Made by a program: the position numbers and the translations under genes. The notes below the pieces were generated by a model. It was given only the letters and a program-made list of their open reading frames with translations. It ran no database searches and was not told the DNA's origin. This document shows positions 1 to 64,000 of a stretch of 64,000 nt of DNA, piece by piece (within the stretch, counting starts at the first letter, position 1; every line of letters begins with the position of its first letter). The stretch is from Apilactobacillus ozensis DSM 23829 = JCM 17196 (lineage in GTDB: Bacteria; Bacillota; Bacilli; Lactobacillales; Lactobacillaceae). The DNA lies in the NCBI RefSeq assembly GCF_001435995.1, contig NZ_AYYQ01000001.1, forward strand, positions 1 through 64,000, given 5' to 3'.

Positions 1-50
1 AATATTTGGGATTAATATCCTAGTAAAAGTTGTCTAACTTTTGGGGTTCA
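1..50 (-). mobile_element. Terminal end of an IS3/IS150-like insertion sequence (partial)
   Basis: Read on the minus strand from position 50, the sequence begins TGAACC, then CCAAAAGTT and AGACA. This resembles the terminal inverted repeat of IS3-family, IS150-group elements, which start with 5'-TG. The same TGAACC and AAAAGTTxGACA blocks recur at 21196-21220. The rest of the element, including any transposase, would lie left of the window, so the family call is an inference from a short end. Confidence 0.4.
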
Positions 51-110
51 CATCATTTAGCTTTTTTATTTTTTATTTGTAAATTCCCTAATCAAGCACT
101 ATTATAAACA

Positions 111-124
111 TGAAAGCGTTTAAA
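111..124 (+). promoter_or_regulatory. cre-like catabolite control site
   Basis: TGAAAGCGTTTAAA matches the cre consensus TGWAANCGNTNWCA at all but one position. It lies just downstream of a possible -10 (TATAAA, 103-108) and upstream of the permease gene at 205, a position where CcpA binding would repress. Function is inferred from the match only. Confidence 0.5.
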
Positions 125-204
125 TACTGCCACGATAGGCTTCAAATAATTTTACATCAAAAAAGTTTTTTGGTAATATGTTTTGAGACCATGAAAGGAG
201 TTTT

Positions 205-1806
205 ATGAAAAACACAAATAAAACAAAAAAGAAAATAGGTTTATTTCAAATTGTAATGTTAGGTTTAAGTTCAATTATCGGTTCAGGATGGTTGTTCGGT
301 TCTTGGGAAGCTTCTAGAGTTGCCGGACCAGCAGCAATAATATCTTGGGTTGTAGGTGCAATTGTTATTGGAGCAATTGCTTTTAACTATATTGAACTAG
401 GTTCAATGTTCCCCGAAAGTGGTGGTATGAGTAAGTATGCTCAATACTCTCACGGTTCATTGCTAGGATTTATAGCAGCTTGGGCTAACTGGGTTTCATT
501 AGTAACATTAATTCCAATTGAAGCTGTGGCTGCCGTTCAATATATGAACACTTGGCCTTGGAAATGGGCTAGCTGGACACACGGATTTATGGAAAAAGGT
601 GAAATATCAAACCAAGGTTTATTAGTGGTTTTCCTTTTCATATTAGTCTTTACACTGTTGAATTACTGGTCAGTTAACTTATTAGCTCGCTTCACAAGTG
701 TTATTTCCATTCTTAAATTAGGTGTTCCAATGCTAACAATTATTATGTTGTTACTATCTGGATTCCACTCAGGTAATTTCACTTCTGCGGGCGGATTTAT
801 GCCTTACGGTAGTGCTGCTATTTTCTCAGCAACAACTGCTTCAGGTATTATCTTCTCATATAACGCTTTCCAAGTTGTTATTAATATGGGACAAGAAATT
901 AAGAATCCTAAAAAGAATATATCACGTGGAATTGTTATTTCACTTGGTATCAGTATAGTTATTTATGTGTTACTTCAATTTACATTTATCGGATCAGTTA
1001 TCCCTGCTGACTTAGCAAATGGTTGGCATGGTGTTGATTTTGAATCACCATTCGCTGACTTAGCTATTTTACTTGGTATTCACTGGTTAGCTATACTATT
1101 ATATTTAGACGCTTTCGTTTCGCCTTTTGGTACTGGTGTTTCCTTCGTAGCACAAACTGCGAGAACCCTTGCTGCCATGAAAGATAATGGACACATGCCT
1201 AAATTCTTAGGTATCATTAATGAACGTTGGGGTGTCCCACGTATTGCAATGGTTGTTAACATGATTGTAAGTGTCTTGTTAGTTGCTATCTTTAGAAGTT
1301 GGGGAACTTTAGCTAGTGTTATTTCCACTTCTACATTGATTGCTTATCTAACAGGTCCAGTTACTGTTAAATCATTGAGAAAGATGGCGCCTAACTTCAA
1401 ACGTCCAATTAGAATTAAATTGCTAGAATTTATGGCTCCATTTGCATTTGTGCTAGCTAGTTTAGCTACTTACTGGGCAATGTGGCCAACTACTATCAAA
1501 GTTATCGGAGTTATCCTATTAGGTTTACCTTTCTACTTCTACTTCGAATGGAAAACTAATTGGAACAAGACTGGTAACCAATTCAAAGGTAGTCTATGGA
1601 TGATTGGATACTTAATTTTCATTTCAATCATTTCTTACCTAGGTAGTTCTGATTTTGGTGGAATTAACTTAATTCCATATCCATTTGACTTCGTAGTTAT
1701 TATTATAGTTTCATTAATTTGCTACTACTGGGGTATTTCTTCTTACGTAGTAACTAAGAACTTAGATAACGCTAAAGCAGTAAATGACAAAGTTCAAATG
1801 AAATAA
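205..1806 (+). CDS. APC-family amino-acid permease
   Basis: A 533-residue integral membrane transporter with about 12 or more hydrophobic segments. The N-terminus carries the amino acid-polyamine-organocation signature: a glycine-rich first helix with SSIIGSGWLFGSW near residues 18-30. The size and the GSGWLFGS/WEAS start resemble the aspartate-proton symporter YveA of Bacillus subtilis, but the substrate cannot be read from sequence. The start ATG follows a GAAAGGAG ribosome binding site. The gene stands alone, ends in a strong terminator at 1837-1870, and has a cre-like site upstream, suggesting catabolite control. Confidence 0.85.
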   Translation: MKNTNKTKKKIGLFQIVMLGLSSIIGSGWLFGSWEASRVAGPAAIISWVVGAIVIGAIAFNYIELGSMFPESGGMSKYAQYSHGSLLGFIAAWANWVSLVTLIPIEAVAAVQYMNTWPWKWASWTHGFMEKGEISNQGLLVVFLFILVFTLLNYWSVNLLARFTSVISILKLGVPMLTIIMLLLSGFHSGNFTSAGGFMPYGSAAIFSATTASGIIFSYNAFQVVINMGQEIKNPKKNISRGIVISLGISIVIYVLLQFTFIGSVIPADLANGWHGVDFESPFADLAILLGIHWLAILLYLDAFVSPFGTGVSFVAQTARTLAAMKDNGHMPKFLGIINERWGVPRIAMVVNMIVSVLLVAIFRSWGTLASVISTSTLIAYLTGPVTVKSLRKMAPNFKRPIRIKLLEFMAPFAFVLASLATYWAMWPTTIKVIGVILLGLPFYFYFEWKTNWNKTGNQFKGSLWMIGYLIFISIISYLGSSDFGGINLIPYPFDFVVIIIVSLICYYWGISSYVVTKNLDNAKAVNDKVQMK

Positions 1807-1836
1807 ATAAAAATATTATTAAGATAATAATGGTCG

Positions 1837-1870
1837 AAAGAGTAAACAATATGTTTACTCTTTTTTCTTT
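1837..1870 (+). terminator. Intrinsic terminator of the permease gene
   Basis: Arms AAAGAGTAAAC and GTTTACTCTTT enclose a 5-nt loop and run into a T-rich tract. It separates the permease from the Trp leader promoter at 1886. Confidence 0.85.
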
Positions 1871-1885
1871 TAAATATATAAAAGG

Positions 1886-1914
1886 TTGACTTTTATAATT
1901 TATATATTTAAAAT
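1886..1914 (+). promoter_or_regulatory. Promoter of the trpXYZ leader
   Basis: TTGACT (1886-1891) and TAAAAT (1909-1914) are separated by exactly 17 bp. The start of transcription would be near 1921, giving a leader RNA of about 290 nt before the first structural gene. Confidence 0.7.
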
Positions 1915-1942
1915 TAGGTTATTAAGAAGGGAGAGGTTGTCA

Positions 1943-1996
1943 ATGAATAATATAAATAAAATTAGTTTTAGTAGTTGGCAAGGCTGGCAATATTAA
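1943..1996 (+). CDS. Trp-containing leader peptide (17 residues)
   Basis: An ATG preceded by AAGGGAGAGG (about 1926-1936) opens a 17-codon frame reading MNNINKISFSSWQGWQY, then TAA. The two Trp codons are at 1976-1978 and 1985-1987, close to the stop. Two of 17 residues being Trp, the good ribosome binding site, and the position just before a set of competing hairpins and a terminator upstream of a Trp-type importer all fit a ribosome-stalling attenuation peptide. No catalytic or structural role is expected. The interpretation is inferred; the frame and pairings are directly visible. Confidence 0.7.
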   Translation: MNNINKISFSSWQGWQY

Positions 1997-2124
1997 AGTC
2001 GTAGTGTGTTAATTTACAGATGCGACTTTGATAATTAGATGTTAAATCATTTATCGATAATGCATCTGTGCTGGCTATCTTCTCACGAATAAATGCCTGT
2101 GCGGATTTTATTAAAATGCCAGCC
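1982..2124 (+). promoter_or_regulatory. Attenuator: mutually exclusive leader pairings
   Basis: GGCTGGCA (1982-1989), overlapping the second Trp codon, is complementary to TGCCAGCC (2117-2124). GCTGGC (2070-2075) can pair with the same target at 2118-2123, so the two compete. A further pair of exclusive hairpins is AAAGTCG/CGACTTT (1995-2001 with 2023-2029, covering the peptide stop) and ACAGATGC/GCATCTGT (2016-2023 with 2062-2069). A ribosome stalled on Trp codons would mask 1982-1989 and shift the balance. No T-box motif (AGGGTGG type) is present. Confidence 0.6.
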
Positions 2125-2138
2125 AGGCCTAATAAATT

Positions 2139-2181
2139 AAAAGCGGACTGTCTGAGCATTCAGATATGTCCGCTTTTTTAT
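2139..2181 (+). terminator. Attenuator terminator before trpX
   Basis: Arms AAAAGCGGAC (2139-2148) and GTCCGCTTTT (2168-2177) with an inner TCTGA/TCAGA helix, followed by a T tract. It lies 32 nt before the trpX start and therefore controls read-through rather than ending an upstream gene. Confidence 0.85.
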
Positions 2182-2212
2182 TGCCATAAAATAATTATTT
2201 AAGGAGCGAAAT

Positions 2213-3211
2213 ATGAAAAGACTGTATGGAACCATTATTATCCTATTTTTAATTTTAACCTATGCCTTTTTGCAAGAGAGTCACCCTAAAAAAAACGATA
2301 AGAATCGCACCCCTATTGTGGGAATTTTGCAGCTAACTGATCACCCTGCTTTAAACGAAATTCATAAAGGTATTATCGATGGTTTAAAAGAATCTGGATA
2401 TTTCCCAAATAAAAATATAAAAATTGACTTTCAAAATGCCGAAGGTGATCAAAGTAATTTACAAACTATGAGTACTAAGTTTGCGAATGAAAATGTTGAT
2501 GCTGCGATTGGAATTGCTACCCCGGCTGCTCAATCGTTAGCCAATAGCATTAAAAATGCTCCAATTGTTTTAGGAGCGATTACTGACCCTGAAAAAGCAG
2601 GCTTAGTTGACAGTAACCAACACCCTGGTCGCAATGTTACAGGAGTATCCGATTTATTACCGCTACAACCTAATTTAGATTTAATCAAAGCATCCGTCCC
2701 GCATTTGAAAAATTTGGGCATTATTTACACATCTAGTGATAATTCATCGACAACTCAATATCAAATGTTCAAAAAGTTATGTAAAGAAAATCATATTAAT
2801 TTGAAAGCTTATACCATTGCTAACAGTAATGATTTAAACCAAGTGTCCCAACAAATGCTCCAAAAAGTAGATGCTGTATTTGTGCCAGTCGACAACACCA
2901 TTGCTAGTTCTATTCAAACTTTAATTGGAAATGCCAATGCCAAAAATATTCCTGTCTTTCCTGGATCAGATACTATGGTCAAAACTGGTGGTGTCGCAAC
3001 ATATACTGTTGACCAATATGGCATGGGTGTCCAAACTGGTAAAATGACGGCTGGAATTTTGAGAGGACAAATCGACCCCAAAAATACCCCTATCAGTTTT
3101 ACTAAACATCCAAAATTGGTAGTAAACCTTAAACAAGCTCAAAAATTAGGAATTCATCTACCTGAAAATATTATTCAAGAAGCCACACACAAAGGAGTGA
3201 TTTACAAATGA
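2213..3211 (+). CDS. trpX: ABC importer substrate-binding protein, TrpX type
   Basis: A 332-residue periplasmic-binding-type protein of the ABC_sub_bind family (PF04392), which in streptococci serves tryptophan uptake. A hydrophobic segment at residues 4-20 is followed by two similar alpha/beta lobes (GILQLTDHPALNEI at about 38; a second lobe from about 165). The N-terminal segment has no lipobox cysteine, so it looks like an uncleaved membrane anchor rather than a lipoprotein. The start follows AAGGAGCG. It overlaps trpY by 4 nt. The Trp leader upstream supports Trp or a related aromatic compound as ligand. Confidence 0.85.
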   Translation: MKRLYGTIIILFLILTYAFLQESHPKKNDKNRTPIVGILQLTDHPALNEIHKGIIDGLKESGYFPNKNIKIDFQNAEGDQSNLQTMSTKFANENVDAAIGIATPAAQSLANSIKNAPIVLGAITDPEKAGLVDSNQHPGRNVTGVSDLLPLQPNLDLIKASVPHLKNLGIIYTSSDNSSTTQYQMFKKLCKENHINLKAYTIANSNDLNQVSQQMLQKVDAVFVPVDNTIASSIQTLIGNANAKNIPVFPGSDTMVKTGGVATYTVDQYGMGVQTGKMTAGILRGQIDPKNTPISFTKHPKLVVNLKQAQKLGIHLPENIIQEATHKGVIYK

Positions 3212-4098
3212 GTATATTAGTATCTGCAATTGGACAGGGTTTGTTATGGGGAATTATCGGCGTTGGATTATTCTTAACCTTTAGAATTCTTGACTTCCCT
3301 GATATGACTGTTGAAGGAACTTTTCCAATGGGAGCAGCAACTTCCGTCACAGCAATTGCTCATGGTGTGTCACCATTTAATGCAACTATTTTAGCCTTTA
3401 TTGTCGGTTGTTTAGCCGGCTTAGTAACTGGGCTACTTTATACTAAAGCTAAAATTCCAGTTTTATTAGCCGGTATTTTAGTTATGACAGCATCTTACTC
3501 CATTGATTTAAGGATTATGGGTAAGCCCAATCAATCGTTGTTAGGTTTAAAGACGTTATTCAATAGTCCAGTATTTGCTAAGTTACCGCCTTACTTCGAT
3601 AGCATTTTTATAGGTATCTTAATTGTAGCAATTATTATCGCAATTTTAATTTACTTCCTACAGACTAACTTAGGTCAATCATTCATCGCTACCGGTGACA
3701 ATGAAGATATGGCTCAATCTCTTGGTATTAACACTGATAATATGAAAATTATGGGAGTCAGTGTATCCAATGGTTTAATTGCCCTAGGCGGTGCCCTAAT
3801 TGCACAAAATAATGGATATTCAGACGTTAATATGGGAATTGGAATAATCGTAGTGGCCTTAGCATCAATTATTATTGGTGAAGTTATTTTTGGTAATTTA
3901 ACAATGAATCAACGACTAATCGCAGTCATTTTAGGTAGTATAATTTATCGAATTATATTAATGATTGTATTACAACTTGGCTTTAATGCTAACGATTTCA
4001 ACTTAATTTCTTCAGTAATTCTGGCATTATTTATGTCATTACCAATCTTAGAAAAGAAATACAACCTCAAAAGAATTATTCAAAGGGGGCTAAAATAA
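3208..4098 (+). CDS. trpY: ABC importer permease, TrpY type
   Basis: A 296-residue membrane protein of the BPD_transp_2 permease class, with about eight hydrophobic segments. The conserved cytoplasmic loop contains GQSFIATGDNEDMAQSLGI near residue 155, which contacts the ATPase in this family. The start overlaps trpX and the stop overlaps the start of trpZ by 1 nt, so the three are translationally coupled. It forms the channel of the importer fed by the upstream binding protein. Confidence 0.85.
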   Translation: MSILVSAIGQGLLWGIIGVGLFLTFRILDFPDMTVEGTFPMGAATSVTAIAHGVSPFNATILAFIVGCLAGLVTGLLYTKAKIPVLLAGILVMTASYSIDLRIMGKPNQSLLGLKTLFNSPVFAKLPPYFDSIFIGILIVAIIIAILIYFLQTNLGQSFIATGDNEDMAQSLGINTDNMKIMGVSVSNGLIALGGALIAQNNGYSDVNMGIGIIVVALASIIIGEVIFGNLTMNQRLIAVILGSIIYRIILMIVLQLGFNANDFNLISSVILALFMSLPILEKKYNLKRIIQRGLK

Positions 4099-4865
4099 TG
4101 AGTAAGCCTATCTTTCAACTAAAAGACGTTACTAAAACGGTAAACGCCGGTTCACCCGAAGAACTGAATATTTTAAATCATCTAAATTTAGATATCCATG
4201 ATGGTGACTTTATAACTATCTTAGGTTCCAATGGGGCCGGTAAATCAACTTTATTTAACAGTATCACTGGCAATATTGTCCCCACTTCAGGGGATATCAT
4301 ATATAAAGGCAATCGCATCAATAAAATGTCAGTCGTTAAACGAACTAAGTTTTTGAGTCGCGTTTTCCAAGACCCTAAACTAGGTACTGCACCACGTATG
4401 ACTGTGGCGGAAAATCTACTATTAGCTGAAAAACGTGGTGAACATCGTTTATTCAACCTAAGAGGATTGAATAAACAGTTACCATTATTTAAAAAAATTA
4501 CCGCAAAAATGAATAATAGTTTAGATAAACGTTTAAACACCCCTACTGGAAATTTATCTGGTGGTCAAAGACAAGCCTTAAGTTTTTTAATGGCTACAAT
4601 TAAAAGACCTGACATTTTGCTGTTAGACGAACATACAGCTGCTTTAGACCCCAACACTTCTGAAAAATTGATGAAGATAACCAATGAGACTATCATCAAA
4701 GAAAATCTAACCTGTTTAATGATTACACATCAATTAGAAGATGCTTTAAAATATGGTAATCGACTAATTGTATTGCACAAAGGCGCCATTGCTTACGACT
4801 TTAACAGTGAAGAAAAGAAAAAGCTGTCTAAAGAAGATATGTACAAATTCTTCAACGAAAAATAA
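4098..4865 (+). CDS. trpZ: ABC importer ATPase, TrpZ type
   Basis: A 255-residue ABC ATPase. Walker A is GSNGAGKST at about residues 41-49, the signature LSGGQRQ is near 152, and Walker B LLLDEHTAALD is near 172, with the switch His in MITHQLED. The glutamate after the Walker B Asp is present. It powers the TrpXY importer; it is the last gene of the unit controlled by the Trp leader. I see no strong terminator before the next promoter at about 4894. Confidence 0.85.
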   Translation: MSKPIFQLKDVTKTVNAGSPEELNILNHLNLDIHDGDFITILGSNGAGKSTLFNSITGNIVPTSGDIIYKGNRINKMSVVKRTKFLSRVFQDPKLGTAPRMTVAENLLLAEKRGEHRLFNLRGLNKQLPLFKKITAKMNNSLDKRLNTPTGNLSGGQRQALSFLMATIKRPDILLLDEHTAALDPNTSEKLMKITNETIIKENLTCLMITHQLEDALKYGNRLIVLHKGAIAYDFNSEEKKKLSKEDMYKFFNEK

Positions 4866-4893
4866 CTAACAATACAATTAAATCCAATTTTGT

Positions 4894-4899
4894 TATAAT
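4894..4899 (+). promoter_or_regulatory. -10 element of the 4939 gene
   Basis: A perfect TATAAT with a TG two bases before it sits 40 bp before the TTG start at 4939. The -35 region is poor, as expected for an extended -10 promoter. Confidence 0.45.
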
Positions 4900-4938
4900 A
4901 CTGTATGGGGAAATTTGCCTTTTACAGGAGGGACAAAG

Positions 4939-5484
4939 TTGAATAATAACGATTCAGATTCTAGAATTCGTCGATACAATTTTAAACGTAGTGAACTAAA
5001 TGAAAAACCTAACAAAAATAAAGTTAAGGTTTGGCAAATTATATTAGCTATCGTATTAATTACAGCTTTTATCGTAGCTAGTGTTAAACTTTTTAGTGGC
5101 GATGTTAAGGGAACTAAAAAAAGTGATTACTACACAACTAAAAGTGCTAAGCAAACTGAAAGTAGTAGTAAGAAAAGCTCCAATAATAATGATCAAAAAA
5201 CTAAATATGAAACTAAAAAGACTAATTCTAGTGAAACAAACAACAACGATAACAATAGCAATAAATCTGATAGCAATAGCAGTAATAATAGTACTCCCGA
5301 CAATAACGAACCACCACAAAAGTATAATAATTCTACTTTTAATGTTACTCATACATTTGGTTCCGTGGAAGATGCTAAAAATTGGGCCACCGCAACTCAA
5401 AGCTCTTGGCTAAAAGATGGTTATACAAACTACACTGTGACTTCGGATAGTCAAGGTTACTACATTTTAAAATTTATCAAATAA
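4939..5484 (+). CDS. Membrane-anchored protein with Asn/Ser-rich stalk
   Basis: A hypothetical protein of 181 residues. A basic N-terminal region is followed by one hydrophobic segment (about residues 32-52). Then comes a low-complexity Lys/Ser/Asn linker of some 75 residues and a compact C-terminal domain ending in YYILKFIK that contains two Trp and several Tyr. I chose TTG 4939 as start because AGGAGGG at 4926-4932 lies 6 nt before it. A frame-extending TTG at 4915 would put that ribosome binding site inside the gene. The likely topology is an outward-facing domain on a flexible stalk. The C-terminal domain is not one I recognise. Confidence 0.7.
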   Translation: MNNNDSDSRIRRYNFKRSELNEKPNKNKVKVWQIILAIVLITAFIVASVKLFSGDVKGTKKSDYYTTKSAKQTESSSKKSSNNNDQKTKYETKKTNSSETNNNDNNSNKSDSNSSNNSTPDNNEPPQKYNNSTFNVTHTFGSVEDAKNWATATQSSWLKDGYTNYTVTSDSQGYYILKFIK

Positions 5485-5512
5485 AAAAAGACGGTTTTTA
5501 CCGTCTTTTTTA
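5484..5512. terminator. Bidirectional terminator between convergent genes
   Basis: AAAAAGACGG and CCGTCTTTTT flank a 6-nt loop, with A and T runs on either side. It serves both the anchored protein on the plus strand and the efflux gene on the minus strand. Confidence 0.85.
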
Positions 5513-6907
5513 TTTTGCAGATTTTTTAAAAACTAACATTTTAAAAGTAACTAACGCAGCTATAACAATTAAAACAAGCAAGACAATTAAAGCATTTTTA
5601 GAGCCCAACGCTGTACTGCCTACTTCGCCTAAGCTTTTGTGGCTAACTTGACTAATAGTTATGACGGCAGAAATAATTGAAGTAGCAATAGCTCCAGATA
5701 TTTGTTGAACTGTTGTAAAGACAGCATTTCCGTCACTATTTTCATGTCTTTTTAACTGCTTCAAACCGTTTGTCATAAAGTTACCGAATGATAATCCTAT
5801 ACATATCATATAAACTACATAAAAAATTAAAACCAGCGTATCGCTTAGATGCATACTAAAAGTAACAAATAAAATTAATGAAATAACTCCAAAACATAGT
5901 CCGCTTAACATTGGTGGCTTAGGGCCAAAGTTATCTAATATCTTCCCAGAAAATGGTGCAAATAATGCTCCAATAACTGCCCCAGGTAATACTACTAAGC
6001 CAGCTATCGTAGCAGATTTATGATTAACAATTTGAATATAGTTAGGCAAGATAAATGACAAACCTAAAGTTTCAAACTGAAGAATAAAAAATACTAAAAC
6101 ATGTCCTGCAAAGCCTTTATTTTTCAAAACATTCAAATTAACGATTGGATTTTCAATATGTGTAGAGCGTTGATATAAAATAATCATCCCTAAAATACCA
6201 ACTATGATTGGTAAGATGACTTTTAATGATAATACTTGGCCGTCGCCCATGCTGCTAAATCCAATAACCAATCCTAAGAAAGTAACCATAATTAGCATTA
6301 AACTAATTAAATCAAATTTAGCTTTATTGATTTCACTCTTTTGTTCAATTGCAAATAATCCCATTAATAGTGATAAAACTAATAGAGGTAATAATATAAC
6401 AAAGATGTAGCGCCATCCAATAGAAGATACGACAACTCCGCCAAAAGTTGGACCTACTGCTGGAGCAATGGCAGTAATTAAATTTCCAACTCCCATCATA
6501 AGACCTATTTTAGACTCAGGAACTTGTTCCAAAATAATATTAAACATTAATGGTAATGCTATTCCAGTTCCCATTCCTTGGACTACTCTTCCTAAAAGCA
6601 GCAAACTAAAGTTCGGAGCTATGATATCTAACCCTATTCCTAAAATAAATAATAAATTTGCTGTTATAAATAAGTTTTTTGTTTTAAAGTTACGTTTCAA
6701 AATAGCTGATAGCGGAATTACTATCGAAACAACTAATAAATAAATAGTTGTCATCCATTGCACAGTACTAGTGTTAATTCCGAATTCTTGCATTAACGTA
6801 GGAAATGTAATGTTCATAGATGTTTCAATTACAACTCCCGCAAAAGACATAATTCCTGCAGCAACCACAGCTAGAATAATTTTAAATGACATTTTTGAGC
6901 TAGCCAT
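5510..6907 (-). CDS. MFS drug:H+ antiporter, DHA2-type
   Basis: A multidrug efflux pump of the major facilitator superfamily, EmrB/QacA-like, about 465 residues with 13-14 hydrophobic segments. The DHA-type motif C region (AIAPAVGPTFGGVV) is near residue 145 and FVTFSMHL-type hydrophobic stretches continue to the C-terminus. The ATG at 6907 is preferred because AAAGGGGA lies 10 nt upstream; an in-frame ATG 21 nt earlier would have that site inside the gene. It begins 1 nt after the MarR gene, so the two form an operon in which the regulator probably controls the pump. Confidence 0.85.
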   Translation of the reverse strand: MASSKMSFKIILAVVAAGIMSFAGVVIETSMNITFPTLMQEFGINTSTVQWMTTIYLLVVSIVIPLSAILKRNFKTKNLFITANLLFILGIGLDIIAPNFSLLLLGRVVQGMGTGIALPLMFNIILEQVPESKIGLMMGVGNLITAIAPAVGPTFGGVVVSSIGWRYIFVILLPLLVLSLLMGLFAIEQKSEINKAKFDLISLMLIMVTFLGLVIGFSSMGDGQVLSLKVILPIIVGILGMIILYQRSTHIENPIVNLNVLKNKGFAGHVLVFFILQFETLGLSFILPNYIQIVNHKSATIAGLVVLPGAVIGALFAPFSGKILDNFGPKPPMLSGLCFGVISLILFVTFSMHLSDTLVLIFYVVYMICIGLSFGNFMTNGLKQLKRHENSDGNAVFTTVQQISGAIATSIISAVITISQVSHKSLGEVGSTALGSKNALIVLLVLIVIAALVTFKMLVFKKSAK

Positions 6908-6908
6908 T

Positions 6909-7337
6909 TTATAAATTCCCCTTTTCAAATTTAATTAATTTATGCATTACTCGATTCAAAAGTTTAATTTCTTCTTTTGAAAAATTGTTTTCAAAATTTT
7001 GTTGAGTAGTATCCATATATTGACTGATCACTTTTTGTAACTTTTTAGCATCATCAGTCAATAAAACTTGCTTTTTTCTAGAATCTTTTAAAGAAGCACT
7101 TCTAGTTATTAAATTATGATTTTCCATTCGTTTTAATAATACTGATGCTGTTGATTTTTGAATATAGAACTCTTCTTCAATATCTTTTTGAAATGTTTCC
7201 AACTCTTGACGTCGACTTAAAAAATCGATTACTGACATTTGAGTAGAAGTCAATCCATATTCATGTGCAAAAGCATCAAAACGCTTAACCATTTGAATGC
7301 ATGCTATTTTTAAAAGTATTCCAAAATTTTCTTTCAT
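6909..7337 (-). CDS. MarR-family transcriptional regulator
   Basis: A 142-residue winged-helix regulator. The recognition helix region reads IQKSTASVLLKRMENHNL around residues 63-80 and the wing carries the typical DSRKK sequence near 88. MarR proteins bind as dimers to palindromes and are released by phenolic or toxic ligands. A perfect inverted repeat sits between its promoter and its start (7351-7376), so autoregulation of this regulator-pump operon is likely. Confidence 0.88.
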   Translation of the reverse strand: MKENFGILLKIACIQMVKRFDAFAHEYGLTSTQMSVIDFLSRRQELETFQKDIEEEFYIQKSTASVLLKRMENHNLITRSASLKDSRKKQVLLTDDAKKLQKVISQYMDTTQQNFENNFSKEEIKLLNRVMHKLIKFEKGNL

Positions 7338-7350
7338 AATATTCCTCCTT

Positions 7351-7376
7351 AAAATAGTTAGCTAACTAACTATTTT
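7351..7376. promoter_or_regulatory. Nested palindromic operator of the MarR operon
   Basis: AAAATAGTTAG (7351-7361) and CTAACTATTTT (7366-7376) are perfect inverted repeats around CTAA. A second perfect palindrome, TAGTTAGCTAACTA, spans 7355-7368. The site lies just downstream of the minus-strand -10 (TAAAAT) and before the ribosome binding site, where a bound MarR dimer would block transcription. Confidence 0.7.
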
Positions 7377-7404
7377 ATAACAAAAAATATTTTTTTCAAC
7401 CCAA

Positions 7405-7436
7405 AATAAAAAAAAGTACTCTAAAAAGAGTACTTT
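7405..7436 (-). terminator. Terminator after tRNA-Arg
   Basis: AAAGTACTCT and AGAGTACTTT form a 10-bp stem with a short loop. On the minus strand it is followed by a run of eight T, directly downstream of the tRNA. Confidence 0.8.
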
Positions 7437-7442
7437 GTGATA

Positions 7443-7514
7443 TGCGTTCCCCGAGAATCGAACTCGGATCATGAGGACCGAAATCTCATGTGCTATCCAT
7501 TACACTAGGAACGC
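7443..7514 (-). tRNA. tRNA-Arg (anticodon TCG)
   Basis: On the minus strand GCGTTCC/GGAACGC form the acceptor stem, GTGT/GCAC the D stem, and the T arm contains GTTCGATTC. The anticodon loop TTTCGGT puts TCG at positions 34-36, reading CGA and related Arg codons. The discriminator is A and no CCA is encoded. The base pair at the bottom of the anticodon loop (31-39) is an A-C mismatch. Confidence 0.85.
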
Positions 7515-7562
7515 ATCTATAAATAATGATAATAATTTATAGAATATATTTCAAATAATTAG

Positions 7563-7886
7563 CTAACTTCTAGCAATCTTATCGGCTTGTTCTTCAAGTC
7601 TTAATAATAATTCAATTGAGTTATTTTTAAAGTCCTCAACAAAAGATGCACCTTTTGATTTAAAAGAACATTGTTTAACGTGCCCAATTCCATACACATT
7701 GATGGTATCTCCATCTAATTCTCCAGTATCATAATGACCTTCTTCAGCACTTTCTAGATACATTTGAAATAAATCACTAACTGATTTAGAAATAATATCA
7801 TCAATATCGACTGGCTTACCTGATTTTGACAATTCATTAAATTTATAATTAACCTCATCCATATTTTCTGGAATTAATTCACTCAT
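7563..7886 (-). CDS. Conserved hypothetical small acidic protein
   Basis: A 107-residue soluble acidic protein, not one I recognise. It has two predicted helical regions (residues about 5-60 and 80-105) around a short beta-rich middle containing GDTINVYGIGHVKQC. The ATG at 7886 is preferred because GAGGTG precedes it by 7 nt; an in-frame GTG nine bases earlier is part of that site. It is transcribed toward the tRNA. No membrane segment or signal peptide is seen. Confidence 0.65.
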   Translation of the reverse strand: MSELIPENMDEVNYKFNELSKSGKPVDIDDIISKSVSDLFQMYLESAEEGHYDTGELDGDTINVYGIGHVKQCSFKSKGASFVEDFKNNSIELLLRLEEQADKIARS

Positions 7887-8006
7887 TAAAATCACCTCAA
7901 GGAATATTTTAACATTATTAAATCAATATAATAATTATTATATTTTTAAATATTTAATATAAAAACTATAATGTATATATAACTACAGATTAAGGGAGTT
8001 TATATT

Positions 8007-9848
8007 ATGAAGATAGCAATCATCGGTGCAGGTCCACGTGGCCTGGTAACTGCATATAATTTACTAAAAAATTTTAATAATAAAAATGAAAGCTTACAAA
8101 TCAATTTATTCGACAAATATGACGTTGGAGGTAGGGTTTGGAATGCAAACCAATCACCTTATTTGATTATGAATACCCCCGCTAGCGAAATCACACTTTT
8201 TAATTACGATGATAAAAATAAACAAACACTTTACGAATGGTGTAAAAACGAAAGTGAAGATTTTATATCGAAGCATGATTTTGAGTATCAGCAACAACTT
8301 ATTGCAGCTGCTACAAATTTACCAGAAAATGGTTATGCTGATCGAGCATTATTAGGTATTTATTGTAAATGGTTTTTCGAAGAATATATTTTAACTCAGC
8401 AAACTGCGGACAAAAAAATAAATTTAATTAATCATCAAACTGTAAGTAATATCAAAGTTAATAGTGATAAAAAATATAATGTCATTATTAATTTTAAAAA
8501 ATATTACGGTGACTTTGACAAAATTATTATTAGTTTGGGACAACAGGAAAACAAATTAAGTGAAAATGAAGCTTCTCTACAAAAATATGCTAAAGAAAAT
8601 GGACTAAATTATTTTCTACCTGGATACCCAGCTGAACAAGATTTATCAAAAATCAAAGCTAGTGAAAACGTAATAATCAGAGGATTGGGTCTTAGTTTTA
8701 ATGACTATGTTTCATTGTTAACCATTGGTCGTGGTGGTAAATTTGTTAAAGATGGCGAAAATCTAAAATATATTCCTTCTGGTAACGAACCTAGAATCAT
8801 TGCCGGCTCAAGACGTGGGGTTCCATATTTTCCTAAAGCAATTAGTCAAAAAAGATACGATGAAAAATTTGGCGGACATTTCCTAATTCCTGAAGTGATT
8901 AAAAAGCATTTAACCAATGACAAATTAAAATACGAAGAGTTAGTTAAACTACTAAAATTAGATATTGAATATCGCTACTACGCTTTACTAATCAAAAGTA
9001 AATACGCAAAAATTAATTTAGATAATTTTAAAAATGATTTCATTAAAAATAACGGAAAACTAAATTTTGCAGAGCAATACGGAATTGATACGGCGGATAT
9101 TTTTAATTGGGAAAAGGTTTTAAATCCAGTCGCCGGTGTAAAAATCACAACAACAGATAACTATCAAAAAGAAATTTTGAAATGGTTAAACTTTATTATA
9201 AAAGATGCAAAATTAGGCTCTAAAACTGGCCCGCTTACTTCAAGCATTGAAATGCTAAGAGATTTAAGAACCAACATTCGCTGGATTGTAGCTAACAATC
9301 TGCTATCCAATGATGATTATATTAATAAATTTCAAAAACAATTCATGTCAACAATTAGCTTTTTATCAATGGGAGCACCTGTAATTAGAAGCGAACAATT
9401 AGCTGCATTAATTAAAGCTAACATCGTAACCATATTAGGTCCTCAAATGATGCTTATCGGGGCAAATAAGACTTATAAGACTTGCTCAATGTTTTATAAA
9501 AAAGAAATTTTTAGTGCAAAGAATTTAATTGAAGCTCGGATTCCTAAAGCTTCTTTGAAAAATACTGACAATGTACTACTTAAAAATTTATCAGACGATA
9601 AACTTGTGCATTTAGACGAGCTTAAAATAAACAATAATCAGACAAGTACAACTGATTCTATTGATATTGATGTAAACAGCAACAATATTATAGCTAACAA
9701 TGGAAAAATAAATAAAGACATTTATGCTTGGGGACTTAGTACTGCTGGGAAATACTTTATTCCATCAGCATTTCCCACCCCATCTAAAAATGATGAAAAC
9801 ATTTTAATTGCTCAAAAAATAAGTAATCATATTGCTAATAAATTATAA
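8007..9848 (+). CDS. FAD/NAD(P)-binding oxidoreductase-like protein
   Basis: A 613-residue protein opening with a Rossmann dinucleotide-binding motif, IGAGPRG at residues 6-12, then an acidic residue at the end of beta-2 (LFDKYDVGG). This matches the FAD-NAD(P)-binding family PF13454, whose members are often of unknown function. A second glycine-containing segment (IIRGLGLSFND) lies near residue 222. The C-terminal part ends in a typical FAD-domain sequence with WGLSTAGKYFIPS. It is a single gene with its own terminator. The substrate is unknown. Confidence 0.75.
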   Translation: MKIAIIGAGPRGLVTAYNLLKNFNNKNESLQINLFDKYDVGGRVWNANQSPYLIMNTPASEITLFNYDDKNKQTLYEWCKNESEDFISKHDFEYQQQLIAAATNLPENGYADRALLGIYCKWFFEEYILTQQTADKKINLINHQTVSNIKVNSDKKYNVIINFKKYYGDFDKIIISLGQQENKLSENEASLQKYAKENGLNYFLPGYPAEQDLSKIKASENVIIRGLGLSFNDYVSLLTIGRGGKFVKDGENLKYIPSGNEPRIIAGSRRGVPYFPKAISQKRYDEKFGGHFLIPEVIKKHLTNDKLKYEELVKLLKLDIEYRYYALLIKSKYAKINLDNFKNDFIKNNGKLNFAEQYGIDTADIFNWEKVLNPVAGVKITTTDNYQKEILKWLNFIIKDAKLGSKTGPLTSSIEMLRDLRTNIRWIVANNLLSNDDYINKFQKQFMSTISFLSMGAPVIRSEQLAALIKANIVTILGPQMMLIGANKTYKTCSMFYKKEIFSAKNLIEARIPKASLKNTDNVLLKNLSDDKLVHLDELKINNNQTSTTDSIDIDVNSNNIIANNGKINKDIYAWGLSTAGKYFIPSAFPTPSKNDENILIAQKISNHIANKL

Positions 9849-9886
9849 AAATAAAGGAATCTCAACACATGAGATTCCTTTATTCG
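9849..9886. terminator. Bidirectional terminator between convergent genes
   Basis: A 15-bp stem formed by AATAAAGGAATCTCA and its complement closes a 5-nt loop; A and T runs lie on either side. Confidence 0.85.
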
Positions 9887-10518
9887 TTTTCATTATATAT
9901 ATAAGAACTATCAGGTACCCTAATTACAGTGTATTTATCGTATAATTTACCCGCCTTAAAACCAATTCCATTAATTAAATTATCTTTATACCAACTTTGC
10001 ATAGTTAAAACCCATGCTTTTTGAGTCTTGGAATCTAAATCTTGAATAACTAAACTTTTGTTCAAATCACGGTTTTTATACCTACTACTTATTTTGTATA
10101 AGTTTCTATAATTATTAAAATTATTATCAAGCACTAACGCCTGATTACTATTAACTACGTTCTTTTTACCGTCAGATAAATAATAATAATTATTTAAATG
10201 ACTGATTTCGTTTTGTGAATTGACTTTAATGTAATAAGATTTAAAACCATTAGTATCTAAAACTAACGGATAGTAAGCTTTAGTATTAACTACAGATTTT
10301 AAAACTAGTTTGTTGCCGAAAGCAAAGTGAAACATAACTAAAAAAATACACATATTAATTAAAATGTGCACGAAGTTTTTAGAACATTTTACGAACAATG
10401 GATGATTATTGCTTTTATTATCTTTAATTTGAAGAAAAAGGTAGAATAGTACAATTAGTAAATCGAATAGTAAACATAACCAAAAAATCAAGCCAACAAA
10501 ATTCCAGGCTGATTTCAT
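9880..10518 (-). CDS. Membrane protein of unknown function
   Basis: A 212-residue hypothetical protein with two N-terminal hydrophobic segments (about residues 6-30 and 47-68) and a C-terminal soluble domain of some 140 residues rich in Tyr, Asn and Lys. The topology suggests a cytoplasmic N-terminus and an extracellular C-terminal domain. AAAGGAG precedes the ATG. I do not recognise a family; the GFKAGKLYDKYTVIRVPDSS segment near the end is the most distinctive part. Confidence 0.6.
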   Translation of the reverse strand: MKSAWNFVGLIFWLCLLFDLLIVLFYLFLQIKDNKSNNHPLFVKCSKNFVHILINMCIFLVMFHFAFGNKLVLKSVVNTKAYYPLVLDTNGFKSYYIKVNSQNEISHLNNYYYLSDGKKNVVNSNQALVLDNNFNNYRNLYKISSRYKNRDLNKSLVIQDLDSKTQKAWVLTMQSWYKDNLINGIGFKAGKLYDKYTVIRVPDSSYIYNENE

Positions 10519-10638
10519 ACAAAAAACTCCTTTAAAATATAATTAAGTTTTTTAAACATATTTGACATTTTACACTAAATGCGTAAAAACTCAAAATTAT
10601 ATTTTATGGCTTATATAATACATTCGTTAATATACAAT

Positions 10639-10666
10639 AAAAAGAGCACCTAACAGTGCTCTTTTT
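10639..10666. terminator. Terminator of the D,D-carboxypeptidase gene
   Basis: AAAAAGAGCAC and GTGCTCTTTTT form an 11-bp stem with a 6-nt loop immediately after the minus-strand stop codon. Confidence 0.85.
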
Positions 10667-11693
10667 ATCTAAATAATTCAGAAGTTGCATATATATGTTT
10701 CATAAGCGATTTAGTTTCAGAAAATTCGTCATTATCATTTAAAACTACAGTTACAAGACGATCTTTACCTGGTTGTTGACCAGTAGCTACAAAACATAAC
10801 CCTGCATCAGGGGTGTAACCAGTTTTTAGACCATCAACATACAAACTCTTTTTATAATAAGTTTTTCCAGGTAGCATTCTGTTAACGTTTCTTACAGTTT
10901 GCCCAGCTACATTAGCCTTAACTTTACTAGAATCGTCAACAATTCTTGGATATTCTTTAAGTACGTGACTAGCAATGATTGCTACTGATCTAGCGGATAC
11001 CATATTACCATCGCGATACTTACCTTTTACCCAGTATCCATAGGAGCTTAAATCATGATTTTCCAAACCCGATGAGGAGACAAAGGTTGCATTCAAGTTC
11101 CAGGCTTTAGCTTGACTATTCATCATATTAATAAAGGCCTTGTTACTACCTGCCACCCATTCACCTAAAGCAATTGTTGCATTATTAGAAGATTGAATTA
11201 AAGCAGCTTGATATAACTGCTTAACTGTGTAGTTATGTCCTTTTACAAATTTAAAACCACCTACAGCAGGATTTTGGCCCATTCTTCTTAAACTTGCACT
11301 AGAAGTGTTAACTACTTGATTCCAGCCGTTATCAGTATTTTGGGCTTTTTGAATTACTAAATAAAGTGTCATAAGCTTTGCCACAGATGCAATGCGCATG
11401 TTTTTGCTACCATTTTTATCATATACAAAAGTGTTTTTATCAACATCTAAAGCTACTGAAGCTTTAGCTTTTTTAGTGCCTTTAAATGTGTCATTATCTC
11501 TAATTAAATTATCGACATAGTTTTCGTCACTATTCAAGTAATAATTAGGTTTAAAAGACTTAGAAGATGGTATTTTAGTCTTAGAAACCGCGTTTTTAAC
11601 TGAAGAAGCACTTGTTGATTCATATTGTGTATACGTTATAATTCCAACAGCTGCGACCAAAGTTAAAATTAAATACTTAATATATTTTTTCAT
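10665..11693 (-). CDS. dacA: D-alanyl-D-alanine carboxypeptidase (PBP5/DacA type)
   Basis: A serine peptidase of family S11 that trims the terminal D-Ala from peptidoglycan stem peptides outside the membrane. The three active-site motifs are all present: SVAK at about residue 103, SSN at about 168 and KTG at about 290. An N-terminal hydrophobic signal segment covers residues 5-20, followed by a Ser/Lys-rich stretch. The family's usual C-terminal beta domain and amphipathic anchor are missing, since the protein ends soon after the transpeptidase fold. I prefer ATG 11693, 8 nt after AAGGA. It is monocistronic. Confidence 0.88.
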   Translation of the reverse strand: MKKYIKYLILTLVAAVGIITYTQYESTSASSVKNAVSKTKIPSSKSFKPNYYLNSDENYVDNLIRDNDTFKGTKKAKASVALDVDKNTFVYDKNGSKNMRIASVAKLMTLYLVIQKAQNTDNGWNQVVNTSSASLRRMGQNPAVGGFKFVKGHNYTVKQLYQAALIQSSNNATIALGEWVAGSNKAFINMMNSQAKAWNLNATFVSSSGLENHDLSSYGYWVKGKYRDGNMVSARSVAIIASHVLKEYPRIVDDSSKVKANVAGQTVRNVNRMLPGKTYYKKSLYVDGLKTGYTPDAGLCFVATGQQPGKDRLVTVVLNDNDEFSETKSLMKHIYATSELFR

Positions 11694-11783
11694 GGAGTAC
11701 ATCCTTTTTGTAAATTAATGTTTTTACTAAATATAAACTAACATCTATTAAAGGCATCGACAATAGAATTAGCCAAACTGTAA

Positions 11784-11829
11784 CAACAAAGTAATCTTTG
11801 TTGCTTTTATTTAATATCTGTCTTATAAT
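11784..11829 (+). promoter_or_regulatory. Promoter of the thiamine operon with a 20-bp palindrome
   Basis: TTGCTT (11801-11806) and TATAAT (11824-11829) are 17 bp apart. A perfect inverted repeat, CAACAAAG-TAAT-CTTTGTTG (11784-11803), overlaps the -35 box. It could be a repressor operator acting in addition to the riboswitch; the palindrome also resembles a weak terminator followed by CTTTTATTT. Confidence 0.5.
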
Positions 11830-11855
11830 CCAAATATATTAAAATATTTATTTAC

Positions 11856-11935
11856 ATTGTTTGGGGTGCCTTTTAGGCTGAGATAATACCCATGGAACCT
11901 GATCAAGCTAATACTTGCGAAGGAAAACATTAGTC
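11856..11935 (+). ncRNA. TPP riboswitch (thi box)
   Basis: The conserved TPP aptamer elements are in order: GGGGTGCC, GGCTGAGATAATACCC, ACCTGATC and the 3' TGCGAAGGAAA core. It lies upstream of the ykoEDC genes and is followed by a strong terminator at 11971-12006, so thiamine pyrophosphate should switch transcription off. Confidence 0.95.
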
Positions 11936-11970
11936 TTTTATTTTTGCGTACAATTTTAAGCTAAAAATTC

Positions 11971-12006
11971 AAGGGCCCTCAAACTTTGTATTTGGGGACC
12001 CTTTTA
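11971..12006 (+). terminator. Riboswitch expression-platform terminator
   Basis: AAGGG...CCTCAAA pairs with TTTGGGG...CCCTT, a 12-13 bp stem with one internal mismatch, followed by TTTT. It is the OFF state of the TPP riboswitch. Confidence 0.85.
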
Positions 12007-12035
12007 ATATACAAAAAATTATTAGGAGAATTGAT

Positions 12036-12590
12036 ATGCTTAAAAATTTAAACTTAAGAAACATTATTTTAATGACACTAATTTCAATTATCTGCGGAAC
12101 TATCTTTTGGGTTGCTGGATTTTTATACAATGTAGTTACAGTCGCACTAACCCCATTAGGTTTAGCACCCCTATCCAATGATTTACTAATTGGTTTATGG
12201 ACGATGGCTGGCCCCTTATCAGGATACATAATTAGAAAAGCTGGTTCATCATTGATTGCAGAATTGTTAGGATCTTTTGTGGAAATGTTTTGGGGTGGCC
12301 AATGGGGAGCTTCAACTATTATTTCCGGAATTGAGCAAGGTATCGCTTCTGAATTAGGTTTTACTATTTTAGGCTATAAAATATATGGATGGGTAAGTAT
12401 TATATCAACAACCATTACAACTACCGTTATCACATTTCTTTGGGACTGGTTTAGAAATGGATATAGTGCTTATAGTTACCAAATGTTAATGTTACTTTTT
12501 GTAACTAGATTAATTTCCGTATTTGTATTCAATGGAATTTTAACTAAATTAATCGCTAACTTATTGGAGAAAAGTACTATTTTAAAGTAG
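12036..12590 (+). CDS. ykoE: Thiamine/HMP importer substrate-specific component YkoE
   Basis: A 184-residue membrane protein with about six hydrophobic segments, matching YkoE, the substrate-binding component of an energy-coupling (ECF-like) importer for hydroxymethylpyrimidine or thiamine. It is the first gene after the TPP riboswitch, which supports the substrate class. AGGAG precedes the ATG by about 7 nt. It works with the double ATPase YkoD and the transmembrane YkoC encoded next. Confidence 0.9.
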   Translation: MLKNLNLRNIILMTLISIICGTIFWVAGFLYNVVTVALTPLGLAPLSNDLLIGLWTMAGPLSGYIIRKAGSSLIAELLGSFVEMFWGGQWGASTIISGIEQGIASELGFTILGYKIYGWVSIISTTITTTVITFLWDWFRNGYSAYSYQMLMLLFVTRLISVFVFNGILTKLIANLLEKSTILK

Positions 12591-12606
12591 GAGTGTACTA
12601 AATCAA

Positions 12607-14001
12607 ATGCTAGAAATTAAAGACTTTAGTTATCGGGTTAATGAAAACTACATTTTAAAAAATGTAAATATGAAATTTACTGAAAAAACTATTTCAGTTA
12701 TTCAAGGACCCTCTGGATGTGGTAAAAGTACTTTACTTAAAAGTATTGCCAAACTATATCCAAAATATAGCAATGGAAAATGCAATGGGACAATAACACT
12801 AAATCACGAACCGCTAAAGAAAACTGGTACAGATGCATTTTGTAAACAAATCAGCATAATGTTTCAGAATCCAAATTACCAGTTTGCAATGGAAACAGTT
12901 CAAGACGAGCTAATTTTTACGCTAGAAAATATTAACACTAACCCTAAATTAATTGAAAAAAAGGCCAGACAAGCCCTTGGATTTTGTGAAATTGCACATT
13001 TAGCTAACCGTAAAATTGCTACTTTATCTGGTGGTGAAAAACAAAAAGTATCATTAGCCATTATATATGCAATCGATAGTCCTGTAATTCTATTAGATGA
13101 ACCTTTTGTAAACGTTGACCAGTCTTCAGTAAATTTAATTATTGATAAATTAAACGTCTTAAAAAGAGAACATCACAAAACGATTATTATTGTTGATCAT
13201 AATACTTACATATACTATGGTACGGCTGATTTTTATTATAAATTTGATGAAAATAAGCTTAATTTTAAGCCGTTCAATGCTGTTAAACCAAACAATCTAA
13301 GCAAATTAATTAGTTTAAATACAAATCGTCGACCATTCGATAATATAATAACTTTGCAAAATTTTGAGGTAGCTAACGAAAATAAAGAATTATTGTCTAT
13401 AAATAACTTTAGTTTTAAAAATGGAATTACATTATTAACAGGAGACAACGGAACTGGAAAATCCTCGCTTTTTAAAGCGATTACTAAAAGTAAAAAGTAT
13501 CGCGGAAATATTTCGTTAGCAAAAATGCCAATTCGTAAAATGAGTAAACAAAAATTATACAAAAAAGTTGGCTTAATTTTTCAAAACGCGGACACCCAAT
13601 TCATGACCATGACGGTGCAGGAAGAAATTAATCTATCTTACAAAAAAGTTAAGAACGGTTTTTATAATTTTAGTCAAATTCAAGATGCTATTAAATTACT
13701 AAATTTGGATGCCTTATTGAATCGAGTAATATACACGTTAAGTGAAGGGCAAAAGAAGAAAGTACAAATTTTAAGTATGTTAATTATGTCTAATCCAATT
13801 TTGTTACTTGATGAACCATTCAATGGATTAGATAATCATTCACTCCATCAAATCTTAAAACTTTTAAAAAATGCCAAGGAGAAATTTAATCAGAGCATGA
13901 TTATCATCAGTCATCGTTTTGATGATGTTGGCCAAATAATTGACCACCATGTTAACTTGTCAAACCATAAACTAGTGAACTTAGGAAGTGAGCATAATTA
14001 A
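12607..14001 (+). CDS. ykoD: Thiamine/HMP importer double ATPase YkoD
   Basis: A 464-residue protein with two fused ABC ATPase halves. The first has Walker A GPSGCGKST near residue 36, signature LSGGEKQ near 141 and Walker B ILLDEPF near 162. The second has GDNGTGKSS near 281, a degenerate signature LSEGQKKK near 380 and LLLDEPFNGLD near 400. Fused halves of this kind energise ECF-type importers. The ATG is about 13 nt from GGAG, which is long. The 3' end overlaps ykoC by 14 nt. Confidence 0.9.
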   Translation: MLEIKDFSYRVNENYILKNVNMKFTEKTISVIQGPSGCGKSTLLKSIAKLYPKYSNGKCNGTITLNHEPLKKTGTDAFCKQISIMFQNPNYQFAMETVQDELIFTLENINTNPKLIEKKARQALGFCEIAHLANRKIATLSGGEKQKVSLAIIYAIDSPVILLDEPFVNVDQSSVNLIIDKLNVLKREHHKTIIIVDHNTYIYYGTADFYYKFDENKLNFKPFNAVKPNNLSKLISLNTNRRPFDNIITLQNFEVANENKELLSINNFSFKNGITLLTGDNGTGKSSLFKAITKSKKYRGNISLAKMPIRKMSKQKLYKKVGLIFQNADTQFMTMTVQEEINLSYKKVKNGFYNFSQIQDAIKLLNLDALLNRVIYTLSEGQKKKVQILSMLIMSNPILLLDEPFNGLDNHSLHQILKLLKNAKEKFNQSMIIISHRFDDVGQIIDHHVNLSNHKLVNLGSEHN

Positions 14002-14638
14002 TCCATCTATAAAACTAATCACTATCTTATTAATTGCTTTAGAAATATCCTTTACGCAAAACATCATAACTAATCTAGTGCTTATCTGTTGCAGCATACT
14101 GTATTTAATCTTTCATAAAGCAATAACTAAAGGCACCCTGCTTGTTTTTACACTAGCAATCATCCCATCAATAGGGATAGTATTTTCTCAAAACATGTAC
14201 GGTAACTCTTTTATGGGCACAATATTAGTTACTCGTCTGTATGCATACATCGCTTTAGGAATGACCATTACTAAAACAACTACAATAAAAGAATTATGCA
14301 TGTCATTTGAACAAAATCTTCATATGCCTACAAAATTTGTATATGGATTTATGGGTGGCTTTAACTTAATAAGTTATATAAAACAAGATATTTTAGACAT
14401 TAAACAAGCAGCATATTTTAGAAACATGAGTTTACATTTTTGGTCGCCATCGTTGTATTTCAAAGCAATTGTATCAGCTATTCATTATTCGGAACTTTTA
14501 GCTGAAGGGATGGAATCACATGGCTTTTCAGAAAATTCTCAAAGAACCCATTACCAAAAAATGGAAATTAAAAGAAGCGATTATGTATTTTCATTAGCGT
14601 TATTGATAGCCGTACAAATATTTCTTTTTTACTTTTAA
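13988..14638 (+). CDS. ykoC: Thiamine/HMP importer transmembrane component YkoC
   Basis: A 216-residue EcfT/CbiQ-type membrane protein with four or five hydrophobic segments and a cytoplasmic region containing AAYFRNMSL and a later EGMESHGF, the coupling motifs that contact the two ATPase halves. GTG 13988 is the first possible start; the AGGA before it leaves almost no spacer, so initiation may occur slightly downstream or by coupling to ykoD. It completes the YkoEDC importer. Confidence 0.85.
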   Translation: MSIINPSIKLITILLIALEISFTQNIITNLVLICCSILYLIFHKAITKGTLLVFTLAIIPSIGIVFSQNMYGNSFMGTILVTRLYAYIALGMTITKTTTIKELCMSFEQNLHMPTKFVYGFMGGFNLISYIKQDILDIKQAAYFRNMSLHFWSPSLYFKAIVSAIHYSELLAEGMESHGFSENSQRTHYQKMEIKRSDYVFSLALLIAVQIFLFYF

Positions 14639-14732
14639 AACATCTTACAAACATAAATTTATCAACATCTTATAATTATGTTTATAATGTAGTTGGGTCG
14701 TAATGTTTTTTATAATAATTTGGAGGCTTTAT

Positions 14733-14927
14733 ATGAATCGTAAATTAAGTAATGTTTCAGAAAAAATTGTTGATTATCAAAAGAATAATGACCTTACCGA
14801 TACTCAATTAGCATTCAAGTTACATTTTAGTGTCGAAGAGTTACACAATATTAAATCTATGGAACGAAGACCCACGAGAGATGAACTTAGAGTTATAAAA
14901 GTAGGATGTAATGAAAAAGCCTGGTAA
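14733..14927 (+). CDS. Small helix-rich protein, possible HTH
   Basis: A 64-residue protein. The segment LTDTQLAFKLHFSVEELHNIKSM looks like a helix-turn-helix of the phage-repressor type, and short proteins like this are found in lactobacilli without a known role (the LBP_cg2779-type family is a possible match, from memory). ATG 14733 follows GGAGG by 7 nt; the frame is open 30 nt further upstream but lacks a ribosome binding site. Its stop codon lies inside the terminator stem. Confidence 0.65.
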   Translation: MNRKLSNVSEKIVDYQKNNDLTDTQLAFKLHFSVEELHNIKSMERRPTRDELRVIKVGCNEKAW

Positions 14928-14949
14928 CAATTAGTTACTAGGCTTTTTA
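14914..14949. terminator. Bidirectional terminator
   Basis: AAAAAGCCTGGTAAC and GTTACTAGGCTTTTT form a long stem with one mismatch, between the convergent small gene and the repeat protein. Confidence 0.85.
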
Positions 14950-16110
14950 TATTTCTCCACGCAATGATAATATTTCTCGAACTAAATAAGCATCAACATA
15001 CCCAAATGATATTTCCATTACATCATTTAAGGCAATTTTTTTGTTCAAAATTAAGAAAGTTTTGGTTTCATCTAACTGATTGATATACACATTATCGTCA
15101 TCAGTCTTAACTGGATATCCCATGAAGTCATTACCATTATTCAACTGCAATCGAATTAAATATCTCAATTTTTGAGATTGATTAATAATATCTGAAAATA
15201 AATTATCTTGTGAATCAAATTCTCGTTCATAATTTAAAACTGGTTGTGACTCCATATGATAATACTTATTCATGTCAATAAATTGCTGAATTAAAAATAA
15301 GTAATCAGATTGAACGATTAAATTGTGTACTGCTAAATTTTTCATCAGTACATATCCACCAAATTGTCCAGCCATATCAACCACTTTAATTACTAGTTGG
15401 CTATCAGATAAAGAAATAATTTGTCCAACATAAAAATATCTTTTATTATATCTAGACCTAATTTCAACCAATTGCTGATTCTTATATGCTTGTTTTAATC
15501 CATCAACAATTTCAGCTTGTTCACGTTTTATAATTGTTGGCAAACTATCTTTTTTAAAAACATCTAAACAACGACTTAAAATAGTTAATTCTCGACCTTG
15601 AAACTCAACTAATTTGATGTTGGTAAAATTAATTGTTGTTTCTTTTTTATTACTGAAGTGAAACTTATCAACATTTTTTATTTTAAAATTAGTATCACTA
15701 ACATCAGTGACTAGCCCCTCAATAAAACGATTAGAAATTAAATCTTGGACTAAAATAACCTGTTTATCAAGCATTGATTGAATGATAATTTGCTCAAATA
15801 AGTTAATGTTCGTAGCAAAGGATAACGAATTAGGATAAAAATCAATAAAATCGTCATCCGCAGCGATTGACATTCTTAATTTAATATCACTTAAATCATC
15901 GCTATCAAATTCAACTTCAGAAATTACTGAGTTTTTTAGACACACCATGCCATCAGCTAATCCTAAGCTATCGTAGGTACTTAACAATGTTTCATCATCA
16001 TTGATTCGATTTACGTACCCTGTATAAAATACATCCTCGTCTTCTTGATAAACATTAATCAATTTTCGATCATTGAATGCATCCTGTAAATCACTATAAA
16101 TAGTGTTCAT
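14947..16110 (-). CDS. Unknown protein with four Sm-like repeats
   Basis: A 387-residue soluble acidic protein without membrane segments. I see four related units of roughly 75-90 residues. Each has a helix, a basic-hydrophobic strand, a central G-hydrophobic motif (FYTGYVNRI about 28, FIEGLVTDV about 140, FYVGQIISL about 225, FMGYPVKT about 330), then a strand with KN..I or similar, ending at an acidic VEFxS-like strand. This spacing is like the small beta-barrel (Sm/LSm) fold. No catalytic motif is seen. It lies 17 nt downstream of ansA and is probably co-transcribed with it. Confidence 0.65.
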   Translation of the reverse strand: MNTIYSDLQDAFNDRKLINVYQEDEDVFYTGYVNRINDDETLLSTYDSLGLADGMVCLKNSVISEVEFDSDDLSDIKLRMSIAADDDFIDFYPNSLSFATNINLFEQIIIQSMLDKQVILVQDLISNRFIEGLVTDVSDTNFKIKNVDKFHFSNKKETTINFTNIKLVEFQGRELTILSRCLDVFKKDSLPTIIKREQAEIVDGLKQAYKNQQLVEIRSRYNKRYFYVGQIISLSDSQLVIKVVDMAGQFGGYVLMKNLAVHNLIVQSDYLFLIQQFIDMNKYYHMESQPVLNYEREFDSQDNLFSDIINQSQKLRYLIRLQLNNGNDFMGYPVKTDDDNVYINQLDETKTFLILNKKIALNDVMEISFGYVDAYLVREILSLRGEI

Positions 16111-16127
16111 AAAATCCTCACTTTATA

Positions 16128-17102
16128 TTATGATATTGCATTCGCCATAAATTTGTTCAAATCAGCTCTGGATTTACCAGCACTAACTCCAACAATTAAT
16201 TTAATTCTGGCTTTTTGACCATTTAGGCCACGGCAAATTTCAATACCCATTTTTTCTAGTTCAATTCCGCCACCTTGATAGTCATAAATATCTTGTGCAA
16301 ATCCATTAATACAACGTGAAACTAGATAAATTGGAATATTGGCGTTAAGTAGACGCTGTACTGAAGGTAACGTAGCGGGTGGTAAATTACCAGCACCTAA
16401 TCCTTCCACGATAATTCCCCTAGTATCTGATTTATTTAGTGCATCGAAAATGGTTCCATCCATCCCCGCAAATGCCTTTACCAGATATACACCATCCACG
16501 GTATGATCTATTGAGCATACTTCACTTTGAATTAGTTCTTGATAAAAAGCTGGTTGATGCTTACTGACAATTCCAATGGGCCCAAAAGTTGGTGTCCTAA
16601 AGGTATCAACGTTAGTAGTATGAGTTTTAGTTACATATCTAGCTGTATGAATTTCATCATTCATTACAACTAAAACCCCTTTATCAGCCGCATCATCACA
16701 AGCTGCAACTGCTAAAGCATTCATAAAATTATATAGTCCATCTGAACCAATTTCATTTGAAGAACGCATTGCACCAGTTACTACCACTGGTATTTTGTTG
16801 GGTAATGTTAAATCTAAAAAGTACGCTGTTTCTTCTAAAGTATCAGTTCCATGCGTAATAACTACCCCATCAATGTTCTCGTTATATGCTTTTCTAATTC
16901 GTTGACTTATTTGTAACATAATTTCAGGAGTTACGTGTGGTGATGGTAAGTTAAATAAATCATCGTTGATTACATTAATGTCTTGGCCTAAATTAATGGT
17001 TTGTTTAGCAATAGGATTTTCATCATTTTGGATAACTTCACCATTTTCATTTTGTGACATGGAAATGGTTCCTCCAGTATGAATCGCTAAAATATTTTTC
17101 AA
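16128..17102 (-). CDS. ansA: L-asparaginase, type I
   Basis: A cytoplasmic enzyme hydrolysing L-asparagine to aspartate and ammonia. The two catalytic threonine motifs are clear: HTGGTISM near residue 8 and ITHGTDTLEETAYFLDL near 86. Length, about 324 residues, is normal. TTG 17102 is preferred as start because GAGGGGG ends 9 nt before it; a more upstream TTG would place that site inside the gene. Aspartate made here could feed the aspartate-to-lysine pathway encoded at 26.8-38.5 kb. Confidence 0.92.
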   Translation of the reverse strand: MKNILAIHTGGTISMSQNENGEVIQNDENPIAKQTINLGQDINVINDDLFNLPSPHVTPEIMLQISQRIRKAYNENIDGVVITHGTDTLEETAYFLDLTLPNKIPVVVTGAMRSSNEIGSDGLYNFMNALAVAACDDAADKGVLVVMNDEIHTARYVTKTHTTNVDTFRTPTFGPIGIVSKHQPAFYQELIQSEVCSIDHTVDGVYLVKAFAGMDGTIFDALNKSDTRGIIVEGLGAGNLPPATLPSVQRLLNANIPIYLVSRCINGFAQDIYDYQGGGIELEKMGIEICRGLNGQKARIKLIVGVSAGKSRADLNKFMANAIS

Positions 17103-17185
17103 GATTATAATCCCCCTCAAAAGCTAATTTTATTTAATTGTACATTAAAATATAACTTTTAAACAATTTAATATTTAATGATAGA

Positions 17186-17214
17186 TTGTTTTTAGTCGTT
17201 TCTAATGCTAATAT
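17186..17214 (+). promoter_or_regulatory. Promoter of the purine riboswitch unit
   Basis: TTGTTT and TAATAT are separated by 17 bp, 27 bp upstream of the aptamer. Confidence 0.5.
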
Positions 17215-17240
17215 ATTATTTATCAAGTTAAATAGTATTT

Positions 17241-17306
17241 GTTTATATAATACCAAAATATGGTTGGTTAGTTTCTACCTAGGACCGTTAATCCTAGACT
17301 ATAAGC
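17241..17306 (+). ncRNA. Purine riboswitch, guanine/xanthine class
   Basis: The conserved core is present: TATAATACC at the P1/J1 side, ATATGG, GTTTCTACC and a P3 helix CTAGGAC/GTTAATCCTAG ending in GACTATAAG. P1 is GTTTATA/TATAAGC. The ligand-pairing nucleotide equivalent to position 74 is C (17299), which specifies guanine or hypoxanthine rather than adenine. Confidence 0.92.
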
Positions 17307-17318
17307 ATAAAGTATTCT

Positions 17319-17355
17319 AGACTTTTTGCTTTTAGTCATGCAAAAGGTCTTTTTT
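17319..17355 (+). terminator. Purine riboswitch terminator
   Basis: AGACTTTTTGC and GCAAAAGGTCT form an 11-bp stem followed by TTTTT, 42 nt before the permease start. It is the OFF conformation of the riboswitch. Confidence 0.85.
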
Positions 17356-17396
17356 AGTTTGTATAAACGATGCTTAAAATATTTAGGAGGATTATT

Positions 17397-18698
17397 GTGC
17401 AAAATAGTTCAGAAAATGGTCTCAAGCAAGTTTCACATGGTAGATCAGCTATTTTAGGTTTTCAACATTTGTTAGCTATGTATTCTGGTGACGTAATCGT
17501 ACCGCTATTAATTGGTACATTCTTGCATCTATCAGCAGCTCAGCTAACTTACTTAGTTTCAGCCGATATTTTTATGTGTGGGATTGCAACGCTCCTGCAA
17601 TTAAAGAAGACTCCCATCACAGGAATTGGCTTACCAGTGGTTTTAGGTTGTGCGGTTCAAGTGGTTGCTCCCCTAAAATCAATTGGTGGGACTTTAGGTT
17701 TAGGATATATGTACGGTGCTATTATTATTTCAGGTTTATTTGTATTTTTAATATCCGGCCTATTTTCAAAAATTAGAAAGTTGTTTCCTCCGGTTGTAAC
17801 TGGTTCTTTAATTACCATTATCGGTTTTTCTTTAGTTCCAGTCGCTTTCCAAGATTTAGGTGGTGGTAATGCTGCTGCTAAAACGTTTGGAAGTGCTAAT
17901 AATTTAATTATTGGTTTTTCAACTATGGCTATTATCATTTTAATTAATATTTTTGGTAAAGGTTTCTTTAAATCAATTTCGGTATTAGTGGGTATGGCGT
18001 GTGGAACTTTAATTGCATACATGATGGGAATGATTTCATTTGAATCAGTTTCTCAAGCCAGCTGGTTACACTTTCCAGAACCATTTTACTTTGGAGTCCC
18101 TAAATTTGATTGGTCAGCCATCGTCACTATGATTTTAGTTTCTCTAACTACTATGGTTGAATCCACTGGGGTTTTCTTAGCCTTAAGTGACATTACTGGT
18201 AAAAAAATCTCCAGTAAAGATTTAGCTCGAGGTTACCGTTCAGAAGGAATCGCTGCCATGCTAGGTGGTATTTTTAATACTTTCCCTTATTCAACTTTTT
18301 CTGAAAATGTTGGTGTTGTGCAATTATCAGGTATTAAGACCAAACGTCCCATCTACTATGCTGGATTCTTCTTGTTACTATTAGGATTGCTACCTAAAGT
18401 TGGAGCATTCGCTACTGTGATTCCAAGTCCAGTACTTGGTGGTGCCATGGTGGTTATGTTTGGAATGGTTGGAGTTCAAGGAATCAGAATTTTACAACAA
18501 GTTGATTTCAATGATAACAATAATTTACTTATCGTAGCCGTTTCAATTGGTTTCGGAATTGGTGTTACTGTTTATCCAGGAATATTCAATGCCTTACCAC
18601 AAGCTGCCCAAATCATTCTTAATAACGGAATTGTGGTTGGTGGTTTCCTAGCTGTAATCATGAACTTAGCATTTCAACTTTTAAATAAAAATAAATAA
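17397..18698 (+). CDS. pbuX: Xanthine/uracil-family permease (NCS2)
   Basis: A 433-residue nucleobase:cation symporter-2 family membrane protein with about 12-14 hydrophobic segments. The QHLLAMYSGDVIVP motif near residue 23 and the family glutamate segment TTMVESTGVFLALSDITGKK near 250 are present. GTG 17397 is the likely start, 6 nt after AGGAGG (17385-17390); a longer ATG frame from 17370 would include that site. The guanine-class riboswitch favours xanthine or guanine as substrate. Confidence 0.88.
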   Translation: MQNSSENGLKQVSHGRSAILGFQHLLAMYSGDVIVPLLIGTFLHLSAAQLTYLVSADIFMCGIATLLQLKKTPITGIGLPVVLGCAVQVVAPLKSIGGTLGLGYMYGAIIISGLFVFLISGLFSKIRKLFPPVVTGSLITIIGFSLVPVAFQDLGGGNAAAKTFGSANNLIIGFSTMAIIILINIFGKGFFKSISVLVGMACGTLIAYMMGMISFESVSQASWLHFPEPFYFGVPKFDWSAIVTMILVSLTTMVESTGVFLALSDITGKKISSKDLARGYRSEGIAAMLGGIFNTFPYSTFSENVGVVQLSGIKTKRPIYYAGFFLLLLGLLPKVGAFATVIPSPVLGGAMVVMFGMVGVQGIRILQQVDFNDNNNLLIVAVSIGFGIGVTVYPGIFNALPQAAQIILNNGIVVGGFLAVIMNLAFQLLNKNK

Positions 18699-18701
18699 CC
18701 T

Positions 18702-18738
18702 AAAAAGTCTACTCAAATAATTAGAGTAGACTTTTTTA
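18702..18738 (+). terminator. Terminator of pbuX
   Basis: AAAAAGTCTACTC and GAGTAGACTTTTTT form a 13-bp stem with a 9-nt loop. Confidence 0.85.
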
Positions 18739-18796
18739 ATCAAATTTTTTTAAATTAAAATCAATCTGAATTAAAATTGTAATTGAGGTGGTATTA

Positions 18797-19138
18797 ATGG
18801 CTAAAAAATTTGATAAAAAGAATCGTGAAGAAATCATTATTGATATGAATGATTTTTTAATCACATATGGTGCATCTATTTTAGGTAATGATAATAAAGA
18901 TATTGCTCAACGAGTATACGAAGCTGGCAAAAACGGTTTAAATAACTTAGATAAATTATTTAAAGACAACGGCTTTGGTCGTAAGGAAAAATATTATGAT
19001 ATCGGAGAAGGATACATATCAGATTTGTATCATGAAAATCCTGAAAACATCACTGATGAAGCAAACAAACTAGCTAAAGAAGCTATGGAATACCTAGGTA
19101 ACAATCTTGATAAATTTGACCATTGGAAAGCCGAATAA
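18797..19138 (+). CDS. Conserved hypothetical soluble protein
   Basis: A 113-residue charged, mostly helical protein with no signal or membrane segment. The C-terminal half contains ISDLYHENPENITDEANKLAKE. ATG 18797 follows GAGGTGG with a 6-nt gap; an in-frame start 9 nt earlier is less well placed. I do not recognise the family. It is followed by a short stem-loop at 19141. Confidence 0.65.
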   Translation: MAKKFDKKNREEIIIDMNDFLITYGASILGNDNKDIAQRVYEAGKNGLNNLDKLFKDNGFGRKEKYYDIGEGYISDLYHENPENITDEANKLAKEAMEYLGNNLDKFDHWKAE

Positions 19139-19140
19139 GA

Positions 19141-19164
19141 TGACCTCCAATGGTCATTTTTATT
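19141..19164 (+). terminator. Short terminator-like hairpin
   Basis: TGACC and GGTCA around a 6-nt loop, followed by TTTTTATTT. The stem is short, so termination may be partial. Confidence 0.5.
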
Positions 19165-19191
19165 TAATAATGACAAAGGGAGGCCGCTAAA

Positions 19192-19881
19192 TTGATTATG
19201 ATAATTGGTGAACTCATAGGTACATATTTAATGCTAGGACTAGGCTTAGTAAGCAGTGTATTTATAAATTACAACCTATATCCAAAGCCACAAAGCCGTT
19301 TTTTAACCGGTGCTTATTGGGGATTAAGCATATTTATAGCTTCAATGTTTAGCACCCTATTTTTTGGAACAGCTAATTTTAATCCTATTTTTTCTTTCGC
19401 ACAGGCTGTTAACCATCAAATATCTTGGTTAACCATGCTTGGTGAATTTGTAACTCAAATTTTTGGAGCGTGGTTGGCATCAGCAACCGTTCAAAAAATG
19501 TGGTCAAAGTATTTAAACACAATGCCAGTTAATTTAAATTTTTTTGCGACTGTTCCGCGCCAATTACACAAATGGTTTTATAATTTTTCATGGGAAGCCA
19601 TTGGTACTTTTACAATTGTTATAAATGCTCAAATTATGGATGATATCCAGATTACTTGGTGGGTCAAAACCATCTGGTCATCAATCTTAATAACAGCAGT
19701 TATTACAACCGTTTCGCCAATTACGGGGGCTGCTTTAAACCCAACACGGGACTTTATTCCTAGATTATTTTTTACTAAAACATATGACAAAAAAATGGCC
19801 CAGTGGGAATATTCTTTAATTCCTATCGCTGGACCAATTGTTGGTGGTATTTTAGGGTTAATTGTGGCTAATTTAATTTAG
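19192..19881 (+). CDS. MIP-family channel, aquaglyceroporin-like
   Basis: A 229-residue major intrinsic protein with six hydrophobic segments. The two pore half-helices carry NPI (about residues 64-66) and NPT (about 183-185) instead of the usual NPA pair. The second is followed by RDFIPR, which keeps the Arg and the Asp typical of glycerol facilitators. It probably passes glycerol, water or another small neutral solute. TTG 19192 is 8 nt after GGGAGG; an ATG 6 nt later is the alternative. Confidence 0.75.
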   Translation: MIMIIGELIGTYLMLGLGLVSSVFINYNLYPKPQSRFLTGAYWGLSIFIASMFSTLFFGTANFNPIFSFAQAVNHQISWLTMLGEFVTQIFGAWLASATVQKMWSKYLNTMPVNLNFFATVPRQLHKWFYNFSWEAIGTFTIVINAQIMDDIQITWWVKTIWSSILITAVITTVSPITGAALNPTRDFIPRLFFTKTYDKKMAQWEYSLIPIAGPIVGGILGLIVANLI

Positions 19882-19887
19882 CTTTGA

Positions 19888-20730
19888 TTATTTTTGACAC
19901 ATCATAATAGCAAAAGCATTGTTACCAGTATGGGTAGAAACAATTGCCGAAGTATATATTAATGGTATTTCTAAATCTGGGAAAGCGGCTTTTAACTTAG
20001 CTTGCATTAGCTTAGGCCATTCATCACTACCCGTGTAGCTAATACCAATAAATGAAAAATCTTTTGATTTCATTTCGTCAAATTTGCTGGCAAACCACTT
20101 TGTAAAAGTTTTTTTACCACGACCTTTTACCTGTAGTACAAGTTCTTTTTCTTGTAACTGGAATAAAACATGTAGGTTCATTAATTTAGAAACTAAACCT
20201 TTGGCTCTTCCAATACGACCACCTTTAACCAGATTATCTAAAGTACTAGCACCAATAAATAAACTACTCTTACTAATCATATCGTTAACAGCATTCACAA
20301 TTTTAGAAACGTCTTCTTCACCGTTTTTTACCATTTTAGCAGCTTCTAAAACTATATGACCTAAGTTTTGATCAATAAAATGACTATTAATAACGGTTAC
20401 TTTACCGTCAGCTATATCAGCAGCTTGGCTAGCTGAATTTACCGTTCCACTCAATAGGTCAGTCATGTGAATTGAAACAATTTCACTACCGTCTTTAGTT
20501 AAATCATTATAAAATTCTACAAAATCACCAATTGATGGTTGACTGGTAATTGGAAATGGCGCTTTAGGGTTGTTTTCGATTTGATCAATTAAAGTTTGAC
20601 CGTTAATATCGATTCCATCTTTATAAGATTTTTCACCAATATTAATATTAAGTGGAATAACATTGATATTAAATTCGTCTTGTTTTTCCTTAGATAGTAA
20701 AGCAGTCGAATCAGTAACTATTTTAATCAT
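19888..20730 (-). CDS. DegV family lipid-binding protein
   Basis: A 280-residue DegV/FakB-type protein. The N-terminus KIVTDSTALL is the family hallmark, and the ligand pocket segment ITSQPS (about residues 61-66) is present. Proteins of this family bind fatty acids and several present them to the FakA kinase. No fakA partner is visible nearby. GGAGG precedes the ATG. It converges with the MIP gene with only 6 nt between the stops. Confidence 0.88.
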   Translation of the reverse strand: MIKIVTDSTALLSKEKQDEFNINVIPLNINIGEKSYKDGIDINGQTLIDQIENNPKAPFPITSQPSIGDFVEFYNDLTKDGSEIVSIHMTDLLSGTVNSASQAADIADGKVTVINSHFIDQNLGHIVLEAAKMVKNGEEDVSKIVNAVNDMISKSSLFIGASTLDNLVKGGRIGRAKGLVSKLMNLHVLFQLQEKELVLQVKGRGKKTFTKWFASKFDEMKSKDFSFIGISYTGSDEWPKLMQAKLKAAFPDLEIPLIYTSAIVSTHTGNNAFAIMMCQK

Positions 20731-20899
20731 ACGTAATAGTCCTCCGTTATTTATTTTCTACATATATAATAAATGTATTAACAATAATTTTCATTCATTT
20801 TACATCTATTATATTAGAAACTGCTGACAAAGCCTAACGAATCAGTTAATAAAAAGCAACATTTAAATGTACTAAAGTAACATTGTGTAACAGATTAAC

Positions 20900-20928
20900 T
20901 TGAATTTTACAAATAAAAGATATATGAT
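20900..20928 (+). promoter_or_regulatory. Promoter of the 61-residue membrane protein
   Basis: TTGAAT (20900-20905) and TATGAT (20923-20928) with a 17-bp spacer, 36 bp before the TTG start at 20964. The rest of 20731-20963 shows nothing else I can name. Confidence 0.6.
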
Positions 20929-20963
20929 TATAAAAAATTTAAATTTCTTAAGGATGTTTTATA

Positions 20964-21149
20964 TTGGCTAGAAAAATAACAATCACATTCATACTTATTA
21001 CGAATATATTTGCCATTTCATTAATTTTAAACGACCTTTTTTCTTTAATCGATGAAGGTATCAATCCTGTTAAAATCTTTAGAGTAATCTTCGTGTTTAT
21101 ACTAATCTTATTTATTGATTTTAAAACCGCTCAAGAAAATAATTATTAA
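20964..21149 (+). CDS. Small two-helix membrane protein
   Basis: A 61-residue protein with hydrophobic segments at about residues 5-27 and 36-52, joined by a loop with two acidic residues and one Pro. TTG 20964 follows AAGGATG by 8 nt and a promoter fits just upstream, so I take it as a real gene. The stop codon overlaps the outer stem of the next terminator. Function unknown. Confidence 0.55.
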   Translation: MARKITITFILITNIFAISLILNDLFSLIDEGINPVKIFRVIFVFILILFIDFKTAQENNY

Positions 21150-21239
21150 AAAAGAAGCAATGAAAATTGTAGTGCCTTACAAAAGTTAGTTTTAATGTCC
21201 AACTTTTGTAAGGCGGTTCAAAATCATTGCTTCTTTTTT
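21148..21239. terminator. Bidirectional terminator split by an inserted element
   Basis: The outer arms, 21148-21163 and 21224-21239, are perfect 16-nt complements flanked by A and T runs. Between them lie about 60 nt instead of a short loop. This is explained by the insertion described at 21168-21220. Confidence 0.75.
21168..21220. mobile_element. 53-bp mini-element with IS-like inverted ends
   Basis: Left end TGTAGTGCC... and right end (read inward) TGAACCGCC... agree at 18 of 22 positions and both start with TG. They share the perfect 14-nt arm GCCTTACAAAAGTT (21174-21187) and its complement (21201-21214). The element is flanked by AAAT on both sides (21164-21167 and 21221-21224), like a 4-bp target duplication. 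It carries no gene. The right end resembles the insertion-sequence end at position 50. Confidence 0.55.
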
Positions 21240-21712
21240 TATTTACTATCTAAATTACTTTGAATTTTTCCTAATAAAGCTCTACAAATTGGTCCTACAA
21301 GGATTAATTGAAGCGGCAAAGCTAAAATTAGATTGAATAACCAAGTGTGTAAATAAGTTCCAAAAGAAAAATTAAAAAATCCAATCTGTACAATTAAACC
21401 AAAGCAAGACATTAGAGTCACCATGCCTAAGACCATCATACAAGATATCCATAGCGCAATTACAATCGGATTTTGTTTCATACTTTCTTTAAAAATAAAT
21501 TTGAAGAAAATCCCCTTTACGATGGGACCCACTAGCACTAAATCTAAAATAGCAGCAACGATTAAAGCTAACGGATAACCCTTAATAACTTCAATTACGT
21601 AACCATCACTAAATCCTGCACTTAACGCAATATTATAGCATTCCATAACAATGACCATTAGGCCAGCCATCATTCCAGTAAACATTAACTCTTCTTTAAA
21701 ATTTCTTGGCAT
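21239..21712 (-). CDS. DUF2798 family membrane protein
   Basis: A 157-residue protein with four hydrophobic segments arranged as two related pairs, each ending in a LVLVGPIV/LILVGPIC motif (about residues 58-65 and 137-144), as expected of DUF2798 proteins. The duplication inside the protein is visible by eye. Function is unknown. AAGGGAAG lies 9 nt before the ATG. The stop codon is within the terminator arm. Confidence 0.8.
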   Translation of the reverse strand: MPRNFKEELMFTGMMAGLMVIVMECYNIALSAGFSDGYVIEVIKGYPLALIVAAILDLVLVGPIVKGIFFKFIFKESMKQNPIVIALWISCMMVLGMVTLMSCFGLIVQIGFFNFSFGTYLHTWLFNLILALPLQLILVGPICRALLGKIQSNLDSK

Positions 21713-21812
21713 TGAAAATATCTTCCCTTCTTTAATATAAAACCATTAAAAGTCAATATTTTCACATTACCATAAGAAAATTTTCTTCGTAAGTAACAAT
21801 TATGTTACAAAA

Positions 21813-22013
21813 TTAAGCTCGCCACATTTCCGCGATAATTTGCGTTTGCATAAATTGACAAATAACCCTTACCATTTGGTCTGGCATGTACTTTGCTGCA
21901 TTTAAGGTTGCTGGATGGTCATTAATTGAAACAATACTAAGTCCATTATGTCTAATCGTTATGTTGTACTTCTTAAATTCATCAACCATTTTAATTAGCT
22001 GCGTTTCTGTCAT
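21813..22013 (-). CDS. Small hypothetical protein
   Basis: A 66-residue soluble protein, helical at both ends with a central strand pair (ITIRHNGLSIVSIN). ATG 22013 is preceded by GGTGATG with a short gap; in-frame GTG and ATG codons up to 12 nt upstream are alternatives. I do not recognise a family. It stands alone between two minus-strand genes. Confidence 0.5.
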   Translation of the reverse strand: MTETQLIKMVDEFKKYNITIRHNGLSIVSINDHPATLNAAKYMPDQMVRVICQFMQTQIIAEMWRA

Positions 22014-22080
22014 AATCATCACCACTGATTTTAAAAATAAAAAAGGCTACTTGAATAAATCAAATAACCCCTTTAAATAA

Positions 22081-23109
22081 TTATTTTTCTGGAGCAACAC
22101 AAACTCCTTCAGGAACTGTGAAGTCTTTTTGTATTATCGTTAACTTACCATTGTCAGCATTACGGCTGTAAAGTGTAGCGTTGTTGGTATTTTGATTCAA
22201 ACAAATTACTAAACTTTCATCCCCATTAAAGTTAAAGTCTCGTGGAAAATCGCCTTCAGTAGAAATTAGTTGGATTAGTTTAACATTTGCATCATCATCA
22301 GACTCAAATACTGCTAAACTATTGTGTCCACGATTAGAAAGATAAATAAACTTGCCATCTTTAGACATACGAATTGCAGCGGCACCGTTATGTTCAGTCC
22401 AATCATCAGGAATTGTTGAAATTGTTTGTTTAGCACTTAAGGCACCCTTATCAGCATCATAATTTAAGACAGCCAGTTTACTGCTTAATTCACCAGCAAG
22501 ATATGCAACTTGTTTGTCTGCATCAAACACAATGTGACGAGGTCCAAAGCCAGCTTCCATATCTAAACGACTAACTTCAGTTAATTTACCGTTGTCAGTA
22601 ACATCATAGATGTAAACCCTATCTTGACCTAAATCAACTACTGCCAAACGATTATCTGGAGTTAAATCAGCATAGTGTGGATGCGCACCGTTTTGTTGTT
22701 CTGGTCTAGGGCCAACCGAGCCTTCATGTACAACTTTATCAACAAAATTTAATTCACCATCGTCACCAATATGATATACCTTCACTTCACCTGTATGATA
22801 GTTAGCGGTATAAACTAGTTGGCGATTTTCATCAACTGTAATATAAGCTGGGTTAGTATTTTCTTCAATCACTTTATTAATTTCAGTTGCTGGACGTTGA
22901 CTGCCATCTAGAGCAATCGCACCACCCTTGCCAGAAGCATCTTTATCTACTGCATATATACGATTGTCGTTAGATTGGGTAACATAAGTAGGATTACCAA
23001 CTTTAGCTACTAACTTCAAGTCGCTAAGCTTATCTGCATCTAAAGAAAGTTCATAAATTCCTTCACTACTTTTTTTAGTATAAGTTCCAATTAAAAATTT
23101 TTCTGTCAT
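22081..23109 (-). CDS. pgl: 6-phosphogluconolactonase, beta-propeller type
   Basis: A 342-residue lactonase of the seven-bladed YbhE/YkgB type that hydrolyses 6-phosphogluconolactone in the pentose phosphate/phosphoketolase route. The N-terminus FLIGTYTKKSSEGIY and repeated blade motifs (NPTYVTQSNDNRIYAVD, NGAHPHYADLTPDNRLAVVDLG, GFGPRHIVFDADKQVAYLAGEL) fit, with conserved His and Arg in the HPH and GPRH segments. Family assignment is strong; some homologues act on other lactones. ATG 23109 follows AAAGAGTGA. Confidence 0.85.
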   Translation of the reverse strand: MTEKFLIGTYTKKSSEGIYELSLDADKLSDLKLVAKVGNPTYVTQSNDNRIYAVDKDASGKGGAIALDGSQRPATEINKVIEENTNPAYITVDENRQLVYTANYHTGEVKVYHIGDDGELNFVDKVVHEGSVGPRPEQQNGAHPHYADLTPDNRLAVVDLGQDRVYIYDVTDNGKLTEVSRLDMEAGFGPRHIVFDADKQVAYLAGELSSKLAVLNYDADKGALSAKQTISTIPDDWTEHNGAAAIRMSKDGKFIYLSNRGHNSLAVFESDDDANVKLIQLISTEGDFPRDFNFNGDESLVICLNQNTNNATLYSRNADNGKLTIIQKDFTVPEGVCVAPEK

Positions 23110-23198
23110 TACTATCACTCTTTCAGTTATAGTTTTTGTACTATCTCTATTCTATTATGTATAAATCATTTCGTAAACAATAGGACTCTAAAAAAGTA

Positions 23199-23226
23199 TT
23201 GACTAAAATCAAATCATCAGTATAAT
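23199..23226 (+). promoter_or_regulatory. Promoter of the mmuPM T-box unit
   Basis: TTGACT (23199-23204) and TATAAT (23221-23226) with a 16-bp spacer. Confidence 0.7.
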
Positions 23227-23233
23227 TATTAAT

Positions 23234-23498
23234 AACAAATGAGAATATTAAGCTATGATGAGAAAAGTAGTTAGATACAATTTTTGCAGAGAGTCCATGT
23301 GGGGTGAAAATGGATATGTTGGATTTAACGAAAATGGTCTTTGAGCTTTTACGAACGACATTTAGTTCGTAACGGGAGCACCTGATATCGTGCAAAGGAA
23401 TGATTAGTTCCGGATGAGGTAAATCAATTTTGATTTATAAACTAAGGTGGTACAGCGAGGCACTCGCCCTTTTTAATAAGGGCGGGTGCTTTTTTATT
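23234..23498 (+). ncRNA. T-box leader, methionine specifier
   Basis: Stem I distal features (GCAGAGAGTCC...GGATATG) are followed by the specifier region GAAAATGGTC, in which ATG (23334-23336) is the likely specifier codon. The T-box motif AAGGTGGTACAGCGAG lies at 23444-23459, with TGGT able to pair with an ACCA tRNA end. Uncharged tRNA-Met would favour the antiterminator. It covers the roughly 400-bp stretch without a protein gene. Confidence 0.9.
23460..23498 (+). terminator. T-box terminator
   Basis: GCACTCGCCCTT and AAGGGCGGGTGC form a 12-bp stem with a 6-nt loop followed by TTTTTTATTTT. It competes with the antiterminator that includes the T-box motif. Confidence 0.9.
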
Positions 23499-23516
23499 TT
23501 AGAAGGAGTGAAATAT

Positions 23517-24899
23517 ATGTCAAATAAAAATTTTGATAAAAGTTTAGAAAGTAAACATTTAATAACCCTATCATTAGGTGGTGTAATTGGTACTGGTATT
23601 TTTATGAGTACTGGCTATTCAATCCAATCTGCTGGGGCTGTTGGAACTATCCTAGCGTACATCGTTGGATCTGTTTTGGTGTGTTTAATCATGTCATGCT
23701 TAGGTGAATTATCAGTTCATAATCCAAACACTGGTGCCTTTCATACTTATGCTAGCAAATATATTAATCCAGGGATGGGCTTTTTAACTGCTTGGTTGTA
23801 CTGGCTAACTTGGACCATTGCATTAGGCTCTCAGTTTGTTTCTTTATCGTTGATTGCTAAACAATACTTCCCTCATTTTCCAATTTGGGGCTTTAATTTA
23901 TTATTTGCCATAATTATATTGTTATTAAATACCATCAAAATTGAAATTCTTTCCAAAAGTGAGTTCTGGATGTCTATAATCAAAGCTGCAGCTTTAGCAA
24001 TCTTTTTAGTTATTGGATTGCTAATGGTATTTAAAGTTATTCCAACGCATCAACAAAATTTTAAGCCTTTCTTTGCTGAACTAACCACTAATGGATGGTT
24101 TCCAAACGGAATTGCTCCAGTTATTTCAATAATTCTTTCAGCAAATTTTGCTTTTTCCGGTACCGAAATGATTAGTGTGGCGGCAGGGGAAACACAAAAT
24201 CCTGAAAAAAGTATTCCTCAAGCAATTAAGAAAACCCTATTAATTTTAATCGTTTTATTTATTGGAACAATCATTGTATTAGGTTCCATCTTGCCTCAAC
24301 ATTCAGCATCATTAACACAAAGTCCGTTTGTATCGGTTTTAAATAACGTTGGAATTCCATATGCTGGAAATATTATGAACTTAATTCTATTCATTACAAT
24401 TTTCTCCGGAGCTAATTCAGGTGTATACGCTGCTTCTAGAATGTTATGGTCGTTAGCTGACAAAAATACCCTGCCTAAAAAACTAGCAAAATTAACTAAA
24501 AATGGATTGCCAATTTACGGGTTGATTTTAACTATCATGGGTGGGTTTCTAGCTCTATTTTCGAGCGTTTACGCCCCTAATACTGTTTACTTGGCACTAA
24601 CTGCTATTTCAGCATTTGCAGTCGTAATGGTCTGGTTAATTATCGCATGGTCGCAACTAAACTTTCGTAAACAATTCATCGCTAGTGGGCATTCATTGAG
24701 CGAACTAAAATATAAAAGTCCCGGATATCCTTACGTTCCATGGATAGTAATTATCATTTGTTCTATTTCATTGTTAGGAATTGCACTCGACCCTAGCCAA
24801 AGAATAGCCATTATTGTCGGCATTCCATTCTCAATCATTTGCTATGCATACTATCAAATTGTATATAAGAAAAAATTGGAAGGTGATTTAAATGAGTAA
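23517..24899 (+). CDS. mmuP: S-methylmethionine permease (APC family)
   Basis: A 460-residue amino-acid permease with 12 hydrophobic segments. LSLGGVIGTGIFMSTGYSIQSAG near residues 16-38 is the AAT-type signature, and the protein resembles MmuP. ATG 23517 follows AGAAGGAG; longer in-frame starts lie inside the T-box. The neighbour mmuM, overlapping by 8 nt, and the Met T-box point to S-methylmethionine as substrate, though methionine uptake itself cannot be excluded. Confidence 0.85.
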   Translation: MSNKNFDKSLESKHLITLSLGGVIGTGIFMSTGYSIQSAGAVGTILAYIVGSVLVCLIMSCLGELSVHNPNTGAFHTYASKYINPGMGFLTAWLYWLTWTIALGSQFVSLSLIAKQYFPHFPIWGFNLLFAIIILLLNTIKIEILSKSEFWMSIIKAAALAIFLVIGLLMVFKVIPTHQQNFKPFFAELTTNGWFPNGIAPVISIILSANFAFSGTEMISVAAGETQNPEKSIPQAIKKTLLILIVLFIGTIIVLGSILPQHSASLTQSPFVSVLNNVGIPYAGNIMNLILFITIFSGANSGVYAASRMLWSLADKNTLPKKLAKLTKNGLPIYGLILTIMGGFLALFSSVYAPNTVYLALTAISAFAVVMVWLIIAWSQLNFRKQFIASGHSLSELKYKSPGYPYVPWIVIIICSISLLGIALDPSQRIAIIVGIPFSIICYAYYQIVYKKKLEGDLNE

Positions 24900-25809
24900 C
24901 TTTAAAACTTGGAGTCAAAAGCAGGATAAAATCTTAATTGATAGCTCAATGTCATTAGGACTAGAAGAGAGAAATTTAGATTTAAATAATAAATTATGGA
25001 CTGCTCAAGCATTAGTAGAAAAGCCTGAATTAATTGAAGATGTTCATACTGAATATTTTAATGCCGGATCTAATCTAACTGTAACTAACACCTATCAAGC
25101 AAGTATTAAGGGCTATTTAGATGCCGGATTTGATAAAGTTGAGGCTGAACAATTAATCAATAAAGCTGTTCAATTAGCTAAAAATGGTCGAAGTAAATCT
25201 AAAAATAATCAAGAAAAATGGATAGCTGGTGCCATTGGACCATATGGTGCTTATTTAGCTAATGGATCTGAATATACTGGAGATTATAACGTCTCAGATG
25301 AAGAACTAAAGCAATTTCACACTGATCGCATCAAGATTTTAATTGAAGCTGGGTGCGACGTCTTAATATTAGAAACAATCCCAAACTTTGCAGAATTAAA
25401 AGTCTTAATTAAATTATTAAAATATAAAGATATTCCTGTTATCGTGGGCTGCTCTTTAAGTGATTATAATCATCTAGCTGATAAAACCCCCATCAAACAG
25501 GTTCAACAGCTATTAGAACAAGCAGACTGCGTTATCGCTTATGGTAATAACTGTACTGCCCCAGACATTGTATCTGATAGTATTAAAGAACTAGTTAAAA
25601 ATTATCCAAACCATAAAGACCTTATCGTTTTTCCTAATTCCGGAGCCCAGTATGACCCTAAAATAAAAAAATGGTTAAACAACGGTGTATCAGAAATAGA
25701 ATTTTTAGAATTAACTAAACAATGGCTTGCCTTAGGTGCTAAATATGTCGGCGGTTGTTGCTGCACTTCAGAAGCAGAAACTAAATTAATCCATGACAAA
25801 TTGTTTTAA
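24892..25809 (+). CDS. mmuM: Homocysteine S-methyltransferase
   Basis: A 305-residue zinc-dependent enzyme transferring a methyl group from S-methylmethionine to homocysteine, giving two methionines. Zinc ligands are visible as the Cys in NNCTAP (about residue 220) and the CCC in YVGGCCCTSEAE (about 287-289). N-terminal ILIDSSMSLGLEERN and SNLTVTNTYQAS fit the family barrel. It overlaps mmuP and shares its T-box control, giving a methionine salvage unit. Confidence 0.92.
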   Translation: MSNFKTWSQKQDKILIDSSMSLGLEERNLDLNNKLWTAQALVEKPELIEDVHTEYFNAGSNLTVTNTYQASIKGYLDAGFDKVEAEQLINKAVQLAKNGRSKSKNNQEKWIAGAIGPYGAYLANGSEYTGDYNVSDEELKQFHTDRIKILIEAGCDVLILETIPNFAELKVLIKLLKYKDIPVIVGCSLSDYNHLADKTPIKQVQQLLEQADCVIAYGNNCTAPDIVSDSIKELVKNYPNHKDLIVFPNSGAQYDPKIKKWLNNGVSEIEFLELTKQWLALGAKYVGGCCCTSEAETKLIHDKLF

Positions 25810-25857
25810 AGCAACGCCCAATCAGATAGAATAATCATTAATGGAGATGATTATTTT

Positions 25858-26232
25858 ATGCAAAGTTTTGAATGGCTACATCCTATCTTAACCCCCACTT
25901 TTAAGTTAGATTGGCTTTCTAATTTTAAAATTAAGGATGTTAACCTATTACAAAAACAATCCAACTATCAAACTTCAATTGAGCAAAGTATGGATTATGT
26001 TAATGCAACGATGCAAAAAATTATGCAAACTGAAAATTTAGTATGGGGAATTCAGCAAAGAAAAAACAATCAACTAGTTGGTATTATTAAAATATCTAAT
26101 TTGAATAAGAAAACAACATTTATTGAATTTATTAACGATAGTCTTTCTCAAATCGAACAAGAGCAAATTCTAGAAAGAATTTCTCCATTACTAAAACAGC
26201 TGGGTTGCAAAAATTTTAAAGTAATTAAATAA
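25858..26232 (+). CDS. GNAT-like N-acetyltransferase, possibly partial
   Basis: A 124-residue protein resembling the start of the RimJ/RimL-type GNAT fold (an N-terminal strand with FEWLHPILTPTFKLDWL, then VWGIQQRKNNQLVGIIKISNLNKKTTFIEF). It ends earlier than most family members of about 165 residues, and the acetyl-CoA loop (Q/RxxGxG/A) is not visible. Activity is therefore doubtful. GGAGATGA lies 8 nt before ATG 25858. It may be downstream of the mmuPM transcript. Confidence 0.5.
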   Translation: MQSFEWLHPILTPTFKLDWLSNFKIKDVNLLQKQSNYQTSIEQSMDYVNATMQKIMQTENLVWGIQQRKNNQLVGIIKISNLNKKTTFIEFINDSLSQIEQEQILERISPLLKQLGCKNFKVIK

Positions 26233-26306
26233 CTTATTTCATAACAAGGTTAATGATTATATTAATCTTGTTATTTGCTTTATAATAAATAGTATATTAT
26301 ATTATT

Positions 26307-26321
26307 TAATAATAATTACAA
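26307..26321. promoter_or_regulatory. PerR box of perR
   Basis: TAATAATAATTACAA matches the Per box TTATAATNATTATAA at 12 of 14 defined positions. It lies 19 bp before the perR start and its ribosome binding site, consistent with autoregulation. Confidence 0.55.
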
Positions 26322-26340
26322 ACTGAAAGGGAGGACATTA

Positions 26341-26787
26341 ATGGAAAATGATATTTACCAAAAATCATTAAATCTACTAAGAGAAAATAAAGTAAGAATT
26401 ACTCCACAAAGGCAAATAATTTTAAAATATTTAATTGATCATGATAATCATCCATCGGTCGAAACCATCTATAAAGCTTTGGAAGATGAATTTTCTAATT
26501 TAAGTGTAGCGACTATCTATAATAATTTAGAATTATTTGAAAAATTAGGTATTATTATTCAAATTCCTAATCAAGACGGTGGTGTAAGATATGATTTCTT
26601 TGGTACTCCTCATTTTCATGCCATTTGCGAAAATTGCGGTAAAATAGTTGATATTTTTTATCCTAAATATAAAGAAATTGATCAAGAACTTAAAAATATA
26701 ACTAAAAATCAGTCTGATTTTATGCCATCTACTAGTCGGATTGAAGTGTATGGTTTATGTAACGAATGTAAAAAACAATTCAAATAA
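26341..26787 (+). CDS. perR: Peroxide-responsive repressor PerR
   Basis: A 148-residue Fur-family repressor. The residues that define PerR occur at the same numbers as in Bacillus subtilis PerR: His37, Asp85, His91, His93 and Asp104 for the regulatory metal. Structural zinc cysteines are C96 and C99 plus C140 and C143. Asp85 rather than Glu favours iron or manganese PerR over Fur. It controls oxidative-stress genes. The AT-rich Per box upstream suggests self-control. It ends in a bidirectional terminator. Confidence 0.88.
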   Translation: MENDIYQKSLNLLRENKVRITPQRQIILKYLIDHDNHPSVETIYKALEDEFSNLSVATIYNNLELFEKLGIIIQIPNQDGGVRYDFFGTPHFHAICENCGKIVDIFYPKYKEIDQELKNITKNQSDFMPSTSRIEVYGLCNECKKQFK

Positions 26788-26823
26788 AAAAATCTCATAG
26801 ATTTTATCCATGAGATTTTTTAT
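26786..26823. terminator. Bidirectional terminator, perR and ppcA
   Basis: AAAAAATCTCAT and ATGAGATTTTTT form a 12-bp stem with an 11-nt loop between the converging genes. Confidence 0.85.
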
Positions 26824-26825
26824 TT

Positions 26826-28334
26826 TTAACCTAAAAATTGTCTTAGTTTACTCATTTTTTCAATTAACAATGTTCTAATTTGGATGTCTTTTATACTTAC
26901 TAAATCAGTCGCTAATTGAGCATGCTTAACTTGTTCTTTAGTTACAGGACCTGCTTTAATACCAAATAATTCATCCATCGCCTGAATGTCTTCTTCGACA
27001 CCCTTCCATGCTGAATTATGTTGTTTCAACACTTCTAAGGCCTCTGGACTGAAGTATTTCATAACGTGGGCAAAATCATTACGGATGTTTGGATAGTATT
27101 TTTCCAAGACTTCAAATTCTTTAGAACTCAATTTCTTTAATACTCGGCCCGAACCAATTAGTTCAGGTGGGATTCCAACTGAATATAGTGAGCCCGTAAA
27201 CGTAATGGCACGTGGCATTTTATATCCATCAACATCTCTAGAATAGCCAATGATTCCAACGTGTTGGTGACGATCACGACGCTTAGGAAAAGCATCAAAT
27301 ACTGCTTGTAAATCATCAATCAGTGGGTCTAAAGTAACATGATATTCTTTAGCAGTTTTTTCAGCGATTTCTAATAAAATTGCTTGGTCTTCATCGTTTA
27401 TAATATTAAATTCGCTCTTTTGTAGTCCAGTTCTCAACTTTTCAATAGCTGGTTTAACTTCATCTAATGGAAAATCATATCTAAACGCGGATTGGATAGT
27501 AGCGGTCTTCAAGCCTGGAAATTCTTCCAAGTAACGATCAACCAATCGAGGTGACAGGCCCCCTCTAAAAATAGTACTTCCAGTTCCGGCAATTGGATAA
27601 ACTGGTAAACCAGTCTCTTTAGAAAATTCACCCAACTTAGACAATGCTAGTTTATTTCCAATAATACTATTTAGAAAACCGTTGGATAATGCTGAATCTG
27701 ATCCAGCTAAGAACACTCGTAAATATTCAATTGGTCGACCAAAATGGTCTTGATACATATCTACGAATTTTTTCAAAATTTTAGGAGCATTGAACTGTGA
27801 TTCAAAGCTTTCAAATAACGGAATCATTTGTAATGTATCACTATTTGGATGAACATTTTTAAATTCTTCGTTTTTAAATTTAGCCAAAGCTGCAAACTTA
27901 TCTTCCATCGCAATTAATTGGTCAGCATTTCTAGTCATTGGCAAAATAGCTTCAAATAATGGTCGATTATCAAAGTTTAAATCATCCGCAAAATCCTCTG
28001 CTAACATCATCGTAGTCATAGCTTGCATTAAGCTATAGCCTTTTTCTTCCCAAATGTTTGGTAGTCTAAAAGTTAAGTACTTATCTTTACCTAGTGAATG
28101 TTTAGTAAAATAATCATAGTGCTTAGAGTAAAGACGATTTACAACTGAAGCGTCAGCATGCTTACCTTCCCAGTCCCACATATATTCATCAGCATCTAAA
28201 ACTGAATAATTTTGATATGCTTCATCAATTTCTCTAAAAGCTGATACGAAAGGATTATCATGATGTTTAAAGAAAGGCACGTTGGCGTTATCTGGATGTT
28301 GGGTTCCCATTACATTTGGAATTTTTCTGTTCAT
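26826..28334 (-). CDS. ppcA: Phosphoenolpyruvate carboxylase, archaeal type
   Basis: A 502-residue enzyme of the PEPcase_2 family (PF14010), which carboxylates phosphoenolpyruvate to oxaloacetate. The N-terminus PNVMGTQHPDN is characteristic, and conserved segments DEYMWDWEGKHAD (about 48), GSDSALSNG (about 215) and RDRHQHVGIIGYSRDVDG (about 355) are present. Bacterial PEPC of 900 residues is unrelated in length. It is the last gene of the lysine operon, 31 nt after asd, and would supply oxaloacetate for aspartate. Confidence 0.93.
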   Translation of the reverse strand: MNRKIPNVMGTQHPDNANVPFFKHHDNPFVSAFREIDEAYQNYSVLDADEYMWDWEGKHADASVVNRLYSKHYDYFTKHSLGKDKYLTFRLPNIWEEKGYSLMQAMTTMMLAEDFADDLNFDNRPLFEAILPMTRNADQLIAMEDKFAALAKFKNEEFKNVHPNSDTLQMIPLFESFESQFNAPKILKKFVDMYQDHFGRPIEYLRVFLAGSDSALSNGFLNSIIGNKLALSKLGEFSKETGLPVYPIAGTGSTIFRGGLSPRLVDRYLEEFPGLKTATIQSAFRYDFPLDEVKPAIEKLRTGLQKSEFNIINDEDQAILLEIAEKTAKEYHVTLDPLIDDLQAVFDAFPKRRDRHQHVGIIGYSRDVDGYKMPRAITFTGSLYSVGIPPELIGSGRVLKKLSSKEFEVLEKYYPNIRNDFAHVMKYFSPEALEVLKQHNSAWKGVEEDIQAMDELFGIKAGPVTKEQVKHAQLATDLVSIKDIQIRTLLIEKMSKLRQFLG

Positions 28335-28365
28335 TAGATTTTCCTCCTAAAATTGGCAATAAATA

Positions 28366-29442
28366 TTATGCTTTAAAGTAGTCTTTTGGAACGCGAGCCA
28401 AGTCATGTTCAACTAAACGTTCAGCATTTTCAACCGTGTTCCAAGCTGCTCCTTTAAGCAAGTTGTCAGCGACTACCCACATATTAAAGGCCCCCGGATT
28501 TTCATTATCAGGACGAACACGTCCCACATAAGTTTCTCGGTTACCAACTGCATTAATTGGCTGTGGATAAACTTGATTAGACGGATTATCTTGTAATGTA
28601 ACGCCATCCCCATCAGCAATACATTTTTGAATATCTTCTTTAGTAGCAGAACTGTCTTCCACTTCAAAGTAAACTGATTCGCCGTGAGCAATTGGAACTG
28701 GCACACGCACACAAGTTGCTGTAACTTTTATATCTTTAGCATCCATATCATTTAGCATAATTTTTTTGGTTTCATGAATCATCTTCCATTCTTCATGTGA
28801 ATAACCATCATCTTCAAATACATCGATTTGAGGTAATAAATTAAAAGCTAATGGATAATGCTTTTTGTCACCAGCAGTAGGTAAAATATTTGCATCCATA
28901 TTCTTGCCATCTAAGAATTGTTGAGTTTGTTTATAAAATTCATTCAAAGCTGATTGACCAGCACCCGAAGCAGCTTGATAAGTAGAAACTATAATTTGCT
29001 TTAAACCATATTTTCTAAATACGGGTGCCAAAGCAACTACCATTTGAATGGTTGAACAGTTAGGATTAGCAATAATTCCCTTATGGTCTTTTAAAGCATC
29101 CTCGTTCACTTCAGGCACTACCAATGGAACATCTGGGTTCATTCTAAATGCACTGGTGTTATCAACACATACCGCTCCACGTTTAACTGCTTCTGGTAAT
29201 AATTTCTTAGAAACTGCTCCACCAGCTGATGCTAGGACTAAATCAACATCGTCAAAAGCTTCTGGAACAGCCTCTTCTACCGTTATCTCTTGACCTTTAA
29301 ATGATAATTTTTTACCAGCTGATTTTGCTGATGCTAAAAGTTTTAATGATTTTACTGGAACCGTCGATTTTGCTAATTGGTCAATCATTCTAGTTCCAAC
29401 AGCACCCGTGGCACCTAAAATTGCTACATTATATTCTTTCAT
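28366..29442 (-). CDS. asd: Aspartate-semialdehyde dehydrogenase
   Basis: A 358-residue NADPH-dependent enzyme reducing aspartyl phosphate to aspartate semialdehyde. The Rossmann motif GATGAVGTRM is at residues 10-19 and the catalytic Cys is in NPNCSTIQMV near residue 133. An HGESV segment near residue 234 holds the substrate-binding His. Length and motifs match the family. It sits between the aminotransferase and ppcA genes within the lysine operon. Confidence 0.95.
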   Translation of the reverse strand: MKEYNVAILGATGAVGTRMIDQLAKSTVPVKSLKLLASAKSAGKKLSFKGQEITVEEAVPEAFDDVDLVLASAGGAVSKKLLPEAVKRGAVCVDNTSAFRMNPDVPLVVPEVNEDALKDHKGIIANPNCSTIQMVVALAPVFRKYGLKQIIVSTYQAASGAGQSALNEFYKQTQQFLDGKNMDANILPTAGDKKHYPLAFNLLPQIDVFEDDGYSHEEWKMIHETKKIMLNDMDAKDIKVTATCVRVPVPIAHGESVYFEVEDSSATKEDIQKCIADGDGVTLQDNPSNQVYPQPINAVGNRETYVGRVRPDNENPGAFNMWVVADNLLKGAAWNTVENAERLVEHDLARVPKDYFKA

Positions 29443-29463
29443 TTTTAAAATCTCCTATATAAA

Positions 29464-30639
29464 TTATGCTAAATAATTTTTCATTTGATTCATTGCAACT
29501 TTTATATCTTCATCAGAAGCTGCATAGGAAAGACGAATGTATCCTTGACCTCCATCACCGAAGGCTGAACCAGGTATCACACCAACTTTAGCATTTTCAG
29601 CTAATTCAAGCGCAAATTCCGCATCATTTTGGTTACATTGTGCAGGAATTTTTGCAAAGACATAGAAAGCACCTCGTGGTGTCGCCATGTCAAAGCCCAT
29701 AGTTTCTAAAGCACTAACAATATAATCACGACGACGACGATAGATTTCACGCATTTCAATTGGGTCATTTAATCCATTAGCTAATGCTTCGTATGCAGCC
29801 ACTTGTGCAGGATTAGATGGTGATGTAATCATAAAAGCATGCACTTTAGTTAGCTTTTGCATAAATTCTTCTGGACCACAGACATATCCAATTCGATAAC
29901 CAGTCATCGCATGTGATTTAGAAACTCCATTAATATAAATTGTTTGCTCTGGTAGTAATCGAGCAATTGAATAATGTTCAACTCCGTAAGTCAATTCACA
30001 ATAGATTTCATCTGTAATCATAAAAATATCATGATTCTTAACAACGTTAGCTAAAGCTTCTAAGTTTTCTTTTGAATATTCAACACCAGTGGGGTTACCA
30101 GGATAATTAATTAAAATAGCCTTAACTGCATCCCCTTCACGTTCAATAACTTGTTCTAGATGTTCTGCAGTTAGTTCAAAATTATCCTTAGATGTATCAA
30201 CCATAATTGGTTGAGCACCTAATAATTTAATAATTGGATAATATAAAGCAAAAGTTGGGGTAGGTAAAATAACTTTGTCACCAGGATTTAACATCGTTTC
30301 AAAAGTAGCATAAATTGCTTCAGTAGCTCCAACTGTAACCACCACTTCACTTTGTGGATTGTAATCAAGATTTTGCTCTTTCTTTAAGTAATTGGAAATC
30401 GCCTGACGCAATTCTAATTTACCAGTTTGAGCTGAATAATGAGAATCATTATTTTTGATACTATCCATAGCAGCTTTTTTAACATGTTCAGGAGTATTTA
30501 AATCTGGTTCTCCAATGGTTAATTTTACAATTCCATCAATACTAGATATTTTTTTATCAAATGCTCTAATTCCTGATGGCCCTACTAAATCTAACTTTTC
30601 ATTATATGTGTCTTTTAAATTTGATAATAATCTTGGCAT
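29464..30639 (-). CDS. Class I aminotransferase, N-acetyl-diaminopimelate type
   Basis: A 391-residue PLP-dependent aminotransferase. The Schiff-base lysine is in SKSHAMTGYRIGYV near residue 240, and NYPGNPTG near 175 binds PLP. Its position in the lysine operon implies transamination of N-acetyl-2-amino-6-oxopimelate (PatA/DapX role), but an aspartate aminotransferase activity using the oxaloacetate from PpcA is also possible. GGGAG precedes the ATG. Confidence 0.85.
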   Translation of the reverse strand: MPRLLSNLKDTYNEKLDLVGPSGIRAFDKKISSIDGIVKLTIGEPDLNTPEHVKKAAMDSIKNNDSHYSAQTGKLELRQAISNYLKKEQNLDYNPQSEVVVTVGATEAIYATFETMLNPGDKVILPTPTFALYYPIIKLLGAQPIMVDTSKDNFELTAEHLEQVIEREGDAVKAILINYPGNPTGVEYSKENLEALANVVKNHDIFMITDEIYCELTYGVEHYSIARLLPEQTIYINGVSKSHAMTGYRIGYVCGPEEFMQKLTKVHAFMITSPSNPAQVAAYEALANGLNDPIEMREIYRRRRDYIVSALETMGFDMATPRGAFYVFAKIPAQCNQNDAEFALELAENAKVGVIPGSAFGDGGQGYIRLSYAASDEDIKVAMNQMKNYLA

Positions 30640-30666
30640 AATAATTAATCTCCCATCTGGTTTTTA

Positions 30667-31446
30667 CTACATTACATTTTCTAATCCAACCACTAATTCA
30701 TTTACATCCATAACTTTTTCAATTCCAATCTTTACACCGTTCATGAAAGAGCCACGATCAAATGAATCTTGTCGGATAGTAAGTGCCTCGCCAGCACCAC
30801 CAAACAATACTTGTTCATGAGCAACATACCCAGGCAGCCTTACAGCGTGAACTCTAATTCCGTTATAATCTCCACCACGTACATTAGCTAATGTTTCAAC
30901 GTTGTCATCAGCACCTTGTTCATGGGCTGGTCTAACTTTATCAATCATCTTAGCTGTATTTAAAGCCGTTCCAGATGGTGCATCTTTTTTATCATCATGG
31001 TGCATTTCAATAATTTCCACATCTGGGAAATATTGTGCCGCTTCTTGAGCAAATTTCATCAATAATACTGCTGAAAGTCCAAAGTTGGGTGCAATTAAGC
31101 CACCTAACTGATTAGAACGACTTAATCCTTTCAATTCAGCTAATTGATCATCACTCAATCCGGTCGTGCCAACTACTGGACGCATTTTATGTTCAATCGC
31201 AAATTTAACGTTTTGATATACTGAATTTGGCACTGTAAAATCAACCCAAACATCAGCAGATACATTAATTTCATTTAAATTGGTAAATAGCTTAACTTCA
31301 TCAGATAGCCCATATTTACTTTTATCATTATCGTTGGCACTAGGAGCTAAGCCACCAACTAATTCAAAATCTTCAGTTTCTTGAATCATATGAATTGCTT
31401 TTTGTCCCATTGAGCCATTGTAACCAGCAAGAAAAACTCTTATCAT
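30667..31446 (-). CDS. dapB: 4-hydroxy-tetrahydrodipicolinate reductase
   Basis: A 259-residue NAD(P)H-dependent reductase forming tetrahydrodipicolinate. The N-terminal GYNGSMGQKA motif binds the cofactor, the catalytic EMHHDDKKDAPSGTAL lies near residue 146, and the C-terminal sequence matches the family. It overlaps no neighbour but is only 3 nt from dapA, consistent with an operon. Confidence 0.95.
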   Translation of the reverse strand: MIRVFLAGYNGSMGQKAIHMIQETEDFELVGGLAPSANDNDKSKYGLSDEVKLFTNLNEINVSADVWVDFTVPNSVYQNVKFAIEHKMRPVVGTTGLSDDQLAELKGLSRSNQLGGLIAPNFGLSAVLLMKFAQEAAQYFPDVEIIEMHHDDKKDAPSGTALNTAKMIDKVRPAHEQGADDNVETLANVRGGDYNGIRVHAVRLPGYVAHEQVLFGGAGEALTIRQDSFDRGSFMNGVKIGIEKVMDVNELVVGLENVM

Positions 31447-31448
31447 AA

Positions 31449-32363
31449 TTAATCTCCTAACTCTAGTGATAATTTATGCATTAAAGCATTTTCATCAAGC
31501 TTTAAAGCCTTAGCTAAGGTTTGTTTTTCCAAATTATTCAGTGATAAAATTGGTAATCTACATCCACCGACCGCAAAACCTTGTGCATTTAACACTGCTT
31601 TAACTGGTGAAGGTGACGGATACATAAATAATGCATTCATCCTAGGAGTTAAAAATCTTTGTAGTTTTGCAGCCACAGATACTTGCCCTTGCTCTAAAGC
31701 ATCCAACAAATGACGCATCTCATTTCCATAAATATGAGAAGCTACTGATATAACTCCATTAGCACCTGCTGATTTAGCGTACATAGTTTGAGCATCTTCA
31801 CCTGTATATATAGCAAAGTTTTGGTCTGTATGATCAACTAAATATTCGATATCTTCAATTGGATTACATTGTTTAACTCCGACAACGCTAGGTTCTTGAG
31901 ACAATTCTGCGATTGTTTCCTTATCCATCGAAACCCCGGTACGTCCCGGGATGTTATAAATCACAATTGGAATATTTGTATTATCAGCTACTGATTTAAA
32001 ATGAGCCTTCATACATCTCTGATTAGGTTTATTATAGTAGGGAACTACAACTAATGCTGAATCAATTCCATCAATTTTTTCAACTTCTTTAGTAAAATTG
32101 ATAGTTTCTTTAGTATTGTTACTCCCTGTACCAGCGATAACTGGTACTCTTTTGTTAACAATTACAGCAAAATTTTTATAAAGCTCTAATTTTTCATCAT
32201 GAGTTAAAGTTGGTGTCTCACCTGTAGTACCACCAATGACAAATCCACGACTACCCGTTTCTAATAAGTGATTGGTTAATTTTTTTAATGCAACGTAATC
32301 AATTTCATCGTTTTCGTTGAACGGTGTAATGATTGCGGTCATTAAGTCTACATTTTCAAACAT
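31449..32363 (-). CDS. dapA: 4-hydroxy-tetrahydrodipicolinate synthase
   Basis: A 304-residue Schiff-base aldolase condensing aspartate semialdehyde with pyruvate. [10 protein letters not shown] (about residue 43) and [10 protein letters not shown] (about 106) hold the active-site Thr and Tyr. The catalytic Lys is in [10 protein letters not shown] near 163. Bacterial DapA is usually feedback sensitive to lysine only in some lineages, so the riboswitch may be the main control here. It is the fourth gene of the operon. Confidence 0.95.
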
Positions 32364-32384
32364 AATAACGCCCCTATTTATTTA

Positions 32385-33533
32385 CTAATTATTACTCATT
32401 CTAAATTCAATAAACTGAATGATTGCTTTTACTCCCTTTTCAATTGATGTCTCTTTAGGGTTAAAAGTATCTGAATGCAATTGCGAATCATCTTCTACCC
32501 CTAGCCAAAACATCGTTCCAGGAAATTTATGCAATAAGTAACCAAAATCTTCACCAGTCATGGCTGGTTTAGTTTCTATGAATTCAATTTGTTTATTGTT
32601 CTTCATAAAGTTAATAAAATTATCGGTAAGTTCTGGATTATTTTCTACTGGTAAATAACCACCCTGATTTAACTCAACATCGACATCACAATCAAAACTA
32701 ATTGCAATTCCTTTACCAATTGCTTTCAAGCGAGCATCAATTTTTTTAATCATACTTTGGTTTAAGCCCCTAATTGTTCCTTCAATTCGAGCTTCACCTG
32801 CAATCACATTTCTAATCGTTCCAGCAGTTAATTTACCAAAGGTAATTACGCCACTTTGGATTGGATCAATACTACGTGATATCACCGTTTGAACTTGACT
32901 AATAAACTCACTAGCAGAAACAACCATGTCATTAGCTAGTTGTGGATAAGCGGCATGACCACCTTTTCCTTTTAAAGTAACATTGACTTCAGTGGTTCCA
33001 GCAAAAAGGGTTCCCATACGACATCCAATACTACCAGCTGGTAATTGGGGGTTATCATGTAATCCATAGAATTCATCCGGACACCATTTACCCTGAAAAA
33101 CGCCTAACTCATATGCAATCTTACCGCCATTTTCACTTTCTTCGGCCGGCTGAAAGAAAAATACCAAATTATCTTTTGGCTGATGTTCAGAAAAATAGTT
33201 TAATATCCCTAAAGCTACAGTCATATGAATGTCATGACCACAGGCGTGCATTTTCCCTAAATTTTTAGATTGATAGTCTAAGCCTGTATGTTCAGTAACT
33301 GGTAAAGCATCAATGTCACATCGATAACCAATTGTTCGAGTAGGATTGCTACCATTAACATGTACCAAGGTAGCAGTTGGTAGACTTTCAATAGTTTTTA
33401 ATTCTAAGTAATCTTGCTTAAAACTTCCTATTATATCTCTTAGATATTTTGCGGTTTCATTCTCTTGTAATGCTAATTCTGGAATTTGATGAAAATGTCG
33501 ACGAATATCAATTAAATCTTTTGAACTTAACAT
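32385..33533 (-). CDS. dapL: N-acetyldiaminopimelate deacetylase
   Basis: A 382-residue M20-family metallohydrolase removing acetate from N-acetyl-LL-diaminopimelate. Metal-binding signatures GKMHACGHDIHMTVAL (about 92) and FFQPAEESENGG (about 126), and PAMTGEDFGYLL near the C-terminus, match. Together with the neighbouring acetyltransferase this shows that the acetylated branch of the pathway is used. The start ATG has a weak AAAGTTGTGA site. Confidence 0.9.
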   Translation of the reverse strand: MLSSKDLIDIRRHFHQIPELALQENETAKYLRDIIGSFKQDYLELKTIESLPTATLVHVNGSNPTRTIGYRCDIDALPVTEHTGLDYQSKNLGKMHACGHDIHMTVALGILNYFSEHQPKDNLVFFFQPAEESENGGKIAYELGVFQGKWCPDEFYGLHDNPQLPAGSIGCRMGTLFAGTTEVNVTLKGKGGHAAYPQLANDMVVSASEFISQVQTVISRSIDPIQSGVITFGKLTAGTIRNVIAGEARIEGTIRGLNQSMIKKIDARLKAIGKGIAISFDCDVDVELNQGGYLPVENNPELTDNFINFMKNNKQIEFIETKPAMTGEDFGYLLHKFPGTMFWLGVEDDSQLHSDTFNPKETSIEKGVKAIIQFIEFRMSNN

Positions 33534-33539
33534 ATAAAA

Positions 33540-34250
33540 TCACAACTTTCTCAAATCATCTTGTAATTCAGTTTTAGATTTAGTTTTATCATCAATTTTT
33601 TTAATTACTCTAGCTGGCATCCCAGCTACTAATGTATTCGGTTCAACATCTTCAGTAACAACTGCACCAGCTGCAACTACTGCACCGTCACCAACGTGTA
33701 CCCCTTCGATGACTACTACATTAGCTCCAATCATTACATTATCTCCAATTGTAACTGGTTCAGCTGAAGCAGGTTCTACTACACCAGCCAACACGGCGCC
33801 AGCTCCAATGTGACTGTGTTTACCAACAATTGCACGTCCACCCATAACAACTCCCATATCAATCATGGAATTATCACCGATTTCAGCCCCAATATTAATT
33901 AAAGCACCCATCATAATCACTGCATTGTTACCAATTGATACTTGGTCTCTAATAACAGCACCCGGTTCAATTCGGGCATTAATGTTTTTCATATCAATTA
34001 ATGGAACTGCAGAGTTACGAGCAGCATTTTCAATTTCATAATTATCGATTGAATCAGCATTATTTTCTAAGAAGGCTTTAACATCTCTCCAATCTCCAAA
34101 AATAACTCCGGAATGAGCCTCAACAAAAGCCTTTATATTAGATGGATATTCAATTTGGTCTAACTTACCACTCACATAAACTTTCACTGGGGTTTTTTTA
34201 TCTGCATTACTAATAAAATTGATAATTTCTTGAGCGTCTAATTGTGCCAT
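33540..34250 (-). CDS. dapH: Tetrahydrodipicolinate N-acetyltransferase
   Basis: A left-handed beta-helix acyltransferase of about 236 residues that acetylates tetrahydrodipicolinate. Hexapeptide repeats are plain from about residue 85 ([20 protein letters not shown], then [20 protein letters not shown] and later [20 protein letters not shown]). ATG 34250 is preferred because GGAGG lies 7 nt before it; a longer frame exists. The gene is also called dapD in some Gram-positive annotations. It is 26 nt downstream of lysA. Confidence 0.93.
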
Positions 34251-34275
34251 GTAAATTTCCTCCAATTATCTAAAA

Positions 34276-35580
34276 CTAATATTTTAAATCTAGTCTGACT
34301 AAGTCTTCATAACTTTGTCGTTTAATAACTAACTTATCTTGGCCATTTTCTACAAATACAACTGCTGGCTTTAAATTAAGATTATAGTTAGAAGCCATTG
34401 CGTATCCATAAGCACCGGTAGCAAACATTGCTAAGATATCCCCGGGTTGTGTACGTGGTAAATTAATATTTTGAATTAAGATGTCACCAGATTCACAATA
34501 TTTTCCAGCAATTCTAACTGGGGTGCTTTTTGGTTTATCATTAGCTTTATTAGCTATAACAGCTTCATATTTAGCCTGATACAAAGCTGGACGAATGTTG
34601 TCACCCATACCACCGTCTACGGTTACATATGATTTGATACCTGAAACATCTTTTCTTGAGCCAACTGTATATAAGTTATATCCTGCCGGCCCAATAATCG
34701 ATCTACCTGGTTCAATCCAAATGGCTGGTAAATTAATTCCTTTTTGATTAGAACGTTTTTTTATAGCTTTAACAATTGCATCCACAAACTTTTCCGGTGC
34801 AATTGGGTCATCTTCTTCACTGTATTTAATTCCAAATCCGCCCCCAACGTTTAATACTTGGGGTTGATAGTCAAATTTTTGATGCCATTCAGCTGACAAA
34901 TCAACTAATTTTTCAGCTGCCATCACAAAACCATTGACTTCAAAGATTTGTGATCCAATGTGAGCATGAATGCCTAGCATATTCATTCTAGGATTATCTA
35001 GAACCATCTTTAAGGCTTGTTCAGCTTGCTTACTTTCAACATCAAAACCAAACTTACTGTCAACTTGACCAGTTTGATCATATTCATGAGTATGAGCTGA
35101 AATACCTGGTGTAATTCTAAGCATCACATTGGTAGTTGTATTTAGCTCTTCTAAAACTTGATTTAGTAGACTAATTTCATGAAAATTATCTAATATAATA
35201 ACGCCAACGTGGTTTTTAACTGCCATTACTAGTTCTTCAACAGACTTATTATTACCGTGAAAACTAACTTTATCCATTGGGAAGTCAGCCTGCAAAGCGG
35301 TATATATTTCACCACCAGATACGACGTCAATATGACAATTTTCCTGTTTCATAACTTGGTAAGTAGCAACGCTAGCAAATGCTTTACTTGCGTAACTAAC
35401 TTCGTATTCAACTTGATTATCTTCAAATACTGATTTGAAGTGATTAATTTGTTCTCTAATTTTTGAAACATCATAGACTACTAATGGAGTTCCATACTTA
35501 TGAGCCAATTCAACGGAATCAACGCCACCAATCATTAAGTGGTTGTGTCTAGTTTCATAATCAAAATCATTTTCAATCAT
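34276..35580 (-). CDS. lysA: Diaminopimelate decarboxylase
   Basis: A PLP-dependent enzyme of about 434 residues converting meso-diaminopimelate to lysine. The PLP lysine is in VSYASKAFAS near residue 56, with HIGSQIF, NVGGGFGIKY and EPGRSII further on, and the catalytic CESGDIL near residue 345. ATG 35580 (or 35583, adjacent) is preferred because GGAGG is 4-7 nt upstream; a frame running 53 residues further would cross the riboswitch terminator and is rejected. It is the first gene of the lysine operon. Confidence 0.95.
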   Translation of the reverse strand: MIENDFDYETRHNHLMIGGVDSVELAHKYGTPLVVYDVSKIREQINHFKSVFEDNQVEYEVSYASKAFASVATYQVMKQENCHIDVVSGGEIYTALQADFPMDKVSFHGNNKSVEELVMAVKNHVGVIILDNFHEISLLNQVLEELNTTTNVMLRITPGISAHTHEYDQTGQVDSKFGFDVESKQAEQALKMVLDNPRMNMLGIHAHIGSQIFEVNGFVMAAEKLVDLSAEWHQKFDYQPQVLNVGGGFGIKYSEEDDPIAPEKFVDAIVKAIKKRSNQKGINLPAIWIEPGRSIIGPAGYNLYTVGSRKDVSGIKSYVTVDGGMGDNIRPALYQAKYEAVIANKANDKPKSTPVRIAGKYCESGDILIQNINLPRTQPGDILAMFATGAYGYAMASNYNLNLKPAVVFVENGQDKLVIKRQSYEDLVRLDLKY

Positions 35581-35633
35581 CATAAATCCTCCAATAATTT
35601 TTATCGAAGTTATCGAACAAATAATCCATTTTA

Positions 35634-35672
35634 GAAAAAAGGATTCTTCTGTTCGCTTAAACAAAAGAATCC
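35634..35672 (-). terminator. Lysine riboswitch terminator
   Basis: GGATTCTTTTGTT and AACAGAAGAATCC form a 13-bp stem on the minus strand followed by TTTTTTC, about 50 nt before lysA. It is the OFF state of the riboswitch. Confidence 0.85.
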
Positions 35673-35709
35673 CCCAATTTTTTAGATAAAAAACTATTAT
35701 TCGGTATAA

Positions 35710-35892
35710 TTTTGTCGATAGCGCCCCATAAGCTTTCATACTTATGACAGTTCATAGCCTATTAAGCTAAGCCCCAGAAAGAAAAATCACATATAAAATT
35801 CTTTCTTCGGCAATCTCCCCTTTCAAATAACCTCATAGCCAATATGTGATAACTCGGTTATTTTACTTTTGTCGACTGCGACCTCTTCGATT
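35710..35892 (-). ncRNA. Lysine riboswitch (L box)
   Basis: Read on the minus strand, the conserved aptamer blocks occur in order: GAGGTCGC near the 5' end, then AAGGGGAGATTGCCGAAG, and TTTCTGGGGCTTAG and GGGGCGC towards the 3' end. The size, about 180 nt, and its position before lysA with a following terminator match the class. Lysine should switch the operon off. The 5' limit is set by the promoter at 35900. Confidence 0.9.
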
Positions 35893-35899
35893 AAATAAA

Positions 35900-35928
35900 A
35901 CTATAATACGAAATACTCATTTTTTCAA
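35900..35928 (-). promoter_or_regulatory. Promoter of the lysine operon
   Basis: On the minus strand TTGAAA and TATAGT are 17 bp apart (35923-35928 and 35900-35905). Transcription would start just at the riboswitch 5' end. The region 35930-36095 holds the divergent start of lysC, with a TATAAT at 36036-36041. Confidence 0.7.
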
Positions 35929-36095
35929 TACATCTTCTCATATTTTTTACGTTTTTTTTAATTATTTTTTATTTACTTATATAGTTCCATCTTAAATGTA
36001 CCCTAATATCAACGATTACAGTTGATTATTAAAATTATAATGTTAAAATTCATCTTAATAATAAATTAATTTTTATCGTATAAAGGTGTGAAGTA

Positions 36096-37460
36096 ATGAT
36101 GAAAGTTGTAAAGTTTGGTGGTAGCTCACTAGCCAGTGGGCCTCAATTTGAAAAAGTAATTAACATCATAAAAAATGATTCTAGAAGACAGGTTATAGTA
36201 ACTTCTGCACCTGGTAAAAGGTTTCCTAAAGATACTAAAGTAACTGATTTACTTATAACATATGCTGAACAAGTAATCGGCAAGCAAGACTATTCTGAAG
36301 TTCAAAGCGATATTTTTAATCGTTACCGCGAAATTGCTAGTTATTTTAAATTACCTACAGAAAATATTAAAGAGCTTAAAAATATTATTTACCGACTACC
36401 ACAAAGTAGTTATCCAAACGATGATTATCTAATGGCAGCATTTAAAGCTCATGGTGAAAGAATCAATGCTAAGTTAATGAATATGATTCTTAATCATTTA
36501 GATATAAAATCAAGATACATTGACCCTAAAAAAGCTGGAATCATTGTTACTGACTATCCTAACAATGCATCTGTACTTCCAGTTACTTATAAGAATTTAT
36601 CCGAACTAGAATATAGTGATGACGAAAAATTAGTTTTTCCTGGTTTTTTTGGATTTACTAGCAATAATGAAATTGCTACCTTTAACCGTGGTGGATCAGA
36701 TATTACTGGCTCTATTCTAGCGCGTGGTTTGAAGATTCCAAGCTATGAAAACTTTACCGACGTAAATGCAATATACGCAGCTAATCCTAAAATTGTAAAT
36801 GATCCAATGCCAATTCATAAATTGACTTATCGTGAAATGCGTGAACTTTCATACGCTGGTTTTTCAGTTTTCAACGATGAAGCGATTATTCCAGCGATTG
36901 AAGGTCATGTAACCATCACTGTTAAAAATACAAACAACCCGGAACTACCTGGTACCAAAATCGTTCCACAAGGCATTGCACAGCCATCGCATGTTATTAC
37001 TGGGGTTGCTGGCTCTGACCATTTTTCAGCTCTTTATATTCATAAATACTTATTGAATAAAGAAGTTGGATTTACGCTAAAATTATTGCAAATATTGTAC
37101 AAATACAACATTTCATATGAACACATGCCATCTGGAATCGATGATTTAACAGTTATTTTTGATAAGAAACAGCTAACTGATAATGTCGTCGAAAACATAT
37201 GTCAAGACATCAAATCCATTCTTAATCCTGACCAAATTGAATGGATTGATGATTATGCAATTATTATGATTGTGGGTGAAGGTATGAAAGGTCAAACCGG
37301 TATTTTAGACCGTGTCTTAAATCCGCTCGCACAAAATCGAATTGCTGTGCATATGATTAATCAAGGTGCTTCTAGACTATCCATGATGATTGGAACTCGT
37401 AAAGAAGACGCCGAAGACGCTGTAAACTGTATATATAACGAATTTTTCCTAGAAGAATAA
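36096..37460 (+). CDS. lysC: Aspartate kinase
   Basis: A 454-residue kinase making aspartyl phosphate, the committing step for lysine and threonine. KFGGSSLASG at residues 5-14, the Arg/Asp loop FNRGGSDITGSILA near 201 and two C-terminal ACT domains (from about 300) fit a monofunctional enzyme. It is read divergently from the lysA operon without a visible riboswitch, so its control is different, possibly by allosteric lysine or threonine binding to the ACT domains. It is followed by dapF. Confidence 0.93.
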   Translation: MMKVVKFGGSSLASGPQFEKVINIIKNDSRRQVIVTSAPGKRFPKDTKVTDLLITYAEQVIGKQDYSEVQSDIFNRYREIASYFKLPTENIKELKNIIYRLPQSSYPNDDYLMAAFKAHGERINAKLMNMILNHLDIKSRYIDPKKAGIIVTDYPNNASVLPVTYKNLSELEYSDDEKLVFPGFFGFTSNNEIATFNRGGSDITGSILARGLKIPSYENFTDVNAIYAANPKIVNDPMPIHKLTYREMRELSYAGFSVFNDEAIIPAIEGHVTITVKNTNNPELPGTKIVPQGIAQPSHVITGVAGSDHFSALYIHKYLLNKEVGFTLKLLQILYKYNISYEHMPSGIDDLTVIFDKKQLTDNVVENICQDIKSILNPDQIEWIDDYAIIMIVGEGMKGQTGILDRVLNPLAQNRIAVHMINQGASRLSMMIGTRKEDAEDAVNCIYNEFFLEE

Positions 37461-37482
37461 TTTTTTAAGGAAGTGCATTTTA

Positions 37483-38457
37483 ATGGTTCAATTATTAAAA
37501 GTTCATGGTTCAGAAAATCATTTTTTCATACTGGACCAAACACTATTAAACTCACCTATGCCTTTACCTAATATTCAACAATTAGCCCGTAAAATAACCA
37601 ATGAACAAAGTGGCTTTTTACACGGCGCTGATGGTATTTTAGTCGTTGATAAATCTAATCATAAAGATTGTTTAGGTAAGATGATCGTAGTAAATGCAGA
37701 TGGAAGTATTGCTTCTATGTGCGGTAATGGTCTAAGAACTGTTTCAAGATACTTATCTGAGAAATACAATAAAAATAATTTCAAAGTAGAAACTTTGAAT
37801 GCTGACCTTGAGGTTGGTAAAAAAGATGATTTAAGCGAAAAAGTGCCTGCTTTTAGCGTTGAAATTTCACCAATCCGCTTTGAAGATGATGCTTTTCCTT
37901 TTAAAAACTTAAAGCATGATGAAATAATTAATCAAAAATTACCAGAACTAAGCAATCACTTACTATTTACAGCGATTGCCGTTCCTAATCCACATTTAAT
38001 TAGTTTCGTAGAGGATGAAGATTTAAATAACGATACTTTAAAAGAACTTGGGACTAAATTAAATGCCAAAAATCCATATTTTCCTGATGGTGTAAATATT
38101 AATTTTGCAAAGATAATTGATAAAAATGCACTTTTCGTCAAAACGTTTGAACGTGGCGTTGGTTTCACTAACGCATGTGGAACTGGCATGTCATCAACGT
38201 CATTGGCATTCTTAATTAATCACCCTGATCTTTGCGATGAAAACAATGATATTACCGTCTATAATCCTGGTGGGATGGTTAAAACTAACGTTAAAAAGGT
38301 TAACGATAACTACCAAATCAATTTAATTGGTAATGCCACAATTACACACAAAATTGAGATTAGTGAACAAGATTTGATTAATGAAAATTTTGAAAATGCT
38401 CAAATTAACGCTACTGGCGAAGAAAAATATTATCAGGCATTTGTAAATAATCTATAA
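37483..38457 (+). CDS. dapF: Diaminopimelate epimerase
   Basis: A 324-residue cofactor-independent racemase interconverting LL- and meso-diaminopimelate. The two catalytic cysteines are visible: MCGNGLRT near residue 78 and ACGTGMSSTS near 228. It forms a two-gene unit with lysC and fills the gap left by the lysA operon, so the window encodes the complete aspartate-to-lysine acetyl pathway. AAGGAAG precedes the ATG by about 8 nt. Confidence 0.95.
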   Translation: MVQLLKVHGSENHFFILDQTLLNSPMPLPNIQQLARKITNEQSGFLHGADGILVVDKSNHKDCLGKMIVVNADGSIASMCGNGLRTVSRYLSEKYNKNNFKVETLNADLEVGKKDDLSEKVPAFSVEISPIRFEDDAFPFKNLKHDEIINQKLPELSNHLLFTAIAVPNPHLISFVEDEDLNNDTLKELGTKLNAKNPYFPDGVNINFAKIIDKNALFVKTFERGVGFTNACGTGMSSTSLAFLINHPDLCDENNDITVYNPGGMVKTNVKKVNDNYQINLIGNATITHKIEISEQDLINENFENAQINATGEEKYYQAFVNNL

Positions 38458-38486
38458 AAAAGAACTCCAAATTTGGAGTTCTTTTT
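38455..38486 (+). terminator. Terminator of lysC-dapF
   Basis: AAAAAGAACTCC and GGAGTTCTTTTT with a short AAATT loop immediately after the dapF stop codon. Confidence 0.85.
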
Positions 38487-38505
38487 GTTTTGCTTTACTT
38501 TTTTA

Positions 38506-38556
38506 ATAATAAGGATTATCATTGAATTAATTATTAAATAATAATCATTCTAATCT
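38506..38556. promoter_or_regulatory. AT-rich repeat region before the VIT pair
   Basis: GGATTATCATT (38513-38523) and AATAATCATTC recur within 35 bp. TTATTAAATAATAA (38531-38544) is a 14-bp palindrome. The layout resembles a Fur/PerR-type metal operator, but no site matches a consensus well enough to name the regulator. Confidence 0.3.
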
Positions 38557-38573
38557 AAAGGGGCATACATAAA

Positions 38574-39269
38574 TTGAAAAAAAGAAAAACTAGTTTAGCT
38601 CAAAAAATAAATATTTTAAGAGCCAGTGTCATGGGATCGAATGATGGTATCTTATCAGTTGCCGGGATTGTTATTGGGGTTGCCGGTGCTACAACTGACT
38701 CATTTTCCATATTTATTTCAGGAATTGCTGGTATGATTGCCGGAACTGTCTCCATGGCAATGGGCGAATATGTATCAGTTAATACTGAAAAAGACTCGCA
38801 AAGAAGAGCCGTAATGCGTCAAAAAAATGCTTTAAAATCTAATTATGACGAAGAATTTAATTTTGTTAAGAACAAATATAAAAGTACCGGAATTTCAGAT
38901 GAATTGGCTAATAAAGCTACTACCGAAATGATGAATAAAGATGCTTTAGTAACTACTGTACGTGAACGTTTTGGCTTTAACGTTAATGAATTTACTAGTC
39001 CTTATGCAGCAGCCATTGCATCAATGATTTCATTCCCTACTGGTTCTGTTTTACCGCTATTGGCAATTACTTTGTTCCCACCCAAGATAAAAATCATTGC
39101 AACTTTTATTGCAGTTGTTATTGCATTATCAATTACCGGGTATGTAGCAGCTATCTTAAGCCATGCTAACCGTTTCAAATCAGTTGCAAGAAATATAATT
39201 TCTGGAATGTTAACTATGATTGTTACTTATTTAATCGGATTATTAGTTGGAATTATTTCACACGGATAG
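38574..39269 (+). CDS. VIT1/CCC1-family metal transporter (first of a pair)
   Basis: A 231-residue membrane protein of the vacuolar iron transporter family, which moves Fe2+ or Mn2+ out of the cytosol. RASVMGSNDGILSVAGIVIGVAGA near residues 16-39 and the following TVSMAMGEYVSV are family hallmarks. Five hydrophobic segments surround a helical metal-binding loop with acidic residues (about 85-130). TTG 38574 is about 11 nt after AAAGGGG. The next gene is a paralogue, so the pair may form a heteromer. Confidence 0.85.
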   Translation: MKKRKTSLAQKINILRASVMGSNDGILSVAGIVIGVAGATTDSFSIFISGIAGMIAGTVSMAMGEYVSVNTEKDSQRRAVMRQKNALKSNYDEEFNFVKNKYKSTGISDELANKATTEMMNKDALVTTVRERFGFNVNEFTSPYAAAIASMISFPTGSVLPLLAITLFPPKIKIIATFIAVVIALSITGYVAAILSHANRFKSVARNIISGMLTMIVTYLIGLLVGIISHG

Positions 39270-39281
39270 GAGGAGCAAAAT

Positions 39282-39974
39282 TTGAAAAGTAAGAAAAATA
39301 AACAAACCATGAGTGAAAAATTAAACACTTTAAGAGCGGGTGTTTTAGGCTCAAACGATGGTATATTGACGGTTGTCGGAGTCTTATTTTCAGTCGCTGT
39401 AGCAACTCCTAATATCTTTACAATTTTTATTGCTGGTTTATCAGATTTATTAGCTTGTGCTTTTTCAATGGCATCGGGAGAATATGCGTCTGTTAGTTCA
39501 CAAAGGGACGCTGAAAGTTCAGCTGTTAACAATGAACAAGTATTGTTAAAAAATAATATTGAAGAAGAAATCCAATCAGTTAAAAAATATTATATGAATC
39601 GTGGTATTTCTGAAGCAACTTCAACTGAAATTGCTCGAGAATTGCTAAACAAAAAGCCTTTAGAAACTGTGGTTAACACTAAATATGGTATCCAATTAGG
39701 TCATTATATGAATCCATGGCACGCTGCCTTTTCTTCTCTAATTTCAGCTGCTGCTGGTGGAATTTTTCCACTACTAGCAATGAGCTTGATTCCAGGAATA
39801 TATCGTTGGCCTGGAACCATTGGTGCCGTAATTTTATCAGTAGCTTTAACTGGATATTTAAGTGCTAAGCTAGGCGACGGATTAGTTAAAACTGCCGTAG
39901 TTAGAAATATTATCATCGGTATCTTAACTATGATTATTCACTACACTTTAGGAAAATTAATGAATCAATTTTAA
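39282..39974 (+). CDS. VIT1/CCC1-family metal transporter (second of a pair)
   Basis: A 230-residue paralogue of the previous gene, sharing LRAGVLGSNDGILTVVGVLFSVAVA and FSMASGEYASVSSQRDAE. The aligned region shows clear similarity throughout, so a tandem duplication is likely. The start TTG follows AGGAGG by 8 nt, 12 nt after the stop of the first copy. Metal export (Fe2+/Mn2+) is inferred from family. Confidence 0.85.
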   Translation: MKSKKNKQTMSEKLNTLRAGVLGSNDGILTVVGVLFSVAVATPNIFTIFIAGLSDLLACAFSMASGEYASVSSQRDAESSAVNNEQVLLKNNIEEEIQSVKKYYMNRGISEATSTEIARELLNKKPLETVVNTKYGIQLGHYMNPWHAAFSSLISAAAGGIFPLLAMSLIPGIYRWPGTIGAVILSVALTGYLSAKLGDGLVKTAVVRNIIIGILTMIIHYTLGKLMNQF

Positions 39975-40006
39975 AAAAAGCGTCATGCCTAGGCATGATG
40001 CTTTTT
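39975..40006. terminator. Bidirectional terminator
   Basis: AAAAAGCGTCATGCCT and AGGCATGATGCTTTTT form a near-perfect stem with no extra loop beyond the fold-back, between the converging VIT and membrane protein genes. Confidence 0.8.
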
Positions 40007-40472
40007 AATTTATTAGTCTAAAATTTTGAGCATACATTAAAGCTACAAACATAACAAAAACATCAACTAGTAGAAAGACAATTAGAAAAATAATCATCTG
40101 ATTTTTATACGAATTAAACCATTGTGTAAAAACCTTTTCACCATATGGCCAGAATTTAACGTTGATTTTATATGTCATAAATTTAACATATGCAAAAACA
40201 ATTTCAGCAATTAAAAGAAAAATTAATGCATAGCTATTTGCTATTTCAGGGAAAAATAGACTTAGAACTGCATAAGTTAGGATAAAAGCTAACAAAAACA
40301 TCGCAACTTTATCAAAAAATTGTAGTTGTAATCTGCTTTTATCATTTTGTAGATATACTAATAAGCTCTCTTTCAAAGGCTTATGTAGTTTATGCGCTTT
40401 TAAAAATAAATCGACCAGTGCAATCAATCCAACGAACAAAATAAGGTAAAGTAAAATTAAATATATAATAAT
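40005..40472 (-). CDS. Membrane protein with probable ATT start
   Basis: A hypothetical membrane protein with four hydrophobic segments (from residue 1; about 2-22, 50-70, 75-95 and 120-145 of the 155-residue form). AGGAGGGG (40478-40485) is 5-7 nt before ATT 40472, and no ATG, GTG or TTG lies within the next 30 nt. Upstream ATG codons in frame fall within the hairpin at 40508-40540, before the ribosome binding site. I therefore propose ATT, a rare start codon used for infC in bacteria. The family is not recognised. Confidence 0.5.
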   Translation of the reverse strand: MIIYLILLYLILFVGLIALVDLFLKAHKLHKPLKESLLVYLQNDKSRLQLQFFDKVAMFLLAFILTYAVLSLFFPEIANSYALIFLLIAEIVFAYVKFMTYKINVKFWPYGEKVFTQWFNSYKNQMIIFLIVFLLVDVFVMFVALMYAQNFRLIN

Positions 40473-40507
40473 ATTATCCCCTCCTAATATATTAATTATA
40501 TCAAAGA

Positions 40508-40540
40508 AATAAGGCATGCATTCAAAATGCATGCCTTATT
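40508..40540 (-). terminator. Terminator-like hairpin after the deacylase gene
   Basis: AATAAGGCATGCATT and AATGCATGCCTTATT form a perfect 15-bp stem with a 3-nt loop. The T tract on the minus strand is short, so read-through into the membrane protein is possible. Confidence 0.65.
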
Positions 40541-40551
40541 TTATACTTTTA

Positions 40552-41817
40552 TTATTTTACCAAGTTTTTTTCAAAAAATTTCACTACAACATTAAAATAC
40601 AAATCAGTCATATTATAAAAAGTTTCCAAGTCAACGTATTCATTAGCTTGATGAGCAGTGGTGTTACCGGGCCCAACAATCACTATATCTAAATTAGGAT
40701 TATTTCTTCTAAATTCGGAAGCATCAGTTCCCAATGAAACGCCCACTTGTGGTAACGGCATAGCCTCGCCTAAAGTTAATTTCGCTTCGTTTTGAAAAAT
40801 TTCAACGATGTCAGTATTATTGTGACATTTTACCGGACATTCATTATATTCAACTTTAAGTGATAAATTTACGCCTGGTTGCTGATTTAAACGATTAATA
40901 ATTGCCTGCAAACGTTCAATTAATTCTTCGTTTGGCAATTGTGGAATTGTTCTAACTTTTACCTGAAGATATGCTTTGTCAGGAATACTATTAACTTGTT
41001 TGCCACCGCGAATAATATCTGGTGCATATACTGTATAGCCCAAATCTTCATCATATTCAGTTAGAGAATTATAAAATACCTTTTCTGCCAAATAATATTT
41101 AACTAAATTATCAATTGCATTGATTCCCATGCTGGGCATTGATGAATGTGCCGCTTTACCAGTTGACGTAACCGTATAAGTCATCCAACCTTTATGAGCA
41201 GTGATGATAAAGTGTTGTTCATCAAACACATTCAAATCACTTTTAGCAAGCAAAGTTTGTTTAAGTTCCGAATTGATTTTAACGCCATCACTATTTACGT
41301 ATTCTTTTAAACTATCAGTTGATACACCCGTTGGTTCAGCAATGATCAAACTTTTTAAATCGTCACCATATCCGAGGTCTGATAAATATTTAGCACCTTC
41401 CTCAGTTAACTCTTCTGAAATAGTAAGCAATAAACGCACATTCCCATTAAATTTATCCATCGAAAGCTCAATAAAAGCTATTATTAAATCAACCACGCCA
41501 GCTTTCATATCACTAGTACCACGACCATATAATTTTCCATCTTGTTCTACAAGTTCAAATGGATCAGTTTTCCAACTGTCAACATCACCTTCACTAACTA
41601 TATCCATGTGACCGCTTAATCCTAATACTGGACCATCGTTGTTAATGATTTCGGCAACTAAATTAGAACGTTTAGGAGCTTGCTTTATGATTGAGGAGGA
41701 AATACCGTAAGATGATAGCAACTCTTTAACGTAAATAGCAACTGTTTCTTCGTAGTTATTCACCGTATTGATTTTAACTAGATCTCTAAGTATTTGTAAT
41801 TTTTCATTCTTTTTCAT
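40552..41817 (-). CDS. ArgE/DapE-family deacylase (M20)
   Basis: A 421-residue M20 metallopeptidase/deacylase. GLSGHMDIVSEGD near residue 74 and YGRGTSDMKAGV near 99 contain the first metal ligands, and LLLTISEELTEEG near 136 the catalytic Glu. The substrate is unknown. Succinyl-diaminopimelate is unlikely because the lysine operon uses the acetylated route. ATG 41817 follows GAGGAGG; five codons further upstream the frame has an ATG without a site. Confidence 0.85.
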   Translation of the reverse strand: MKKNEKLQILRDLVKINTVNNYEETVAIYVKELLSSYGISSSIIKQAPKRSNLVAEIINNDGPVLGLSGHMDIVSEGDVDSWKTDPFELVEQDGKLYGRGTSDMKAGVVDLIIAFIELSMDKFNGNVRLLLTISEELTEEGAKYLSDLGYGDDLKSLIIAEPTGVSTDSLKEYVNSDGVKINSELKQTLLAKSDLNVFDEQHFIITAHKGWMTYTVTSTGKAAHSSMPSMGINAIDNLVKYYLAEKVFYNSLTEYDEDLGYTVYAPDIIRGGKQVNSIPDKAYLQVKVRTIPQLPNEELIERLQAIINRLNQQPGVNLSLKVEYNECPVKCHNNTDIVEIFQNEAKLTLGEAMPLPQVGVSLGTDASEFRRNNPNLDIVIVGPGNTTAHQANEYVDLETFYNMTDLYFNVVVKFFEKNLVK

Positions 41818-41927
41818 ATAAATCCTCCTCAAGATTTAAGCATTCTAAAAATAACATTAAAATTAAAATATTATTAAATTTAAATGATATTATATGTGGT
41901 AATTAGAATTTTATCAACAGCAAATTA

Positions 41928-41963
41928 AAAAGCATTCTTTTAGAAAATAAAAAGAATGCTTTA
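41928..41963 (-). terminator. Terminator of the YibE/F pair
   Basis: AAAAGCATTCTTTT and AAAAGAATGCTTT enclose a short A-rich loop after the minus-strand stop codon of the second YibE/F gene. Confidence 0.75.
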
Positions 41964-42716
41964 AATGTGTTTATTTTTCCAGTTATGAGCTATTACTACT
42001 GAAGTAATTGGAATTGATATTATTACTCCAATTAAGGAAAATAAAATAATAATAAATTCAGCATTAAATACTTTATCGTTTAAAATATTACCGAAAGAAT
42101 AATTTAAACCAAAAAACCAAATAAAAAGTGCCAGCATCCCACCAAATAACCCAAAGAATAATGTGTTCAATGTGGTTCCAATGATTTGCTTACCAATAAA
42201 GAAACCATCAAAAAGTAGTCGCTTACTACTTATATCTGGATGCTGTTCTTTGATTTCACCTAATCCAGAGGCAATTGCCATAGTTGCTTCAGCAATGGCT
42301 CCTAATGTACTTAGTACCGCCGTTGCAATGGATATTTTTACAAAATTAATTCCTATCATCAAAGACATACCTTCTAAGTCATCACTATCTTCTAATCCAA
42401 AACCTTGTACTTGTGACCAATATTCAATTGGAATAATTAATATTACTAAAATACATAGGACTAACAATGAAGAATAAAAAGCTAATTTGCCAGTTTCATC
42501 GTTAACACCGCTCAAAAAGATAGTTAGTGACAATAAAATTGTTCCAACTACTAACGTAACGAATAGTGGTGAGAGATGAAAAGATATTAAAACAATCGAT
42601 AAAAATAAGAACCCAAAATTTAACAGTAAGCTTATGAAGGAATTAAAGCCCTGCCAACCACCTACTAAAACCATTAATATAAGTAAAATAATCCCTAATA
42701 GTGCGATTGAACTCAT
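41961..42716 (-). CDS. YibE/F-like membrane protein (second gene)
   Basis: A 251-residue protein of the YibE/F-like family (PF07907) with seven or so hydrophobic segments. The conserved loop ATAVLSTLGAIAEATMAIASGLGEIK near 134 corresponds to the family core. Function is unknown; the family occurs in Lactobacillales, Clostridia and Corynebacteria, often as a pair. It overlaps the upstream gene by 4 nt. Confidence 0.85.
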   Translation of the reverse strand: MSSIALLGIILLILMVLVGGWQGFNSFISLLLNFGFLFLSIVLISFHLSPLFVTLVVGTILLSLTIFLSGVNDETGKLAFYSSLLVLCILVILIIPIEYWSQVQGFGLEDSDDLEGMSLMIGINFVKISIATAVLSTLGAIAEATMAIASGLGEIKEQHPDISSKRLLFDGFFIGKQIIGTTLNTLFFGLFGGMLALFIWFFGLNYSFGNILNDKVFNAEFIIILFSLIGVIISIPITSVVIAHNWKNKHI

Positions 42717-43819
42717 TTATTGCCACCTTCTTTAATAAAAATACTTGTTAATAAACTAGAAACCGGTACCGCTAACACTATTCCAATTGCACTAATCAAG
42801 CTTTGCACCATTCCTAATGACATATTCATAGAAAAAGAGTATCCCCAACTATTTCCATTTTTTAAAAATAAAATTGCCATCGGTAGAGTCTCACCCATAA
42901 AAATAAAGAATAATACATTTACCAAGGGTCCCATAATAGACTTACCAATGTTTTGGCCCGATTTGAAAATCTGCTTTTTAGATATTTGTGGGTGCTCATT
43001 TTTTAGAGTAAACAGCGAGGATATTATATCAGTAGATTCGTCCATGACTGCTCCTAGAGATCCAATTAGGGTTCCTGCTAAAAATAAGGGCCTTGGTGAT
43101 TGCGTAACGTATTGCATAGATTCATAAAAAATACCTTTTTCGTGCGTAACGGAAAAAACAGCCAATCCAATTAATACCGAAGCAAATGTACAGGCCAAAG
43201 TAGAGCATAATGTGATCCACATTTGACGACTAAAGCCTAAAATCATCGTTAAAGTTACGGTGGAAAAAACTATTGCTAATATGCTGAATATAATTACTAC
43301 TCCAGCACCATTTCCGTGGTTATTTAGCAATAAAGCTAAAATAAACAACAATGTATTAACAACTATACTGCCAATTGCAGTAATTCCGCTCATTTTCAAA
43401 AATATAACCATTAAACTAATTGCTAGAAATAATACAAACACAATTGGAACGTCACGTTTATAGTCTTTAATTGTAACGTTTAAATTAGGATTTTTATGAA
43501 TAATAACAAATGCTTGCTGACCTTTTTTGTATTTTTTATCCATAGCTTGAGAATCACTATAACTATTATTAATGGTTACTTTTTTGTTTTTATATTTTCC
43601 ATTTAAAACGGTTCCCACTAATTTCTGATTATAACTGGTATCTTCATTTTGAAAAGAATCAGTTATTTTATTTTTATGTAATAATTGGGCACTATCAATT
43701 CGAACAATTGGTTGTCGATATAGGAAAGCATCATTTTTAACAAATAGCATTAAAAATATCCCCAATAATAAAAATAAGAAAATTAATTTTAAAGGAATTT
43801 TATCAATTATTTTTTTCAT
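42713..43819 (-). CDS. YibE/F-like membrane protein (first gene)
   Basis: A 368-residue YibE/F-family protein with an N-terminal hydrophobic segment, an extracellular domain of about 90 residues (with a beta-rich YNQKLVGTVLNGKYKNKKVTI) and seven or eight further segments. The same core as its partner is present (LIGSLGAVMDESTDIISSL, about 253). The two genes are coupled, suggesting a two-subunit complex. A cre-like site lies upstream at 43868-43881. Confidence 0.85.
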   Translation of the reverse strand: MKKIIDKIPLKLIFLFLLLGIFLMLFVKNDAFLYRQPIVRIDSAQLLHKNKITDSFQNEDTSYNQKLVGTVLNGKYKNKKVTINNSYSDSQAMDKKYKKGQQAFVIIHKNPNLNVTIKDYKRDVPIVFVLFLAISLMVIFLKMSGITAIGSIVVNTLLFILALLLNNHGNGAGVVIIFSILAIVFSTVTLTMILGFSRQMWITLCSTLACTFASVLIGLAVFSVTHEKGIFYESMQYVTQSPRPLFLAGTLIGSLGAVMDESTDIISSLFTLKNEHPQISKKQIFKSGQNIGKSIMGPLVNVLFFIFMGETLPMAILFLKNGNSWGYSFSMNMSLGMVQSLISAIGIVLAVPVSSLLTSIFIKEGGNK

Positions 43820-43867
43820 TTATTTTAATCATCTCATCATTGTATTTATTTACTTGATTTTAACATA

Positions 43868-43881
43868 TGTTAACGCTTTTA
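43868..43881. promoter_or_regulatory. Possible cre site upstream of yibE/F
   Basis: On the minus strand TAAAAGCGTTAACA matches TGWAANCGNTNWCA at all but one defined position. It lies about 50 bp before the YibE/F start; no promoter was fixed. Confidence 0.35.
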
Positions 43882-43938
43882 TTTTAACTAAAAAATTTAT
43901 TTATCACATGAAAAAAGCCCCGCCACCATGCAGATTAT

Positions 43939-43967
43939 TTGACATAGTAGGTCGATTTTTGTAATAA
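43939..43967 (+). promoter_or_regulatory. Promoter of opuA
   Basis: TTGACA (43939-43944) and TAATAA (43962-43967) with a 17-bp spacer, 43 bp before opuAA. Confidence 0.65.
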
Positions 43968-44010
43968 TTGTTTCTGTTTGTTTTTTAAATATTTATCAAA
44001 GGAGGATTTT

Positions 44011-45210
44011 ATGAGCACAAAAATTAACGTTAATAACTTAACCAAAATATTTGGTCGTCATGCCGGACGTGCCAAAGAAATGCTAAAAGAAGGCAAATCA
44101 AAAGCCGAAATTTTAGAAAAAACCGGTAGTACTGTTGGTGTGAACAAAGCTAATTTTACTGTGAACGATAATGAAATATTCGTAATTATGGGATTATCAG
44201 GTAGTGGTAAATCAACATTAATTAGAATGCTTAATCGTCTAATTGAACCTACCGATGGTGAAATCTTATTAGACGGTAAAAATATTACCGATTTAGATAA
44301 AAAAGGATTGCGAGAAATTAGAAGAAAGAAATTGAGTATGGTGTTCCAAAACTTTGCTCTATTCCCTAACCGAACAATTCTAGAAAACACAGCATACGGA
44401 CTTGAAATTCAAGGTGTCGATAAAAAAACACGTGAAGAAAAAGCTCACGAATCACTAGAATTAGTTGGTTTACATGGATATGATAACCGTTTCCCAGATC
44501 AATTATCAGGTGGAATGCAACAACGTGTTGGTTTAGCACGTGCATTAGCTAATGACCCTGAAATTCTTTTGATGGATGAGGCCTTTTCAGCACTAGATCC
44601 TTTGAATCGTAAAGAAATGCAAGATGAACTATTAGAATTGCAAGCTCATTTGCATAAAACTATTATTTTTATTTCACATGATTTAAACGAAGCTTTACGT
44701 ATCGGTGACCGCATTATGATTATGCGTGACGGTAACATCGTACAAACTGGTAAACCGGAAGACATTTTACAAAAACCTAAAAATGAATATGTTGAAAAAT
44801 TCATTGAAGATGTGGATCGTACCAAGATTCTTACCGCTAGTCGTGTAATGATTAGACCAAATGCCATCAATATTGAAAAAGACGGTCCGCGTAGTATTCT
44901 AAGACAAATGCGTAGCAACGAAATTTCTAGTGCTTACGTGGTTGATTCTGAACATGACTTTAAAGGACTTGTCGATGCTGATAACATTAATAAATTAATT
45001 GAAAAAGGTGAACGTGACATTACTAGTGTTATCAACACCAATGTGCCAACAATTCACCCAGACACGCCAATTAATGATTTCTTAAACCAAATCTCAACTT
45101 CTCCTGTCCCATTTGCGGTCGTTGATAAAAATAACCGCTTATTAGGTATTATCATTAGAAGCTCTATTCTTGAAGCAATTTCTGGAAACGAGGTGCAAGA
45201 TAATGTTTAA
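44011..45210 (+). CDS. opuAA: Glycine betaine ABC importer ATPase OpuAA
   Basis: A 399-residue ATPase of the OpuA/ProV family. An N-terminal helical region (FGRHAGRAKEMLKEGKSKAEI) typical of the family precedes Walker A GLSGSGKST near 61, the Q-loop, signature LSGGMQQR near 168 and Walker B LLMDEAFSALD near 187. Two CBS domains occupy the last 115 residues, through which ionic strength or c-di-AMP can act. ATG 44011 follows AAAGGAGG. It is the first gene of opuABC, for osmoprotectant uptake. Confidence 0.92.
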   Translation: MSTKINVNNLTKIFGRHAGRAKEMLKEGKSKAEILEKTGSTVGVNKANFTVNDNEIFVIMGLSGSGKSTLIRMLNRLIEPTDGEILLDGKNITDLDKKGLREIRRKKLSMVFQNFALFPNRTILENTAYGLEIQGVDKKTREEKAHESLELVGLHGYDNRFPDQLSGGMQQRVGLARALANDPEILLMDEAFSALDPLNRKEMQDELLELQAHLHKTIIFISHDLNEALRIGDRIMIMRDGNIVQTGKPEDILQKPKNEYVEKFIEDVDRTKILTASRVMIRPNAINIEKDGPRSILRQMRSNEISSAYVVDSEHDFKGLVDADNINKLIEKGERDITSVINTNVPTIHPDTPINDFLNQISTSPVPFAVVDKNNRLLGIIIRSSILEAISGNEVQDNV

Positions 45211-46072
45211 TTTTATGACTATGAACGTTCCAACAATTCCGTTAGCAAAATGGATTAATGCTTTTGTTAACTGGTTAACTCAATTTAATGGCTTTTTCAA
45301 TGCTATAACTAACTTTATTGGTGCTATCGTAAATGCTTTTCAATGGTTCTTCGATTTGCTGCCCATCTGGTTATTCATTATTTTAGTATTAGGTGTAACC
45401 TACTGGGCACTACGTAAAAGTAAGCACTGGGGATTAATGGTTTTTGAATTAGTTGGACTATTATTGATTCAAAATCAAGGTTACTGGCGTGATATGACTC
45501 AAACGTTAACCCTAGTGCTAACTTCTAGTCTAATCATTGTAGTGATTGGAATTCCTTTGGGAATCTGGATGGCCAAAAGTCGTACCGTTAATTTAATTCT
45601 TAAACCAATTCTAGACTTTATGCAAACTATGCCAGCCTTTGTTTACTTAATTCCAGCAGTAGCACTATTTGGAATCGGAATGGTACCGGGAGTTATTGCA
45701 TCAGTTATTTTTGCTCTACCTCCAGTTGTTAGAATGACTAACTTAGGGATTAAACAGGTTCCAGAAGATTTAATTGAAGCTTCTGACTCTTTTGGTTCAA
45801 CTGGTTGGCAAAAACTTATCAAAGTTCAATTGCCACTGGCTAAAACTACTTTGATGTCTGGAGTTAATCAAGGAATGATGCTCACCCTATCAATGGTTGT
45901 TATTGCTTCAATGATTGGTGCTATGGGATTAGGTTCACAAGTATACTTTGCGGTTGGTCGAAATGATGCTGGTTCTGGTTTTGCTGCCGGAATTTCAATC
46001 GTTATTTTAGCAATCATCCTTGACCGAATTACGCAAGCTTTCAACAAATCAAAACGCGATAATATTAAATAA
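45203..46072 (+). CDS. opuAB: Glycine betaine ABC importer permease OpuAB
   Basis: A 289-residue permease of the ProW/OpuAB class with about six or seven hydrophobic segments and the binding-protein-dependent loop EASDSFGSTGWQKLIKVQLPLA near 192. ATG 45203 overlaps opuAA by 8 nt, so translation is coupled. In many lactic acid bacteria the permease is fused to the binding protein; here the two are separate. Confidence 0.9.
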   Translation: MFNFMTMNVPTIPLAKWINAFVNWLTQFNGFFNAITNFIGAIVNAFQWFFDLLPIWLFIILVLGVTYWALRKSKHWGLMVFELVGLLLIQNQGYWRDMTQTLTLVLTSSLIIVVIGIPLGIWMAKSRTVNLILKPILDFMQTMPAFVYLIPAVALFGIGMVPGVIASVIFALPPVVRMTNLGIKQVPEDLIEASDSFGSTGWQKLIKVQLPLAKTTLMSGVNQGMMLTLSMVVIASMIGAMGLGSQVYFAVGRNDAGSGFAAGISIVILAIILDRITQAFNKSKRDNIK

Positions 46073-46086
46073 GAGAGGAGAATTAT

Positions 46087-46998
46087 ATGTACAAAAAAAT
46101 AAAATTTATTGCAGCCGCTTTGTCAGTGATTCTTCTTGCTTCAACATTATCAGCTTGTAGTAGCAGCAAACCAGCTGCCTACAATCCTAAAGAAAAATTA
46201 GGAAAACAAATTAACTATACAATTACTGGTATTGATGCCGGAGCCGGAATTATGGCTTCCACTCAAAAAGCATTGAACACATACGACTTACGTCAAAACA
46301 AATGGCAATTACAAACTAGTTCTACCGCGGCTATGACTAGTACTTTAGATAAAGCCATCAAATACAAACAACCCATCGTAGTTACTGGTTGGCAACCACA
46401 TTGGATGTTTACTAAGTTTCCAATTAAATTTTTAAAAGACCCTAAGAATGTATATGGTAAAGCTGAACAAATTCACACCATTGCAAGAAAAGGTCTAAGT
46501 AAAGATGCTCCCGGGGCATATCAAATCATGAAACAATTCCATTGGACTCCTGAGCAAATGTCTCAAGTAATGTTAAAGACTAATGCCGGAGTTGATCCTA
46601 AAAAAGCAGCTAGTGATTTCATTAAACAAAATCCAAAACTAGTCGCTGAATGGACTAGAGGTGCTGCTAAAGGTAATGGTAAAGCAATTAAATTAACTTA
46701 TGTAGCATGGGATTCTGAAATTGCTTCCACTAATGTTTTAGCTCAAGTACTGGATAGCATGGGTTACAAAACAACCATTCAAGCAATGGAAATGCAACCA
46801 ATGTGGATTTCAGTCGCAACTAATAAAGCTGACGCCACTTTATCAGCATGGTTACCTAATACTGCTGGTATTTATTATAAGCAATACAAAGATAAAGTTG
46901 ATGATGTTGGGGTAAACTTGAACGGTGCTAAAGTTGGACTTGCTGTTCCAAAATATATGAAAAACATTAATTCAATTGAAGATTTACTTAAAAAATAA
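46087..46998 (+). CDS. opuAC: Glycine betaine-binding lipoprotein OpuAC
   Basis: A 303-residue binding lipoprotein with a signal ending in the lipobox LSAC (Cys24), so it is anchored outside the membrane. Aromatic residues that could box a quaternary amine are present, including WQPHWMF near 105 and YVAWDSE near 206. It is the last gene of the operon and is followed by a terminator. Confidence 0.9.
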   Translation: MYKKIKFIAAALSVILLASTLSACSSSKPAAYNPKEKLGKQINYTITGIDAGAGIMASTQKALNTYDLRQNKWQLQTSSTAAMTSTLDKAIKYKQPIVVTGWQPHWMFTKFPIKFLKDPKNVYGKAEQIHTIARKGLSKDAPGAYQIMKQFHWTPEQMSQVMLKTNAGVDPKKAASDFIKQNPKLVAEWTRGAAKGNGKAIKLTYVAWDSEIASTNVLAQVLDSMGYKTTIQAMEMQPMWISVATNKADATLSAWLPNTAGIYYKQYKDKVDDVGVNLNGAKVGLAVPKYMKNINSIEDLLKK

Positions 46999-47001
46999 TC
47001 T

Positions 47002-47040
47002 AATAAGACAATTCACTGTACTTGTGAATTGTCTTTTATT
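47002..47040 (+). terminator. Terminator of opuABC
   Basis: AAGACAATTCAC and GTGAATTGTCTT form a 12-bp stem with a 7-nt loop, followed by TTATT. Confidence 0.8.
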
Positions 47041-47092
47041 ATATTATCATTAAAAAAATGTATGAATTTCTAATAAATTGTAGGTGAATAGT

Positions 47093-49009
47093 TTGGATAA
47101 AATAAACGAACAAGAATTAAAAATTGATTTTTATAAAGCTGTTAATGGTGAATGGGAAAAGAAAGCTGTTATTCCTAACGACCATGCTTCAACTGGTGGC
47201 TTTATGGATTTAGTGGATAATATTGAAAAAACACTAATGAAAGACTTTGCGGATTTAAAAGCTGGTCAAATTAAGCCTGAAAATAGTGAAATGGTGGAAT
47301 TTAAAAAATATTATGACTTAGCTACTGACTTCGATAAAAAAGAAGCTGACGGTGTCAAACCACTATTATCAATTCTAAAACGAGTTGAATCAATCAAATC
47401 TTTTGCCGATTTAAACGAAGAGTTTGGAGACTGGACTCTATCTGGCTTGCCTACCCCAATTGATTTTGGTGTCGAAGCTGATATGAAACAAGCCGAAATG
47501 AATGTTTTATATGTTGATGGTGGTCCCCTATTCTTACCTGACCGTAGCTATTATGATAAAGATAATCAACAAGGTGTAATGTTGATGAATGTCTTTAAAA
47601 ATATGAGTGTTAAGCTTTTAAAAATGGTAGGATATAATGACGCTCAAGCTAATAATATTTGGCAAGCAGCTGAACGATTTGACCGTTCTATAGCTCCATA
47701 TGTTTTAACCGCTGAACAAAAAGCTGATATTGAAAACATCTATAATCCAATGAATTTCGATGATATTGCCGATAAAAGCAATGTTATTGACTTAAAACAT
47801 GCTATTAAATCATTAATTGGACAAGTTCCTGATGAAGCCATCGTTACTGAACCCAAATTCTTGGATAATTTAGACAAAATTGTTAATGATGATACTTTCA
47901 ATGATATGAAAAACTGGATGTTAGTCAGAACTGTCAATTCATTTAGCAATTCATTAAATGAAGAATATCGACAAACAAGTGGTGAATTTTCAAGAGCTCT
48001 ATCAGGTCGTAAAGAGGCCCAAAGTAAGGAAAAAGCGGCTTATAATTTTGCTGCTAATGTTTTTAGCCAGGTAGTTGGCGATTATTACGGTAAAAAATAC
48101 TTTGGTGAAAAAGCTAAACAAGACGTTTATAACATGGTTGTGAAAATGATTGGCGTTTATGAAAAACGTCTTCAAAATAACGATTGGTTAAGTGAAAGCA
48201 CTAAAGAAAAAGCCATTATTAAGTTAAAAGCTTTAGGTATTCATGTTGGATATCCAGATAAAATCAATCCATTATTTTCTAAATTTAAGGTAACTACAAA
48301 AGAAGATGGCGGCACCTTATTTGAAAACACTGAGAAAATAAATCGACTAATTGCTGAAGATAACATGAACAAATGGCATAAACCAGTTGATCGTAGCTTA
48401 TGGGGAATGAGTGCTAATATGGTTAACGCTTATTACTCGCCTACTGAAAATCAAATTGTTTTCCCAGCAGCTATTCTACAAGCACCTTTCTATAGTTTAA
48501 AACAATCTTCTAGCGAAAACTTCGGTGGTATTGGTGCTGTAATGGCACATGAAATTTCCCATGCCTTTGATAATAATGGTTCCAATTTCGATGAACATGG
48601 TAATTTAGCTAATTGGTGGACCAAGGAAGATCACGAATACTTTGGTAAATTAGCCGAAAACATGATTAAAGAATTTGACGGTATCGAATTTGCTGGACAA
48701 AAGGTAAATGGTAAATTGACTGTTTCTGAAAACATTGCCGATGCAGGTGGTTTAAGCTGTGCCGAAGAAGCAGCTAAGGGTGAAGATGATTGTAATCTAC
48801 GTGAATTCTTCATCAACTGGGCACGTATTTGGCGTAATAAGTCTACTGAACAAATCAAGCAGTTACTCCTTTCTATCGATGTCCATGCTCCATCGGAACT
48901 AAGAGCCACTGTACAAGTTAAAAACTTAGATGACTTTTACACTACGTTTAATGTAACTGAAAAAGATAAGATGTACTTAAAACCAGCTGACCGTGTACAA
49001 ATTTGGTAA
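47093..49009 (+). CDS. pepO: M13-family endopeptidase PepO
   Basis: A 638-residue neprilysin-type zinc peptidase that cuts oligopeptides in the cytoplasm. The active-site motif HEISH is near residue 487 and the third zinc ligand is in ENIADAGG near 548. There is no signal peptide. TTG 47093 follows AGGTGA with a 5-nt gap; an in-frame GTG at 47084 overlaps that site. Oligopeptides taken up by the Opp system at the end of the window would be substrates. Confidence 0.92.
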   Translation: MDKINEQELKIDFYKAVNGEWEKKAVIPNDHASTGGFMDLVDNIEKTLMKDFADLKAGQIKPENSEMVEFKKYYDLATDFDKKEADGVKPLLSILKRVESIKSFADLNEEFGDWTLSGLPTPIDFGVEADMKQAEMNVLYVDGGPLFLPDRSYYDKDNQQGVMLMNVFKNMSVKLLKMVGYNDAQANNIWQAAERFDRSIAPYVLTAEQKADIENIYNPMNFDDIADKSNVIDLKHAIKSLIGQVPDEAIVTEPKFLDNLDKIVNDDTFNDMKNWMLVRTVNSFSNSLNEEYRQTSGEFSRALSGRKEAQSKEKAAYNFAANVFSQVVGDYYGKKYFGEKAKQDVYNMVVKMIGVYEKRLQNNDWLSESTKEKAIIKLKALGIHVGYPDKINPLFSKFKVTTKEDGGTLFENTEKINRLIAEDNMNKWHKPVDRSLWGMSANMVNAYYSPTENQIVFPAAILQAPFYSLKQSSSENFGGIGAVMAHEISHAFDNNGSNFDEHGNLANWWTKEDHEYFGKLAENMIKEFDGIEFAGQKVNGKLTVSENIADAGGLSCAEEAAKGEDDCNLREFFINWARIWRNKSTEQIKQLLLSIDVHAPSELRATVQVKNLDDFYTTFNVTEKDKMYLKPADRVQIW

Positions 49010-49016
49010 TAAATGT

Positions 49017-49052
49017 AAAAAGACCTGAGAAAATTAATCCTCAGGTCTTTTT
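49017..49052. terminator. Bidirectional terminator
   Basis: AAAAAGACCTGAG and CTCAGGTCTTTTT, between pepO and the minus-strand efflux gene. Confidence 0.85.
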
Positions 49053-49058
49053 GTTTTA

Positions 49059-50456
49059 CTATGCTTTTTTAGTATTTTTTAAAAGTAGTGCCATGCCTAA
49101 GCCTACAAATTCTAATATGAAAAATACGATAAACACAGTATGAAATCCACTCTTTTGCGCTAAGTAATAAGATAATCCACTCGCTGCTTTAAAATTAGTA
49201 ACATTAGTATAAATTAGCGTGGCTACTAATACACCAGTAGAGCCTAAAATCTGGCGAAAAGTCGTAATAAAGGCGGTCCCATGTGAAATTAAATCTTTAT
49301 CCAAAGAATTAGCCCCCATGGTAACTGCTGGCATCATAACAAATGCATTCCCACCTTCAATGATTGCCGCAATTATCATCATTGGTAATAATTGAATTGT
49401 ATTATGACCTAAAATAACTAGCAGTAACCAGCCTAATAAAATCATTAGCATCCCAGTCAACATAACTTTTTTAAAACCCCATTTATCAGCTAATTTACCT
49501 GTAAATGGATTTAAGATACTTAGGAAAATAGCTCCCGGTGCTAATGCCAATCCGGACATTGATTTTGAAACACCTAGAACTTCTTGATAGTACAATGGAA
49601 AAATAATGGTCACTACAATCAATGAAATGTAGGATGCTGCTGTTAACCCAACTGACAAATCGTAATTAAAATTTTTCAAAACTGACAGATTTAATAACGG
49701 TGTCGATAAATTTAATTGTCGTCTGATGAACCATATAATTGCGATTAAACTAATTCCTGAAATACCAAGAGTTGAAAATAAATTAATATTGTTTTTACCG
49801 ATCATATTTACAACATATAAAATACCAATAAATCCAAATGACAATATAACTGAAAACAAATCTAAATGACTAGGCTGTTTGGGCATAATACTTTTAATTG
49901 TAAAAATAGCTAAGATAAATAAAATCGAAATAACGACCATAAAGAAAACAAATAATCCCCGCCAGGTCGTAAAATGTAATACAATAGCTGAAATAATCGG
50001 TCCTGAAGCTAAAGCTGAACCCATTACTAAACCGGCAAAACCCATAACACTACCGCGTTTTTCTTTAGGTGTTATATATAGCATTACTGATTGGTAGGAC
50101 GGAAATAAGATTCCAACTGAAATGGCCTCCATTGCTCGTCCTAACATCATGGTTGGAAAATTGGGTGCAATGACTACAATCAATGTTCCTAAATCAAATA
50201 AAGCTAAGATAAACAAAAATAAGTACTTAAATTTAACGTTATTCAATAACCATGGACTAACCGGCATCATAATACACATAATCAACATAAAACCAGTTGT
50301 TAACCACTGAACCGTACTAGCATCAATTTTGAAATAATTCATCAAAGTTGGATACGCTGTGGAAATCGAAGACTGGCTAATTGACATTGTAAAACTGCCT
50401 AATAATAACACCGTTATAAATAACTTGGCGTTCAAACCACTAAGTTTATTTTTCAA
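49059..50456 (-). CDS. MFS efflux transporter, DHA2-type
   Basis: A 465-residue major facilitator with about 14 hydrophobic segments, similar in layout to the pump at 5.5 kb (YPTLMNYFKIDASTVQWLTTGFML near 35; a motif C-like VMGSALASGPIISAIVL near 147). The two share moderate identity, so they are paralogues of one subfamily. No regulator gene lies next to this one. The start is TTG, 8 nt after AAGGGGCGG. Confidence 0.85.
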   Translation of the reverse strand: MKNKLSGLNAKLFITVLLLGSFTMSISQSSISTAYPTLMNYFKIDASTVQWLTTGFMLIMCIMMPVSPWLLNNVKFKYLFLFILALFDLGTLIVVIAPNFPTMMLGRAMEAISVGILFPSYQSVMLYITPKEKRGSVMGFAGLVMGSALASGPIISAIVLHFTTWRGLFVFFMVVISILFILAIFTIKSIMPKQPSHLDLFSVILSFGFIGILYVVNMIGKNNINLFSTLGISGISLIAIIWFIRRQLNLSTPLLNLSVLKNFNYDLSVGLTAASYISLIVVTIIFPLYYQEVLGVSKSMSGLALAPGAIFLSILNPFTGKLADKWGFKKVMLTGMLMILLGWLLLVILGHNTIQLLPMMIIAAIIEGGNAFVMMPAVTMGANSLDKDLISHGTAFITTFRQILGSTGVLVATLIYTNVTNFKAASGLSYYLAQKSGFHTVFIVFFILEFVGLGMALLLKNTKKA

Positions 50457-50530
50457 AAAACCGCCCCTTAATTATAATCTTTACAAACTAATAATTAATT
50501 TAATTTTATTACGGTAATTCAAATATGTAA

Positions 50531-50568
50531 AATAATAAAGCCCACAAATAATGTGGACTTTATTATTA
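50531..50568 (-). terminator. Terminator of the DUF915 hydrolase gene
   Basis: A stem around TGTGG/CCACA with AATAATAAAG and CTTTATTATT outer arms, one mismatch, just after the stop codon on the minus strand. Confidence 0.7.
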
Positions 50569-51441
50569 ATTATTATCAAAAAGGAAGCGACTGGTAAGTC
50601 GGTCAACCACTGGATTACTATGTAATCGGCTATGTTGAGCGTTATTACCATTAATTTGAATTTCTCGATAACTTTGAGCTTTATTGTGCACTAAATACTG
50701 CAAGGAACGTGCTGATGGAATCGATACATATCCATCTGAATTAGGCATTTTACTATAATTTCCATAAATATTTAATACCTGAACGCCTTTAGGAAAATCA
50801 TTACACTCTTTTAATAATTCACTGTAAGCTGGATACCACTTATTTGAAAGATTTTCATACTGAGGCTTTCCATAATCATTAATAATCACATTTGAATGTG
50901 GACGATCATTAATTCCGATAACCCCATTATATGGTCCCGCAATTGAAATAAACTTTTGCAGCTGTGGCATGTCGCTATCGTAGCCATATAAAGCAGTTGT
51001 TTGTAACACTGATACGCAACCAGCAGAATGTGCAACCGCATTATAATTATCATAATGATATTTCTGTTTTAAATTAATCAATACATTATGTAGCCACTCT
51101 ACTTGCTTAGCAACAGGTGCATCGTTATTTTTAAAATCAATTTGAATTAGTGGATTTTTCATGTGTTTATCTAAATGTCCCTCATAGCTTAAATCACCGT
51201 TTTTAGCAATGTGAACAATTAGCGCTTTAGTTCCACCATCACGACTAGCAACAGTTACTAAATGGTTCGTTGATTTTAAAGATCCATTCAATCCGTGTAC
51301 ATAAATTGTGGGTGTTCCAATTCCATTTTTGATACCGTTTTTTATCATTTTATCACTACGAAAAGCAAAAAATATAGCAAAAATTCCAACTATAACTGTT
51401 AAAATACATAAAATTAAATTGGTTCTCGCTGTCTTACTCAC
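50566..51441 (-). CDS. DUF915 alpha/beta hydrolase
   Basis: A 291-residue hydrolase with an N-terminal hydrophobic segment (about 8-28) that acts as a signal or anchor. TIYVHGLNGSLKS near 46 is the oxyanion-hole region and AVAHSAGCVS near 138 contains the nucleophile serine in GxSxG-like form (AHSAG). The catalytic His is expected in NGNNAQHSRLH near 271. It is probably an extracellular esterase or lipase of unknown substrate. GTG start after AAGGGGGA. Confidence 0.82.
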   Translation of the reverse strand: MSKTARTNLILCILTVIVGIFAIFFAFRSDKMIKNGIKNGIGTPTIYVHGLNGSLKSTNHLVTVASRDGGTKALIVHIAKNGDLSYEGHLDKHMKNPLIQIDFKNNDAPVAKQVEWLHNVLINLKQKYHYDNYNAVAHSAGCVSVLQTTALYGYDSDMPQLQKFISIAGPYNGVIGINDRPHSNVIINDYGKPQYENLSNKWYPAYSELLKECNDFPKGVQVLNIYGNYSKMPNSDGYVSIPSARSLQYLVHNKAQSYREIQINGNNAQHSRLHSNPVVDRLTSRFLFDNN

Positions 51442-51607
51442 AAAAAATCCCCCTTGTATTTACATATTAATGATACTAAAGATTTAAAAAAATTACACTA
51501 ATTCTAATGGTTATTAATAAATTAGCAATATAATAAGAATTGTAGTAGATTAGAATACAGGGAACTTATTAATAATGTTTCACTCAATGCAATAAAGGAG
51601 AATTATC

Positions 51608-52402
51608 TTGATTACACTAAAATCACCTAGAGAAATTGAAATGATGGCTAAATCAGGTGCTGTTTTAGCCGGTGTTCATAAAGAATTACAAAAGATTATT
51701 AAACCAGGTCTAGATACTTGGAAAATTGAAGAATTAGCTAATAAATACATTACTGAACATGGTGCCCGTCCTTCTGAAAAAGGTTTTGATGGCTATAAAT
51801 TCGGTACTTGTATCTCTATTAACGATGAAGTTGCCCACGGAATTCCACGTAAAGGCCTATTATTAAAGGAAGGCGATGTCTTAAAAGTCGACATGACCGT
51901 TAATAAAGATGGTTTTGAAAGTGATTCATGTTGGACATACGCTGTCGGTAAAATTTCTGATGAAAATAAAAAATTAATGCAAGTATGTCATGATGCTTTA
52001 TATCGCGGAATTGATCAAGCTGTAATCGGTAACCGCCTAGGTGACATTGGTTTTGCTTGCCAAGACTACATCGAAAACCAAAATCACATGGGTGATGTTC
52101 GTGAACTAATTGGTCACGGTATTCAACCAACCATGCATGAACAACCAAATGTCCCTGCTTATGGTGAAAAAGGTCAAGGTATGCGTCTACGTGAAGGTAT
52201 GACAATTACCATCGAACCAATGGTCAACCTAGGAACTTGGGAAATTACTGACCGCTATGATAAAAAAGATGATTGGACATATTATGTTTCAGCTGATGGT
52301 ACTAACTCAGCTCAATATGAACATACCATTGCTATTACTAAAGATGGTCCTAAAATCTTAACATCACAAGATCACGTTGCTGATGCTAAATACATGCTAT
52401 GA
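51608..52402 (+). CDS. map: Methionine aminopeptidase, type I
   Basis: A 264-residue dimetal enzyme removing N-terminal Met from nascent proteins. Metal ligands are visible in VLKVDMTV, GFESDSCW, LIGHGIQ, MTITIEPMV and QYEHTIAI. The start is TTG, preceded by AAAGGAG. Unlike many type I genes it has no neighbouring adk or secY, so it is monocistronic here. Confidence 0.95.
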   Translation: MITLKSPREIEMMAKSGAVLAGVHKELQKIIKPGLDTWKIEELANKYITEHGARPSEKGFDGYKFGTCISINDEVAHGIPRKGLLLKEGDVLKVDMTVNKDGFESDSCWTYAVGKISDENKKLMQVCHDALYRGIDQAVIGNRLGDIGFACQDYIENQNHMGDVRELIGHGIQPTMHEQPNVPAYGEKGQGMRLREGMTITIEPMVNLGTWEITDRYDKKDDWTYYVSADGTNSAQYEHTIAITKDGPKILTSQDHVADAKYML

Positions 52403-52404
52403 AC

Positions 52405-52444
52405 TAAAAAAGTGCTGGTTATAATAATAACCAACACTTTTTTA
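52405..52444. terminator. Bidirectional terminator
   Basis: AAAAAAGTGCTGGTTAT and ATAACCAACACTTTTTT enclose a short loop, with one mismatch, between map and the BCCT gene. Confidence 0.85.
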
Positions 52445-52449
52445 TGTTA

Positions 52450-54036
52450 TTAATCTTTTTCAATGATTCCTTCTTGATTGGAATCTTTTTTATTTTTTCG
52501 TTTAATGATTGGTACACGACGATATTTTACAGTTTCATCCTTAGTAATCATTTTAAAGACTGACATTAAAATTAATAAACAGACAAACATCAGTGGGAAC
52601 CCAGCAATCGTACAGAAGGTTTGAACTGTTTCAAATCCACCAACTAAAACTAAACTGAATGAGAAGATAATAAAGATGAATACCCAAGTCATTCGGTTTA
52701 ATCGACTAGGTTCTTGACCTTGTTTTAATCTTAAACTAGTAAATGAAGATAAAACAAAGGCCGATGAAGAAATGGTAGTAGCTAAGAAAATAAAACAAGA
52801 AACACAATAAATTGCAAACATAATAAATTTCATTGGTAATGTTGAAATAACTGCAGAAATAACTTCAGCTTGACCTTGTGTATTTAAAATATGCACTAAA
52901 TCAACCGTTCCTGTTTTTTGCAGCCATAGTGAATATCCACCCAAAATGGCATAAAAACTCATACAACCTAAAGCTCCATAAGTAAGCATCCCCACTAGCA
53001 CTTGTCTAATGGTACGACCACGAGAAATTCTAGCAATAAACAATCCCATAAACGGCATGTATGACAACCACCATCCCCAATAGAAAATTGTTTGTTGTTG
53101 CGCAATTCCCGGATGGCCATTTGGCACCGTATTTAAACTCATAGGAATAAATTTTTGAATCATTAATCCAAAACTATTAGTTTCAGAATTTAAAATGTAA
53201 ACAGTTGGTCCTATCAACAATACAATTGCTAGGAAAATAATGGCGGTCCAAATGTGTGCATTACTCAATTTATCAATTCCACCATTCAGTCCACGAAAGA
53301 CTGTAACTGAAAAGATAACAAATAATATTGCAAATAATTCAACTTTTAACATTAAATTATCGGGTATTCCGGTCAATGAACTTAAAACATTTGAGATAAC
53401 TGGAATTTCCATTCCAACAGATGCTCCAACCCCACCCATAATACCAAAAACGACTAAAATGTTAACAACTTGTTTAGCTGTCTTTTTCCACATTTCATCA
53501 CCATCTAAAATAGTGATGGCATCACTTAATGATTGAATTTGACGATGCTTGTTGTACATCATGTATCCAATCGCAATTGTAGGCGCCCCGAACATTAACC
53601 ATGCCATAGGACCCCAATTAAACTGACCATACATATGCGCCAAATTATAGGCAGATTCAGAAAAAGGCTTAACTCCACCGGTTGGATGCTGAACATATCT
53701 TAATGGATCAACCATACTTAACATTAAAATACTTGCATCAATTGCTGTAGCAAAAACCATGCTACCCCACTGGAAGTTACTATATGTAGGTTTATCTTCC
53801 TTTTTGCCTAGTCTGATGTTTCCGTACTTACTAAATATAATGTAGATAAAAAATACAAAATTAATTGCATACACCCACATATATCCCCAACCCATTTGAG
53901 TGGTAATCCAATTTAAAATTGAATTAAGCACTCCTTGTAAGGAATGGCCTCCAACCATTAGTAAACCAGAAACTATGATAAATAATACTACAGTAGGAAT
54001 AAAGACGAGCTTGTCAATATTTTTACTTTTTAAAAT
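52450..54036 (-). CDS. BCCT-family osmolyte transporter
   Basis: A transporter of about 528 residues of the betaine/carnitine/choline family with 12 hydrophobic segments. The WTIFYWGWW signature (here TIFYWGWWLSYMPFMGLFIARISRGRTIRQ) near 330 is present. GAGGAGG (54043-54049) is followed by three ATT codons and no ATG, GTG or TTG within 40 nt; ATT 54036 has a 6-nt gap. An upstream in-frame GTG at 54072 lies before the ribosome binding site. The start is therefore uncertain. A leader hairpin at 54073-54123 precedes it. Confidence 0.85.
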   Translation of the reverse strand: MLKSKNIDKLVFIPTVVLFIIVSGLLMVGGHSLQGVLNSILNWITTQMGWGYMWVYAINFVFFIYIIFSKYGNIRLGKKEDKPTYSNFQWGSMVFATAIDASILMLSMVDPLRYVQHPTGGVKPFSESAYNLAHMYGQFNWGPMAWLMFGAPTIAIGYMMYNKHRQIQSLSDAITILDGDEMWKKTAKQVVNILVVFGIMGGVGASVGMEIPVISNVLSSLTGIPDNLMLKVELFAILFVIFSVTVFRGLNGGIDKLSNAHIWTAIIFLAIVLLIGPTVYILNSETNSFGLMIQKFIPMSLNTVPNGHPGIAQQQTIFYWGWWLSYMPFMGLFIARISRGRTIRQVLVGMLTYGALGCMSFYAILGGYSLWLQKTGTVDLVHILNTQGQAEVISAVISTLPMKFIMFAIYCVSCFIFLATTISSSAFVLSSFTSLRLKQGQEPSRLNRMTWVFIFIIFSFSLVLVGGFETVQTFCTIAGFPLMFVCLLILMSVFKMITKDETVKYRRVPIIKRKNKKDSNQEGIIEKD

Positions 54037-54072
54037 AATAATCCTCCTCAGAATATTAAAAACTTTATACAC

Positions 54073-54123
54073 AAAAAGCTATACAAATAGGATCGTAATA
54101 ACGAGCCATCTGTATAGCTTTTT
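54073..54123. terminator. Hairpin in the BCCT leader
   Basis: AAAAAGCTATACA and TGTATAGCTTTTT are perfect 13-nt arms around a 25-nt loop. On the minus strand a T run follows, so it is terminator-like. It lies between the promoter at 54173-54200 and the BCCT ribosome binding site, or it could end transcripts from the upstream acetyltransferase gene. Confidence 0.6.
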
Positions 54124-54172
54124 TAAGGTCATACAAATGCTAAAATTCAATAACTTTTAGATTTCAACTATT

Positions 54173-54200
54173 ATTATACACATATAAAAAAATATGTAAA
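54173..54200 (-). promoter_or_regulatory. Promoter of the BCCT gene
   Basis: On the minus strand TTTACA and TATAAT are 16 bp apart, with TGTG before the -10. The leader would be about 125 nt. Confidence 0.6.
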
Positions 54201-54235
54201 ATGCTAAAAAGCCCAGAAATCAACATTTATAACTA

Positions 54236-54787
54236 TTAATCGATTGTTTTTATAACTTTGGCTGGATTACCTACAATTACTAAATTATCGCCGAATGACT
54301 TCGTAACTACTGAACCAGCCCCTACTACAACATTATTTCCTAAAGTAACGCCTGGTAAGACAGTGACATGGCCACCCATCCAACAATTATCACCAATTGT
54401 GATTGGTTTACCTAGTTCCACATCAGCTAATCTTTGTTTAGGGTCAATTGGATGCACTGGTGTATATAATCCAACATCAGGTCCAAAATAACAATGATTA
54501 CCAATTGTTATTGGACAAGTATCCAATAAAGTCAAATGATAATTAGCATAGAATTCGTCGCCTACGTGAATGTTATATCCATAGTCGAACTCGACCCCAG
54601 TTTCAACAAATAAGTCTTTTCCACAATCACCGAATAGTTGGGCTAGGTGTTCGCTAACTTTACTATTATCATCATAGTTATTAACTTTTTTTAGCTCTTG
54701 GCGAATGTATTTTCTTCTAGCTTGCAACTCGGGGTCAAATTGTTGATATGGTTCACCCTTAGTCATTTTTTCTCTTTCTGTTGACAT
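54236..54787 (-). CDS. maa: Maltose O-acetyltransferase-type enzyme
   Basis: A 183-residue sugar O-acetyltransferase with the N-terminal Mac domain (MTKGEPYQQFDPELQARRKY near 8) and a left-handed beta-helix of hexapeptide repeats from about 75. The catalytic His is in VGLYTPVHPIDP near 110. It transfers acetyl from acetyl-CoA to a sugar or similar acceptor; LacA/NodL-type specificity cannot be told apart. AAGGAAGTG precedes the ATG. Confidence 0.88.
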   Translation of the reverse strand: MSTEREKMTKGEPYQQFDPELQARRKYIRQELKKVNNYDDNSKVSEHLAQLFGDCGKDLFVETGVEFDYGYNIHVGDEFYANYHLTLLDTCPITIGNHCYFGPDVGLYTPVHPIDPKQRLADVELGKPITIGDNCWMGGHVTVLPGVTLGNNVVVGAGSVVTKSFGDNLVIVGNPAKVIKTID

Positions 54788-54832
54788 AGAAATAAAAACA
54801 CTTCCTTGATTTATTTATATCTAGTATATCAT

Positions 54833-55636
54833 TTATTTCAAAAGACCAATTTTACGTAAGTTATCTTTTATGCTTTCAACCGAGGCCGAATCTTTATTTT
54901 CTACAATGTTATTTTGAGAATCAATGCTATTTTTAGAATCATTAATATTCATATTATCCATTGTTTGATTTAACAAATTATCAACAAAGTTATTTCCTTC
55001 GTTATTTGCATGTCCCTTAGTCCAAACAAAGTTAACATTAGTAAATACACTCAATAACAAATCTAATTGCTTAAACAAGGCTAAATTTTTAATCTCAGCC
55101 CCATTGCTTTTTTTCCATCCTCTTTTTTTCCAACCATTTAACCAGCCTTTAGTAATTGCATCTAATACATATTTAGAATCTAAAACACATTTTATTTTAC
55201 TGTAATTATATTTTTTAGATTTTAAGAAAGCTAATGCCTTCACTAATGCCATTATTTCCATTCGATTGTTGGTTGCCCCAAATTCCCCTGCGGAATTAGC
55301 ATATCGATGATTACCGTGTAAAATTAAATATGCCCAAGCCGCTTTATCATCACTTTTGACATGTTGTCCAGCAACATTCCCATTGTTTCTTGAACCCCCA
55401 TCAGTATAAACAGTAAGCTCATAATCTGTACTTGATTGAACTGGCTTATTTTTATCTACACTGTTAATATTTTTTTTTCCAGACTTACCTATAAAATCTT
55501 CAGCTTCTCCCAAAGTCTTAAAACTCTTATATATAGCACCCGAAAAACCTTTTACCTGTGATTCAGTTTCAGGCCATGTTGTAAAAACACCAGTTTTGCG
55601 GCCGCTTTTCACTGCATAAAATTTTTTACTAGCCAT
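54833..55636 (-). CDS. rnhA: Ribonuclease HI with hybrid-binding domain
   Basis: A 267-residue enzyme that cuts the RNA of RNA-DNA hybrids. An N-terminal RNase H-like hybrid-binding domain (KKFYAVKSGRKTGVFTTWPE, residues 4-48) is joined by a Ser/Lys linker to the catalytic domain (from about 72). The DEDD residues are seen in YTDGGSRNNG, NNRMEIMALV, VLDSKYV and GNNFVDNL. A polar tail of some 45 residues follows. AAGGAG precedes the ATG. Confidence 0.92.
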   Translation of the reverse strand: MASKKFYAVKSGRKTGVFTTWPETESQVKGFSGAIYKSFKTLGEAEDFIGKSGKKNINSVDKNKPVQSSTDYELTVYTDGGSRNNGNVAGQHVKSDDKAAWAYLILHGNHRYANSAGEFGATNNRMEIMALVKALAFLKSKKYNYSKIKCVLDSKYVLDAITKGWLNGWKKRGWKKSNGAEIKNLALFKQLDLLLSVFTNVNFVWTKGHANNEGNNFVDNLLNQTMDNMNINDSKNSIDSQNNIVENKDSASVESIKDNLRKIGLLK

Positions 55637-55661
55637 AAAAATTAAACTCCTTAAGAAATAA

Positions 55662-55692
55662 ATAAAAAAAGACTCAGTAATTACTGAGTCTT
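55662..55692 (-). terminator. Terminator of the 40-residue gene
   Basis: AAGACTCAGTAA and TTACTGAGTCTT form a stem with no loop beyond the fold-back, followed on the minus strand by seven T. Confidence 0.75.
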
Positions 55693-55698
55693 AAAAAA

Positions 55699-55821
55699 TT
55701 ATTTAGCTGGTTTTGACTTCAAAAATCTTTGTAAGTCAGAAACTTCTTTTTGTTTTTTGTTACGTTTTTTGGCGTTGATAGGACGACGTCCTTGAACACC
55801 GTTTGGATGACATTGTCTCAT
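55699..55821 (-). CDS. 40-residue basic protein
   Basis: An ATG at 55821 opens 40 codons with an AAGGAG site 8 nt upstream and a terminator straight after. The peptide starts MRQCHPNGVQGRRPIN and has a Lys/Arg-rich centre (AKKRNKKQKE) before a short amphipathic helix. It is strongly basic, suggesting nucleic-acid or ribosome contact. I do not recognise the family. It is too short to be found by usual length cut-offs. Confidence 0.6.
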   Translation of the reverse strand: MRQCHPNGVQGRRPINAKKRNKKQKEVSDLQRFLKSKPAK

Positions 55822-55977
55822 TTCGATTACTCCTTTACATAACTTAACTCTAGTCATTATAATACAAAATCGACTACTAACGCAAATTACTTTTAATCAC
55901 TATTATTATATATATAATGGATAAAAATGCAAGTCCATGTTAATATATTATTAAAAATTGATTAGAAGGTGCTAATT

Positions 55978-56790
55978 ATGGTAAATAAATATCCGCAAGC
56001 ATTAACTATTGCTGGATCTGATAGTGACGGAAGTGCTGGAATGCAAGCTGATCTACATACCTTTTTTGCTAGAAAAGTATATGGAATGTCAGTTATAACC
56101 GCATGTGTTGCCGGTAACTCTTATGGAATCCACGATAGTGTGAATATGCCAGAACATTTCATCAATCAAGAATTTAAAGATTTAGACGACGATTTTGAAA
56201 TTAAAGCATCTAAAACTGGTATGCTATCAGATACCAAGCTTATTAATATAGTAGTTGATAATTACAATAAGTATAACTTTGGACCATTAATAGTGGACCC
56301 CGTGATTGTCACCAAGCATGGTGCAATGCTCTTAGAAACGGATGCTTTTGAAACTTTGAAAGAAAAATTAGTACCCTTGGCTACTGTAATTACACCTAAT
56401 TTTTACGAAGCCGAGAAATTAGCTAACATGAAAATTAATGATGATCAAGATATTGAAAAAGCTGCTCAAATTTTACGTAAAATGGGTGCTAAAAATGTCA
56501 TCATAAAGGGAAAACATGTTTCTGGTAAAACTAAAGAGGTTAAAGACTATGTTTTATTAGAATCTGGCGAAGATTTTTGGATCACCGGACCTTATTATAA
56601 TACAACTCACAAAAATGGCACTGGAGATTCTTTATCTGCCGCCATTACAGCAGAAATTGCTAAAGGTAAATCAGTAAAAGAAGCCATTATTGTTGCCGAT
56701 GAATTTGTGGATGCTGCCATCAAAAATGGCATCGAAGTTGGACATAAATTTGGACCAATTAATCATTGGGCGGCTGAAAAAATTAAATAA
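55978..56790 (+). CDS. Pyridoxine/HMP-type kinase (PfkB superfamily)
   Basis: A 270-residue kinase. ALTIAGSDSDGSAGMQADL near residue 7 and the glycine-rich GTGDSLSAAITAEIAKGKS near 213 place it with PdxK/ThiD, which phosphorylate pyridoxine or hydroxymethylpyrimidine. The catalytic Asp is in the GTGDS motif. YkoEDC in the same window would bring in a HMP-like substrate, so a thiamine salvage role is possible. ATG 55978 follows AAGGTG. Confidence 0.85.
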   Translation: MVNKYPQALTIAGSDSDGSAGMQADLHTFFARKVYGMSVITACVAGNSYGIHDSVNMPEHFINQEFKDLDDDFEIKASKTGMLSDTKLINIVVDNYNKYNFGPLIVDPVIVTKHGAMLLETDAFETLKEKLVPLATVITPNFYEAEKLANMKINDDQDIEKAAQILRKMGAKNVIIKGKHVSGKTKEVKDYVLLESGEDFWITGPYYNTTHKNGTGDSLSAAITAEIAKGKSVKEAIIVADEFVDAAIKNGIEVGHKFGPINHWAAEKIK

Positions 56791-56800
56791 GCTCAATTAA

Positions 56801-56839
56801 AAATAAGCTGTATCTATAATGGATACAGCTTATTTTTTT
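56801..56839. terminator. Bidirectional terminator
   Basis: AATAAGCTGTATC and GGATACAGCTTATT form a 13-14 bp stem, with T runs beyond, between the kinase and the small minus-strand gene. Confidence 0.85.
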
Positions 56840-57014
56840 ACCACTTATCTGGACTCCATGTCCTACCGTCTAATTCATCTTGAAGTTGTTGAATTCGCTT
56901 ATCTTGTTCACGAACTAAAAATTTAGTTCGCTCTAAAATTGAACGCGTTGTAAAGCTAACTTCATCTAATTTAAGTTTATCAACTTCTTTGTCAAACCAG
57001 CTCTTATCAGTCAT
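56838..57014 (-). CDS. 58-residue helical protein coupled to the oxidoreductase
   Basis: An ATG at 57014 overlaps the stop codon of the oxidoreductase gene (TAATG) and opens 58 codons. The peptide is charged and helical (a coiled-coil-like LDEVSFTTRSILERTKFLV and REQDKRIQQLQDEL), ending in TWSPDKW. The overlap argues for translational coupling and reality, but the family is unknown. Confidence 0.55.
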   Translation of the reverse strand: MTDKSWFDKEVDKLKLDEVSFTTRSILERTKFLVREQDKRIQQLQDELDGRTWSPDKW

Positions 57015-57718
57015 TATTCATCCTCTTTTTCTTTTATCATCGATAATTCCCAATTAAGTTCATCTAGTTTATCATAGTTGCTTTGTATTTGGTCAAGCAG
57101 CATGTCCATGCCAGCTTTCTTATCTTCACTTATGTGTTCACGAATCAACTGCAGTTGTTCTAAATACCATAACTGCTCACTTTTGAAACTATTTAAATGA
57201 CTATTGGTTAAATAACTACGATATCTAACTAATAATTTTACTTTGCCATGTTCAGTTAAATAATTAAACTGCGATATAGAAAAAATGGGTAAAAATTTCA
57301 TACCCGCTTTATGTGCTAAAGCATGGTATGGTTTCATAATTTCATCAATCGTAAAGGCTTCATCACCGCCATCATGATAATGATGAATAGGTTCACCTAA
57401 CGTTGTAACTATCCCTAACTCTTTTCCGTCCAAACAACCGTATTCATCTTTATAGGTAAAATTACGCGTAAGAACATCGTCTTGATATTTCTTAAGGATT
57501 GCTGGAGCGCTGTACCAATATAATGGAAACTGAAATATTATTCGCTCATATTTAATTAAACGTTTTTGCTCTTTTTTAACATCAAAATCATAATTCGGAT
57601 ACTCACGATCTAACACTAATAAGTCAACACTATCAATATCTTTTTGACAGGATTTTAAGAATGCTTGAGTCATCGAATTGTCATACTTGGGATGTGCTAT
57701 GATTACTAAAGTTTTCAT
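57014..57718 (-). CDS. NAD(P)H-dependent oxidoreductase, flavodoxin-like
   Basis: A 234-residue protein of the PF02525 flavodoxin-like/NQO family. TLVIIAHPKYDNSMTQAFL near residue 3 forms the FMN phosphate loop; FQFPLYWYSAPAILKKYQDDVLTRNFTY near 73 is the hallmark flavin-contact segment. It would reduce quinones or azo compounds at the expense of NAD(P)H. The C-terminal extension of about 40 residues is helical. AAAAGGAG precedes the ATG. Confidence 0.88.
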   Translation of the reverse strand: MKTLVIIAHPKYDNSMTQAFLKSCQKDIDSVDLLVLDREYPNYDFDVKKEQKRLIKYERIIFQFPLYWYSAPAILKKYQDDVLTRNFTYKDEYGCLDGKELGIVTTLGEPIHHYHDGGDEAFTIDEIMKPYHALAHKAGMKFLPIFSISQFNYLTEHGKVKLLVRYRSYLTNSHLNSFKSEQLWYLEQLQLIREHISEDKKAGMDMLLDQIQSNYDKLDELNWELSMIKEKEDE

Positions 57719-57780
57719 TCGATATCTCCTTTTAGGATTTTATAATCCGTTATCACCAATTCTAAATTAATCCCAAAGAA

Positions 57781-57822
57781 AATAACACTATTAAGCATTA
57801 ATTCTTAACAGTGTTATTTTTT
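57781..57822 (-). terminator. Terminator of oppA
   Basis: An imperfect stem around AATAACACT and AGTGTTATT with a T tract on the minus strand, just after the oppA stop codon. Confidence 0.65.
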
Positions 57823-57831
57823 AATTACAAA

Positions 57832-59649
57832 TTATTCAGGTTTAGATGATGTTAATGATAGATTGCTCCAGAATTCATTATTACCAGGTCTTATATCATA
57901 ACCCTTAACACGTTTATTAACAGGATACCAGTTTAATCCCATTGATGTTGGTATATATGCAGCTTGTTCCTGCATATATGTTTGCCAATCTTTAAATTGT
58001 TTGGCTCTGTAACTATCATTCCAAGCTTTATCATTATTCATATCATTAAGCAATTGAGTATTTTTCTTGGTAGCAAAATGAGCCATGTTGAAAGATGCAC
58101 CGGAACCATAAAATCCTGTAGGCGTAGGCTCAGAAGCTGTTCCAAATGCCCCAGAAAATACATCAAATTGATCTTGTTTTGGTTTTTCTAGAATGGCATA
58201 GAACTTGTTCATATCCATTGGACGACCACCAGCAAATTGAGCATTCAGGCCTAGCTTTCTCCATTGTTGTAGATAGTAATTATATTGTGCTTCACCTACA
58301 GGAGTACTTGTCATAGCACCATAATTGATGGTAAGTGGTTTTCCATTTGGTTGAACACGCCATTTACCCTTCTTTTTATAACCGGCCTGGTCTAATAGTT
58401 GATTAGCTTTTTTCATATTTAGCATATAACGTGGTGATTTGCTATTGTAGTATTTCTTGTAGTATGGCGAAATTAGTGAATTTGGATACCATGCTAAGCC
58501 ATTATTAAACTTCTTACGTAATGCTCCAATATCTAGTGCGTAAAGCATTGCTTGACGAAGTTTCAAATTAGCCATTTTGGTGTTTTTATCCATAACATTT
58601 TGTTGGGTCTTGGTATCCATATGACCTAAGTTAAATGCAAGATAAGAGTATTGACTTTGTGGGCCTTCTAGTGTATTCCCCATACTTCCAACGGTAGTAT
58701 AATTATTCATTTTGCTTACTTGAGGATAATCACTACTAATTCCACCACTAATAGAAAAGTCGAATTGTTTAGACTTCAAAGAACTAACAAAATTACTTGT
58801 GTTAACAACTTGAATGTCAACATGCTTAATTTGTGCTTGTTTACCATAGTAGTACTTGTTAGGTACCCAAGAAGTTGATTCACCAACAACTTGTTTACTC
58901 ATCTTGTAAGGACCAGCCCAAATTGGGTTTTTACGAATTTGTGAAGACGAACCTAACTTAGAAATTGGAACATTCTTAATGTATTCATAAGGTTCAATTG
59001 AGGACCACATATATGAGTTTCCACCATATTGAAGTGAAGGAGCAAATCTATTGTAGTGAATAACTACCTTATTACCTTTAGGACCGTCTGGCATCTTAAT
59101 ACCTGAAATGGTTTTGGCTTTACCAGCATGGTAAGCTGCCATCCCATCAATCGCTTGCCAATCATCAGAGTATTGTTGAGAAGTAGTATCTTTAGCTGCA
59201 ATAATTTCATATGGATACTCTACATCTTTAGCAGTGATTTTAGAGCCATTCGACCATTTAGCGTTATCACGCAAAGTAATCGTTGCTGTTTTTGATTTCT
59301 TATCTAGTTTCAGATTTGCTAATCCACCATCAACAACTTTATTATCAGCATCGGTTTTAAATAGCGAAACTGATCCAGGAGCATATACATCACCGTCTTC
59401 ACCATTAGTTTGCAACGATGGTGATGTCATCCCAACGAATGGTGATGAATTATATTCAGCAACTTTCAAGGTCCCATTGTTATATGTAGACGTAGATTTT
59501 GCTTTATTATCATAGTAATCAGACATTTTAACTGATGGCTTTAATCCAGATTTAGCTTCATTATTGCCACCATTATTTGAACATGCGGCTAATGTTAATG
59601 CTGAAACCATTGTAATTCCAGCAGCTAGCCATTTTTTATAAGCTTTCAT
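57832..59649 (-). CDS. oppA: Oligopeptide-binding lipoprotein OppA
   Basis: A 605-residue peptide-binding protein with a signal ending in the lipobox LAAC (Cys23), anchored to the outer face of the membrane. The SBP_bac_5 domain follows, with DNAKWSNGSKITAKDVEYPYEIIAA near 125 and the C-terminal GASFNMAHFATKKNTQLLNDM near 516. It captures oligopeptides for the Opp importer. It is the last gene of oppDFBCA and is separated from oppC by 74 nt, which may allow differing expression. Confidence 0.93.
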   Translation of the reverse strand: MKAYKKWLAAGITMVSALTLAACSNNGGNNEAKSGLKPSVKMSDYYDNKAKSTSTYNNGTLKVAEYNSSPFVGMTSPSLQTNGEDGDVYAPGSVSLFKTDADNKVVDGGLANLKLDKKSKTATITLRDNAKWSNGSKITAKDVEYPYEIIAAKDTTSQQYSDDWQAIDGMAAYHAGKAKTISGIKMPDGPKGNKVVIHYNRFAPSLQYGGNSYMWSSIEPYEYIKNVPISKLGSSSQIRKNPIWAGPYKMSKQVVGESTSWVPNKYYYGKQAQIKHVDIQVVNTSNFVSSLKSKQFDFSISGGISSDYPQVSKMNNYTTVGSMGNTLEGPQSQYSYLAFNLGHMDTKTQQNVMDKNTKMANLKLRQAMLYALDIGALRKKFNNGLAWYPNSLISPYYKKYYNSKSPRYMLNMKKANQLLDQAGYKKKGKWRVQPNGKPLTINYGAMTSTPVGEAQYNYYLQQWRKLGLNAQFAGGRPMDMNKFYAILEKPKQDQFDVFSGAFGTASEPTPTGFYGSGASFNMAHFATKKNTQLLNDMNNDKAWNDSYRAKQFKDWQTYMQEQAAYIPTSMGLNWYPVNKRVKGYDIRPGNNEFWSNLSLTSSKPE

Positions 59650-59723
59650 AATAAAATTCCCCCTAATTATTTAAAACCTTAAACTAAAAAACCACCACCA
59701 CCTTTAATGGAATTAATCAAAAT

Positions 59724-60671
59724 TTAGTCTGTGCTGCGTCTTTGTGTGGAGTTAGTTGCTCTACGCAAAGCTGCACCAATGTAACTAATTGCCAAACATA
59801 GTAAGATAATTTCAATAGTTGCAGGCAACCAAGTCCACCAATAAATAGTGATGTTATCTGCATCATTTGCATTTGCAATCAAGGTTCCTAATGAAGGTGT
59901 GCCAACTGGCAATCCAAAACCTAAATAGGAAAGACCAGTTTCAACCCCAATATTTTCAGCAAATGAAATTGTCGTATCAACGATAATCAATGAAGAAATA
60001 TTGGGCATGATTTGTTTAAAAATAATGCTTAAATTACTACTACCAGATGTTTTAGAAGCTGAAACATAATCTTTTTGTGATTCAGCTAATACTTGTGAAC
60101 GAATCAATCTTTGGGTTCCCATCCAGTAAAATAGCGAAAGTAATAAAGTTAAAGTAATTGCGTTGTAGTTTGGAATGATATTAACAATTTCAATAATAAT
60201 CATAAAAGATGGAATAATCATCATGAAATCATAAACTCTTTGCATTGACAAATCAGCTACTTTACCAAAATATCCGGATATTAAACCATAGCAAATTCCG
60301 AATGCAGAAGAGATAACCGTTAAACCTAAAGCGATTAAAATTGAATTTCTTGATCCAACAATCAATTGTTCTAAAATAGGTCTACCACCAGCATCTGCTC
60401 CTAACAAAAAGTCAGAAGTAAATGGTTTCGCAAAATAATTCATAATATTGGTTTGCATCATTTGCGAAACGTTAATAAACATCGAAGCGATAATAACGAA
60501 CAAGATAAATGCAACTAAAAATATTAATGAAAACAAGGCCATCTTATCAGCTTTAAATTCTTTCCAAAGAATTTTAAATGTCGATGGAGTGGCATTATTC
60601 TTTGCTTCTTCGGATAACTTAATTAAATCTTCTTTAGAGAGTTGCGCTCCGGTTTGTACACTTTTTTGCAT
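59724..60671 (-). CDS. oppC: Oligopeptide ABC permease OppC
   Basis: A 315-residue permease. An N-terminal segment of 40 residues leads to the first hydrophobic segment, followed by the binding-protein-dependent permease domain with the EAA-like loop SASKTSGSSNLSIIFKQIMPN near 205. It pairs with OppB to form the pore. TAGGAGG precedes the ATG. Confidence 0.93.
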   Translation of the reverse strand: MQKSVQTGAQLSKEDLIKLSEEAKNNATPSTFKILWKEFKADKMALFSLIFLVAFILFVIIASMFINVSQMMQTNIMNYFAKPFTSDFLLGADAGGRPILEQLIVGSRNSILIALGLTVISSAFGICYGLISGYFGKVADLSMQRVYDFMMIIPSFMIIIEIVNIIPNYNAITLTLLLSLFYWMGTQRLIRSQVLAESQKDYVSASKTSGSSNLSIIFKQIMPNISSLIIVDTTISFAENIGVETGLSYLGFGLPVGTPSLGTLIANANDADNITIYWWTWLPATIEIILLCLAISYIGAALRRATNSTQRRSTD

Positions 60672-60682
60672 TTAAACACCTC

Positions 60683-61642
60683 CTATTCAACACGAATTCT
60701 TGGATCAACTACACTTAACGCAATATCTGAAAGTAGTGTTCCTAATAAACTTAAGAAACCATATAGTAGAACTAAAGCGGTCATAACCGTATAATCACGG
60801 AAGTTAACTGCATTTAAGAATAGTAACCCCATACCTGGGTATGAAAAGATTTGTTCTGTAAATAGTGAACCACCTAATACTCCAACAATTGAGTAACCGG
60901 CAAAAGCTGCGATGGGTAGAAAGGCATTTCGCATAATATGATGTTTATAAATGTCTTTCATTGGTACCCCCTTAGCTTGGGCAGTTTTAACATAATTTGA
61001 CTTTCTAGCATCGATGACTCCTGAACGTAGGTATTGAGTAATCCCTGAAGTCGCAAATAAAGCTCCTAAAGTTGCTGGTAAAATCATGTGGTAGATTTTA
61101 GATAATACAACTGGTAAAAATCCACTAGCACTTGGTGAAACTGAACCGTTAGTTGGGAAGAGGTTTAAATCGTATCCAAAAATCCAACAACCGATAACTA
61201 ACACGACGAAAAATGGAATTGACATAGTAACGTAAGTGTAAATTCTTACCAAAGCATCTTGTAACTTACCTTCGTGTCTACCTGCATATAATCCCATTGG
61301 TAAACCAATAGCGTAGGTCATTATCATTGTTAAAAATGATAGCCAGAAAGTATTTACCGCTCTTTCAGCAATCAAACGGGTTACTGGTTCTTGATATTGA
61401 TAACTATTCCCCAAATTACCGTGGAACAGTGAAACTACCCAGTTCCAATATTGTTGATACCATGGATCATAAAGTCCGTTGATTCGCATTAAATGATGAA
61501 TTTGTGACATGGAAGCTTTAGGATTAATTGATCCAGTAAATGGGTCCCCAGGCAATTGCTTAGAAATAATAAACACAATTACACTTAAAATTACTAATTC
61601 TGGAATCATTATTAAAACACGTCTTAAAATTGTTTTCCACAT
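60683..61642 (-). CDS. oppB: Oligopeptide ABC permease OppB
   Basis: A 319-residue permease of the DppB/OppB class with six hydrophobic segments. QLPGDPFTG near 29 is characteristic and the coupling loop YVKTAQAKGVPMKDIYKHHIMRN is near 218. It lies 11 nt upstream of oppC and 3 nt after oppF. Confidence 0.93.
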   Translation of the reverse strand: MWKTILRRVLIMIPELVILSVIVFIISKQLPGDPFTGSINPKASMSQIHHLMRINGLYDPWYQQYWNWVVSLFHGNLGNSYQYQEPVTRLIAERAVNTFWLSFLTMIMTYAIGLPMGLYAGRHEGKLQDALVRIYTYVTMSIPFFVVLVIGCWIFGYDLNLFPTNGSVSPSASGFLPVVLSKIYHMILPATLGALFATSGITQYLRSGVIDARKSNYVKTAQAKGVPMKDIYKHHIMRNAFLPIAAFAGYSIVGVLGGSLFTEQIFSYPGMGLLFLNAVNFRDYTVMTALVLLYGFLSLLGTLLSDIALSVVDPRIRVE

Positions 61643-61644
61643 AT

Positions 61645-62628
61645 CTAATCACTTACCTTCCCAGAGCCACTTTTTAATAAATTAACTCTATTTTTTGGAA
61701 TCGCTGCAAAATGTGTATCAGATATTTTTTGAAGTGGTAAAGCTTCACCATTTTTATCATAGTATTCGTCTTTATGCTCCTGATACATTTTTTCTACTGC
61801 TAAACGATTCTCATGATGCGCTTTTCTTTGATTAACATTAGTCTCTGGAATGGCAGCCAAAAGTCGTTCTGTATAAATATGCATTGGGTGATTATAGATG
61901 TCGTCCTTAGTTCCAACTTCGACTAATCTCCCACGATTCATAATCGCAATATGATTACACATATGTCTAACTACCCCTAAATCATGTGAAATAAAGAGAT
62001 AGGATATATTAAATTTAGCTTGAATTTTTTTCATAAAATTAAGCACTTGGGCTTGAACTGACAAATCCAAAGCTGAGACTGGTTCGTCAGCTACAATTAA
62101 TTTAGGATGTGTAGCCACTGCTCTAGCAACCCCAATTCTTTGACGTTGACCACCTGAGAATTGATGCGGATATTTATATAAAGCTTCTGGTCCCAACCCC
62201 ACAATATCTAGTAACTGAATAACGCGAATTTTCTCTTCTTCTTTAGAAAGTTTTTCAAAGTTACGCAATGGCTCAGCAATAATATCAGCAATTCTTTTTT
62301 CAGGGTTCAAACTTAACTGTGGGTCCTGAAATATCATCTGTACTTCTCGGTTGTATTTTAATTTTCGTCTGGTTAATTTTTTAGTAATATCCATCCCTTG
62401 ATAATAGATATTCCCCTTGGTGGCGTTTTCTAAACCAACGATTGCCTTACCAGTCGTTGATTTGCCTGAACCAGATTCACCAATCAAACCGTATGTATCA
62501 CCTTGATGAATAGTTATCGTAACTCCATCAACAGCCTTAACATTGTCTACAATACGGTTCCAAAATCCACCTCTAACTGGATAATGAACCCTTAAATTAT
62601 TAACTTTTAATAGTTCTTTATTTTTCAT
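61645..62628 (-). CDS. oppF: Oligopeptide ABC ATPase OppF
   Basis: A 327-residue ATPase. Walker A GESGSGKST near 52, signature FSGGQRQRIGVARA near 158 and Walker B LIVADEPVSALD near 180. A C-terminal oligopeptide-type extension follows (NHPMHIYTERLLAAIPETN near 248). It energises the pore together with OppD. Confidence 0.93.
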   Translation of the reverse strand: MKNKELLKVNNLRVHYPVRGGFWNRIVDNVKAVDGVTITIHQGDTYGLIGESGSGKSTTGKAIVGLENATKGNIYYQGMDITKKLTRRKLKYNREVQMIFQDPQLSLNPEKRIADIIAEPLRNFEKLSKEEEKIRVIQLLDIVGLGPEALYKYPHQFSGGQRQRIGVARAVATHPKLIVADEPVSALDLSVQAQVLNFMKKIQAKFNISYLFISHDLGVVRHMCNHIAIMNRGRLVEVGTKDDIYNHPMHIYTERLLAAIPETNVNQRKAHHENRLAVEKMYQEHKDEYYDKNGEALPLQKISDTHFAAIPKNRVNLLKSGSGKVSD

Positions 62629-62646
62629 ACAAAATACCTTCTTTAA

Positions 62647-63636
62647 TTAATCATTAGGAAAATGAAAATTTTTATAACAAGTACATCTTACCCAGTGATG
62701 ATTTTCTACTTCATGCATCTTAGGATTAGCTTCATGGTCAGATGATGGTATCCATGGGATTCTAGGTGCAAATCGGTCGCCTTGCTCAGGCATTTTCTTT
62801 AAAGAAGGTACACTACCTTCAATTACATATAATTCGTCACCTTCATTTTCTTTTTGTGGCATTGAACGTAACAATGAACGTGTGTAGGGATGCATTGGAT
62901 TATTAAATATCTCTTCTACTGAGGCTAATTCAACAATTTGTCCAGCATACATAACAGCAACTCGATCAGCTGTTTCAGCAACTACACCTAAGTCATGCGT
63001 GATTAAAATAATTCCACAATGATTAGTTTTTTGAATATCTTTTAATAAATCTAAAATTTGGGCTTGAATAGTAACATCCAAAGCAGTCGTTGGTTCATCA
63101 GCAATAATTAAATCTGGTTCACAAGCAATCGCCATCGCAATTACGACTCTTTGACGCATTCCACCAGATAACTGATGAGGAAATTGATGTGCAGTTAATT
63201 TTGGATTTACAATTCCTACTTTATCTAATAATTCTAAGACCCGTTGATATCTTTTTTCTGCATTATCATCAGTGTGATAAACCAATGATTCTGCAACTTG
63301 ATCTTCAATTCGCTTAAGTGGATCTAACGCAGATAATGGATCTTGAAATATCATGCCAATTTTGACACCACGAACTTCATTTATTTTTTTCTCATTTAAA
63401 TCTAATAAGTTTTGACCCTCAAAAACAATTTTACCTTCACTTTTAGCTTCTTTACTATCTTGGAGGCGCATAATAGTTTCAGCTAAAGTTGATTTACCAC
63501 AACCAGATTCACCCACCAATGAGAGAATCTCATCTCGGTTAACACTTAGGTTAATGTCTGAAATAGCCTTATAAAACTTACCATCAATTTTAAATGCGGT
63601 ACTGACGTTTTGTACATCTAATACTGATTCACTCAC
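62647..63636 (-). CDS. oppD: Oligopeptide ABC ATPase OppD
   Basis: A 329-residue ATPase and first gene of the operon. Walker A GESGCGKST near 42, signature LSGGMRQRVVIAMA near 154 and Walker B LIIADEPTTALD near 175. The C-terminal oligopeptide_HPY region (NPMHPYTRSLLRSMP near 252) ends with CTCYKN, where further Cys residues could bind an iron-sulfur cluster as seen in some OppD/DppD proteins (inference). GTG start after AAAAGGAGG. Confidence 0.93.
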   Translation of the reverse strand: MSESVLDVQNVSTAFKIDGKFYKAISDINLSVNRDEILSLVGESGCGKSTLAETIMRLQDSKEAKSEGKIVFEGQNLLDLNEKKINEVRGVKIGMIFQDPLSALDPLKRIEDQVAESLVYHTDDNAEKRYQRVLELLDKVGIVNPKLTAHQFPHQLSGGMRQRVVIAMAIACEPDLIIADEPTTALDVTIQAQILDLLKDIQKTNHCGIILITHDLGVVAETADRVAVMYAGQIVELASVEEIFNNPMHPYTRSLLRSMPQKENEGDELYVIEGSVPSLKKMPEQGDRFAPRIPWIPSSDHEANPKMHEVENHHWVRCTCYKNFHFPND

Positions 63637-63767
63637 TATAACTTCCTCCTTTTCAAAACATTATTTATTTACCCTAATAAAATTTAATGTAATTCTAATC
63701 TTATTTTAATTTATTTTCAATGTTTTTTGACAAAAAAAGCAATTTTACAAAAAATATAGTTATTAAT

Positions 63768-63796
63768 TTGACATTTTTAAAATTATGATATATAGT
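63768..63796 (+). promoter_or_regulatory. Promoter of the cold-shock gene
   Basis: TTGACA (63768-63773) and TATAGT (63791-63796) with a 17-bp spacer. Transcription would begin near 63803, giving a 5' leader of about 130 nt that includes the perfect hairpin CTTGAA-CGA-TTCAAG (63864-63878). Confidence 0.75.
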
Positions 63797-63934
63797 AATA
63801 CCAATGTGTTAGATAGGTTCGAGTTAAAGGTTACTTGTTTTATATGTTTTATGAAATAACTTCCTTGAACGATTCAAGCTTTATTATGATACATTAGAAA
63901 TTTATAGCGCTATGCGCAACGGAGGTTTCATATT

Positions 63935-64000
63935 ATGAAACAAGGTACTGTTAAATGGTTTAACGCCGATAAAGGTTACGGATTTATTACTACTGAAGAT
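63935..64000 (+). CDS. csp: Cold-shock protein, 5' end only
   Basis: The first 22 codons of a CspA-family single-stranded nucleic-acid chaperone: [20 protein letters not shown], then Glu and Asp. The first RNA-binding motif, KGYGFI, is complete. GGAGG lies 9 nt before the ATG. The gene runs off the window edge; usual length is about 66 residues. The long leader suggests temperature- or structure-dependent translation as in other csp genes. Confidence 0.9.

Follow-up and report, generated by a model that had tools for sequence, protein, structure and literature searches.

The leader of about 330 nt upstream of the tryptophan ABC transporter operon trpXYZ of Apilactobacillus ozensis is very probably a transcription attenuator that senses Trp through translation of a leader peptide. 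It looks like a member of a larger class of RNAs, the Rfam families RF04312 and RF02863 among them, that share one RNA core and whose leader codons choose Trp, Phe/Tyr, His, or Leu. On its own, the locus would be an ordinary attenuator; as an entry to a codon-programmable class that would explain an orphan riboswitch candidate, it would make the finding much wider than thought.

The trpXYZ leader and its conservation in Apilactobacillus

The leader and its operon lie near the start of the window, the whole 64,000-nt stretch of DNA that was analysed (Table 1). The promoter, Shine-Dalgarno (SD) sequence, 17-codon peptide with W12 and W15, octamer, hexamer, and terminator described in the earlier note are all where it had placed them. 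Compared with 200 dinucleotide shuffles, the 274-nt stretch 1917-2190 is more stably folded by 6.7 SD and surpasses every one of them, and the leader peptide is the sole SD-preceded ORF of 8-35 codons with two Trp in its last eight residues on both strands of the 64-kb window. A promoter of the form TTGAC(A/T)-N17-TAAAAT or TAGAAT was also read by eye upstream of the leader in relatives L002, L003, L005, L007, L009, L013, and L015. No trpB match was found in the window's genome (99.96% complete), and among 10 genus genomes examined, the window's own included, just 2 contain one, so Trp import should matter. Directly upstream of the leader is an amino acid permease of the APC family (205-1806).

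Table 1. Positions of leader and operon features in the window
Feature	Position	Strand	Basis or details
Promoter, TTGACT (1886-1891), 17 nt spacer, TAAAAT (1909-1914)	1886-1914	+	Sequence
SD of leader peptide, AAGGGAGAGG	1927-1936	+	Sequence
Leader peptide ORF, MNNINKISFSSWQGWQY and stop, 17 codons	1943-1996	+	UGG at 1976-1978 (W12) and 1985-1987 (W15)
Segment 1, over W15, octamer GGCTGGCA	1982-1989	+	Partner here segment 6; in most relatives, tail of segment 4
Segment 2, over and just past stop codon	1991-2003	+	Partner 2021-2033, duplex −15.6 kcal/mol
Segment 3	2016-2033	+	Partner segment 2, or ACAGATGC with 2062-2069
Segment 4	2062-2075	+	Partners segments 3, 5, or 1; GCTGGC at 2070-2075
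Conserved apical loop containing UUCUCACGAA	2076-2094	+	Alignment A1
Segment 5, 5′ arm of old terminator	2095-2106	+	Partners segments 4 or 6
Segment 6, 3′ arm of old terminator, without U run	2117-2128	+	Partners segments 5, 7, or 1
Segment 7, upper 5′ arm and loop of terminator	2148-2158	+	Antiterminator partner of segment 6
Intrinsic terminator with U6	2139-2179	+	−23.5 kcal/mol; 32-33 nt 5′ of trpX ATG (2213)
trpX, tryptophan ABC transporter substrate-binding protein	2213-3211	+	NF041285, 450.7 bits (cut-off 390)
trpY, permease	3208-4098	+	PF02653
trpZ, ATPase	4098-4865	+	PF00005

A DNA search of 60 genomes matched 20: the window's own, all 15 genus-mates, and four others (L017-L020). The four matches outside the genus are all short; the two that were read, L017 and L020, were rejected as leaders. 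All 16 genus leaders contain TGGCAA(A/G)GCTGG within a short, SD-preceded ORF ending in WQGWQY, WQSWCY, WQSWCL, WQSWC, or WQSWS, such that WQxW, and with it the pair of Trp codons that was to be checked in related genomes, is kept in 16 of 16. The ORF lengths differ by multiples of three, and an identical leader peptide, MKNILSKNLSSRWQSWCL, is present in a genus-mate (G004:C18) and in Apilactobacillus kunkeei LMbo (L203).

Alignment of the 16 genus leaders (A1) reveals a chain of mutually exclusive pairings that runs through segments 1-7 and ends in the terminator, 7:8. The chain resolves into two sets: an ON set (2:3, 4:5, and 6:7), in which 93.7% of cells are paired, and an OFF set (3:4, 5:6, and 7:8), in which 96.1% of cells are paired; the cells are not independent, since the sequences are related. 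Sliding the partners by 1-3 columns drops the pairing of both sets to 26-46% of cells. Two-sided changes occur at 5 pairs of the ON set (shuffle mean 1.9; 1 of 500 shuffles as high) and at 4 pairs of the OFF set (shuffle mean 1.9; 17 of 500 as high), while further pair types show no excess over shuffles for either set in A1. In particular, 6:7 (duplex −11.9 kcal/mol) has two-sided changes at 3 pairs, and 4:5 has a compensatory change from G-C to A-U in L013. The leader thus combines a conserved ORF, exclusive pairings with compensatory change, and a terminator with an antiterminator partner, as expected of a leader-peptide attenuator. A second peptide between segments 4 and 5, noticed by eye in L007, was rejected: it has no SD and was not found in frame in L003 or the window.

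Constitutive partial termination, with the codons and pairings coincidental, would fit a separate terminator-like hairpin that precedes the leader, but is extremely unlikely given the leader's own promoter, its fold z-score of −6.7, and the conservation of the codons and of both pairing sets. Ribosome-stalling attenuation, the reading of the earlier note, is borne out by the peptide with its Trp codons in 16 of 16 leaders and by compensatory changes in both sets; its wiring is a longer ladder than had been drawn. The octamer pairing that had been put at its centre, 1982-1989 with 2117-2124, is a perfect complement in the window (−15.1 kcal/mol) and is lineage-specific: by eye in A1, it is possible in only 2 of 16 leaders, the window (L001) and L002, and is absent from 14 of 16, and it is predicted to act in the state with no ribosome. 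The remaining 14 instead pair the region of the Trp codons with the position equivalent to 2070-2075 (GCUGGU with ACCGGC; ACCAGC in L013). This 1:4 pairing holds in 96.3% of cells and has 1 pair with two-sided changes, compared with 2 in a version slid by +3, and is weakly supported.

In the mechanism that we propose, scarce charged tRNA-Trp would cause the ribosome to stall at W12 or W15, with segment 1 covered and segment 2 free; 2:3 and 4:5 would form, the free segment 6 would capture segment 7, the terminator would be blocked, and trpXYZ would be read. With plentiful Trp, a ribosome at the stop codon would cover segment 2, 3:4 and 5:6 would form, and the terminator would close. With no ribosome, segment 1 would capture segment 6 (in the lineage of the window) or segment 4 (in the rest of the genus), and the terminator would be kept. 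Stalling, termination, the response to Trp, and the order of the pairings are thus what we infer from sequence.

Folding with a ribosome footprint, suggested in the earlier note, was performed with the RNA downstream of the ribosome up to the 5′ half of the terminator. In the window, the antiterminator is predicted at the Trp codons only: a ribosome stalled at W12 gives 8.8 expected 6:7 pairs and one at W15 gives 8.3, compared with 0.6 for a ribosome on the stop codon and 0.4 for RNA without one. The stop-codon position gives 8.6 expected 5:6 pairs; in the RNA without a ribosome, the octamer pairing occupies segment 6 in the minimum free energy (MFE) fold. Across the genus, 6:7 exceeds 5:6 in 9 of 16 leaders (W12), 12 of 16 (W15), 8 of 16 (stop codon), and 4 of 16 (no ribosome), such that the equilibrium folds separate the states weakly, with the same trend as in the window; in the closest relative, L002, 5:6 is favoured in all four states, contrary to the model. 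We regard the ladder wiring as likely and not as shown, because the model is one of equilibrium, without kinetics, and its footprint edge was chosen at 13 nt.

The apical loop of the 4:5 hairpin is conserved, and its stretch near 2079-2084 is complementary to the leader SD (duplex −7.6 kcal/mol); a similar pairing is present in the full-length MFE folds of the genus leaders (six folded). The RNA may in this way be able to shut off leader translation.

Trp leaders across Lactobacillaceae and the trpB motif RF04312

Trp leaders are widespread before trpX. By rule, 72 of the 100 Lactobacillaceae loci taken upstream of trpX or a paralogue have a Trp-signature leader, compared with 1.9% of shuffles, with one of the 72 (L081, at −65) looking like a false call; the leaders span 29 of 35 genus labels, two of the labels being paralogue groups. 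A T-box at gathering score was found at none of the 60 Lactobacillaceae trpX loci scanned, 2 of which matched RF04312 instead. In the window, no T-box (RF00230) lies upstream of trpX, the sole T-box being at 23246-23474, and T-box control of the operon is ruled out by this Rfam scan, together with the 60 family loci. The Rfam trp leader has no match in the window leader, and leu-phe_leader (RF01743) has none in 148 Lactobacillales genomes, the window's own included. Other Rfam matches in the window are a lysine riboswitch (35710-35895, minus strand) and TPP and purine riboswitches (11852-11942 and 17223-17321); a THF riboswitch lies near the trpX locus of another genus (L059, 475-630).

In its published description (Narunsky et al. 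2024, PMC11109978), RF04312, the trpB motif, is ranked as a strong riboswitch candidate, SRC-39-1. According to the accessible text of that paper, it has more than 900 representatives, is found most often before an uncharacterized ABC transporter, and could be a classic attenuator, which its authors could not rule out. The window leader scores 28 bits against RF04312 (E 0.052), short of the gathering cut-off of 59 bits, and that of genus-mate G015 is likewise below the cut-off (E 4.4e-4); segment 3 aligns with the left arm of P1 of the model. Matches are present in 159 of 295 Lactobacillales genomes and 49 of 74 genera (52 genomes above the cut-off), and phylum-wide in only 4 of 398 genomes. 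These frequencies, with the 72 of 100 trpX loci and the 60 loci without a T-box at gathering score, contradict the expectation in the earlier note that a leader-peptide system for Trp uptake would be unusual in Gram-positive bacteria, and weaken the view that Trp genes there are nearly always under T-box or TRAP control.

We examined 70 Lactobacillales RF04312 loci (30 given and 40 picked down the match list) and 3 outside the order. A rule blind to amino acids found a candidate ORF ending near the motif at 72 of 73 loci; where several ORFs passed (3 loci), the one with most Trp was taken, and shuffles were handled alike. Trp is present in the last eight codons at 66 of the 70 Lactobacillales loci (1.6% of shuffles), and two or more Trp at 42 of 70 (0.05% of shuffles). 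At the remaining four, the Trp lies farther from the stop codon (L137, L286, and L287) or the Trp leader has no SD by pattern (L307). L153 and L154 lie outside Lactobacillales; neither has a cognate leader, and both matches are probably due to chance. By profile, the proteins encoded downstream of the 70 are 62 of the TrpX family, 5 TrpB, and 1 group II intron protein, with none at 2 loci. Three RF04312 leaders (L125, L151, and L122) have no cognate gene nearby; L122 is followed by a group II intron reverse transcriptase. A pattern search requiring a leader, which gives names and not rates, found one at 40 of 80 loci among the matches listed, with carriers including Enterococcus, Vagococcus, Tetragenococcus, Limosilactobacillus, Lentilactobacillus, Marinilactibacillus, Alkalibacterium, and several Streptococcus species.

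The modelled effect of the ribosome is pronounced in these leaders. Specifically, the antiterminator exceeds P1 in 50 of 69 with the ribosome at the first Trp codon, 32 of 69 at the last, 3 of 69 at the stop codon, and 8 of 69 with no ribosome (first Trp codon vs stop codon, Wilcoxon p 4e-7). In an alignment of 54 leaders (A2), for which automatic consensus folding missed P1 and P1, terminator, and antiterminator were set by hand from L133, P1 and terminator have 122 cells with two-sided changes, compared with 41 in shuffles, and the antiterminator has 25, compared with 14. Counted as pairs, the antiterminator of A2 has 5 with two-sided changes, compared with 5.7 in shuffles, and its further pair types show no excess.

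Model R2, built from 54 leaders of other genera and without L001-L016 and L203, finds the window leader and those of its 15 relatives at E ≤ 8.3e-5; its source leaders are Trp leaders, and many of these also match RF04312. The leader is the one significant match in the window's genome (E 6.2e-5; next match 0.16). Two further R2 matches, L346 and L347 in other Apilactobacillus genomes, were set aside as ordinary terminators that lack a cognate leader.

In the R2 alignments of L009 and L007, the genus hairpin 5:6 coincides with the short-form terminator but lacks the U run. Of the 39 Lactobacillaceae trpX leaders that were parsed (13 of 52 loci were not), 36 have, before the gene, a pair of hairpins with T-rich stretches after them. 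For 15 of these, at most 3% of shuffles match the pairing between the first hairpin's 3′ arm and the second hairpin's 5′ half; the other 21 do not reach this level, among them L001 and L007, for which an incorrect pair of hairpins had been taken. In the simplest history, a second terminator became coupled to the first by that pairing, after which the first was turned into a relay in Apilactobacillus through loss of its U run; this step stays conjectural, since the comparison with shuffles would also allow both hairpins to have a common origin. The elongated chain keeps the parity of the pairings.

Other leader codons on related RNA

In the order of one clostridial genome, RF04312 at E ≤ 0.001 matches 40 of 194 genomes, none above the cut-off. 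Among 59 clostridial matches listed, 30 loci were examined, and an SD-ATG leader is present at 30 of 30. At 28 of 30, at least three of the last nine residues belong to one amino acid class (2.2% of shuffles). Profiles identify the downstream proteins as 19 NSS transporters, 5 BrnQ-type carriers, 5 members of the histidyl-tRNA synthetase family, and 1 ABC binding protein. His runs precede the 5 hisS/hisZ-type genes, Leu runs precede 3 NSS genes of one subgroup, and Phe/Tyr runs precede the remaining genes (16 NSS, 5 BrnQ, and the one for the binding protein), such that codon class fits gene class at 30 of 30 loci, with the events not independent and the NSS subgroups assigned by reading of sequences. 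The closest PDB entry to an NSS representative with a Phe/Tyr leader (L320) is 4us3, which we take to be MhsT. The antiterminator is predicted to exceed P1 in 22 of 30 leaders with the ribosome at the first codon of the run, 9 of 30 at the last, 4 of 30 at the stop codon, and 8 of 30 with no ribosome (p 0.014). In Clostridiaceae, BrnQ-family (branched-chain) carriers lie behind Phe/Tyr leaders at L316, L323, L328, L332, and L333; we suggest them as candidates for carriers of aromatic amino acids.

Two clostridial leaders match RF02863 (Enterococcus sRNA 2410). This family is present in 107 of 198 Lactobacillales genomes (48 above the cut-off), has no match in the window's genome, and overlaps RF04312 matches in at least four places (G409:C14, G427:C1, G405:C17, and G419:C1); one such overlap, L284, carries a Trp leader. 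By rule, with an ORF window set after seeing the data (reading L364), 28 of 30 RF02863 loci have a Phe/Tyr leader, e.g. QLNNYYFSYFR followed by a stop codon, compared with 5.3% of shuffles; of the other two, L383 has a leader without SD by pattern and L387 has none. Downstream of the 30 loci are 15 TrpX-family proteins, 14 aroE, and 1 neither. The best E-value of these TrpX-family proteins corresponds to a score below the Trp cut-off, and six TrpX-family proteins behind Phe/Tyr leaders, four of them at RF02863 loci, score 269-345 bits, below the NF041285 cut-off of 390.

TrpX paralogues of Lactobacillaceae with Tyr or Phe runs are found at L078, L079, L081, L354, L355, L358, and L362. In a small tree of binding proteins, 17 Trp-leader rows stand apart from 4 Phe/Tyr-leader rows with support 100/100 (4 further Phe/Tyr rows and 8 Trp rows were left out of the tree). 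TrpX-family proteins behind Phe/Tyr leaders (L078, L354, L355, L358, L362, L338, and RF02863 loci such as L364-L373) are likely Phe or Tyr transporters, liable to be misnamed as tryptophan transporters. Leader codons would accordingly offer a rule for predicting transporter substrates. In one Lactobacillaceae genus (g9), leaders ending in NIRLRS(R/Q), with two to three Arg, precede polar amino acid or peptide transporters (L348, L349, L350, L352, and L357), and L348, L350, L352, and L357 may extend the list of codon classes. Trp leaders also precede peptide-binding proteins at L361 (Opp4A, below its cut-off) and L353 (by eye), which suggests that Trp limitation may also induce peptide uptake.

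These leaders bear on two further readings. The RNA could be a riboswitch for an amino acid or a related ligand, as proposed for the trpB motif, with the leader ORF incidental. The published rank of RF04312 and some conserved letters in unpaired stretches of A1 speak for this; the Trp near the stop codon before the motif in 66 of 70 loci, and the switching of codons with the gene (His, Leu, and Phe/Tyr) on related RNA, which a ligand pocket would not predict, make it very unlikely, and letter conservation in P1 is expected if each strand has two partners. Alternatively, the peptide could sense free Trp by nascent-chain arrest, for which TnaC is the model, and not uncharged tRNA-Trp. The [QK][LVI]N motif, which stands a short way ahead of the run in leaders of the Trp, Phe, Tyr, and Leu classes, points that way, and 87 Leu codons of six kinds among 130 distinct ORFs (picked by a pattern requiring [LVIF]N, with a few chance ORFs) hint at peptide-level selection. 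However, runs of 2-5 cognate codons that are exchanged with the gene argue for stalling at the codon level, the motif is missing from most Apilactobacillus leaders, and AAT encodes its Asn in 115 of 130 ORFs, which may reflect selection on the RNA; we therefore give arrest by free Trp little credence. The motif before the run is not explained by tRNA sensing alone, and the nascent chain possibly helps in stalling.

With sensing of charged tRNA by codon-level stalling as the preferred reading, we think it probable that RF04312, RF02863, and the Apilactobacillus ladder form one superfamily of codon-programmable attenuators in Lactobacillales and Clostridiaceae. Its specificity would be set by leader codons of the form [QK]LN-x-run-R, before trpX, trpB, aroE, hisS/hisZ, NSS, BrnQ, and peptide-uptake genes, and would be readdressed by codon change. 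In Lactobacillaceae, the decision would travel along a chain of coupled terminators, in which the first pairs through its 3′ arm with the second's 5′ arm; the first would be a pure relay in Apilactobacillus. Such a relay of coupled terminators would be a new attenuation layout, and RF04312, an orphan strong-riboswitch candidate, and RF02863, a small RNA in Rfam, would gain a concrete, testable function.

Comparison with known systems

The trp attenuator of the E. coli type comprises an SD, a short peptide with Trp codons near its stop codon, exclusive hairpins, and a terminator before the operon. The window leader has the same parts, with its regulatory Trp codons likewise near the peptide stop; unlike E. 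coli trp, it governs uptake and not synthesis, its segment 2 lies past the stop codon, and its ladder has more rungs.

In Streptococcus suis, the same operon, trpXYZ, is controlled by a Trp T-box in response to the same signal, Trp limitation. The T-box, as described in the accessible part of that report (PMC9382623), is a tRNA-binding riboswitch without a leader peptide, and none was found at the window operon.

With RF04312, the window leader shares segments 3:4 and the GGCU stretch, which match P1 of the model, and a place upstream of trpX or trpB. It differs in scoring below the cut-off and in its elongated form, with a relay hairpin and a second terminator. The available text of PMC11109978 presents RF04312 as a riboswitch candidate and makes no mention of a leader ORF. 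RF02863 is filed as a small RNA, whereas here it appears as a Phe/Tyr leader overlapping some RF04312 matches. A literature search for RF04312 or 'trpB motif' returned the original paper only, and one for RF02863 or 'sRNA 2410' returned nothing relevant (most subscription papers and preprints lay outside the scope of both).

Leader-peptide attenuation in Gram-positive bacteria is established for His leader peptides of Firmicutes (Naville and Gautheret 2010, PMC2965389; PMC9413887) and for the Leu attenuator of Staphylococcus aureus ilv (PMC5794164). The leaders described here share with these systems, as far as the accessible texts go, the mode of control and His runs before his genes and hisS paralogues; those texts contain no tie to RF04312, to Trp, Phe, or Tyr leaders, or to a shared RNA core. 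As far as the literature searches show, what is new here is the role assigned to RF04312 and RF02863, the finding that related RNAs carry different leader codons, and the relay form.
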